Of a stretch of DNA of 40,657 nt, positions 1-40,657 are shown piece after piece (position 1 is the first letter of the stretch; each line of letters starts with the position of its first letter). The position numbers and the translations under genes were made by a program. The stretch spans positions 1 through 40,657 of the forward strand of contig CACYYS010000010.1 in the NCBI GenBank assembly GCA_902778725.1, read 5' to 3'. The stretch comes from an uncultured Ruminococcus sp. Its GTDB lineage: Bacteria > Bacillota > Clostridia > Oscillospirales > CAG-272. Under the pieces are notes generated by a model. The model was not told where the DNA came from, ran no database searches, and saw nothing but the letters and a program-made list of their open reading frames with translations.

Positions 1-1894
1 TTTTGACCTGGGCGACGCGGAAAGCGCCGTCTGTGTACTTCCCAAAGAAGGGGCAAAAGAGCCTCAGATGCTGACGATCCGCGAGGCACAGAGCTTTATC
101 ACAGCCTATGCCAGGCTCCTCGACCAGGAGCTGATCATAGGAGAAGGCGCCTGCTACCACCCCGGGGCAACGGAACGTAAACTCCGCTTCAAGAGCCATT
201 TCCTGACGGACCGGGAAAGCGAAGCGGATATCCGCTGCTTCGCGGCCGGCGTCCTGGGCGAGCTCTATAAGAACGGAGACCTGGTCCAGGGAGAGGACTG
301 CTGTTTCTACGTCGGCTGTCCGGCCGGCTGGGACAAGAACACCCGGGAGCGATACCGGCGGATCTTTGAAAAGGTGGGCTATCCGCCCGCCAGGATCATC
401 TCGGAATCCAGGGCGGCCCTGGTCAGCGCCTGCCAGTCCAAACATCTGCAGATCGGATACGATATCCTGGCTCATCCGGTCCTGGTCGTGGATATTGGCT
501 CCTCTACGACCGATTTCGCCTATGTCAGCAAAGGGCATGAGGTGGAACTGCGTACGGCCGGCGAAGTCAGCCTGGGCGGCGGCATCATGGATGAGCTGCT
601 GCTGGAGGAGGCCCTGAAGCGGTCTCCCCGGGAGAAAAAGATCCGGGCTATTTTCGACAAGGTCCCGCCCTGGCGCAGCTACTGTGAATTCGCCGCCAGG
701 CGGCTCAAGGAGAAATATTTCTCCGATGAGGAATACTGGAGCAGAAACACCTGTACCCAGAACGTCCGGATCAACTACAGCCTGCCCATACGCCTGACCC
801 TGCAGATGGACCGGCAGATCGCGAATGATATACTGCGCAGGCCCACAGACCGCCTGAACGGCAGATCCTTTGAACAGGTCTTCCTGCAGAGCCTGGAGGA
901 TGTCAAAAAGAACATTGACGGGGATCAGCCGGAGCTCCTCTTCCTGACCGGCGGCGTTTCCAAGATGCCGGCCATCCGGGACTGGTGCCTGCAGGTCTTT
1001 CCGGATTCCGTGGTCATTTCCGGGAGCGATCCCGAATTCTCGGTCTGCAAGGGCCTGGCCTGGTGCGGCAGCATCGATGAGGAACTGCGGGAATTTGTCC
1101 AGGAGATCGAGCAGCTCAAGGATTCCAGTGTCGTGGAGCGGATCGTCGGAGAACATATTGATGATCTGTACCGCCAGGTCGTGGACGCCCTGATCGATCC
1201 CATCCTGGAAAACGCCGTCCTGCCCGTCATTGACAGATGGCGGAACGGAGAGATCGAGCGGCTCCAGGACATTGACAAGGTCCTGCAGAATGAAATCGCC
1301 CTCTGGCTCCATACTGCTGATGCCAGAGAACTCCTTCTGCACGTGGTATCCACCTGGATCAAACCCGTTGCTTACGAGCTGGAGGAATACACCGTCCCCA
1401 TCTGTACCCGGCACAAGGTCCCCTACCGGGCCATGAGCCTGTCCACCTATCTGCAGCTGTCCGAGCTGGAGATCAAGGTCGTCACAAAGGAAGTGTTCGC
1501 GGTCGAAGAGATCACCTGGATGATCGATGCCATTATCACACTGCTCGTCGGCCTCCTGTGCGGCGGCAGCGGTGTTGCCCTGATCGCCGGCGGCATCCCG
1601 GGGATTATTGCCGGCAGCGTGATCTCCCTGCTGGTGCTCCTGCTGGGCGCCAATAAAATGCAGGACATGCTGGTCAGGGCCAACCTGCCCCTTCCCATGC
1701 GCAAGCTCCTGCCCCGCGGCTATTTCGAGTCCCGTCTGGGCAGGATCAGTGAGAAGATCCGGGCCGATTTCTATGAAAACCTGGAGAAGGAAAAGAACGA
1801 ACAGATCTCCGAGCGCATGGTAGCGGATATTTCCGGCCAGATCGAGGAATGCCTGATCAAAATGGCCAAAGTGGTGGAAATCCCTCTGGGATAG
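1..1894 (+). CDS. Hsp70-like ATPase with C-terminal membrane hairpin (5' end cut by window)
   Basis: The reading frame is open from base 2, and its first visible residues (FDLGDAESAV) look like the phosphate-1 loop of an actin/Hsp70 ATPase. The true start therefore lies just upstream of the window, and the internal ATG at 68 is not the start. A second phosphate motif (VLVVDIGSSTTDFAYV, about 480-530) and an adenosine motif (FLTGGVSKMPAI, about 940-975) follow in the expected order. There is no normal Hsp70 substrate-binding domain. Instead a helical region leads to two adjacent hydrophobic segments with a Gly-rich turn (about 1520-1660) and a charged helical tail. This suggests a membrane-anchored, DnaK-like ATPase rather than a general chaperone. 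Substrate and partner are unknown. The fold is fairly certain; the biological role is not. Confidence 0.8.
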   Translation, partial: FDLGDAESAVCVLPKEGAKEPQMLTIREAQSFITAYARLLDQELIIGEGACYHPGATERKLRFKSHFLTDRESEADIRCFAAGVLGELYKNGDLVQGEDCCFYVGCPAGWDKNTRERYRRIFEKVGYPPARIISESRAALVSACQSKHLQIGYDILAHPVLVVDIGSSTTDFAYVSKGHEVELRTAGEVSLGGGIMDELLLEEALKRSPREKKIRAIFDKVPPWRSYCEFAARRLKEKYFSDEEYWSRNTCTQNVRINYSLPIRLTLQMDRQIANDILRRPTDRLNGRSFEQVFLQSLEDVKKNIDGDQPELLFLTGGVSKMPAIRDWCLQVFPDSVVISGSDPEFSVCKGLAWCGSIDEELREFVQEIEQLKDSSVVERIVGEHIDDLYRQVVDALIDPILENAVLPVIDRWRNGEIERLQDIDKVLQNEIALWLHTADARELLLHVVSTWIKPVAYELEEYTVPICTRHKVPYRAMSLSTYLQLSELEIKVVTKEVFAVEEITWMIDAIITLLVGLLCGGSGVALIAGGIPGIIAGSVISLLVLLLGANKMQDMLVRANLPLPMRKLLPRGYFESRLGRISEKIRADFYENLEKEKNEQISERMVADISGQIEECLIKMAKVVEIPLG

Positions 1895-1942
1895 GACTGG
1901 CAGCGGCAGACCCTGCCGGGCAGGTCCCGCATAAAGAAAAAC

Positions 1943-1976
1943 AAGCCTGCGGAATTCTTTTCGATTCCGCAGGCTT
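1943..1976. terminator. Bidirectional hairpin terminator
   Basis: A perfect 13-bp stem (AAGCCTGCGGAAT / ATTCCGCAGGCTT) with an 8-nt loop is flanked by A-rich and T-rich sequence. It lies between the convergent Hsp70-like and TetR-fusion genes and can serve both. Confidence 0.8.
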
Positions 1977-2027
1977 TCCTTATGCGCCGGGCCTGTTTCC
2001 GCTCCGGCATTTCCCCTTCCTGTATAT

Positions 2028-3704
2028 TCAGCTGCCGGAAGAATAAGCTCTGCTGTCCACAGTCCGGATAAAGCGCAGTCCCTGCTTCTGGTAGCTTTCC
2101 ATGCCGTCGCCGGACACATAGTTGATGACCGGCAGTTCTGTCTTGAAGAGCGGGGTGATCACAGCCTGGCCTGTCAGGGCAGGGCCTGTCAGGCTGTCAT
2201 TGTAAATATTGACCACATGGGTGTCGCTGTTGACCTGGTAATACTTCTTGCCCGGCAGACGGACGATACAGGAGCCGGTCTCATTGAGGCCATAGGAATC
2301 CGTCAGTCCCGGTCCGAAGACCTCTGTCAGCAGGACACGGGTCTCCTCCGTCAGGGGCGCCCCGGTGGCTGTATAATACTGGGGCTTCCAGACCCGGATC
2401 CCCCGCTCACTGGCGTAAGCCGCGATCCCGGCCAGGATCTCCTGGTAGTTATAGAGATAGTCCGGCCTGTAGGCGTTGATCTCACGGATCAGCTCCTGCA
2501 TGTCATCGGAATCCTTCATGGCTTTTCTGCGCAGGATACCGAAGCGCTGGATCATGGAATCCATATCCCTGCCTTCCTGCCCGGGCAGCAGGGTCCTGGA
2601 CATGGTCTTGCCGGTGAAGGGATTGTATCCGGGCAGGGCCAGCACGCGCAGCCAGTTGGCGGTCAGCCAGGCATTCTCGTTGGGAGAAAAGGGAATCCGC
2701 AGGGCTTTACCCGTTGTGCCCGAGGTCGTATGGATATGCCAGGCATTGAATCTGCCGGCATCTCCCGACAGCTCTGCCGCCAGCCAGCCTTCCAGCTCCT
2801 CTCTGGTCAGGACCGGGAACCGGTACAGATCTTCCGCTTTCCGGTAATCAGCCGGCCTGGTACCGGACCTGCGGAAACGCTCCCGGTAAAAAGGGATCTC
2901 CCAGGCTGCTTCCATCAGCTCCCGGATCCTGCGGTTCTGGATCTCGACCATCTGCCTGGCATTGCGGGAAGTGACCGGATCCCGGACCAGGGAAAGATAA
3001 TCCTGCATGGCGTTGATGTGTTCCATACGGGCGTCATTTTCATAATTGCGATTCGGTATGCCGGTGACAGGCGCTTTACCGGCCAATGTCCCCTGTGCAG
3101 CTCCTTCTTTTTCTTTTGTCTGTTCTGATTTCCTCTCTTCCGGGGCCGGCGCGGGCTGCCAGCCGTTCTCCATGACCCTGCGGGTCTCCCGGATCAGGGT
3201 CTCCCGGTCCAGATCCGTTTCTCCCGAAGCGTACTCGACCAGGATCTGGGCCAGGCCGGCCGCTGTATAGGAAGCCACCAGCTTCTGGGATCTGGCCGTC
3301 TGTCCTTTTTCCGCGATCATATGAGCCTGCAGATAATCCCGCAGGACCCGGCGGCATTTGTCCGTAAAGGGCATGATCCTGTCCTCCGCCGCCATCTTGC
3401 GGAAGAATTCCTTCTCCTCCGCGTGCCGGCCGATCCAGTCGAACAGGGACTCCACGGAAAACTCCTCCTGACTGTACAGATAATTCATGAAATCCGCCGA
3501 CAGGTCATCCGCGTACTCTGTCAGGATGTCATCGATGGAATCATAATGCAGGTAGAAGGTCTTGCGGTTGATATCCGCCAGTTCCGCCACCTCCGTGATG
3601 CTGATGTCACTGTAATGGTCCTTCTGCAGGACCAGCGTCATAAAGGCGCCGCGGATATCTTTTTTGATCTTATAAAAACGTCTGTCACTGGAAGTCCTGT
3701 ACAT
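2028..3704 (-). CDS. TetR-type DNA-binding domain fused to PaaK-like adenylate-forming domain
   Basis: This is a 558-residue protein. I chose the ATG at 3704 because AGGAAGAG lies just upstream; an in-frame extension to 3761 has no support. Residues ~1-190 form a TetR/AcrR-type regulator, with the helix-turn-helix at ~35-54 (ITEVAELADINRKTFYLHY) and a helical ligand-type domain. A charged, Pro-rich linker (~190-225) follows. Residues ~228-558 resemble PaaK/CapK/LuxE-type adenylate-forming enzymes: the P-loop-like TSGTTGK is at ~327-333 and DSYGLNETG at ~469-477. The chain stops soon after, so the small C-terminal lid domain of these enzymes appears to be missing. An acyl-adenylate sensor fused to a DNA-binding domain is possible, as is a regulated enzyme. 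No frameshift is visible between the halves. Confidence 0.75.
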   Translation of the reverse strand: MYRTSSDRRFYKIKKDIRGAFMTLVLQKDHYSDISITEVAELADINRKTFYLHYDSIDDILTEYADDLSADFMNYLYSQEEFSVESLFDWIGRHAEEKEFFRKMAAEDRIMPFTDKCRRVLRDYLQAHMIAEKGQTARSQKLVASYTAAGLAQILVEYASGETDLDRETLIRETRRVMENGWQPAPAPEERKSEQTKEKEGAAQGTLAGKAPVTGIPNRNYENDARMEHINAMQDYLSLVRDPVTSRNARQMVEIQNRRIRELMEAAWEIPFYRERFRRSGTRPADYRKAEDLYRFPVLTREELEGWLAAELSGDAGRFNAWHIHTTSGTTGKALRIPFSPNENAWLTANWLRVLALPGYNPFTGKTMSRTLLPGQEGRDMDSMIQRFGILRRKAMKDSDDMQELIREINAYRPDYLYNYQEILAGIAAYASERGIRVWKPQYYTATGAPLTEETRVLLTEVFGPGLTDSYGLNETGSCIVRLPGKKYYQVNSDTHVVNIYNDSLTGPALTGQAVITPLFKTELPVINYVSGDGMESYQKQGLRFIRTVDSRAYSSGS

Positions 3705-3720
3705 AAAAATCTCTCTTCCT

Positions 3721-3806
3721 GTCAAGCATATGGTACAGCCGTGTATCAGATTTCCGGGCATATCCCCGGAACCGGCTGATTTCCGATTTTTTCGTCAACA
3801 TATGGT
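3721..3806. promoter_or_regulatory. Candidate operator: direct repeat upstream of the TetR fusion gene
   Basis: GTCAAGCATATGGT (3721-3734) and GTCAACATATGGT (3794-3806) are near-identical direct repeats with a CATATG core. They flank an inverted repeat (TTCCGGG 3752-3758 / CCCGGAA 3765-3771). On the minus strand a TACAAT -10-like element lies just upstream of the distal copy. The position suggests autoregulation by the TetR-type domain; this is inference. Confidence 0.45.
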
Positions 3807-3871
3807 TATTGTACCACATGTGTGTAAAAAATACATTTTCCGGAATCATATTTTTCCAAAACGCGTTTCAT

Positions 3872-3907
3872 AAAAACAGCAGCGGGCCGGACCGTTCCGG
3901 CCTGCTG
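3872..3907 (-). terminator. Terminator after the VanX-like lipoprotein gene
   Basis: Read on the minus strand, a strong GC-rich hairpin (arms 3896-3907 and 3877-3891, one bulge) is followed by a run of five T. It lies about 35 bases after the stop codon of the VanX-like gene. Confidence 0.7.
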
Positions 3908-3941
3908 CCGCAGGCATCACTGATGTTGCTTTTCCCTTTTA

Positions 3942-5159
3942 TCACTCTCCTGTAATGGACGTGCTGTTCACAGGGAATGTGAAATAGGTGTCGGGATAGG
4001 GTTCATCCACAAGGGTGAAATGCCACCATTCCTCCTCCAGAGGCTTGAAGCCATGCTTCATCATAGCTTCCCGCAGGATCATGCGGTTCTCGTACTGCTC
4101 CTCCGTAATATCCGTATAATCCGGATGGCTGAGCTCACCGAAATAGTCAAAAGTACCGCCCATATCCACTTCTTTTTCCGTCTCCATATCGAACAGGGTC
4201 AGGTCCACGGTGCTGCCCCGGCTGTGACCGGAATGCTCCGCGATGTACCCCTGGGGGAAAAGGACGTCTTTGTCCAGTTCGGGATAGAAGTACTGCTTCA
4301 TGCGGACATCCTCTTCGTCCAGAGCCCATGCCATAAAGTTGTCGACTGCCATCTGGGGACGATAGGCGTCATAAATCTTTAAGCGGTATCCCTGGCTGAT
4401 CAGATCGTCGCTGGCTTCCTTCAGGGCGGCAGCCGCCTCTTCTGTCAGGATGGCCACCGGCTCCTCATAGCCGTCGATCCTGTCTCCTACAAAGTTGTAG
4501 GTGGAATAGTAACGGATCTCCAGGATGGCATCCGGCACCGCTTCACTCAGAAGGACAAAGTCAGAAGCGTCATCCGAAAGATTTGTCCCGTCTTCCGCAG
4601 TCGTTTCGCCGGTCTCCGGCTCCTCTTCGGATACCTTTACGAACACGCCGTCCTCCTCATTGGCGGAATCCTTCCAGCGGACCTTCTCCCCTTCTTTCAT
4701 GAAGGCTCCATTTGTCGTGGTCTCGTCTTTGGTGCTTTCATTTCCTTCCGCGTCCACGACGTGGGTATAATGTCTGGCATTTTCATAGGTCAGCATACCG
4801 GAAGCTTCATCATAGTTTCCTTCAATCTCCCAGACCGCGGCTTCTGTGGCGCTTCCGCCCCAGCTGACCGTGATCACGTAACTGCCATCCTTTTTCCGCG
4901 CGGCGCTCATCACGGCCCGTTTGCTGATTTCATCCTCCCAGGAGCCGGATAGATCCATCGGACCCGCGATCTCGTCCAGGACCTCCGCTTCTGCCGCCGT
5001 CAGATCCGCGGCCGCCTGATCCGCCTCTGCCTGCACGTCTTCAGCAGCCTCCGCTGTATTGGGTTCCGCCGGCTGGGCCGCGCTGCCGGAACTGCAGGCT
5101 GTCATCATCACAGCCGTGCCCGTGACCAGTGCCAGTATACTGAATGTTTTTCTTACCAT
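3942..5159 (-). CDS. Lipoprotein with C-terminal VanX-like D-Ala-D-Ala dipeptidase domain
   Basis: This is a 405-residue exported lipoprotein. The ATG at 5159 is preceded by AAGGAGACAGCT. The signal peptide ends in a lipobox with Cys22 (MMTAC). An Ala/Glu-rich linker and a lipocalin-like beta region with many Trp/Gly residues (~60-175) precede the catalytic domain (~200-400). That domain has the peptidase M15D (VanX/DdpX) signature: RP in YDAYRPQ, His312 and Asp319 in SGHSRGSTVD, Glu377 and His380 in EEEWWH. The spacing matches the zinc ligands and catalytic Glu of VanX. The likely role is hydrolysis of D-Ala-D-Ala or related cell-wall dipeptides outside the membrane. VanX itself is cytoplasmic and confers vancomycin resistance only with VanH and VanA, which are not here, so salvage or wall turnover is more likely than resistance. 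Confidence 0.85.
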   Translation of the reverse strand: MVRKTFSILALVTGTAVMMTACSSGSAAQPAEPNTAEAAEDVQAEADQAAADLTAAEAEVLDEIAGPMDLSGSWEDEISKRAVMSAARKKDGSYVITVSWGGSATEAAVWEIEGNYDEASGMLTYENARHYTHVVDAEGNESTKDETTTNGAFMKEGEKVRWKDSANEEDGVFVKVSEEEPETGETTAEDGTNLSDDASDFVLLSEAVPDAILEIRYYSTYNFVGDRIDGYEEPVAILTEEAAAALKEASDDLISQGYRLKIYDAYRPQMAVDNFMAWALDEEDVRMKQYFYPELDKDVLFPQGYIAEHSGHSRGSTVDLTLFDMETEKEVDMGGTFDYFGELSHPDYTDITEEQYENRMILREAMMKHGFKPLEEEWWHFTLVDEPYPDTYFTFPVNSTSITGE

Positions 5160-5502
5160 AGCTGTCTCCTTCTTTTTACATTTTTTATAGTTCTGTTCCA
5201 TACTTATGTCTTTTGTGGAATATCTGTTGTTTTCCAAATGACGCTTTGCGAATCCGCTTTTATTATTATATCAAGTCTGTCCGCGCTGATGGAACAACTT
5301 CCTTCCTGAATAAATGTCTGTATCCCGATACACTTTTTCATACGAAGTGCGGATCCCGGCGGCCAAAAAAGTGCCCGCCGGAACTCCGGCGGACACTCCG
5401 CAAATGACATAATCTGTCTTTTTTACATAATTGTCTTAAAAGCCAGGATCCATGACCGGCTCTGTAAGCCTGTCAGACATCTGCCTGAAAGGCGAATATT
5501 CT
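5160..5502. other. Intergenic region without a gene (VanX-like leader and lactate permease 3' region)
   Basis: These 343 bases hold the leader of the VanX-like gene, with a minus-strand TATAAT at 5265-5270 but only a weak -35, and the terminator of the lactate permease. Short frames on both strands have no ribosome site and no recognisable product. Confidence 0.5.
5371..5396 (-). terminator. Terminator after the lactate permease gene
   Basis: On the minus strand the arms GTGTCCGCCGG and CCGGCGGGCAC pair across a short loop and run into TTTTTT. One pair is a G-U wobble only in the minus-strand RNA, which supports this direction. Confidence 0.75.
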
Positions 5503-7206
5503 TTACATAAAGGACGGATTGACACCTGCCGCCATCATAATACCGACAACGCCGGCTACAATCAGAGCGTAGAGCAGACAGGGAATAATATTGGTCCGGA
5601 TCAGCAGGCCTTCGTTTCCGTTGGTACCGGTCGTCGCGCCGACGGCAACGATGTTGTTGATACAGATCATATTGCCGATGGCGCCGCCCATGTTCTGCAG
5701 GGCTACGATCAAAACCTGATTCAGTCCCAGGACTGTCGCGACCTCGAACTGCAGGCTGGCGAACAGTGTATTGGATACGGTACAGGATCCTGACATAAAG
5801 GCGCCCAGAACGCCGATATACGGCGCGACCAGGATATAGGCCTTGGAGAATACGCCGCCGATGGCATGGGCCATGGCATAGATCATACTGCTGTTCATGT
5901 TGCTGTAGGTGCCGGCCGCGCTGTCAATGGCCTGGCCAATGGCCTCGCTGGAAGTAAAACGATAGATGTTGACCGTGGCGACACCGAACAGAAGGGCAAA
6001 AGCCGCGCCGGAGATCATCTTCAGGGAATCCTTGACCGCGATCCTGGCGTTTTTGGCGGATACCTTGTGGGCGAACAGCGTAAAAATGGCTGTGACCATG
6101 AAGGGCAGAATACCCGGATTGTACAGGAACTTGAACGCCCAGTCGATCTCCTCGAATCCCAGGATATTGTCAATATGCAGGATAAAAGGCTCCGAATTCA
6201 GGATCGCCTTGATGCCGAACGCGTCGACTCTGGTCAGGAACAGGACTACGCAGATGATCAGGTAAGGAAGCAGGGAATAGCGGATCCGCAGATGGGTATC
6301 TCTGGCGTCACGAATATGCTGGGCGGACTGCCATTCATCCTCTCCCCATTCTTCCACGCCTTCAAAGGTCCACTTCTCTTTGGGGACAAGGAAGCCCTTT
6401 CTGGCGGAAATGACCGCGACCACAAGAGCCGTCAGGAAAGCCGTCATGGAGACCAGTTCGGGGCCCGCGATGATGGCCATCAGGATATAGACGGTTCCCA
6501 GCACGCCGCCGATGAAGAGGCAGAAGGGAATGACCGGAATAACATCCTTAAAAGATTTGTTCCTGCCGAATACCTTGCACAGGACAGCGACGCCCATAAT
6601 AATGACCGCGATACCGCCGATCATGTGAGGGATACAGGTAAAGATGGTCAGCAGACGGGTGAACTTGTCAGGATCTCCGCCAAGTCCCTTGACCGCTTCC
6701 GCGACCATATTGGCGCCGGTCAGGGTAGGAACACCGACCGGACCGGGACATACCGGTGTTGAATTATAGATCAGGCATACGGAAGCTGCCGCCAGGGGCG
6801 GGAAGCCCAGGCTGATCAGGATCGGGGCGCCCAGGGCCGCGGGGGTTCCGAAGCCGGCAACGCCTTCAATAAAGCCGCCGAACAGGTAGCCTACGATGAC
6901 GGCCTGGATTCTGGCGTCTCTTGTCACTCTGGAGAAAATATGGTTGATGGTGACCATGGCACCGGACATTTTCAGGACATTCATCAGCAGGATGGCGCCG
7001 AAAATAATACAGATAGTTTCGAAGGCGCCCAGGAATCCTCCAATGGTCCTGGCCGCGATCTCTTTGACTCCCATTCCCCAGACAGCGGCCGCGATGACTG
7101 CCGCCAGGATCCATGCCAGAGGCAGGGCTCTCTTAGCCGGCCAGCCAAAAAAGACCATCAGGATAACTGTCGTGAGAATCGGGATCGATGCAATCAGAGC
7201 ATACAT
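5503..7206 (-). CDS. lctP: L-lactate permease (LctP family)
   Basis: This 567-residue polytopic membrane protein has about 12-14 hydrophobic segments across its full length. It shows hallmarks of the LctP/LldP family of lactate (and glycolate) proton symporters: the conserved segment GFIEGVAGFGTPAALGAP and NSTPVCPGPVGVPTL in the N-terminal half, and conserved Gly/Asn-rich helices near the C-terminus. Length is typical for the family. The ATG at 7206 is preceded by a strong AGAGGAGG. The gene stands alone with its own promoter and terminator; no lactate dehydrogenase or LutABC genes are adjacent in the window. It most likely imports or exchanges lactate. Substrate assignment rests on family membership only. 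Confidence 0.9.
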   Translation of the reverse strand: MYALIASIPILTTVILMVFFGWPAKRALPLAWILAAVIAAAVWGMGVKEIAARTIGGFLGAFETICIIFGAILLMNVLKMSGAMVTINHIFSRVTRDARIQAVIVGYLFGGFIEGVAGFGTPAALGAPILISLGFPPLAAASVCLIYNSTPVCPGPVGVPTLTGANMVAEAVKGLGGDPDKFTRLLTIFTCIPHMIGGIAVIIMGVAVLCKVFGRNKSFKDVIPVIPFCLFIGGVLGTVYILMAIIAGPELVSMTAFLTALVVAVISARKGFLVPKEKWTFEGVEEWGEDEWQSAQHIRDARDTHLRIRYSLLPYLIICVVLFLTRVDAFGIKAILNSEPFILHIDNILGFEEIDWAFKFLYNPGILPFMVTAIFTLFAHKVSAKNARIAVKDSLKMISGAAFALLFGVATVNIYRFTSSEAIGQAIDSAAGTYSNMNSSMIYAMAHAIGGVFSKAYILVAPYIGVLGAFMSGSCTVSNTLFASLQFEVATVLGLNQVLIVALQNMGGAIGNMICINNIVAVGATTGTNGNEGLLIRTNIIPCLLYALIVAGVVGIMMAAGVNPSFM

Positions 7207-7245
7207 AAATGTGTCCTCCTCTTTGTTTTTCTCTTACACGATAAC

Positions 7246-7274
7246 ATATTAAGACACATTTATTTATTTTTCAA
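7246..7274 (-). promoter_or_regulatory. Promoter of the lactate permease gene
   Basis: On the minus strand TTGAAA (7269-7274) and TAATAT (7246-7251) are 17 bp apart, about 40 bases before the start codon. Imperfect inverted ACACAT/ATTTGTGT elements surround it and could bind a regulator. Confidence 0.6.
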
Positions 7275-7364
7275 CATTTGTGTATTAAAAAAGTTCAAAA
7301 ATATCCGCCGGGACTTTGTGCAAAGTGCAAAAAACGAACAGGATTCCTGCATATCTTCCGGAAT

Positions 7365-7416
7365 TTGTATTTGCGGAACGCATGTGGTAAGATAGCGTGA
7401 CCGGCCGGAACGGCCG
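7365..7416 (+). promoter_or_regulatory. Promoter and leader hairpin of the chimeric PhoU-domain ORF
   Basis: TTGTAT (7365-7370) and TAAGAT (7388-7393) are separated by 17 bp. A short GC hairpin follows in the leader, CGGCCG-GAA-CGGCCG (7402-7416). Confidence 0.45.
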
Positions 7417-7449
7417 CAGACCGATCAAAACACAGAATTGGAGATAATG

Positions 7450-8301
7450 ATGACTTCCAGAAATAAATCTTTCTACAGACATTCCGGTTCGACGAAAAAG
7501 CGGCAGCCCCATTATAAGATCATCCGCAAGGCAGCTGAGGAAGCCCCTTCCCGGACTGCCCCCTCTCATCCCGGCGCTTTTCAGGAAAGGCTTGCTTTCT
7601 ATCTGTCGGAGCAGGAGGAACAGTTCGCTTCCGTCCTGGCAGGGAGCGGCTTCTCCTTCGATCTGGTCCTGGGCGGGGAACGGATCGGCTTCCGCAGAAA
7701 GTCGGACCGCTATACAGATGACACCATGGAAAATGTTGAGACCGTATTCCTGGCGTTTCCCCAGAACGGAGATAAGAAGCGGCTGCTGCAGGGCTGCCTG
7801 ATCACCCTGCACGGGAAAAACCTCTCTCCGCACGATCTGGAGAGTCTCGGTATGATGTTCCACGTCACAAGCGACGTAGAGCGCCTCGGAGACCACGCGG
7901 AAAACGTGGCGGATTATACCGTCCAGATCGGCGGCGCGAAACTCCCCACCCTCTTCAGCGAGCCCGCGATTGAAGAGCTGCATACCATCGCGGACAAGAC
8001 TATGCTCGTCGTCGAAATGGCGATCGAAGCATATGATCAAGAGAAATTCGATATGCTTCCTGCGATCAGCGACGCGGAGGAGGAGGTGGATCAGCTCCAG
8101 GAAACGCTGATCGCCCACCATATCGAACGTCTCAAAAACGACCAGTGCGACCCGCAGGGCGGCGTTATCTTCACCGATCTGGTAACGGATCTTGAACGCT
8201 GCGCCGACCACGCGATCAACATCGCCTACGCCATCAACGGAGAAAAATCCACCGTCGCCGTCAAAAAATATATCATCACCCGCGGCGAAGAAAACGATTG
8301 A
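7450..8301 (+). CDS. Chimeric ORF: unknown N-terminus joined to the C-terminal PhoU domain of a Na/Pi cotransporter
   Basis: GGAG at 7440-7443 favours the ATG at 7450 (alternatively 7447). Residues 1 to ~121 are basic, then mixed, and I do not recognise them. From ~residue 125 the chain becomes a PhoU-type helical bundle with two classic repeats: HVTSDVERLGDHAENVADY, and DLVTDLERCADHAINIAY near the end. This is the cytoplasmic tail found at the C-terminus of NptA/Na-Pi cotransporter II proteins. The transmembrane transporter part (~350 residues or more) and the first PhoU helix are absent. Leucine codons switch from CTG only to CTC-rich at the same point. I think this is not a natural gene but two gene fragments joined at about 7812-7830. 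A genuine fusion is possible. Confidence 0.6.
   Translation: MTSRNKSFYRHSGSTKKRQPHYKIIRKAAEEAPSRTAPSHPGAFQERLAFYLSEQEEQFASVLAGSGFSFDLVLGGERIGFRRKSDRYTDDTMENVETVFLAFPQNGDKKRLLQGCLITLHGKNLSPHDLESLGMMFHVTSDVERLGDHAENVADYTVQIGGAKLPTLFSEPAIEELHTIADKTMLVVEMAIEAYDQEKFDMLPAISDAEEEVDQLQETLIAHHIERLKNDQCDPQGGVIFTDLVTDLERCADHAINIAYAINGEKSTVAVKKYIITRGEEND
7812..7830. other. Probable chimeric or recombination breakpoint
   Basis: Protein identity and codon use both change here inside one open frame. The eight Leu codons from about 7621 to 7811 are all CTG; the next six are CTC, CTG, CTC, CTC, CTC, CTC, and GCG and CGC become common. All genes to the right share the second style. Confidence 0.55.
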
Positions 8302-8340
8302 GATTCCTAATATTTTACATATAAGAGAAAGGATAAAATC

Positions 8341-8919
8341 ATGGCAAACAAAGTTATCGTCGAGACCTCCGCGAGACACGTCCATCTGACCGAAGAACAC
8401 ATCGAAGTCCTGTTCGGCAAAGGCGCGACCCTGACAAAGAAGAAGGACCTCAGCCAGCCCGGGCAGTTCGCTTCCGAGCAGCGCGTCACGCTGGAGGGCC
8501 CGAAAAAGTCCATCCCCAACGTCAGCATCCTCGGACCCGCGAGAAGCGCGACGCAGGTCGAAGTCGCCTTCACCGACGCGCGCACCCTCGGCATCACCGC
8601 TCCCGTCCGTGAGAGCGGCGATATCGCCGGCAGCGCCCCGATCCGCATTGTCGGCCCCGCCGGCTCTCTTGAGATCGCGGAGGGCGTCATCATCGCAAAA
8701 CGTCATATCCATCTGACGCCCGAGGATGCGAAAGCGTTCAACGTGAAAGACAAAGAGATCGTCTGCCTCAAGATCGACAGCGCGGACAGATCGACCGTCT
8801 ACGACGACGTTGTGGTCCGCGTGAGCCCGAAGTTCAAAGCGGCGGCCCATCTCGACACCGATGAAGCGAACGCCGCCTGCGCCTTCGGCGAGTGCTGGGG
8901 CGAGATCATAAAAAAATAA
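8341..8919 (+). CDS. pduL: Phosphate propanoyltransferase (PduL-type phosphotransacylase)
   Basis: This 192-residue protein moves an acyl group between CoA and phosphate (acetyl- or propionyl-CoA to the acyl phosphate). It is unrelated to the Pta enzyme but has the same function. The two PduL half-domains each begin with the conserved zinc-ligand motif: ARHVHLTEEH (His13, His15) and AKRHIHLTPEDA (His122, His124). Length is slightly short but complete. No long N-terminal encapsulation peptide is visible and no microcompartment shell genes lie nearby, so it is probably a soluble housekeeping enzyme for ATP-yielding acetate or propionate formation. It follows the PhoU-domain ORF by 39 bases, has AAAGGA before the ATG, and is followed by an IscU-like and a GGGtGRT gene at 22 and 15 bases, suggesting one transcript. 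Acyl specificity cannot be told from sequence. Confidence 0.9.
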   Translation: MANKVIVETSARHVHLTEEHIEVLFGKGATLTKKKDLSQPGQFASEQRVTLEGPKKSIPNVSILGPARSATQVEVAFTDARTLGITAPVRESGDIAGSAPIRIVGPAGSLEIAEGVIIAKRHIHLTPEDAKAFNVKDKEIVCLKIDSADRSTVYDDVVVRVSPKFKAAAHLDTDEANAACAFGECWGEIIKK

Positions 8920-8941
8920 AACAATTTCTGAGGAGGAAACC

Positions 8942-9640
8942 ATGAGTTATCAGTATTCCAACGAAGTGGAAAACATGTGCTGCGTCGCCAAAGGTCCGAA
9001 GCACGGTCCCGCTCCGATCCCGGAGGAAGGCCGCTGGGTCGAGGCAAAGCAGATCACCGATATTTCCGGTTATACGCACGGTGTGGGCTGGTGCGCGCCG
9101 CAGCAGGGCGCCTGCAAGCTCTCCCTCAACGTCAAGAACGGCGTGATCGAAGAGGCGCTGGTCGAGACCATCGGCTGCTCCGGCATGACCCACTCCGCCG
9201 CAATGGCGGCTGAGATCCTGCCCGGTAAAACGATCCTCGAGGCGCTCAACACCGACCTTGTCTGCGACGCGATCAACACCGCGATGCGCGAGCTCTTTTT
9301 GCAGATCGTTTACGGCCGCACACAGTCCGCCTTCTCCGAGAACGGTCTTGTCATCGGTGCGGGAATGGAAGACCTCGGTAAGGGACACCGCAGCATGGTC
9401 GGCACCATGTACGGCACGAACGCCAAGGGAGTCCGTTATCTTGAGATGACCGAGGGCTACTGCACGAGGATGGCTCTGGACGAAAACGACCAGGTGATCG
9501 GCTACGAGTTCGTTTCCATCGGCAAAATGACCGACTTCATCAAGAAGGGCATGGAGCCGAACGAGGCTTACAAAAAGTCGATGGGCACCTACGGACGGTT
9601 CGACGAAGCGGTCCGGTATATCGACCCGAGAGAAGAATAA
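8942..9640 (+). CDS. IscU/NifU-like iron-sulfur scaffold-type protein
   Basis: This 232-residue protein has an excellent ribosome site (GAGGAGGAAACC). Residues ~45-125 match the IscU/NifU-N fold: Cys51 and Cys58, then GCSGMTHSAAMAAEILPGKT (Cys79) and Cys108 in LVCDAINTAMREL. These resemble the conserved cysteines and the GCG(A/S)-IASSS helix of IscU. It is longer than IscU (~130 aa): it has an N-terminal extension with a CC pair (13-14) and a C-terminal ~100-residue part with VIGAGMEDLGKGHRS. No cysteine desulfurase (iscS/sufS) is adjacent, so it is unlikely to be the main scaffold. Versions of this protein are known to sit next to GGGtGRT-family genes, as here. It may build or hold a cluster for that partner; this is inference. 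Confidence 0.8.
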   Translation: MSYQYSNEVENMCCVAKGPKHGPAPIPEEGRWVEAKQITDISGYTHGVGWCAPQQGACKLSLNVKNGVIEEALVETIGCSGMTHSAAMAAEILPGKTILEALNTDLVCDAINTAMRELFLQIVYGRTQSAFSENGLVIGAGMEDLGKGHRSMVGTMYGTNAKGVRYLEMTEGYCTRMALDENDQVIGYEFVSIGKMTDFIKKGMEPNEAYKKSMGTYGRFDEAVRYIDPREE

Positions 9641-9655
9641 GAGGAGGACGATACG

Positions 9656-10654
9656 ATGGCAAATTTTGAAGGCTACGAAAGACGCGAGGCAAAGATCCTC
9701 GCCGTTCTGAAGGAATACGGCATCTCCTCGATCGACGAATGCAAAGAGATCACGCTCGCAAAAGGCATCGACGTGGACCAGATCGTCCGCAGCACCCAGC
9801 CCATCTGCTTCGAGAACGCGATCTGGGCTTATACGGTCGGCACCGCGATCGCCGTCAAGACCGGCTGCAAAAAAGCCGCCGACGCCGCAGCCGCGATCGG
9901 AGTGGGTCTCCAGTCCTTCTGCATCCCCGGCTCCGTCGCGGAAAACCGCAAGGTCGGCCTCGGACACGGCAACCTCGGCAAGATGCTCCTCTCCGAGGAA
10001 ACGGAGTGCTTCTGCTTCCTCGCCGGTCACGAGAGCTTTGCCGCCGCCGAAGGCGCGATCAAGATCGCGCTCAACGCAAACAAAGTGCGCGTGAACCCGC
10101 TGCGCGTCATCCTCAACGGTCTCGGCAAGGACGCCGCGTTCATCATCTCCCGTATCAACGGATTCACCTACGTGGAGACCGAATTCGATCCCTATACCGA
10201 AACGGTGAAGATCGTCTCGGAAACTCCCTACTCCAAGGGTCCCCGCGCCGCGGTCCACTGCTACGGCGCCGACAACGTCCCCGAGGGCGTCGCGATCATG
10301 AAGCTCGAGAACGTGGGCGTTTCCATCACCGGCAACTCCACGAACCCGACCCGCTTCCAGCATCCCGTCGCCGGCACCTACAAGAAATGGTGCGTGGAAA
10401 ACGGCAAAAAATACTTCTCCGTCGCCTCCGGCGGCGGTACTGGCCGCACGCTGCATCCCGACAACATGGCGGCCGGTCCCTCTTCCTACGGCATGACCGA
10501 CACGATGGGACGTATGCACTCCGACGCGCAGTTCGCCGGCTCCTCCTCCGTTCCCGCGCACGTCGAAATGATGGGCCTGATCGGTATGGGCAACAACCCG
10601 ATGGTCGGCGCCACCGTCGCCTGCGCCGTCGCGGTCGAAGAAGCGATGAAATAA
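9656..10654 (+). CDS. GGGtGRT family protein
   Basis: This 332-residue protein belongs to the family named for its GGGtGRT motif (PF14057), seen here as SGGGTGRTLHPDN with the motif at residues 259-265. Other conserved-looking features are GLGHGNLGKMLLSEE and CFCFLAGHESFAAAEGA in the middle, several cysteines, and a Gly/Met-rich C-terminus (MMGLIGMGNNPMVGATVACA). No signal peptide or membrane segment is seen, so it is probably cytoplasmic. To my knowledge the biochemical function is not established. It follows the IscU-like gene by 15 bases with an AGAGGAGG ribosome site, so the two are very probably co-translated and work together, possibly as a metal- or cluster-dependent enzyme. A strong hairpin terminator follows. 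Confidence 0.88.
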   Translation: MANFEGYERREAKILAVLKEYGISSIDECKEITLAKGIDVDQIVRSTQPICFENAIWAYTVGTAIAVKTGCKKAADAAAAIGVGLQSFCIPGSVAENRKVGLGHGNLGKMLLSEETECFCFLAGHESFAAAEGAIKIALNANKVRVNPLRVILNGLGKDAAFIISRINGFTYVETEFDPYTETVKIVSETPYSKGPRAAVHCYGADNVPEGVAIMKLENVGVSITGNSTNPTRFQHPVAGTYKKWCVENGKKYFSVASGGGTGRTLHPDNMAAGPSSYGMTDTMGRMHSDAQFAGSSSVPAHVEMMGLIGMGNNPMVGATVACAVAVEEAMK

Positions 10655-10664
10655 GCGCAAAAAG

Positions 10665-10697
10665 AAAAGATCCGCACACAGTGTGTGCGGATCTTTT
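10665..10697. terminator. Bidirectional hairpin terminator
   Basis: A near-perfect 15-bp stem built on AAGATCCGCACAC and its complement has a 3-nt loop and A-rich and T-rich flanks. It separates the GGGtGRT gene from the convergent ABC ATPase gene, whose stop lies only a few bases away. Confidence 0.9.
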
Positions 10698-10700
10698 TTC

Positions 10701-11612
10701 TTACAGGACCTTGGAGAGAAAGGTCTTCAGACGTTCGGTTTTCGGCGCCCCAAAAATCTCCGCCGGCGTTCCGCTCTCGGCGATCATACCGTCCGCCATA
10801 AAGAGGACCCGGTCGGCGACCTCGCGCGCAAAGCCGATCTCATGCGTCACAACGACCATCGTCATACCGTCTCCGGCAAGCCGCTTCATCAGATCGAGCA
10901 CCTCCCCGACCATCTCGGGGTCAAGCGCCGAAGTCGGCTCGTCAAAGAGCATGACCTCCGGATCCATGCAAAGCGAGCGCACGATCGCGATCCTCTGCTT
11001 CTGCCCGCCGGAGAGCGTGGACGGATAGGCTTGCGCCTTGTCGGTCAGCCCGATCATGGAGAGCAGGTCCATTGCTTTTTCCGTCGCTTCTTCCTTCGTC
11101 TTCTTTTTGAGTTCTACCGGCGCCAGCGTCATATTCTGCAGCACCGTGAGATTATTGAAAAGGTTAAAATGCTGGAAGACCATCCCGACCTTAGCCCGCG
11201 CCAGATTCTCGTCAAGATAGTACTGCCTGTAATACGCCTTCATCTTGCGGGCGTACTCCGGACCTTCGTTTTTTTCATGGAGGAGGTCTTCCTGCTTGAT
11301 TTTTGCGATCAGCCCGTCGTCCTTTCCCTGCGCGGCCGCAAGCTTTTTTTTGTAGGTGCGGGAGGATCTGATGATCTCCTCGTGCAGATAGGGATCGACC
11401 GGCGTGAGAAGGTTATCGTCGAGCCACACCTCGCCGAAGGTCGGTCGCTCAAGCAGATTCATACAGCGGAGCATGGTCGATTTGCCGGAGCCGGAAGCGC
11501 CGAGCACAACGATCCTTTCCCCTTTTTTGATCCCGCAGGAGACACCCTTCAGGACCTGCAATTTTCCGAAATACTTGTAGAGTCCGCGTATCTCGATCAG
11601 ATTACCGTTCAT
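10701..11612 (-). CDS. Amino-acid ABC transporter ATP-binding protein with an insertion
   Basis: This 303-residue polar-amino-acid importer ATPase is of the GlnQ/ArtP/HisP type. It has Walker [10 protein letters not shown] (~39-47), Q-loop VFQHFNLF, signature LSGGQKQR, Walker [15 protein letters not shown] and the switch His in VVVTHE. Typical family members have ~240 residues. The extra ~60 lie between Walker A and the Q-loop (~75-135), a Lys/Glu-rich helical stretch with [13 protein letters not shown] and [13 protein letters not shown], placed where the lobe-I beta subdomain meets the helical domain. The ATG at 11612 has AAAGGAGG upstream and overlaps the permease stop by 11 bases, so the two are translationally linked. 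It powers import with the upstream permease and binding protein. Confidence 0.92.
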
Positions 11613-12309
11613 TTTTCTTCAGCCTCCTTTCGATCAGGTGCTGGAGAAAGGTGAGGAGCATAACGACGGCAAGATAGAGCAGCGCCGCAAAGAAGAGGAA
11701 AACAAGATAGCAGGCGGGCGTCGCCAATCCCTGCTTTTCCGCCATGCCGAGCAGATCGTATTTCTGCACGGAATTGACCTTGAGGACGATATAACTGACG
11801 ACAGAGGTCTCCTTGACGAGAATAATGATCTCGTTGAAGATCGTCGGAACGACCGTCTTGACCGCCTGAGGGATAATGACGCGCCGCATGGTGATGATCC
11901 AGGAGAGCCCGAGGCTGCGCCCCGCCTCCATCTGCCCGATATCGACCGCGGAAATGCCGGAACGGATGATCTCCGCCATATATGCGCCCGAGTTGATACC
12001 GAACGCGATGATCGGGACAAGGAGATTGGTCGGCATCCGCTTGAACCAAACCAGTACCGAGTTATAGAGGATCAGAAGCTGGACGAGGGTAGGCGTCCCG
12101 CGTATCACCGTGATATAGAGAACGGCGATCTTGTCGAAAAAGCGGATCACGGGATTTGTTTTGGGAGCGATCCGGATGACGGCGAGGATCACGCCGATGA
12201 TAAAACCGAGGACAACCGCTCCGAAGGCGATTAACAGGGAATATCCGAGGCTTTCAGCAAACAAGCCTCGGAGATCCCACAGTTTTTCTATTTTTTCCGC
12301 AAATGTCAT
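11602..12309 (-). CDS. Amino-acid ABC transporter permease
   Basis: This 235-residue HisM/GlnP-type membrane permease has about five transmembrane helices, the RGTPTLVQL segment typical of polar amino-acid permeases, and the EAA loop ([20 protein letters not shown]) that docks the ATPase. Only one permease gene is present, so the channel is probably a homodimer. It starts 21 bases after the binding-protein stop. No good Shine-Dalgarno sequence is visible before the ATG, so translation may depend on read-on from the gene before it. It belongs to the argG-argH-importer gene run. Confidence 0.92.
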
Positions 12310-12330
12310 ATCGGTTCAGTCAGATACGGG

Positions 12331-13104
12331 TCAGCTGCTGTGTTTTACCGTAAACTGATCGATCTTGCCGTCCGCGATCATCTTTTTCAGGAGTGTGTTG
12401 ACCTGATCCACGAGAGCGCCGTTTTCCTTGTTGAAGTACAGCACATAGGATTCCATATCGCCGTCCAGGCACCAGCACTGCAGATTGCTGTCGCTCTTGC
12501 AGATCGCCTCGGCCGGCATCTTGTCGATCACAACGGCGGAAACGGTGGTGCCGATATCCTTCGACGCCACGATGGCGTTGGAATACTCAAAGCTCTTGAC
12601 CTCGGTATTCGCGATCGCCTCGCTCACCATATCGGCGCCGGTCGTTCCCTTCTGAACGCCGATCGCCTTGGTGCCTTGACCCGCTATGTAAGCGACCGCG
12701 TCCGCCATCTTGACCTGCTCGCCGGTGAAGGTGCCCTTCGGCGCGATGATGTACTGGATGGAGGTGGCGTAAACTTCGCTTGCAAGCGCCACTTCGTCGC
12801 GCTCCGCCTTCTTGCTCATGCCGGCGGCGCCGACGGCGTTTTTGTCCTTGGAAACTTCATTGAGGATCGCGTTGAACTCGATGTCGTGGACGACGACCTT
12901 GTAGCCGAGTTCTTCGCCGATCGCGTTGACGACGTCGATGTCGACCCCGACGACGTTGCCTTTGTCGTCAAGATACTCATAGGGAGCAAAGCCCGCGTTG
13001 GTATAAACGTTGAGGACCTTTTCGTCTCCGGTGCTGCAGGAGGCAAAGAGCAGACAAGTTGCAAAGAGCACTGCTGTCAGGAGGATGGACGTAAACTTTT
13101 TCAT
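12331..13104 (-). CDS. Amino-acid ABC transporter substrate-binding lipoprotein
   Basis: This 257-residue protein has a lipoprotein signal peptide (lipobox FASC, Cys23) and a type-II periplasmic binding fold of the polar-amino-acid family (SBP_bac_3). It starts with the usual NVYTNAGFAPYEY segment and contains VGVDIDVVNAIGEELG, which precedes the ligand pocket. It is tethered outside the membrane and delivers ligand to the permease. It begins 30 bases after argH on the same strand, with AAAGGAAAAACC before the ATG and no terminator in between. That position suggests arginine, citrulline, ornithine or another arginine precursor as the ligand; the sequence alone does not prove this. Confidence 0.92.
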   Translation of the reverse strand: MKKFTSILLTAVLFATCLLFASCSTGDEKVLNVYTNAGFAPYEYLDDKGNVVGVDIDVVNAIGEELGYKVVVHDIEFNAILNEVSKDKNAVGAAGMSKKAERDEVALASEVYATSIQYIIAPKGTFTGEQVKMADAVAYIAGQGTKAIGVQKGTTGADMVSEAIANTEVKSFEYSNAIVASKDIGTTVSAVVIDKMPAEAICKSDSNLQCWCLDGDMESYVLYFNKENGALVDQVNTLLKKMIADGKIDQFTVKHSS

Positions 13105-13134
13105 TTTGGTTTTTCCTTTCTTTCTTTTGAAAAA

Positions 13135-14514
13135 TTATATGCTTTTTATTTTTTCTTTGATTTCGGCAAGCTGCGTTTCCACGGAGGAAACGGACGTTCC
13201 TCCGGCGCTTCTTCGCTTGTTCACGCAGGCGGCAAGATCGATCTCGCCGTAAAGATCCGTGTCAAACAACTCGGATTGGGATCGGTAGGTTTCGGGCGGG
13301 AGCTCTTCAAGGGAGCATCCTTGTCTGATCGCCTCGGCGACAAGTTTGCCGGAAAGGCGGTACGCGTCCCGGAAGGGCATTCCCTTTCTGGTGAGGTAAT
13401 CCGCGAGATCCGTCGCGTTGAGGAATCCTTCCTTTGCCGCCGAGAGCATCCGCTCCGCTTGCGGATTTGCGGTCGCGAGCATCCCGGTGAACACGGGGAG
13501 ACAGGCCTTCACGGTATCGCAGGCGTCGAAAAGGCTTTCCTTGTCCTCCTGCATATCCTTGTTATAGGCGAGCGGAAGACCTTTGAAGACCGTGAGGAGC
13601 GCAACGAGATCGCCGTAGACTCTCCCGGTTTTTCCCCGTACGAGCTCCGCCATATCGGGATTCTTTTTCTGCGGCATGATCGAGGAGCCGGTCGTATAGG
13701 CGTCCGAGAGCTGCAAAAAACCGAACTCGGAGCTCGACCAAAGGACAATCTCCTCGGAAAAGCGGGAAAGATGCATCATCAAAATCGCGAGCGCGGACAG
13801 AAACTCAACGGCAAAATCGCGGTCGGCTACCCCGTCGATGCTGTTCGGGACGATCCCGGAAAAGCCGAGCAGCTCCGCCTCGTATGCCCGGTCTGTCGGG
13901 TAAGTAGTCCCCGCGAGAGCGCAGGATCCGATCGGCGAGAGGTCGGTACGCGCCAGCGCGTCCCGGATCCGGTCCGCGTCTCGCAGAAACATATACGCGT
14001 AAGCAGAGAGATGATGGCCGAAGGTGATCGGCTGCGCGTGCTGGAGGTGCGTGTAGCCCGGCAGGATCAGTTCCTTTCCCGCTTCCGCCTTCTCCGCGAT
14101 CACGGAGACAAGAGCCTTCAGCAGCGCAAGGATCGCGCCGCCCTCTTTTTTGAGATAGAGACGCAGGTCAAGGGCGACCTGATCGTTGCGGCTGCGGGCG
14201 GTGTGGAGCTTTTTCCCCGCTTCGCCGATCCGCTTGGTCAGCGTCTCCTCGACGAACATATGAATATCTTCGCTCCCCGGATCGATCGCGAGTTTTCCGG
14301 TTTCCAGATCCGCGAGGATCCCGTAAAGACCCTCGATGATCTCCTGTGCTTCGCTTTGCGAGAGGATCGAGCATTTTTCCAGCATCTTCGCGTGAGCGAC
14401 GCTTCCCGTGATGTCCTCCCGGTACATCCGGCTGTCAAAGCGGATCGAGGAATTGAAGTCGTCCGCCTGCCGAGAGGTGACGCCGTCAGTCCTGCCCGCC
14501 CAAAGCTTTGCCAT
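13135..14514 (-). CDS. argH: Argininosuccinate lyase
   Basis: This 459-residue fumarase/aspartase-superfamily enzyme performs the last step of arginine biosynthesis, splitting argininosuccinate into arginine and fumarate. The family signature GSSIMPQKKNPD with its catalytic Ser loop lies at ~275-287. The conserved TARSRNDQVALDLRLY segment and HLQHAQPITFGHHL are present. Length is normal. The ribosome site AAGGAG overlaps the argG stop codon and the ATG is 3 bases beyond it, so argG and argH are translationally coupled. The amino-acid importer genes follow directly. Confidence 0.97.
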   Translation of the reverse strand: MAKLWAGRTDGVTSRQADDFNSSIRFDSRMYREDITGSVAHAKMLEKCSILSQSEAQEIIEGLYGILADLETGKLAIDPGSEDIHMFVEETLTKRIGEAGKKLHTARSRNDQVALDLRLYLKKEGGAILALLKALVSVIAEKAEAGKELILPGYTHLQHAQPITFGHHLSAYAYMFLRDADRIRDALARTDLSPIGSCALAGTTYPTDRAYEAELLGFSGIVPNSIDGVADRDFAVEFLSALAILMMHLSRFSEEIVLWSSSEFGFLQLSDAYTTGSSIMPQKKNPDMAELVRGKTGRVYGDLVALLTVFKGLPLAYNKDMQEDKESLFDACDTVKACLPVFTGMLATANPQAERMLSAAKEGFLNATDLADYLTRKGMPFRDAYRLSGKLVAEAIRQGCSLEELPPETYRSQSELFDTDLYGEIDLAACVNKRRSAGGTSVSSVETQLAEIKEKIKSI

Positions 14515-14517
14515 CGG

Positions 14518-15741
14518 TCACTCCTTATTCTTCGCGTCGACGAGGGCTTTTACCTTGATCGGCAGACCGTACAGATTGATAAAGCCGGCGCTGTCCTTCT
14601 GGTTGTAATCGCTCTCCCCGAAGGTGGCGATCTCCTCGCTGTAAAGGGAATACTTGCTGGTCATACCCGCGAGGATGATGTTGCCCTTATAGAGCTTCAA
14701 CTTCACCTCGCCTGTCACCGTCTCCTGCGTTTTATCCACAAAGGCGGAGAGCGCCTCCCGGAGCGGGGTGAACCACTGGCCGTTGTAGACAAGCTCGCCG
14801 AAGGTGATCGCCAGTTTCGCCTTTTCGTGCATCGTCAGCTTGTCAAGGCAGAGGCTCTCCAGCTTCCGGTGCGCATAATAGAGGATCGTTCCGCCCGGCG
14901 TTTCATAGACGCCGCGGCACTTCATCCCGACAAGGCGGTTTTCCACGATGTCGAGGAGGCCGATCCCGTTTTTGCCGCCGAGTTCGTTTAATTTCAGGAT
15001 AATATTCTTGGCGCTCATCTTTTCCCCGTTTAGCGCGGTCGGGACGCCCTTTTCAAACGAGAGGGCGAGGTAGGTGGGAGTATCCGGCGCGTCGATCGGA
15101 GAGACCCCCATCTCAAGGAACCCCGGCTTTTCATACTGCGGCTCGTTTGCGGTGTCTTCCAGATCCAGCCCTTCGTGAGAAAGATGCCAGAGGTTTTTAT
15201 CCTTGGAATAATTGGTCTCCCGGCTGATCTTCAGCGGGACGCCGTGCGCCTCGGCGTAATCGATCTCCTCGTCTCTCGATTTGATCGTCCACTCGCGCCA
15301 CGGCGCGATGATCGGCATATCGGGCGCGAAATGCTTGATCGCCAACTCGAATCGGACCTGGTCGTTTCCCTTTCCGGTGCAGCCGTGGCAGATGGCGTCC
15401 GCCTTTTCCTTTTTGGCGATCTCGACAAGCCCTTTTGCGATGCAGGGACGGGCGTGAGAGGTCCCGAGCAGGTAATCCTCGTAGACGGCGCCGGCCTTCA
15501 TCGTCGGGATGATGTAGTCGTCGACGTACTCGTCGGTCAGATCAAGGATATAGAGTTTGGAGGCGCCGGTCTTTTTCGCCTTTTCCTCCAGACCGTCGAG
15601 CTCGTCCGCCTGTCCGACATTGCCGGATACGGCGACGACCTCGCAGTTGTTGTAGTTTTCCTTCAGCCAAGGAATGATGATCGAAGTATCCAGCCCGCCG
15701 GAATAGGCAAGCACGACTTTTTTGATTTTCGTTTTGTCCAT
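14518..15741 (-). CDS. argG: Argininosuccinate synthase
   Basis: This 407-residue cytoplasmic ligase joins citrulline and aspartate using ATP (to AMP and PPi), the penultimate step of arginine biosynthesis. The N-terminal PP-loop nucleotide motif [14 protein letters not shown] is at ~10-23, and the conserved [13 protein letters not shown] segment binds citrulline and aspartate. Length matches the family. ATG at 15741 follows GAGGACGAT. It is the first gene of a run argG-argH-binding protein-permease-ATPase behind a consensus promoter with ARG-box-like sites. No carbamoyltransferase or argB-D genes are in the window. Confidence 0.97.
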
Positions 15742-15764
15742 ATCGTCCTCATTTCCGGATGTGA

Positions 15765-15810
15765 TCCGTGTTTATATGCATATTATAGGTGCGTATATTC
15801 ATTTTGTCAA
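15765..15810 (-). promoter_or_regulatory. argG promoter with two ARG-box-like sites
   Basis: On the minus strand TTGACA (15805-15810) and TATAAT (15782-15787) are both perfect and 17 bp apart. A TGAATATA half-site lies in the spacer and a TGCATATA half-site just after the -10. Their starts are exactly 21 bp apart, the spacing of paired ARG boxes. Left halves match the ArgR consensus well; right halves are poor. Repression by ArgR with arginine is likely but inferred. Confidence 0.75.
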
Positions 15811-15870
15811 GGCTTTTTTGAATATTTATTCTTGATTTTTGATTTTTACACACAAATCTCGATCTCCGGG

Positions 15871-17322
15871 TCAATCCGAAACGCGCACGACGACCGCCGG
15901 TCTCACGCCGTACTTGGAATAGTCCACCATGGCGCCGCGGAGATTGACGGATCCGTCAAAATCGATGCGCGCCGCGTTCGACTGACTGGAGCCGGGCGTG
16001 CGAAGCCAGTACCAGCACGCGTCCGAGCCCTGCTCGTCGTCCTGATAGATCGATTTTGCGGCTGCGTAAGGCGTGGCTGACGCGGAGCCGGAGACCGCCT
16101 CGCCGAAATAGCGCTCCGCCTCCTCCGCGGAGAGACAGAAGACCGTGTCGTTCGTCGGAGCGCCGCCAAGCGTTCCCTGGGCTGTATTATCCGCCGTTGT
16201 ACGGACCGTTTCGACAAGGCGCGCGCGATCCTGCTCGGAAAATGCGCTCTCGAGAAACTCTCCGTCAAGCCACGCGCGGAGGCTGCAGGTCTCCCAGGTC
16301 ACGGAGATATGCGTTTCGTTGTATTTTTTTACGTCGAGGATCCGGCGGGAAAGGAGAAGGACGTTTCCCTCTTCCTCGCCGAGTACGATCCACTCGATCG
16401 GGGTCTTCGTTCCGTTCGTTTCCTGGGGATAAGTTCCGAAAGCAACGACGTCCCCCGCCTCAAGTCCGTAAAAGCGGTACGGTCGGAGCAGTTCTCCGGC
16501 ATCCTTAAAGTCGCCGAGCTCCCGCAAAAGCCGCGCCGCGGAGACGTAATTCCCCGCTTCCAACTCCGACTGCGCCTTCCGGTAACGGGCAAGCGGGCGG
16601 AAATACAGGATCACAGCCAGAAAAAGAGCCAAAAAAGCAGCGGCGGCGGGAAGGATGATCTTCAGGCAGGAGGCGAGCAGCTCCCGTCTGCGGGCGCGGA
16701 GGATCCGCCGCGCTTTTTCTTCTTCTTTCTTTTTTTCCTCCGCCTCCGTCTCTTCGCGCAGGCGCGCTTCCCGCGCCTTTCTCTCCTCTTCTTTTTTTAA
16801 GGCCTCGAGATATTCCTCCGAATATCCCTCCTCTTCCCTTTTTTGCGTTTCCCTGTTTTTCTCGGTCTCGCGGTTTCTCAGGCGGCGCTGCTCCCGCTCG
16901 ATCAGAGACGCAAGCCCGTCAAGAAAGGCGGTCTCGTCCGGATCCGCTTCCCGCAGCGCGGCGAGCAGATCCGGGTCGGAGCGCACGTCCCCCGGCACGA
17001 GCCGGGCGCACACCTCCCTTGTTCCCTCCTGCATAAAACCGCGCTCTCCGGTCACGCCGTACCGGGCGAGGACCATCCCGCTCCTTGAGAGCGGAGTCGG
17101 ATCCGTCTTATTGATCGCTTCAAAAAGCCGGAGCGCGCTGTAAAAATCCCCGCGGGAAAGATAGCGGCAGGCGTCGGCGATATGGGTCTGCCTCTCTCCC
17201 GGCGCGTCCGGGAGGGAGAGCTGTTTCGCTCCGCACGACGGGCAGGAAAGGACCCGGCGCTCCGAGAGAAGGATCGGCTCGCCGCACACGCGGCAGACTG
17301 CGGTCGGTTTTTTCTCTTTCAT
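15871..17322 (-). CDS. Zinc-ribbon, coiled-coil, single-TM protein with C-terminal DUF6273 domain
   Basis: This is a 483-residue protein. I chose ATG 17322 because GGAG sits 5 bases upstream; a GTG at 17326-17328 overlaps the stop of the preceding gene. It has an N-terminal zinc ribbon (Cys10, 13, 27, 30), a helical TPR-like part (~45-135), a long Glu/Lys/Arg-rich coiled coil (~138-213) and one transmembrane helix (~217-242). A short TPR-like repeat (~245-280) leads to a DUF6273 domain (~288-483) beginning VVAFGTYPQ and ending WYWLRTPG and YGVRPAVVV. DUF6273 is common in Clostridia surface proteins and has a C-type-lectin/FGE-like look; its ligand is unknown. The likely topology places the ribbon and coil inside and DUF6273 outside. 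It is coupled to the lipoprotein gene before it. Confidence 0.75.
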   Translation of the reverse strand: MKEKKPTAVCRVCGEPILLSERRVLSCPSCGAKQLSLPDAPGERQTHIADACRYLSRGDFYSALRLFEAINKTDPTPLSRSGMVLARYGVTGERGFMQEGTREVCARLVPGDVRSDPDLLAALREADPDETAFLDGLASLIEREQRRLRNRETEKNRETQKREEEGYSEEYLEALKKEEERKAREARLREETEAEEKKKEEEKARRILRARRRELLASCLKIILPAAAAFLALFLAVILYFRPLARYRKAQSELEAGNYVSAARLLRELGDFKDAGELLRPYRFYGLEAGDVVAFGTYPQETNGTKTPIEWIVLGEEEGNVLLLSRRILDVKKYNETHISVTWETCSLRAWLDGEFLESAFSEQDRARLVETVRTTADNTAQGTLGGAPTNDTVFCLSAEEAERYFGEAVSGSASATPYAAAKSIYQDDEQGSDACWYWLRTPGSSQSNAARIDFDGSVNLRGAMVDYSKYGVRPAVVVRVSD

Positions 17323-17324
17323 AT

Positions 17325-17999
17325 TCACTCCGATGGCACGTTGATCTTCGCGTCCGCGATCCTGCGGACTCTGGCAAGATAGACGGAACCGTCTTCCCGC
17401 TTGACAAAAACCCCGGTGTATAGGGGAGAATTCCGGATCCCTTTGACGGCATAAAAATCCGCGCGGTAGGTATGGTCGGTCTCACGGACGGAAAGAAGGA
17501 CGACTTCGTCCGCACCGGCCGGCACCTGACCGGACGAGGTATAACCGCCGATCTTGGAAAGATAGATAAAGGAGCTCCCGTCGCGGTGATAAACGCTCTT
17601 GCTCCCGCCGAAGTTCGTATAGACCGCGTACTCAAAGTCCGTTGCCGGGATGACCATTGAGATGCGGAGCTTCGGATACATTTTTTCCGCCACGGAGATC
17701 TTTTCGGTGTTGCCGGTGTATTTGGAATAACCGGTATTCATCAGATGGGTGAGGATCCGGTCGCGGCATCCGTCCGCCGCAGAACGCGGATCGCCGAACT
17801 CCGCAAACACCAGGGAGTCGGAGGCGATCATCTGCAGGATCTTGAGGCAGGCCTGTCCCCCGTCGGAATCAGCGGAAAGAACGGAAAGCACCGTCTCGTT
17901 TTCATAGTCCTCGGCAAGGGAAGGATCGCGGAAGAAAGAACAGGAGACAGAGGAAAAAAGCACCAGGCAAAGTATGATAAGGCATTTAGCTCGTTTCAA
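17325..17999 (-). CDS. Lipoprotein of unknown function
   Basis: This is a 224-residue exported lipoprotein. The TTG at 17999 is the best start: GGAGG sits 8 bases before it and it leads directly into a signal peptide (LIILCLVLFSSVSC, Cys20). The longer frame upstream runs through the promoter region. The mature part is mixed alpha/beta with no motif I recognise; it includes LRISMVIPATDFEYAVYTNF and a C-terminal beta-rich region. Its stop lies 2 bases before the start of the zinc-ribbon/DUF6273 gene, so the two are co-translated. It may be an envelope partner of that protein. Confidence 0.7.
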   Translation of the reverse strand: MKRAKCLIILCLVLFSSVSCSFFRDPSLAEDYENETVLSVLSADSDGGQACLKILQMIASDSLVFAEFGDPRSAADGCRDRILTHLMNTGYSKYTGNTEKISVAEKMYPKLRISMVIPATDFEYAVYTNFGGSKSVYHRDGSSFIYLSKIGGYTSSGQVPAGADEVVLLSVRETDHTYRADFYAVKGIRNSPLYTGVFVKREDGSVYLARVRRIADAKINVPSE

Positions 18000-18086
18000 A
18001 CCGATCCCCTCCCTTCTCTCGGTTTCATTATATAAAGGAAACGTCCGCAAGTCAAGAGGGATCCGGTTCTTCTTTTGAAAAACGTA

Positions 18087-18135
18087 ACAAAAGTTATATA
18101 ATTGTATTGACAAATTATTTCTTTTGTGATACAAT
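18087..18135 (+). promoter_or_regulatory. Promoter and candidate operator of the RHH-clpB operon
   Basis: TTGACA (18107-18112) and TACAAT (18130-18135) are 17 bp apart. The inverted repeat ACAAAAG (18087-18093) / CTTTTGT (18121-18127) flanks the -35 and could bind the ribbon-helix-helix protein. No CIRCE (HrcA) element is seen. Confidence 0.7.
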
Positions 18136-18150
18136 ATCCGCAGAGGTGAG

Positions 18151-18792
18151 ATGATGAAAAAAAGTGTGTATTCCCTTGTCCTGTCCGACGCGGTGATCTC
18201 GCAGATCGACCGCGCGGCCTATTCGATGAAAACGAGCCGCTCCGCGCTGATCAACCAGATCCTCGCGGACTACGTCTCCTACGTTACGCCGGAGAGCCGG
18301 GTGCGGGACGCGCTCGATCTACTCGAACGTTCCTTCTCCGCCTCCGAGCTATTCCGGATCCAGCCCCTTGCCTCGGAGTCCATGCTCTCGCTGGTCGCCC
18401 CGATCGAGTTCAAATACAATCCCACCGTCCGCTACTGTCTCGCGTTTTATAAAGAAGGAAAGGATCCGGCGGAACTGCGCGTGTCCGCCCGGACGCAAAA
18501 CCCCCGGCTGATCCTGCTTTTTTCTCTCTTTTTCTCCCTTTGGAACGGAGCGGAAAAAAGCGCGGGAGGAGCGCCCGGGACCGTCACCCCGGACGCCAGA
18601 TTCGCCAAGCGCTTTTCTCCGCGGCGGGACTATTCGGTCCGGGAGCTCTCCGACGCTCTCGCCGCGTACGTTCAGAGCTTTGACCGGGGCGTCCGCGCCT
18701 TTTTCTCGCATCCGGACGAGGAAAGTCTCAACGCAAGGATCGTCTCACAGCTGGTGAACGACTATCACACACAGTATCCTGTCTTTCTCTGA
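18151..18792 (+). CDS. Ribbon-helix-helix regulator-like protein upstream of clpB
   Basis: This is a 213-residue protein. Residues ~3-45 look like a ribbon-helix-helix DNA-binding domain: a short strand (KKSVYSLVLSDAVI) followed by two helices with SALINQILADYV, as in CopG/Arc relatives. The remaining ~165 residues have no family I recognise; they contain an aromatic, helical stretch (LLFSLFFSLWNG) and a conserved-looking end (YHTQYPVFL). Start ATG 18151 follows GAGGTGAG. It lies 11 bases before clpB on the same promoter. Gram-positive clpB genes are usually under CtsR or HrcA, so this may be a lineage-specific controller of clpB that also represses itself. That is inference from position. 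Confidence 0.7.
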   Translation: MMKKSVYSLVLSDAVISQIDRAAYSMKTSRSALINQILADYVSYVTPESRVRDALDLLERSFSASELFRIQPLASESMLSLVAPIEFKYNPTVRYCLAFYKEGKDPAELRVSARTQNPRLILLFSLFFSLWNGAEKSAGGAPGTVTPDARFAKRFSPRRDYSVRELSDALAAYVQSFDRGVRAFFSHPDEESLNARIVSQLVNDYHTQYPVFL

Positions 18793-18803
18793 GGAGGTAT
18801 CAT

Positions 18804-21413
18804 ATGAACACACAAAATCTCACGCAAAACACCATCAAAAGCATCGAGAACGCGCGCCGTCTCGCCGCCGAATACGGGAACCAGAGCCTGACGCCTCTGC
18901 ATCTGCTCTTCTCTCTTGCCGAGCCGGAGGACGGACTGATCCGGCAGCTCTTAAAGGGGATGGGATGCGACGTCTCCGCGCTGCTCGCCGACACCGAGGG
19001 AGCGATCGCAAAACTGCCGAAGGTCTCCGGCGGGAACGGAGAAGTCTACCTCTCGCCCGAGGCGGACGCCGTACTCGCTGAAGCGGAAAAAGAAGCGGAA
19101 AAGATGAAGGACTCCTTCGTCTCGGTCGAGCATCTTTTCCTTGCCCTGCTGGAAAAGCCGGACAAAGAGACGAAAGCCATCCTTTCCCGCTACGGCGTCG
19201 AGCGCTCCCGGTTCCTCTCCGCGCTCAAAGAGGTGCGCGGCAACAGACGGGTCGACAGCGACAATCCCGAGGATACCTACGACGTCCTCAAAAAATACGG
19301 AACCGACCTTGTAGAGCAAGCCCGCGCGCAAAAGCTCGATCCCGTGATCGGGCGGGACGACGAGATCCGCAGCGTGATCCGCATCCTCTCCCGAAAAACA
19401 AAAAATAACCCCTGTCTGATCGGGGAACCGGGCGTCGGCAAGACCGCGATCGCGGAGGGGCTCGCCCAGCGGATCGTGCGGGGCGACGTACCGGACAATC
19501 TCAAGGACCGTACCGTTTTTTCCCTCGATATGGGGGCTCTCGTCGCCGGGGCAAAGTTCCGGGGCGAGTTTGAGGAACGGCTCAAAGCCGTCTTGAACGA
19601 GGTAAAGCAGAGCGAGGGAAAGATCCTGCTCTTCATCGACGAGCTGCACACCATCGTCGGCGCCGGGAACGCCGAAGGCTCAATGGACGCGGGCAATCTC
19701 TTAAAACCGATGCTTGCGCGCGGAGAGCTGCACTGCATCGGCGCCACCACCCTTGCCGAATACCGCAAGTATATCGAAAAGGACGCGGCGCTGGAGCGGC
19801 GCTTCCAACCCGTGATGATCCCCGAGCCCTCGCTTGAAGATACGATCGCCATCCTGCGCGGACTCAAACAGCGTTATGAAGTATACCACGGCGTCAAGAT
19901 CACCGATCAGGCGCTGATCGCCGCCGCGACCTTATCGAACCGTTATATCTCCGACCGCTTCCTGCCTGACAAAGCGATCGATCTGGTAGACGAAGCGTGC
20001 GCAATGATCAAGACGGAAATGAACTCGATGCCGACCGAGCTTGACGAGATCTCCCGCTCGATCATGCGCCATGAGATCGAGGAAGCGGCGCTGAAGAAAG
20101 AGACCGACAAGCTCTCCCTCGCGCACCTCGAGGAGATCCGCCGGGAGCTTTCCGAATTGCGCGCCCGCTTCAGCGAGATGAAAGCGAAGTGGGAAAACGA
20201 AAAAAACGCGATCTCGAAGGTCCAGCGGCTGCGCGAGGAGATCGAGCGCACCAACGCGGAGATCGAAAAAGCGGAAAACCGTTACGACCTCAACAAAGCG
20301 GCGGAACTGAAATACGGGAAGCTGCCCTCTCTGCGCAAGGAACTGGAGGAAGAAGAAAAACTGGCGGAGGAAGCGGAGCGCCCCGGCACACTGCTGCGCG
20401 ACCGGGTCACGGAGGACGAGATCGCACGTATCGTCTCCCGCTGGACGGGGATCCCCGTCTCAAAACTGGTGGAAAGCGAACGGGAAAAGCTGCTCCGCCT
20501 GCCTGAGATCCTGCACCGCCGCGTGATCGGGCAGGACGAGGCCGTTCAAACGGTCAGTGAGGCCATCCTGCGTTCCCGCGCCGGTATCGCGGACCAGAAC
20601 CGTCCGATCGGATCCTTCCTTTTTCTCGGGCCGACCGGCGTCGGCAAGACCGAGCTTGCCAAAGCCCTGGCAGAAGCGCTGTTCGATGATGAAAAGAGCC
20701 TTGTCCGTATCGATATGAGCGAATATATGGAGAAATTCTCCGTAACGCGGCTGATCGGAGCGCCTCCCGGCTACGTCGGATACGAAGAGGCAGGTCAGCT
20801 CACCGAAGCCGTGCGGAGAAAGCCCTATGCGGTCGTTCTCTTTGACGAGATCGAAAAGGCGCACCCGGACGTTTTCAACATTCTCCTGCAAGTCCTTGAC
20901 GACGGGAGGATCACCGACAGCCAGGGGCGGACCGTGGATTTCAAAAACACGATCATCATCCTTACCTCCAACCTCGGCTCCGATCTCATCCTCGGCGGGA
21001 TCGAGAACGGCGAACTGAACGAGGAGGCGAAAGCCGGCGTCACAGCGCTCCTGCGGCGCAGCTTCCGTCCCGAATTCCTCAACCGGCTCGACGACATCGT
21101 CTTCTACAAACCGCTTACCAAGGAAAACATCCGTGCGATCGTCGATCTGCAGCTTGTTTCTCTCGCCCGGCGGCTTGAAGACCGTCGGCTCTCCCTCACG
21201 CTCACTGACGCGGCAAAGGACTACGTGATCGACTCCGCCTACGATCCGATCTACGGCGCGCGGCCGCTCAAGCGGTTTCTGCAGTCCCGCGTAGAGACGC
21301 TGATCGCCAAAAAGATGATCGCGGAGGATCTGCGGCCGGAGTCGACCCTCACCGTCGATTGCGACGGAAACGGGCTTGTCTGCCGCGCCACACCCCCTTC
21401 AGAGGAACACTAA
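18804..21413 (+). CDS. clpB: ATP-dependent disaggregase ClpB
   Basis: This 869-residue Hsp100 chaperone forms cytoplasmic hexamers and threads aggregated proteins through its pore, working with DnaK/DnaJ/GrpE. It has an N-domain with two Clp repeats (~5-145), AAA-1 with Walker A GEPGVGKT at 207-214 and [14 protein letters not shown], the long ClpB-type middle coiled coil (~400-525), and AAA-2 with Walker A GPTGVGKT at 609-616. A pore tyrosine lies in [12 protein letters not shown]. No ClpP-binding IGF loop is evident, and the full-length middle domain supports ClpB over ClpC or ClpA. The ribosome site GAGGAGG is strong. It shares a promoter with the RHH gene and ends at a strong terminator. 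Confidence 0.97.
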
Positions 21414-21415
21414 AC

Positions 21416-21452
21416 AAAAAGAGATGGCCGACAAGCGCGGCCATCTCTTTTT
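21416..21452 (+). terminator. Terminator after clpB
   Basis: A 15-bp perfect stem (AAAAAGAGATGGCCG and its complement) with a 7-nt loop ends in TTTTT, directly after the clpB stop. Confidence 0.9.
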
Positions 21453-21787
21453 GTCCTCCATTCCCTCCATCCCCCGTCTTTCCTCGATCCGATCTCCCGT
21501 CAAAGAAGCGCAGGGCGGGATGCCGGCGGGAACATTTCGGGCGGGAAGGCGCAGAGCCTGAAGCGTTCTTTACTCTCTCCGCCGCCGTCATCCTCCGAAA
21601 AAGACAAGGAAAGCCAAGGTTTTCCGTCAGATCACCAAAAAAAGATAAACCCGGATGCAGAATCTGCTATTTCTTTTTCTCCATCTCTGTGTTATAATAT
21701 AATAGATTTTATAATAAAAAACTCGGCGGCGCCGCCGCCCCGGTTGGACGGCGGCGCGAAATTCGTTGAAAAACAAGGAGAAAAATC
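21453..21787 (+). promoter_or_regulatory. Long leader region of the cytoplasmic GH172 gene, no gene seen
   Basis: No convincing gene lies in these 335 bases. A TATAAT at 21693-21698 is the likely -10, with a weak -35. The transcript would begin with an AT-rich stretch and then a GC-only hairpin, GCGCCGCCG (21729-21737) / CGGCGGCGC (21749-21757), about 20 bases before the ribosome site AAGGAG. Confidence 0.5.
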
Positions 21788-22837
21788 ATGCAGGATTACT
21801 TTTTGACCCCCGAATTCGAGAGCCGTTCGATCTGTGCGGAAAACTTTACGGGAGAAAAAGGCCGCGCCGGTATGGCGACGGAAGGGACCGGCGCCTTTGC
21901 CGCGCGCGAGCTCGGGCAAGGCTGGAAGGTCTCTCCCTCTATCCGGATCGCGGCAGGCACGACTTTCACACTCGCGGACGTCAAGGGCGAGGGGGAGATC
22001 GTGCATATCTGGATGACCGACACCGCAAAGCGCAACCGCCGTCTGATCCTCCGGATCTACTGGGACGGCTGTGAATACCCCTCCGTGGAGGTCCCCGCAT
22101 GCGACTTTTTTGCCTGCGCCAATTATCAGGATCCTTCCCTGCTCAATTCCGCGATGGTCGCCGTCAATCCGAAAAGAGCCTTCAACTGCTACTGGAGAAT
22201 GCCCTTTTCCCGCGGGTTTTGCATCACGATGGAAAACCTTGACTCGGAAGACGTGACCCTCTACTACCAGATCGATTACCGCCTATGCAAGATCCCGGAG
22301 AACGCCTGCCGCTTCGGCGCGCAGTTCCGGCGGACCAATCCCCTCCCCTACAAGGAGACCTACACGATCCTTGACACGCTCAAAGGCCGCGGTCTCTACG
22401 TCGGAACCTATCTCTACTGGGGCGTGAACAACAACGGATGGTGGGGAGAAGGCGAGATCAAATTCTATCTTGACGGAGACGGGGAGTTCCCCACGATCTG
22501 CGGCACCGGAACGGAGGACTATTTCTGCGGCGGCTGGGATTTTGACATTGACCATCATTATGTTCCCTTCTCCTCGCTTTATACCGGCATGTGGGTCGCT
22601 CCCACCGACGATATCTACCGTTCGCAGCGGCGTTTCTCCATGTATCGCTGGCATATCCAGGATCCCATCGCCTTCCGCGAGGACATCCGCGTCACCATCC
22701 AGGCGCTCGGCTGGCGCAGCGACAAACGCTATCTCCCCCTGCAGGACGACATCTCCTCGGTCGCCTATTTCTATACGGAAGCCCCGGCCGACGTCCGCGG
22801 GACCCTGCCGGATGCAAACGGCCTTGAGATCTGCTGA
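21788..22837 (+). CDS. GH172-family (DUF2961) glycoside hydrolase, compact cytoplasmic form
   Basis: This is a 349-residue protein. GH172 (formerly DUF2961) enzymes act on furanosides: the characterised members include a difructose dianhydride I synthase/hydrolase and alpha-D-arabinofuranosidases. The family core is clear: an N-terminal jelly-roll with GEIVHIWMT, then NNGWWGEGEIKFYLDGD (~215-230) and CGTGTEDYF (~237-245). These two conserved Glu-bearing segments are where the catalytic acids lie. No signal peptide is present, so it acts inside the cell, presumably on imported oligosaccharides. ATG 21788 has AAGGAG upstream. It stands alone between terminators. Substrate cannot be decided: beta-D-fructofuranosyl, alpha-D-arabinofuranosyl or other. 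Confidence 0.88.
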   Translation: MQDYFLTPEFESRSICAENFTGEKGRAGMATEGTGAFAARELGQGWKVSPSIRIAAGTTFTLADVKGEGEIVHIWMTDTAKRNRRLILRIYWDGCEYPSVEVPACDFFACANYQDPSLLNSAMVAVNPKRAFNCYWRMPFSRGFCITMENLDSEDVTLYYQIDYRLCKIPENACRFGAQFRRTNPLPYKETYTILDTLKGRGLYVGTYLYWGVNNNGWWGEGEIKFYLDGDGEFPTICGTGTEDYFCGGWDFDIDHHYVPFSSLYTGMWVAPTDDIYRSQRRFSMYRWHIQDPIAFREDIRVTIQALGWRSDKRYLPLQDDISSVAYFYTEAPADVRGTLPDANGLEIC

Positions 22838-22844
22838 AGAAAAC

Positions 22845-22886
22845 AGAAAAGCCGGGAAGGATCTTCGGATCTCTCCCGGCTTTTCT
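22845..22886. terminator. Bidirectional hairpin terminator
   Basis: A 13-bp perfect stem (AGAAAAGCCGGGA / TCCCGGCTTTTCT) with a 16-nt loop lies between the convergent GH172 and flavodoxin genes. Confidence 0.85.
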
Positions 22887-22901
22887 CTTCGTTTCCAACG
22901 C

Positions 22902-23327
22902 TCAGCGGGCGTCTTCTTTTGCGAGGTCGACCGCAAAGCAGCCGGCCCGCTTGAAATCCTCTTCCGTCGGCAGCCCCTTGTTTATGAAGATCCAGGAGGC
23001 CGCGCAGTGGAACTCCTTTTCGCTCACCGGAATCCCGAGCGCGTCAGCGACCTTTTTCACCGCTTTTCGGGTAGATGCGCCGGAAGCGGACGTATTCATA
23101 TTGACGATCTCGCCGATCTTCTCTCTGTTTCGCTCAAGAAAGCGCGCCACCTCCCGGTCGATGCTCGCAGCGTACATGGCGTTGATAAGAAAGAGACGGT
23201 CCGCCCTTTCGGAAAGATCGACGGAAACGTCGAAAGCCTCCTTCTCCAGCGCGGCCGACACCGCGTCGGCAAGCTTTTTTGTGTTTCCTTTCTTTGATTT
23301 TGTGAAATAACGGATCGCGATCTTCAA
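22902..23327 (-). CDS. Flavodoxin-like protein
   Basis: This 141-residue FMN-binding electron carrier fold starts IRYFTKSKKGNTKKLADAV, the flavodoxin phosphate loop with its conserved GNT. Later strands and the ING/NMNTSASGAS region fit the isoalloxazine-side loops. The start codon is TTG at 23327, with GGAGG 7 bases upstream; no ATG or GTG nearby fits better. The gene lies 129 bases downstream of a nitroreductase gene on the same strand, so the two may be co-transcribed and share flavin-dependent redox roles. It could instead be a flavodoxin-domain NAD(P)H oxidoreductase partner. Confidence 0.85.
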   Translation of the reverse strand: MKIAIRYFTKSKKGNTKKLADAVSAALEKEAFDVSVDLSERADRLFLINAMYAASIDREVARFLERNREKIGEIVNMNTSASGASTRKAVKKVADALGIPVSEKEFHCAASWIFINKGLPTEEDFKRAGCFAVDLAKEDAR

Positions 23328-23456
23328 GGCAAGACCTCCTATTTATCATTATTTTTTCGGTAAATCAACGCTCAGATCCGCTTCCCGGAGGAGCGGACGG
23401 TTCTTTTGCCGGTTTGAAAATCCGCAGACGGCGCAAAAAAGCTCGCGAGCATCTCT

Positions 23457-24269
23457 TCATCCTCCGATCGCATAGGACGCGATATAGACGACGTCGCCCT
23501 CCGTCCCGATCCCGGGATCTTCGATCTCAAAAGAAACCGCCCGGCCGAGTTCCTTTGCCGCAAGCTCAAAATGGCAGAGCGCGATGCCGACGTCGATCTT
23601 TTGGAGATCCCAGTCGCCCGCGGCGTATCCTTTGCTGCGTTTTTCGTAGAAATGCGCTTTTTCCCCGGACAGCACAACGCGCCACGGCTGCTTGTTCACG
23701 GCGGAGGGAGCAAGACGCACCGCCTCGAACGCAGCGGCAAGATCTCCCGCTCTCCCGACCGTCAGCGGCCGGTCGAACGCGCCGTCAAAGAACACCTCGC
23801 CGAACGCAAACCGCCCGTCCGCCTTCACTCCTTTCCGCATCAGGTTCTCCCTCAAAGACATCTTCTTTGCGGGATAGCCGAGGGGGCTGACGCAGGGCAT
23901 GACCTCGTCCTCGGAGAGCTCCACCGCCCGTTCAAATGACTCCCGGTTCATCGTCCCGGCGATCCAGGTCGTACCGACGCCGAGACTTTGCGCAAACAGA
24001 ACGACCTGTTCGAAAGCATAGCCGAACGCCTCCTCCGCGTGGGGGACGCGGCGCATTTTGCCCGCGAGATAAAGGTCCGTTCCCACGATCACGGGGCTGG
24101 AAAGCCAGAACCGTTTTGCGTCAAGTAGTCTCCACTCGATCGGGATCCCGTAAGGGTTTTCGGTCCGACCCGCAAATTCCGCGATCGATTTTGCGTCTTC
24201 CGTACGAAGCGCGACACCGTCAAAGGTACGGACGCTCCTGCGTTTTCGGATCTGATCAAGATAGCTCAT
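23457..24269 (-). CDS. Nitroreductase-family flavoprotein (TM1586 type)
   Basis: This is a 270-residue protein. The N-terminus (IRKRRSVRTFDG) and the central APSAVNKQPWRVVL are the FMN-binding marks of the nitroreductase superfamily. The double-domain layout, with two nitroreductase-like halves in one chain, matches the TM1586_NiRdase family rather than the homodimeric NfsB type. It probably binds FMN and uses NAD(P)H; the natural substrate is unknown. ATG 24269 follows GGGAGG. It lies 51 bases after the GH172 lipoprotein gene on the same strand with only a weak hairpin between, so read-through is possible. Confidence 0.85.
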   Translation of the reverse strand: MSYLDQIRKRRSVRTFDGVALRTEDAKSIAEFAGRTENPYGIPIEWRLLDAKRFWLSSPVIVGTDLYLAGKMRRVPHAEEAFGYAFEQVVLFAQSLGVGTTWIAGTMNRESFERAVELSEDEVMPCVSPLGYPAKKMSLRENLMRKGVKADGRFAFGEVFFDGAFDRPLTVGRAGDLAAAFEAVRLAPSAVNKQPWRVVLSGEKAHFYEKRSKGYAAGDWDLQKIDVGIALCHFELAAKELGRAVSFEIEDPGIGTEGDVVYIASYAIGG

Positions 24270-24320
24270 GGCGTTCCTCCCCTATTGATTCATAAGCGCC
24301 GGTGAGGCGCCTCGCATAAT

Positions 24321-27005
24321 TCAGTTTTTCGAACTCAGGTTAATGCAATCGATTCCTGCATAGGAATTCGTCGCCGCGGCGTTTTTTCCGGTGATCCGGA
24401 TACGCAAGACATTGACGCCCGCTTTGAGACGGAGCGTTCCCAATTCAGTCGAAGCGCGTCGGACAGCGGTCGCGTAACCGTCGAAAGCCGTTCCGACTGT
24501 TTTGTTGTTTACGGAAAAGGATAGGATCCCGTAGTCACGCGCCTGTGTGAGGAAAAGGACGGCGCTGTAATCTCCCTCCTGTTCCACCGCGAAATAGAGT
24601 GTGAGAACATCGCCGGTTTTTCCGCCGGTCCAGAAGAGCTGCGAGCCGCCGCTCCAGGCGGATCCCCAGCCGGTCATCGCCTGCGCGCGGATGCTTCCTC
24701 CGGTGACGGAAGCGGCCGTCGCCGTCTTCTCTTCCCCCTCGATGCGGTAAAGGGCGGGAGCGGGATCGGCATGCGCGGTATTCGTCCGGTAAACTCCCGT
24801 ATAGCGGGAAAGATCGATCTTATTCACTCCTTCGTACTCGCTTACGGGAACGAGCAGAAGGAAATCAAGACCAAAGTTATAGGCGGAGGAGCGCGCATTC
24901 TTTCCCGTCGCGATCAACGAGATCCGATCGGCGTATGCGCCGGACAGTTCTACCTCTCCGATCTCGGAAAGGGTTTCCGCCGAAACGGACGAGGCGTACA
25001 AGTCAATCTCATTACCGACCGTCTTCCCGTTCACTTCGCAGCGTACTTTTCCATAGTCCGGAGCAGAAGTAAAAGAAGCAAGCAGGACGTAGCGTCCCTC
25101 GTCCGGCGCCGGCAGGACCCATTCGAACCGATCCCCGGGCCGGATCCCTCGCGCGAAGAGCTGAGCGTATCCGCTCCAGGAAATGCCGAATCCCGTCATC
25201 TGCTGCTCATCGGCGCTCCCCTGACCGGAACAGGAGACAGGGGTAAGCGTCTCCCCCTCCACAAGCGGACCGGGAAAAGCCGACGGATCCACATAAAACC
25301 AGGACGTTTCCTCCCCGGACGGAAGAGCGTTTGCCCGGGCCATTCCGCCCGCGGAGAGATAAAAATATGAGGTGTAACCGTAACGGATATAGAGATCTCC
25401 GTAGTATTTTTCCAGACAGCCGTCAAAACTTTCGGAAAACGGGATGCTGTCGGCGAGCAGAATGCGGGTAAGGGAACGGTTGCCCGCAAAATTGGAGCGA
25501 CCGGTGCAGTACCCCTGCGCGTGATAGGGGCGCGTAAAGAGGAGCGGAGAGCACCACGCGTATCCGAAAAAGTCCTCCGTCCCCGTTCCGAACCAGGAGG
25601 GGAAAGCCTCCCCGTCGATGAAAAATTTTTCATCTCCTTCTCCCCACCAGCCGTGAGAGGGGATCTCCGGATCGGTACCGTCCTTCCGCTGAGAAACGTG
25701 GAGAGTCAATCCGACAAAGCGCCCCTCGCCCTCCGCGAAAAGGAAACGGTGGTCGGGCCGGCGATTTTTGTCCTCTACGTATGCGCCGGGCGAAAAAAGC
25801 GAGTGGAAAAACAATCCCCTTCCTCCGGGAACCGTATTCTCCGTAACGGTGAAAGACCAGGCGAGCGTTACCGGTCTCTCAAGCGATGACGAGATCTCGA
25901 TCTCCGCGCAGACGCGGTAAGGCATATACCAGTAACAGTACAGCGTCCGGTCCTCCCGGAGCCCGACGAATAGTGTCCGTACTCCGTCAAATCCATACCC
26001 GCAGCCGAAAAAATCACCAAGCGGCGCGTTGACCGACGGTTCATTTTCCCCGTCCCAGCGGATGGAAAGACGCAGGGCTTTCAGCGTCTCCACCGCCTCC
26101 CATACCGCCGCCGGTTTGTCCTTCGCTGTATCGGGGAGACGGACAAGAAAAGCAGAGATTGCTCCTCGGCCTTTCAGTACTTTGCGCGCCGGGCTCTCCC
26201 GGGTCACCGTGCAGGTCTCGAAGGGGGCGTCCTCCCCGCCGAACGGGTTCTGTTTCCCGCTCGCGGCGAGCTTTTCGCTGATCTCACGAAGCGCCGTTCT
26301 CCCCTCCCCGTGGAGGGGGAGAGGCATCGGCTCCACACTGTCTCCCGGTTTGAGCGTCGTATAATTGATGTGATAGTATTTTCCCCAATCTCCGTACGCC
26401 ACGACCCGGCAGGATACGTTATAAGTGATGGGAAGATAGCAATCGCTCCCGCGGGAGGCCGTGTAGATCAGCTCCGGCCACACAAAGGGCTCCGTCCTTC
26501 CGGAAAAGTACTCCTCAAACGGAAGGTCGAAAAGCGGATCCTCCCCGCCGTCGATATAGATCTTCACCCGTCCGCTTCCGGGTGTGGCGGACCAGATGCG
26601 GCTGATATAGCCCGGCCCCTCCATCTCAGCGAGCAAAAAGCCGCCGTCCGGCGTTTTTTTGATATACTGCGATCCGTCTCCGTTTGCGTTCCAACCGGAG
26701 TAGACCCCGTTCCGCTCGACGGAGTCGCGGCTGTAAGAGGTAAACTCCGCGCTCCGCTCGCCCGTATATCCCTCAGCAAGGAAACGGGGATCGGCAAGGC
26801 GACTCACGATATCGGCGTAGGTGTAATGCGTCGGCTCCGGTCTCTCAGGCGTCTCCGGAAGCTCTGTCTCCTGCACCGTTTCGGGCGTAAAAGTCGTATC
26901 CTCCCAATATCCGGATCGCGCTGCGCAGGATGACGAAAGCAGCGTCGCCCCGGCGAGAACAAACGCAAGCAAGGAAAGACGGATCCTTTTCTTTTCTTTT
27001 TGCAT
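24321..27005 (-). CDS. GH172-family (DUF2961) surface lipoprotein with two repeated C-terminal modules
   Basis: This is an 894-residue lipoprotein (lipobox LSSSC, Cys27). Residues ~60-560 form a GH172 core: SRIWSATPGSGRVKIYIDG near the start, and HGWWGEGDEKFFIDGE plus FGTGTEDFF at ~450-480, the conserved acidic segments. The family acts on furanosides such as alpha-arabinofuranosides and difructose. Two similar beta-rich modules follow, ~580-715 and ~755-892, with matching blocks (ISWSGYAQLF / SAWSGGSQLF, DYGKVRCEVNGKTVG / DYGILSFSVNNKTVG, GKNARSSAYNFGLDFL / GKNAAATNSYAGIDCI). They are probably carbohydrate-binding modules from an internal duplication. It is anchored outside the cell and likely works on plant glycans. 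ATG 27005 follows AAGGAG. It has its own promoter and is divergent from the GT-C gene. Confidence 0.88.
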   Translation of the reverse strand: MQKEKKRIRLSLLAFVLAGATLLSSSCAARSGYWEDTTFTPETVQETELPETPERPEPTHYTYADIVSRLADPRFLAEGYTGERSAEFTSYSRDSVERNGVYSGWNANGDGSQYIKKTPDGGFLLAEMEGPGYISRIWSATPGSGRVKIYIDGGEDPLFDLPFEEYFSGRTEPFVWPELIYTASRGSDCYLPITYNVSCRVVAYGDWGKYYHINYTTLKPGDSVEPMPLPLHGEGRTALREISEKLAASGKQNPFGGEDAPFETCTVTRESPARKVLKGRGAISAFLVRLPDTAKDKPAAVWEAVETLKALRLSIRWDGENEPSVNAPLGDFFGCGYGFDGVRTLFVGLREDRTLYCYWYMPYRVCAEIEISSSLERPVTLAWSFTVTENTVPGGRGLFFHSLFSPGAYVEDKNRRPDHRFLFAEGEGRFVGLTLHVSQRKDGTDPEIPSHGWWGEGDEKFFIDGEAFPSWFGTGTEDFFGYAWCSPLLFTRPYHAQGYCTGRSNFAGNRSLTRILLADSIPFSESFDGCLEKYYGDLYIRYGYTSYFYLSAGGMARANALPSGEETSWFYVDPSAFPGPLVEGETLTPVSCSGQGSADEQQMTGFGISWSGYAQLFARGIRPGDRFEWVLPAPDEGRYVLLASFTSAPDYGKVRCEVNGKTVGNEIDLYASSVSAETLSEIGEVELSGAYADRISLIATGKNARSSAYNFGLDFLLLVPVSEYEGVNKIDLSRYTGVYRTNTAHADPAPALYRIEGEEKTATAASVTGGSIRAQAMTGWGSAWSGGSQLFWTGGKTGDVLTLYFAVEQEGDYSAVLFLTQARDYGILSFSVNNKTVGTAFDGYATAVRRASTELGTLRLKAGVNVLRIRITGKNAAATNSYAGIDCINLSSKN

Positions 27006-27034
27006 AGAAATCTCCTTATCGGTCGGTTTTATTT

Positions 27035-27063
27035 ATTATAACGCCTGCGCGCCCGTTTTGCAA
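27035..27063 (-). promoter_or_regulatory. Promoter of the GH172 lipoprotein gene
   Basis: On the minus strand TTGCAA (27058-27063) and a perfect TATAAT (27035-27040) are 17 bp apart, 30 bases before the start codon. Confidence 0.75.
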
Positions 27064-27125
27064 TCACCGGTTTTGCCGGGAACGGAAAAAATATAACATT
27101 TTTTGATCTCTCAGAGTTCGTCCCC

Positions 27126-27154
27126 TTGTTTTCTCCGGTCTTTGGTGGTATACT
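27126..27154 (+). promoter_or_regulatory. Promoter of the GT-C-like membrane protein gene
   Basis: TTGTTT (27126-27131) and TATACT (27149-27154) are 17 bp apart, 26 bases before the ATG. Confidence 0.6.
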
Positions 27155-27180
27155 GGAACAAAGTTCTATTGGAGGCGAGC

Positions 27181-28815
27181 ATGACGAAGCGAAAGAGCAT
27201 TTCCGTATGGATCGAAACGGCGGGCGCCCGCACTCTGGCCGCGCTGACCGCCGTCTTTTCCCTTTTCCTTTCTCTCGTCAGTCTCCTGCACACCACGCTG
27301 GTCGACAATGTGCGCGAGGGCGAGGGCTCGACCGGCGTCGTCGCGATCCGCGAGCACATCGAATCCGTCAGTTATCTTGACGACAGTTTTCTTCTCAACC
27401 TTCTCCTCCTCGCCGTCTCTCTTTTCTGTTGTTTCCTCTTGATCCGCCGCGTCAGATCGGCCGATCCGAAGGTCTGCGCTCTTTTGCTTTCCGGTTTCAC
27501 CTTCCTTCTCGGACTTCTCTGGGTCCTAACCTCCCAGACGGCTCCCACGGAGGACTCGTATACCGTCACCTCGGCGGCGCGGGAATTTGCGCAAAACGAT
27601 TTTTCCGCCTTTGAGACGAAACGGTATTTTCAGAATTATTCCTTCCAGCTCGGGTATGTCTTTTTCAATGAGATCATCATCCGTTTCGTCTCGCTCTTTG
27701 CCCCGGGAGTCAACCTTCTCTATCTGCAGGTGCTCAACGCGTTTTTTCTCGCGCTGACCTACTTTTTCCTTGTCCGGATCAACGCTCTCCTTTTTGCGGA
27801 TCCGCGCGTCACGGTCCTGACCGCCGTCCTGCTCGGGATCAGCGCGGCGCCCGTGATCTCCTGCTCCTTTGTGTACGGGATCCTGCCGGGGCTGGCGTTT
27901 GCCTCCGGCGCGCTCTGCTTCGCTCTCCGCTATCTCAAGGGAGGCCCGCTGCGATACGGGATCCTCTCCGCCGTTTTTATCGCGCTCGCCGTGATGATCA
28001 AGTCGAACTTTTTCATCTGGCTCGTCGCCTTGCTCCTGCTCTTTCTCGTCCTCTTTTTCAAGAGGCGGAAGTTCTTTGCCGACGGCGCCGTCCTTCTCCT
28101 TGCGCTGATCCTCTCCCTTTCCGTGCAGCCGGCGGTGAAAGGAATGTACGAAAAGCGCAGCGGGATCGACCTCGGCGAAAAGATCCCCTACGTCAGCTGG
28201 TTTGCGATGGGACTCTCCGAGTCCGATCTGGCTCCGGGCTGGTACACTCCCTCCTATACCATCGGCAACTTTGAGAGGAACGGGCGGGATCCCGTCCTCG
28301 CCGCCGCAAGCTCGCGCGAGACGATCCGGGAACGTCTCGCGGCATTCCTCGCCTCGCCCCGCTACGCCAACAACTTTTTCTATCAAAAAACCGTCTCTCA
28401 ATGGAACGATCCCGCCTACCAGTCGATCTGGAACAACATCGTCCGGGGGCAGTACGCTCCGAAAGTCCAGCCGGCAAAATGGGTATGCGGCGAAGGGAAA
28501 GAGGCTGTGACGGGATATATGGACCTCACCGTGCAGCTCACCTTCTTCGCCTTCGCGGCGGGCTGTCTCCTCTCGCTCAAAAAAAGGGAGATCCTCACCC
28601 TTTCCCTCCCCCTGGTCGTCCTCGGCGGCTTCCTCTACCATCTGATCGGCGAGGGAAAATCGCAATATATCCTTCCCTACTATATCCTGATGTGCGCCTT
28701 TGCGGCCTACGGACTGGTAACGCTCTTTGACCGGATCCGGGCGAAGAGACCGGCGCCCGTCCCCGCTCCGGACGGCGCGAGCGCGTCCGGGGATCCACGC
28801 GACAAAAAAGAATAA
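27181..28815 (+). CDS. GT-C-type multi-pass membrane protein, probable glycosyltransferase
   Basis: This 544-residue protein starts at ATG 27181, preceded by GGAGG; a longer frame from 27103 lacks support. It has about 11-12 transmembrane helices. The first extracellular loops hold Asp/Glu residues, and a TEDSYTVTSAAREFAQND segment is followed by an aromatic stretch (YFQNYSFQLGYVFFNE). This layout resembles GT-C enzymes of the ArnT/PMT/GT39-GT87 type, which use polyprenyl-phosphate sugars on the outer membrane face. The C-terminal ~20 residues are a Pro/Ala/Asp-rich cytoplasmic tail. Donor and acceptor are unknown; wall polymer or protein glycosylation are both possible. It is a single-gene transcript. 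Confidence 0.7.
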   Translation: MTKRKSISVWIETAGARTLAALTAVFSLFLSLVSLLHTTLVDNVREGEGSTGVVAIREHIESVSYLDDSFLLNLLLLAVSLFCCFLLIRRVRSADPKVCALLLSGFTFLLGLLWVLTSQTAPTEDSYTVTSAAREFAQNDFSAFETKRYFQNYSFQLGYVFFNEIIIRFVSLFAPGVNLLYLQVLNAFFLALTYFFLVRINALLFADPRVTVLTAVLLGISAAPVISCSFVYGILPGLAFASGALCFALRYLKGGPLRYGILSAVFIALAVMIKSNFFIWLVALLLLFLVLFFKRRKFFADGAVLLLALILSLSVQPAVKGMYEKRSGIDLGEKIPYVSWFAMGLSESDLAPGWYTPSYTIGNFERNGRDPVLAAASSRETIRERLAAFLASPRYANNFFYQKTVSQWNDPAYQSIWNNIVRGQYAPKVQPAKWVCGEGKEAVTGYMDLTVQLTFFAFAAGCLLSLKKREILTLSLPLVVLGGFLYHLIGEGKSQYILPYYILMCAFAAYGLVTLFDRIRAKRPAPVPAPDGASASGDPRDKKE

Positions 28816-28827
28816 GCCGGAAAAGAG

Positions 28828-28854
28828 AAAGGAGACGGTCCCGCCGTCTCCTTT
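28828..28854. terminator. Bidirectional hairpin terminator
   Basis: An 11-bp perfect stem (AAAGGAGACGG / CCGTCTCCTTT) with a 5-nt loop is flanked by A-rich and T-rich sequence. It lies between the GT-C gene and the end of the convergent xylose operon. Confidence 0.85.
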
Positions 28855-28862
28855 TTCCTTTG

Positions 28863-29999
28863 TCAAAACTCCGGCACGATGACCGCTTCTCCGTTTTTCA
28901 TGGCGGACTCGTGCGCGCAAATCCCCGCTGCGGTAATATTGGCGCCGAGGATCTCGTCGATCCACGGCTTGCGCTCCTCGACGCAGCTGCGCACAAATTC
29001 ATGGACAAGGTGCGGATGCGAGCCGTGATGCCCGCCTCCCGCGCCTTTTTTCAAGGATTCCTGAGGATTCAGCGGGTCGAATTTACCGCCGACGGTAAAC
29101 CTCTGTATCGGCTCGGGCAGGCGCTCATGGAAGTTCGGCATAGGAGTAACAGCCGCCGCGCTTCTGCCGCCCCGCTTTCCCTCTTCCGGCTGCTGATAGG
29201 TCGTGATATAGGGATCGCTTCCGTCGGAAAAGCCCCACTCAAAGCAAGCGTTTGAGCCATAGATAAACATCCCCTCCTGATATACCCTCGCGCATTCAAA
29301 GAGCGACCGCGTCGCCTCCCCTTTGACGCCGCTTTCAAACTCAAAGAGCGCCGATTCTACCGGAAAAGGATTGCCGTACTGTTCCTCCAGCCATTTTTCC
29401 ATGCTTCCGGAGCCAAAACAGTTGACCCGGCGGATGCGGGAGTCCGAGAGCGCCACCATCGGCGCGATCGCGTGCGTTCCGTACCAGAAAGGAGGAAGAC
29501 CCATCCAGTAGGAAGGCCAGTTTGCCATATCCTGATAATGCGAGCCGCGGAAGAACTGGATCTTGCCGAACTTCCCCTCTTTTTTCATCTGTGAGGCATA
29601 GAAAAACTGATAGGTGTAGAGCGTGGTTTCCATCATCATATAGTTCTTGCCCGATTTACGCTTTGCGTCTACGATCCGCCGGATATCCTCAAGAGAGGTC
29701 GCCATCGGTACGGTACACGCACAGTGCTTTCCCGCTTCCAGGACCCTGACGCTCTGCTCCGCGTGCAGCGGGATCGGCGTTACCAGATGCACGGCGTCAA
29801 TAGAAGGGTCATTCAGTATTTCTTCAAAGCTCCCCGCAATCCTTGCACCGCCGATGTGCTCCGAAACCTTCTTGCTCTTTTCCGTATCGATGTCAAACAG
29901 GGTGAGTTCTCCGACGTCGGGATGCTCTTTATATATTCCGGCAAAAGCACCGCCGAAAGCCAGACCCACAAGCGCAACGTTAAGCTTTTTCATTTTCAT
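28863..29999 (-). CDS. Gfo/Idh/MocA-family NAD(P)-dependent oxidoreductase
   Basis: This 378-residue protein has an N-terminal Rossmann domain (VALVGLAFGG, Gly12-Gly17) and a C-terminal alpha/beta sheet domain, as in sugar and inositol dehydrogenases of this family. The usual EKP motif, whose Lys helps catalysis, is replaced by TVP (96-98, in CTVPMATS), while a His equivalent is present in WYGTHAI. The exchange occurs in some subfamilies and may mean a different chemistry or a non-dehydrogenase role. The start follows GGAGGATAA. It lies 12 bases after xylA in the same run, so it may handle a xylose-, xylitol- or arabinose-derived compound, or a sugar released by a neighbouring hydrolase. Confidence 0.88.
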   Translation of the reverse strand: MKMKKLNVALVGLAFGGAFAGIYKEHPDVGELTLFDIDTEKSKKVSEHIGGARIAGSFEEILNDPSIDAVHLVTPIPLHAEQSVRVLEAGKHCACTVPMATSLEDIRRIVDAKRKSGKNYMMMETTLYTYQFFYASQMKKEGKFGKIQFFRGSHYQDMANWPSYWMGLPPFWYGTHAIAPMVALSDSRIRRVNCFGSGSMEKWLEEQYGNPFPVESALFEFESGVKGEATRSLFECARVYQEGMFIYGSNACFEWGFSDGSDPYITTYQQPEEGKRGGRSAAAVTPMPNFHERLPEPIQRFTVGGKFDPLNPQESLKKGAGGGHHGSHPHLVHEFVRSCVEERKPWIDEILGANITAAGICAHESAMKNGEAVIVPEF

Positions 30000-30011
30000 T
30001 TATCCTCCGAT

Positions 30012-31324
30012 TTAACTGAACAGGATCCCGTTCAGAACGCTCTCGAGATATTCCTGCCCGCCGCTCTGCGGCTCTTTGGTACTGCCGAGCGTCTCGGCGT
30101 GAGCGGCAAGCTCGGCAAGCGTGGCGCCCTGCAGGATCTTTTTCCCGATCCCGCGCTCAAAACCGCCGTACCGTTCCTTTAAAAACGCGTCGATCCTTCC
30201 GTCTTCAATGATCGCCGCTGCCTTGATAAGCCCCAACGCAAAGGTGTCCATTCCCAGGATAAAGCCGTAAAACATATCCTCGTACGTATTGCTCGGGCGG
30301 CGGTTCTTCGCATCGAAGTTGAAACCGCCGGAAAGACCGCCGGCCTTGAGGACCTCGTACATACAAAGGGTCGCGCCGTACACGTCGGACGGGAACTCGT
30401 CGGTATCCCAGCCGAGGAGCATATCGCCCTGATTTGCGTCGATCGAGCCGAGCATCCCGTTGATCGCGGCGACCCGGAGCTCGTGCTGGAAGGTATGTCC
30501 CGCCAGAGTCGCGTGGTTCGCTTCGATATTCAGTTTGAAATCCTTGTCAAGCCCATACCGGCGGAGGAAACCGATCGCGGTCGCGGCGTCGAAATCATAC
30601 TGGTGCTTCATCGGCTCCTTCGGCTTAGGCTCGATATAGAAATCCCCCGTAAAACCGATCGATCTTCCGTATTCGACCGCCATTTTCATCAGGCGTGCAA
30701 CGTTTTCCTGCTCAAATTTCACATCGGTGTTCAGGAGGGTCTCGTACCCCTCTCTGCCGCCCCAGAAAACGTAGCCTCTGCCGCCCAGCTTTACCGTGAG
30801 ATCGAGCGCTTTTTTGATCTGCGCCGCCGCAAAACAGTAGACCTCCGGAGAATTTGTGCTGCCCGCGCCGTTCATATACCGGGGATGGGAAAACAGGTTC
30901 GCCGTCCCCCAAAGGCATCGGGTGTCCGTTCCCTCCATCTTCTCCAGAATATAGTCGCTGATCTCGTCAAGGCGCGGTTCGTCTCTTTGATGTCTTCCGC
31001 CTCCGGCGCAAGATCGACGTCGTGAAAGCAGAAATAGCGGATCCCGAGCTTCTGCATCAGTTCAAATCCCGCGTCTACCCTGGTTTTTGCGTGCTCCATC
31101 GTCCCCTTTGCCGCGCCGAAGGACTTGTCCGCCGTATCACGGCCGAACATATCGGTCCCCGCCGCCCCAAGCGTGTGCCACCACGCCATCGAGAAGGGCA
31201 GGTGCTCTTTCATCTTCTTCCCGAAAACGATCCGTTCCGGGTCGTAAAACTTGAAAGCAAAGGGGTTTTTGCTGTCTTCTCCCTCGTACGGGATCGCCGG
31301 AACGTTTGAGAAAAACTCTTTCAT
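30012..31324 (-). pseudogene. xylA: Xylose isomerase, interrupted by a one-base frameshift
   Basis: The gene spans two frames that together give a full-length (~437 aa) xylose isomerase, which interconverts D-xylose and D-xylulose. The first part (start 31324, AAAGGAG upstream) includes the catalytic FHDVD segment and continues to DIKETNR. The next expected residues ([14 protein letters not shown]) are only readable one frame over, and the second part then runs correctly through LWGTANLF, the metal-binding [14 protein letters not shown] and [17 protein letters not shown]. The break is a missing base at about 30972-30973, inside GCGCC. It could be a sequencing or assembly error, a recent mutation, or, less likely, programmed frameshifting. 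Everything else looks intact, so an error or a very recent event fits best. Confidence 0.93.
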
Positions 31325-31339
31325 TTTTTCTCCTTTTTG

Positions 31340-31483
31340 TCAATTCAGAATATTCGTTAAGGTATTGCCTTTTTCGTCTGTCAGCCGGAGCGTGAATCCG
31401 AATTGCCGGCCGCTGCTCATCCGCTCCGCGCTGACCGCAGACTTCGCCAGGATCGTATTCTCGCCTTCCGTTTCCCGGATCAC
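31340..31483 (-). CDS. Possible 47-residue ORF between xylB and xylA
   Basis: A GTG at 31481-31483 overlaps the xylB stop (GTGA) and has GGAG a few bases upstream. The frame ends with TGA 15 bases before the xylA start. The peptide is protein-like in composition (for example RQFGFTLRLTDEKGNTL) and is not homopolymeric. I recognise no family. It could be a real small protein, the 3' remnant of a lost gene, or chance. Confidence 0.3.
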   Translation of the reverse strand: MIRETEGENTILAKSAVSAERMSSGRQFGFTLRLTDEKGNTLTNILN

Positions 31484-32949
31484 CGGAGCTCCGAAAACAG
31501 CTCCTTCAGACTCGGGTAGATCTTCCGGAAGGCGCGGTAGCGCGCTTCATACCGCGCGGCGGTCTCCGGATCCGGCGGATAGGTCTTCGCCGTTTTCGGT
31601 TCCCGCGCGCACGCGCGCACCGAAGGATACTCCCCGCAGGCAACCATGGCGAGCCGGACGGCGCCGAGCGCGGGACCTTCCTCCGTTTCCGGGACCCGGA
31701 GCTCGATACCGAGCACGTTGCAAAGGATCGTGAGCCACAGGGGCGATCTCGCACCGCCGCCGCAGACGGTGGAACTTTCGATCCGGATCCCGAGCGAGCG
31801 CGCCACTTCCACGTTATCCCGAACGGCGAACGCGACCCCCTCCAGGACCGCCTGCAGCATAGCCTCTCTCGTCGTATCGGGACGGAGACCGAGGAAGACT
31901 CCGCTTGCGTTCGTATCGTTGACCGGACTTCTCTCCCCCATCAGATAGGGGAGAAAGTATACGCGGTTGCGGCCGAGCGTCTCTCCGCCGATCCGCGCCT
32001 GCTCGGCGGAGAAATCCCCGGTACCGAGGATCTCCTCGCAGAACCATTTGTTGCAGGAGGCCGCCGAAAGCATACAGCCCATCAGATAATAGCCGCCGTC
32101 CGCGTGGCAGAAGGCGTGCAGACTGTTGTTTCTGTCCATGCGGAAACGCTCCGACGAGATCAGCACCGTCCCGCTCGTCCCGAGGGAAATGTTGCATTTT
32201 CCGTCTCCTACCGTCCCCGTTCCGATCGCCGCCGCGGCGTTGTCCGCCGCGCCCGCCGCCACCCTTACCCCCGCGGGGAGTCCCAGCTCCTTTGCCGCGC
32301 CGGGAAGGAGCGTTCCGATACACGCGCCGCTCTCAAAGAGCCGCGGCATTTGAGATCGATCCAGCGAGCAAAGGGAGAGCATCTCCCCGGACCAGCGTTT
32401 TGCTTTTACGTCCAGCAAAAGCGTCCCCGCCGCGTCGGAATAATCGGTCGCGTATACCCCGGTCAGGCGGTAATTGATATAGTCTTTCGGGAGCATGATC
32501 CGGGCGATCCGCTCAAAATTCTCCGGCTCCCGTTTTTTCACCCAGAGCAGTTTCGGCGCCGTGAAACCCGCAAACGCGACGTTGGCGGTATAGGCCGAAA
32601 GCTTCTCCCTGCCCACTTCCGTATTCAGATAGTCCGTCTCCTCAAAGGTCCTGCCGTCGTTCCAAAGGATCGCGGGGCGGATAACGCGATCCTCTGCGTC
32701 AAGTATGACGAGCCCGTGCATCTGCCCCGCCACGCCGATCCCCGCGACGCCGTCGATCCCGGAGACAAGCTCTCTTACTCCCTCGGAAAACGCGTTCCAC
32801 CAATCGGCAGGATCCTGTTCGCTCCAACCGGGGTGTGGATAACGCAAAGGATAGTTTTTTGTGCAGGACCGCACGACGGCGCCGCTCCGGTCGCAGAGGA
32901 TCAGCTTCACCGAAGACGTTCCAAGATCCGCTCCGATATAATAGGCCAT
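31480..32949 (-). CDS. xylB: Xylulokinase
   Basis: This 489-residue FGGY-family kinase phosphorylates D-xylulose with ATP to give xylulose 5-phosphate for the pentose phosphate pathway. N-terminal ATPase motif GADLGTSSVKLIL, GVAGQMHGLV (typical of xylulokinases), LPKDYINYRLTG, ISLGTSGTV and the C-terminal CGGGARSPLW are all present. Length is normal. ATG 32949 follows a G-rich ribosome site (GGGGAAG). It is the first gene of the xylB-xylA-oxidoreductase run and is divergent from an AraC-type regulator 128 bases away, the usual layout for inducible pentose use. No xylose transporter is in the window. Confidence 0.95.
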   Translation of the reverse strand: MAYYIGADLGTSSVKLILCDRSGAVVRSCTKNYPLRYPHPGWSEQDPADWWNAFSEGVRELVSGIDGVAGIGVAGQMHGLVILDAEDRVIRPAILWNDGRTFEETDYLNTEVGREKLSAYTANVAFAGFTAPKLLWVKKREPENFERIARIMLPKDYINYRLTGVYATDYSDAAGTLLLDVKAKRWSGEMLSLCSLDRSQMPRLFESGACIGTLLPGAAKELGLPAGVRVAAGAADNAAAAIGTGTVGDGKCNISLGTSGTVLISSERFRMDRNNSLHAFCHADGGYYLMGCMLSAASCNKWFCEEILGTGDFSAEQARIGGETLGRNRVYFLPYLMGERSPVNDTNASGVFLGLRPDTTREAMLQAVLEGVAFAVRDNVEVARSLGIRIESSTVCGGGARSPLWLTILCNVLGIELRVPETEEGPALGAVRLAMVACGEYPSVRACAREPKTAKTYPPDPETAARYEARYRAFRKIYPSLKELFSELR

Positions 32950-33016
32950 ACCGGACTTCCCCCCTTTTTTCTTTCCTTTCGCAAAGCTTTTTCTCTTTCA
33001 TTTTAACAGATCCGTA

Positions 33017-33045
33017 TTGACATTTTCAGCCATTTACGATAGAAT
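33017..33045 (+). promoter_or_regulatory. Promoter of the xylose-side AraC regulator gene
   Basis: TTGACA (33017-33022) and TAGAAT (33040-33045) are 17 bp apart. No equally good promoter is seen for xylB on the other strand, which fits a need for activation. Confidence 0.7.
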
Positions 33046-33077
33046 AATAGGACAAAATCTGATTTTTTCGGTGAAAT

Positions 33078-33845
33078 ATGTTCTATCAGTACGAACACTT
33101 CGGAAAAAACGAATATTTCTGCAAGGAAACCGGTCGGGATTTCAGCTTTCCCCCTCACATGCACAGCTCTTTTGAGCTTGTCGTCATCCTGTCCGGCCGT
33201 ATGGAGATCACCGTCGGCTCGCAGAACCATACCGTTGAAAAGAATGAAGCCGTTCTGATCTTCCCCCATCAGATCCACTCGCTGAAGAGCGAACACAGCG
33301 AGCATATGCTTTTTATCTTTTCTCCCGATATCGTCAAGGCCTTTTCCGCAAAAGTCCTCTCAAAGACTCCGGAAAACGGAAAATTTTCCCTCGGCGAGCA
33401 TCTGCTTCCCCCGCTCCTTTCCCTGGAGGACGCCTCCTCGCTGATCGAAAAAAAGGGCGCGCTCTATTCTGTCTGCGCAAGGTTCGACAAGGACGCCGTA
33501 TACCTTGACCGGGCAAGTTATAACGGGGATCTGCTCCAGCGGATCTTCGCTTTCATTGACGCGGAGTACGGACGCGAATGCACGCAAAAACGCCTGTCCG
33601 AGCAGTTATCCTACGACCCGTCCTATCTGTCGCGCTATTTCAAAAGCGCCGTCGGCGTCGGATTCAACGACTATGTGAACCGATACCGGATCAACGCTGC
33701 GTGCGAGATGCTCTCAAACTCCGATTGCTCCGTTCTGCAGTGCGCGCTCGACTGCGGATATAACTCCCTGCGCAGCTTCAACCGCGCTTTCCGGCGAACG
33801 CTTGCGATCTCCCCGTCCGAGTACAAAAAAAGAAAACGGCGCTGA
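33078..33845 (+). CDS. AraC-family transcriptional regulator (xylose operon)
   Basis: This is a 255-residue protein. An N-terminal cupin (AraC_binding) domain has the HMHSSFELVVILSG and FPHQIHSL segments, whose His residues line the sugar or metal pocket. The C-terminal double helix-turn-helix domain (~155-253) has LSEQLSYDPSYLSRYFK and the second helix-turn-helix CALDCGYNSLRSFNRAFRR. The start at 33078 is the likely ATG. It is divergent from xylB and probably activates the xyl operon in response to xylose. A shared hairpin terminator separates it from the kinase gene downstream. Confidence 0.92.
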   Translation: MFYQYEHFGKNEYFCKETGRDFSFPPHMHSSFELVVILSGRMEITVGSQNHTVEKNEAVLIFPHQIHSLKSEHSEHMLFIFSPDIVKAFSAKVLSKTPENGKFSLGEHLLPPLLSLEDASSLIEKKGALYSVCARFDKDAVYLDRASYNGDLLQRIFAFIDAEYGRECTQKRLSEQLSYDPSYLSRYFKSAVGVGFNDYVNRYRINAACEMLSNSDCSVLQCALDCGYNSLRSFNRAFRRTLAISPSEYKKRKRR

Positions 33846-33849
33846 AAAA

Positions 33850-33892
33850 AAACGCCGCCGGATCCGAAGCTTGCTACGATCCGGCGGCGTTT
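33850..33892. terminator. Bidirectional hairpin terminator
   Basis: A 15-bp perfect stem (AAACGCCGCCGGATC / GATCCGGCGGCGTTT) with a 13-nt loop and an A-run before it serves the AraC gene and the convergent histidine kinase gene. Confidence 0.9.
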
Positions 33893-33917
33893 CTTCCGAA
33901 ACAGATCTTTTGCGGAG

Positions 33918-35360
33918 TCAGACGTTCTTTTTGCGCGCGTCCTTTGCCGGGCGCACGGTAAACTCAAACTCGCAGAACTTTCCGTATTCGCTTTTCACGG
34001 TGATCGTCTCCCCGTGCGCCTCCATCACGGAACGGGAAATGAACATCCCGAGCCCGACGCCGGTCTTATCAAGGCTGCGGCTCTTATCGCCCTTGTAGAA
34101 GCGGTCGAAGACAAACGGCAGATCCTCCGGCGGGATGCCGACGCCCTCGTTGTAAACGCTGACGTGGATCTTTTTGTCCCGCATAAAGACGCGCACGCAA
34201 AGCTTCCCGCCCTCGTCCGAGAATTTTACGGCGTTGTCGCAGACGTTATATAGGACCTGATGGATCGCGTCCTTGTCCGCGTAAGCCTTCATCGAACTCT
34301 GATCGGAGAAGAACTCCACGTCAAGGCGCTTTGACTCGATCTGCTGCTCAAAGGAGATGATGATCTCGCGCGCCATCTCGCAGATATCGAAATCGGAAAA
34401 GGTGAATTTCCGCTCTCCGGCCTGGAGACGGGAAAGATCCAGCAGCGCGCTGACAAGGCGGGAGAGACGCTTGGTCTCCGAGCTGACGATCTGGAGATAA
34501 TGCTCCTCCTTCTCCTTCGGGATCGTCCCGTCGAGGATCCCGTCCACAAAACCGCTGATCGTCGTCATCGGGGTCCGCAGATCGTGGGAGAGATTGCCGA
34601 GGAAGGTGCGGCGCATCTTTTCCAGACCCGAGAGCGAATCCGCCATACTGTTGAAGGCGGCGGCAAGCTCGCCGATCTCGTCCCGCCCCGCCGCGGGAAC
34701 GCGCACATCCATATCGCCGGCGGCAAACTGCTTTGCCGCCCGGCTGATCGTCTTGATCGGGCCGACGGTACGCTCGCTGACAAAAAAGATGGCGATCAGA
34801 ACGGCGATCAGGACCCACAGGGTGGAAAGGACGATCGTCCGGACAAGAGAGGTGAGCAGCCCGGACTCGGAAACGTTGAGCGAATAAACGAAGACGGCGC
34901 CGTCTCCCGAAGCCGAGGAGATCTTCTGCGCCGCGACGAGGGAATCCTGCGGCAACAGTCCGTCAAGATCGGTGACTTCCCCGATCTTCTCCCCCGCCAG
35001 CGCCCGGCGGAGGATCTCCTCCGGAACAAAGCGGCCGGTATAATCCGCCGCGCTGTTTTCGTCGCAATAGAGGATCCTGCCGGTCTCGTCGGTCAAAAAG
35101 GCAAAAACGTCCTCGTCGTTGATCGGCATGGCGAGCAGCGCGCGCATCTCCTCCTCGCTCCGCGCTTCCTGCTCAGGGCCTTTCCGGTCAACGTAAAGAA
35201 AGCGCGAAACAGAAGAGGCGATGTCGGCCACCGCCTCTTCTTTTGCGGAAAAGGAATATTTTGCCGCGATCGACGTGATCAGAAACGCCAGAATGGTAAA
35301 ACCGGCGACGATAATCAGGATAAAGACCGCCGTAAGCTTGGAAAAAACCGTACGGAACAT
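33918..35360 (-). CDS. Sensor histidine kinase
   Basis: This 480-residue membrane sensor has TM1 (~9-31), an extracellular sensing domain (~32-172) with a PDC/CACHE-like feel (DVFAFLTDETGRILYCDE), TM2 (~173-194) and a HAMP linker (~195-248). The dimerisation domain has the phosphorylated His259 in NLSHDLRTPM, and an HATPase domain follows with N-box NVCDNAVKF, GVGIPPEDLPFVFDRFYK and GVGLGM. It is complete. It is transcribed after the response regulator gene with 11 bases between them. The layout and sequence resemble PhoR/ResE-type envelope sensors; the signal is unknown. Confidence 0.95.
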   Translation of the reverse strand: MFRTVFSKLTAVFILIIVAGFTILAFLITSIAAKYSFSAKEEAVADIASSVSRFLYVDRKGPEQEARSEEEMRALLAMPINDEDVFAFLTDETGRILYCDENSAADYTGRFVPEEILRRALAGEKIGEVTDLDGLLPQDSLVAAQKISSASGDGAVFVYSLNVSESGLLTSLVRTIVLSTLWVLIAVLIAIFFVSERTVGPIKTISRAAKQFAAGDMDVRVPAAGRDEIGELAAAFNSMADSLSGLEKMRRTFLGNLSHDLRTPMTTISGFVDGILDGTIPKEKEEHYLQIVSSETKRLSRLVSALLDLSRLQAGERKFTFSDFDICEMAREIIISFEQQIESKRLDVEFFSDQSSMKAYADKDAIHQVLYNVCDNAVKFSDEGGKLCVRVFMRDKKIHVSVYNEGVGIPPEDLPFVFDRFYKGDKSRSLDKTGVGLGMFISRSVMEAHGETITVKSEYGKFCEFEFTVRPAKDARKKNV

Positions 35361-35371
35361 AAGCGGCTCCG

Positions 35372-36064
35372 TTACTGAGCGGTCTCGAACTTATATCCGA
35401 CCCCCCAGACCGTCTTCAGCGTCCATTTCTCGGACACGCCTTCCAGCTTTTCACGCAGGCGCTTGATATGGACGTCGACCGTGCGGGAATCGCCGAGATA
35501 GTCGAATCCCCACACCTTGTCGAGCAGCTGATCGCGCGTGAAAACGTGATTGCAGTTCGAAGCGAGGAAGTAGAGGAGCTCCAGCTCCTTCGGCGGGATG
35601 TCAACGCTCTTGCCTTTGATCTTGAGCTCGTAGCGCTGAAGGCTGACCTCGATATTCTCGAACTTCAGCGTCTCGTCCTTGACAAGCGCGTCCTTTGCCA
35701 TACTGTAACGGCGCAGGACGGCCTTGACGCGCGCGGTCACTTCCTTGGTATCGAAGGGCTTGACGATGAAGTCGTCCGCGCCGAGCTCAAGCCCGAGGAC
35801 CTTGTCGAAGATCTCTCCCTTTGCCGTGATCATGATGATCGGCTTGGTGGACGTTTCCCGGATCTCGCGGCAGACCTGCCAGCCGTCCTTTTTCGGGAGC
35901 ATGATGTCCAGAAGGACAAGATCGGGATCGTACATTTTGAAAGTCGCGATCCCTTCCGCTCCGTCGTTAACCGTCTTTACCTCATAGCCTTCCCGCTCGA
36001 GGTACATACGGAGAATGTCGCAAATATTGACGTCGTCGTCTACCACAAGGATCTTGGCACCCAT
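35372..36064 (-). CDS. OmpR-family response regulator
   Basis: This 230-residue protein starts at ATG 36064, preceded by AAAGGAG; an ATG 10 codons further up lacks a ribosome site. The receiver domain has the acidic pair DDD (9-11), phospho-acceptor Asp53 in LLDIMLPKKDGW, the conserved Thr/Ser region and Lys in IVKPFD. The C-terminal winged-helix (OmpR/PhoB type) ends TWGVGY-like (TVWGVGYKF), with the recognition helix in SRTVDVHIKRLREKL. It pairs with the histidine kinase encoded next. A palindrome lies just after its promoter, a candidate for autoregulation. Confidence 0.95.
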   Translation of the reverse strand: MGAKILVVDDDVNICDILRMYLEREGYEVKTVNDGAEGIATFKMYDPDLVLLDIMLPKKDGWQVCREIRETSTKPIIMITAKGEIFDKVLGLELGADDFIVKPFDTKEVTARVKAVLRRYSMAKDALVKDETLKFENIEVSLQRYELKIKGKSVDIPPKELELLYFLASNCNHVFTRDQLLDKVWGFDYLGDSRTVDVHIKRLREKLEGVSEKWTLKTVWGVGYKFETAQ

Positions 36065-36144
36065 ATTTGCACTCCTTTCGATCGTTGGATTCATACTACG
36101 CTCCTTTCAGTAAAAGATCAAAAGGTTGAATAAAACCGACATAA

Positions 36145-36189
36145 AATCAACTGTGGTTTGATTATACATCTTTTTCGCCCGTATTGCAA
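36145..36189 (-). promoter_or_regulatory. Promoter and palindrome of the two-component operon
   Basis: On the minus strand TTGCAA (36184-36189) and TATAAT (36161-36166) are 17 bp apart. The inverted repeat AATCAA (36145-36150) / TTGATT (36158-36163) overlaps the transcription start region. Confidence 0.7.
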
Positions 36190-36239
36190 GTCCAAACCCG
36201 AAAAATGCAAAAAGGAAGAGAAAGTTTTTTGAAAAAAGA

Positions 36240-36316
36240 TTGAAAAAAGGCGAGAACGATGCTACAATATGCGGAGTGGATCCCGCCGGGACCGCCGGGC
36301 CGGCGCCGACGCGCCG
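36240..36316 (+). promoter_or_regulatory. Promoter and GC-rich leader hairpin of ychF
   Basis: TTGAAA (36240-36245) and TACAAT (36263-36268) are 17 bp apart. The leader is very GC-rich and can fold CGGCGC-CGAC-GCGCCG (36301-36316), extendable on both sides, about 15 bases before the ribosome site. Confidence 0.65.
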
Positions 36317-36343
36317 CCCCATCGTCACAGAAAGAAGGTCTTT

Positions 36344-37435
36344 ATGAAACTCGGTATCGTAGGTCTCCCCAACGTGGGAAAGAGCACCCTCTTCAACGCT
36401 CTGACAAACGCGGGCGCCCAGTCCGCAAATTATCCCTTCTGCACCATTGAACCGAACGTCGGCGTCGTCTCCGTCCCCGACCCGCGGCTTGATTATCTCG
36501 CCGATCTCTATCATCCGGAAAAATTCACCCCCGCGACGATCGAGTTCGTTGATATCGCGGGACTGGTACGCGGCGCCCACGAGGGCGAGGGACTCGGCAA
36601 CAAATTCCTCTCCCACATCCGGGAGGTGGACGCCATCCTCCACGTCGTACGCTGCTTTGACGACGGCGATATCATCCACGTGGACGGCTCGGTCGATCCT
36701 GTCCGCGACGTGGAGACCATCAATATGGAGCTGATCTTTGCCGATCTCGACGTACTCGGCCGCAAGGCGGACCGCCTGCGCAAAGCCGTCCGGACCGACA
36801 AAACGCTGACAAAAGAACTGGAAGTCACCGAACGGCTCGTCAAGACCCTGGACGGGGGCAGGACCGCCCGCTGCGCCGGCCTCACCGAGGAGGAAGCCGC
36901 TTACTTCAGCGATATCCAGCTGCTCACCCTCAAACCGACGATCTACGTCGCCAACATCAGCGAAAAACAGCGGGAAGCCGCCGATAAAGGCGAGCACTAC
37001 AACGCCCTCGCCGCGCTCGCCGAAAAAGAAAACGCAGGGATCTTCGACATCTGCGCGCAGACCGAAGCGGAGCTCTCCGAGCTCTCGCCGGATGAAAAGA
37101 AAGAGTTCCTCGACGAGCTCGGGATCGAGCAGAGCGGACTTGACCGCCTGATCGTGGCAAGCTACCGGCTCTTGGGACTGATCAGCTTCCTCACGGCGGG
37201 ACCGAAGGAGGTCCGCGCCTGGACGATCAAAAACGGCACCAAAGCGCCGCAGGCCGCAGGAAAGATCCATTCCGACTTCGAGCGAGGCTTCATCCGCGCG
37301 GAAACGATCGCCTATGACGATCTCCGCCGGGAAGGCAGCATGGCGGCGGCGAAGGAAAAAGGGCTGATCCGGAGTGAAGGAAAGGAGTACGTCATGCGGG
37401 ACGGCGATATCGTCGTCTTCCGTTTCAACGTGTAA
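36344..37435 (+). CDS. ychF: Redox-regulated ATPase YchF (Obg family)
   Basis: This is a 363-residue protein with start ATG 36344 (GAAGG upstream). The P-loop [14 protein letters not shown] is at the N-terminus. Conserved [22 protein letters not shown] follows, and NMEL lies where other GTPases have NKxD, the mark of YchF/OLA1, which prefers ATP. An inserted coiled-coil arm (~130-200) and a C-terminal TGS-like domain ending [12 protein letters not shown] complete the fold. YchF binds ribosomes and takes part in stress responses and translation. The gene shares a transcript with the hydrolase that follows 4 bases later. Confidence 0.97.
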
Positions 37436-37439
37436 CGCC

Positions 37440-38174
37440 ATGGAAAACAGCGTTTTCGACGGCCTGATCCCCGGCGCGTGGAACAAGCGCGTTTTCCGGG
37501 GCGAGGAGGTCTCCCTTCCCTTTCAGATCTATCTTCCCGCTCCCGAAGAAAGCAAAAACGAACGCCCCGCCATCCTCCTCTTTCTGCACGGGAACGGCCC
37601 GCGCGGCGACGACAACGAAAAGCAGCTCTCCACCGGCGAGTGCACGCTCGCAAAACGGGTGATCGCGGAGCGCGGAAACTGCATCGTACTGGCGCCCCAC
37701 TGCCCCGTGACCTCCCAATGGGTCCTGGAGAACAAACCGGACGAATACCGGCTGGATCCCCGAAACGAAAGCCCCCATCTCACGGCCGCCTACGCGCTTC
37801 TTCTGGCCGCCGAAAAAGCGCTGAAGCCGGATCCCGCCCGCGTGTATCTCAACGGCTATTCCTGCGGAGCCTTTGCCGTCTGGTGGCTGCTCACCCGCTA
37901 TCCGGATCATTTTGCCGCCGCCGTCAGCTTCGCCGGCGCGGGCGACCCGACAAAAGCCGACCGCTTTGCCAAAAAGGTCCCCGTGTGGATCTTCCACGGA
38001 GACAGGGATACCGTGATCGCCTTTTCCGCTTTTGAGAAGATGCGGGACGCGGTCCGCGCCGCCGGCGGCGACCCCAGGCTCACCGTCTGCAGCGGCGCCG
38101 GTCACGGGATCGCGCCGTTCATCGCCGCGGAAAAAGACCTTGTCTCCTGGCTCTTCGCGCAAAAGAAGAGCTGA
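37440..38174 (+). CDS. Alpha/beta hydrolase (esterase or peptidase-like)
   Basis: This is a 244-residue protein with start ATG 37440, four bases after the ychF stop and without its own Shine-Dalgarno site, so translation is probably coupled to ychF. It has an N-terminal strand region with LLFLHGNGPRGDD (oxyanion-hole HG), then the nucleophile elbow GYSCGAF (Ser in GxSxG), a likely catalytic Asp in HGDRDTVI and a likely catalytic His in GAGHGIAPF. The triad order is right for the family. There is no signal peptide, so it is cytoplasmic. It resembles the phospholipase/carboxylesterase and feruloyl-esterase-like groups (LpqC-like); substrate unknown. Confidence 0.85.
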   Translation: MENSVFDGLIPGAWNKRVFRGEEVSLPFQIYLPAPEESKNERPAILLFLHGNGPRGDDNEKQLSTGECTLAKRVIAERGNCIVLAPHCPVTSQWVLENKPDEYRLDPRNESPHLTAAYALLLAAEKALKPDPARVYLNGYSCGAFAVWWLLTRYPDHFAAAVSFAGAGDPTKADRFAKKVPVWIFHGDRDTVIAFSAFEKMRDAVRAAGGDPRLTVCSGAGHGIAPFIAAEKDLVSWLFAQKKS

Positions 38175-38190
38175 GATCCTCCCTTCAATC

Positions 38191-38223
38191 AAGAAGATCC
38201 CGCCGGACGGGCGGGATCTTCTT
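38191..38223. terminator. Bidirectional hairpin terminator
   Basis: A 14-bp perfect stem (AAGAAGATCCCGCC and its complement) with a 5-nt loop and a T-rich tail lies between the hydrolase and convergent AraC genes. Confidence 0.9.
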
Positions 38224-38248
38224 TCTTTTCGCTCTTGCGCGGTCGCGC

Positions 38249-39055
38249 TCACTTCACGGCGCTTTTCCGGTACGCTTTCGGCGAGAGACCGATCTTCTGC
38301 TTGAAGACTCCGGAAAAATAATGCGCGTCGCTGTATCCGAGCGTTTCGGCAAGCTTTGCCACCCGGATATCCGTTTGCCGCAGCATCCGGCAGGCGACCG
38401 TCATTTTCTGTTCCAGCTGATAGTGATACGGGGTCGTGGAAAACGCCTCCTTAAAGAGCTTGACAGCGTAGTCGGGCGAGCGGTAGATATGCGCGGAAAG
38501 CTCGGCGTTGCTGACGATGCGGTGGACGTTTCCGTCTAAAAGCATCTTCATCGCGGCGGCCTCCGGATTCCCCGCCTTGATCTTATCCTTCAAAAGATAC
38601 AGCCCCTTGACGATCCTCACAAAGAGCGCCAGGATCTCGCTGTCGCATTCGTCGTTCGCTTTCTCACTGTGGATCAGCTCCTTCAGCTCTAAAAAGAGGG
38701 GCTTCAGCGGTTTAGCGTCCGCGACGACCGTTCCCTGGAGCCCGTACTCGTGCAAAAGAATCAGCGGGACGTTGCCGTAAAGATTCATCCAGATCTTGGT
38801 CCACGGTTTTTCGGACGAGGAGCAGTAGTCGTGCGGCGCGTTGGCGGGACAGATATAGATCTGATCCTTTCCCGCGGGGCGGAAGACGTCGCCGTCCTTC
38901 ACATATCCTTCTCCGTCTACCACATATTCCACCACAGTAAAAGGAGAGCATTTCCGTTTGATATGATATTTCCCCGTACAGTAGGAAACGCCGATCAATG
39001 ACGTCGAAAACGGGAGCGAACGGTCCGGGATGAAAAATCTCCTGTCTTCCGGCAT
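38249..39055 (-). CDS. AraC-family transcriptional regulator
   Basis: This is a 268-residue protein. I place the start at ATG 39055 (GGTGAGG upstream); an ATG 19 codons further up lies in the promoter region. The N-terminal cupin domain contains PFTVVEYVVDGEGYV and CPANAPHDY. The C-terminal double helix-turn-helix (~165-266) has AELSAHIYRSPDYAVKLFKE and LAETLGYSDAHYFSGVFKQ with the family end LSPKAYRK. It is divergent from a secreted LamG-PA14 protein gene, so it probably controls that gene in response to a carbohydrate. It differs clearly from the other AraC regulator at 33-34 kb. Confidence 0.9.
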   Translation of the reverse strand: MPEDRRFFIPDRSLPFSTSLIGVSYCTGKYHIKRKCSPFTVVEYVVDGEGYVKDGDVFRPAGKDQIYICPANAPHDYCSSSEKPWTKIWMNLYGNVPLILLHEYGLQGTVVADAKPLKPLFLELKELIHSEKANDECDSEILALFVRIVKGLYLLKDKIKAGNPEAAAMKMLLDGNVHRIVSNAELSAHIYRSPDYAVKLFKEAFSTTPYHYQLEQKMTVACRMLRQTDIRVAKLAETLGYSDAHYFSGVFKQKIGLSPKAYRKSAVK

Positions 39056-39167
39056 AATTGTATTCCTCACCTTTCTGAATTGTATAAAGGATGTACTTTT
39101 TCCCTTTAACATAGTATACTTAATTCAGAATCAAAAAGCAATAGTCCGAAGAAAGAGAGAGAATAAA

Positions 39168-40657
39168 ATGAAAAAAACGATCTGCTTTCTGCTGATCCTG
39201 TGCGTCCTGCTCCCCGCTTTTCCCGTTTTTCCCTCCTTTGCGGCGGACAGGATGCCGGTGGCGTACTATCCTTTTGACTACGGAGATCTCTCCGATTTTT
39301 CCGGCAACGGATACCACGGGAAAGCCGCCGGCGGCCGGAACCTCACCTATGAGACGGCCGACGGGCGCGGTATGGTGCTCGAGCTGAACAACAAAGGTCT
39401 CAAGCGCGATACGAGCGCAAACGGCTTTTCGATCCCGGTGGAAGGGCTGAAAAACGCCGGGTCCTTCACGCTCTTAATGGATCTTTACGTCGAAACGGAC
39501 GGAGGCAACCAGGTCTGGTTCGATCTCAGCCGCGGAAAGAGCGGAAAGGACTCCCATCATTATATCGTAGGGCTGCTTGCCATCCGGGATTACGGGATCA
39601 ACTCCGAGCTCTCCACCGCCGTGCTCGGCGCAAGCGCGACCAAGATCCGTGCCTACGATCACCGCGTCTATGACAAAGCGGGAGAGTGGGCGCAGCTTGC
39701 CTACGTCAACGACGGCGGCGTCGCCTCCATCTACTTCAACGGCGTCCTGGCGGCAAAAAAGGATCAGGTCTACTCGGTAAAAGAAATGCTCACGGTAGAC
39801 GGCGTGACGCTGACCGTCGGGATGCCGTCCTACTGGAACGATCTCTCCCTTGACGCAAAGCTGGACAATGTGGCGGTATACGACTACGCCCTTACCGCCG
39901 CCGACCTCGCTTCCCCTCCGCTCCCCGAAGTCACGCCGCCCGATACGCCGGTCACGCCGGACGGTCCGCTCGGCGACGTTCTCTTCCCCGAGCTCGGCGC
40001 AAACGGACTTCTGGCGGAGTACTGTCTCTTCAACAAAGACGATCTTACCTTCGGCGAAAAAAAGAGCAGTTACGTGGACAAAAACATCAACTATCCCGAT
40101 ATGTCCATGATCATCCAGGAACGCACGGGCGCAAAAGACTACGTGGCCGTCCGGTGGACCGGGCGGATCGCCGCGCCCGAGAGCGGGAACTATACCTTCT
40201 CCGCTTATTCGGACAATGGGATCCGACTCTATCTCGACGGAAAGAAGGTACTCGACTGGTGGGTCAACAAATGGGACGTGGAACAGGTCTCGGAAAAAAT
40301 ACATCTGGAAAAAGGAGAGCCGCATGAATTTGTTTTTGAATGGTTCGAATACACGGGAGGCGCGCACGTGATCCTGCGTTGGGAAAATGATGAAAAGGTG
40401 ATCAAGAGACCGATCCCCGCCTCGGCCTTCTACCTGCCGAGCGACAGCGGCGTGCCCGTGATCGCGGAGATCGATGCCTCCGCCGCCAACATCGACAAAA
40501 ACAAAGGCGAGATCGCCGGAGACCTGACGGTCAGGGGAGAAAAACTAAAGAACGCGGAACGCTTTGAGCTGGTTCTCCGGGGCGGCGAGTCTTTTCCGGA
40601 GCCGCTCCTCCTCGCCGTCCGCTCGGTCACGGACGACGCCGCCGTGCTCACGCTCCC
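39168..40657 (+). CDS. Secreted LamG-PA14 protein (3' end cut by window)
   Basis: The reading frame starts at ATG 39168 with an A/G-rich leader (AGAGAGAG) and stays open to the window end (496 codons visible). A signal peptide ends about residue 25 (FPSFA-AD). Residues ~28-240 are a LamG/concanavalin-like fold, beginning VAYYPFDYGDLSDFSGNGYHG and including WAQLAYVNDGG and LDNVAVYDYAL. A Pro/Thr-rich linker leads to a PA14 domain (~262-425) with VAVRWTGRIAAPESGNYTF, DNGIRLYLDGKKVLD and GAHVILRWE. Another beta-rich domain starts after ~435. PA14 and LamG domains often bind sugars. The catalytic part, if any, lies beyond the window. It is divergent from the AraC gene. Confidence 0.85.
   Translation, partial: MKKTICFLLILCVLLPAFPVFPSFAADRMPVAYYPFDYGDLSDFSGNGYHGKAAGGRNLTYETADGRGMVLELNNKGLKRDTSANGFSIPVEGLKNAGSFTLLMDLYVETDGGNQVWFDLSRGKSGKDSHHYIVGLLAIRDYGINSELSTAVLGASATKIRAYDHRVYDKAGEWAQLAYVNDGGVASIYFNGVLAAKKDQVYSVKEMLTVDGVTLTVGMPSYWNDLSLDAKLDNVAVYDYALTAADLASPPLPEVTPPDTPVTPDGPLGDVLFPELGANGLLAEYCLFNKDDLTFGEKKSSYVDKNINYPDMSMIIQERTGAKDYVAVRWTGRIAAPESGNYTFSAYSDNGIRLYLDGKKVLDWWVNKWDVEQVSEKIHLEKGEPHEFVFEWFEYTGGAHVILRWENDEKVIKRPIPASAFYLPSDSGVPVIAEIDASAANIDKNKGEIAGDLTVRGEKLKNAERFELVLRGGESFPEPLLLAVRSVTDDAAVLTL

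Follow-up and report, generated by a model that had tools for sequence, protein, structure and literature searches.

Misassembled chimeric contigs are a recognised class of error in MAGs, and a relatively rare one (PMC8201837). In the chimeric contigs described in the GUNC paper, fragments from two sources lie in one contig and the lineage signal changes at one point (PMC8201837). The locus that we describe here shares these features; it differs from the published class in that the join can be placed within 21 bases, both donors can be named, and the native gene that was split can be located on a second contig. The other relevant system is the NptA-type Na/Pi cotransporter, in which a Na_Pi_cotrans membrane domain (PF02690) is followed by a C-terminal PhoU part (PF01895). 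The stretch of DNA that we analysed (the window, 40,657 nucleotides) is the complete contig C10 of an uncultured Ruminococcus sp. MAG, and its positions 7797 to 8301 correspond to the 3' end of such a transporter gene. The membrane domain is absent from the window and is carried by another contig of the same MAG, C2. Judged from the sequence comparisons below, C10 is in all likelihood a metagenome mis-assembly, in which a Lachnospiraceae fragment became attached to the nptA locus native to the MAG.

The joined reading frame and the change in composition

The forward-strand frame at 7450 to 8301 stays open across the join for 283 codons, giving a predicted protein of 283 amino acids. The first-pass annotation had described it as a region of unknown family followed by the PhoU tail of a Na/Pi cotransporter devoid of its membrane domain and of the start of PhoU, and both parts of this description hold. 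A Pfam search identified the C-terminal part as PhoU (PF01895, E 3e-18) and assigned the N-terminal part to no family above the curated cut-off. Residues 113 to 283 are 88–89% identical to the end of the intact 567-residue NptA of two congeners (G002 and G003), whose full protein has PF02690 twice and then PhoU. The tail thus aligned (7797 to 8301, forward strand) covers about residues 398 to 567, i.e., roughly the last 170 residues and most of the PhoU part; the window frame therefore departs from the domain order of the family, having PhoU only. A full-length NptA homologue is present in most relatives of the order. The N-terminal half is matched in none of the 391 genomes searched from the MAG's class, its own genome excepted. 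One candidate from genome G014 (E 0.001, 27% identity) was dismissed, as the similarity falls in the N-terminal stretch, basic and charged, of an unrelated 567-residue protein.

The leucine codons of this frame read, in order, one CTT, and nine CTG in succession (7603 to 7807), after which 8 of the following 14 are CTC. The switch reported by the first-pass annotation is thus real, the run being of nine CTG codons and not of eight. The flanks keep the two styles, as had also been noted: CTG and CTC account for 80% and 11% of 205 leucine codons in the left-side genes, versus 30% and 42% of 419 in the right-side genes (chi-square p ~ 6e-28). Tetranucleotide profiles, which the annotation had suggested comparing and which we compared over selected stretches, separate the two sides in the same way. 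The left piece lies at a distance of 0.11 from Lachnospiraceae pieces and 0.45 from the MAG's other contigs, and the right pieces at 0.17–0.21 from the MAG and 0.42–0.45 from Lachnospiraceae. Composition, in both tetranucleotides and leucine codons, changes where the two donors meet.

Origin of the two sides

The suspicion that the two sides come from different organisms is borne out by their closest relatives. Positions 1 to 7796 are assigned by blastn and tetranucleotides to a foreign segment, a slice of chromosome from a gut or rumen Lachnospiraceae bacterium, resembling RUG13495 and RUG578 (L038 and L039, both uncultured Lachnospiraceae MAGs). The blastn alignments to RUG13495 cover 1 to 5172 at 92.7% identity and 5435 to 7817 at 98.8%, and those to RUG578 cover 2110 to 5172 at 98.3% and 5435 to 7817 at 98.8%. 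The segment encodes an Hsp70/actin-like protein, a TetR-PaaK-like fusion, a VanX-like lipoprotein, and a lactate permease (5503 to 7206) with about 100% protein identity to those of RUG13495 (on a 171-kb contig) and RUG578. Window positions 1 to 7790 have no DNA match in congeners G002 and G003. The donor contig alignment reaches base 1 of the window and continues beyond it as ordinary chromosome, and no integrase, transposase or other integration genes were found among the left-side genes scanned.

Several features of this segment deserve mention in their own right. The frame at 68 to 1894 (forward strand) encodes a distant member of the Hsp70/actin fold whose C-terminal part has hydrophobic stretches. 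The start of this gene is close to the beginning of the contig, and the RUG13495 version has 639 amino acids. On the reverse strand, the 577-residue frame at 2028 to 3761 fuses a TetR-type regulator (DhaS-like) to an AMP-binding part of PaaK type. RUG13495 carries this fusion intact as well (L038:9175-10908), which shows that assembly did not create it. Finally, a stretch of about 262 bp (5173 to 5434) that separates the VanX-like lipoprotein gene from the lactate permease gene is missing at the same position in RUG13495 and RUG578, which reflects either strain variation or a collapse in the assemblies of these two MAGs.

From 7797 to 40657, the window is the MAG's own DNA, as indicated by collinearity with congeners and by tetranucleotides like those of the MAG's other contigs. 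It carries the nptA tail, followed by genes for PTAC, a NifU-like protein, a GGGtGRT protein, ABC transporter components, and onward. From 7797 up to about 21.4 kb, the window aligns collinearly with G003:C39 at 83–90% DNA identity; beyond this point, matches to G002 and G003 are patchy and gapped (71–86%). Between the GGGtGRT gene and a convergent ABC ATPase gene, 33 bases (10665 to 10697) match their own reverse complement at 97%, and this inverted stretch is probably a two-way terminator.

The join and the split nptA gene

Between 7783 and 7817 the window is identical to the left donors, and the homologue of the right side begins at 7797, which places the join within 7797 to 7817, inside the broader interval of 7700 to 7900 given by the first-pass annotation. 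These 21 bases fit both donors: they are exact in the left one and have three mismatches relative to the congener NptA, which stands in for the MAG's native bases, so that the actual extent of the word common to both donors is inferred. When about 111 kb of donor sequence were compared with 123 kb of MAG sequence, they had two 19-mers in common and no 21-mer. Hence, a word of about 20 bases shared by genomes of 2.1–2.5 Mb is unsurprising.

Neither side continues natively as it does in the contig. The left part of the frame (7450 to 7817, forward strand) is the start of a donor gene, the first ~122 codons of a protein that in RUG13495 begins at the same ATG, has 216 amino acids and no Pfam domain (L038:5103-5810, reverse strand). 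Both RUG13495 and RUG578 continue this frame differently past 7817, and a search of the MAG for the donor's native continuation did not find it. On the right side, the intact NptA of the two congeners has its counterpart in a head that we found by searching the MAG with the congener head; the annotation had suggested looking for a full-length NptA in the same bin. This head lies at the extreme edge of a contig (G000:C2:3-1178, reverse strand), encodes 392 residues with 91% identity to G003, and carries PF02690 and the start of PhoU. C2 is syntenic with G003 upstream of nptA across the 20 kb compared. Its base 1 corresponds to G003:C39:16060 and window position 7797 to 16038, with 21 bases missing between them; the MAG's own sequence for these bases, equivalent to window 7776 to 7796, is absent from the assembly. 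These sequence correspondences make the C2 head and the C10 tail two pieces of a single nptA gene. C2 ends without any donor sequence, and the two contigs do not overlap. The donor overlap at 7797 to 7817 and the gap between C2 and the tail are both 21 bases long, which may reflect the word length used by the assembler.

Explanations for the fusion

The divergent continuation of the donors, the native gene split at a contig end, and the switch in composition together support a mis-join. We infer that the join arose in silico, by way of a short word common to both sources: the assembler would have linked the RUG13495/RUG578-like fragment to the nptA locus via the stretch of ~21 bases that fits both, the open frame over the join would have arisen by chance, and the true upstream neighbour of the tail would be the end of C2, 21 bases off. 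One point speaks against this account: plain branches in an assembly graph often leave overlapping contig ends, and C2 and C10 are instead separated by 21 bases, a gap that the mis-join does not explain in detail.

The first-pass annotation had proposed either a chimeric join or a transfer edge, and the split of nptA, with its head at the end of C2, favours the former at the expense of the latter. A recent horizontal transfer, in which the Lachnospiraceae segment inserted into the nptA of this strain with the loss of ~21 bases and C2 terminated at the opposite boundary of this insert, would account for the open frame, for the interruption of C2 inside nptA so close to the join, and for a donor identity high enough for a recent event. 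We nevertheless regard it as very improbable, because the segment is ordinary donor chromosome past base 1 of the window and lacks integrase or transposase among the genes examined, C2 stops without donor sequence, NptA is intact in two congeners with full-length homologues in most order relatives, and the donor's continuation past the join is absent from the MAG. A transferred element would be expected to carry genes for integration and to have a boundary at each end of the insert, and here the left segment continues past the contig end. The chances are slimmer still that at least 7.8 kb of Lachnospiraceae chromosome moved very recently into the nptA of another gut lineage and thereby created an N-terminal/PhoU fusion. 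Were a transfer true, donor chromosome without recognisable integration genes would have entered nptA and C2 would have stopped exactly at the other edge, an improbable coincidence. Least credible of all, to the point of being nearly negligible, is a genuine fusion protein, in which an unknown N-terminal domain and PhoU would form a soluble phosphate regulator: a single ORF with a possible start codon agrees with it, but the two halves are truncated portions of two different proteins that occur whole in other genomes, and the N-terminal half has no match in the 391 class genomes searched. The first-pass annotation had named the same joined ORF in an independent genome as evidence for authenticity, and no copy was found in the 59 genomes of relatives, the MAG itself not counted. 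The mis-join thus stands as the preferred reading, and the fusion gene, found in neither donor organism, almost certainly reflects faulty assembly rather than biology.

The mis-join is a result on data quality: the genome record (G000; 2.10 Mb, 96 contigs, 85% complete) carries 7.8 kb of another species at one contig end. With a reported contamination of 0.95%, genome-wide scores would miss this foreign piece, and the artificial fusion ORF could find its way into protein databases. The 283-residue ORF should be handled as artificial, and inferences that cross the join are unsafe. For curation, C10 should be cut at about 7,800, positions 1 to 7,796 dropped from the MAG, and the sequence from 7797 onward kept and linked to C2. 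This organism should not be credited with the genes for the lactate permease, the VanX-like lipoprotein, the Hsp70-like protein, and the TetR-PaaK fusion. Its own nptA, divided between C2 and C10, seems to be intact except for 21 bases that were left unassembled.
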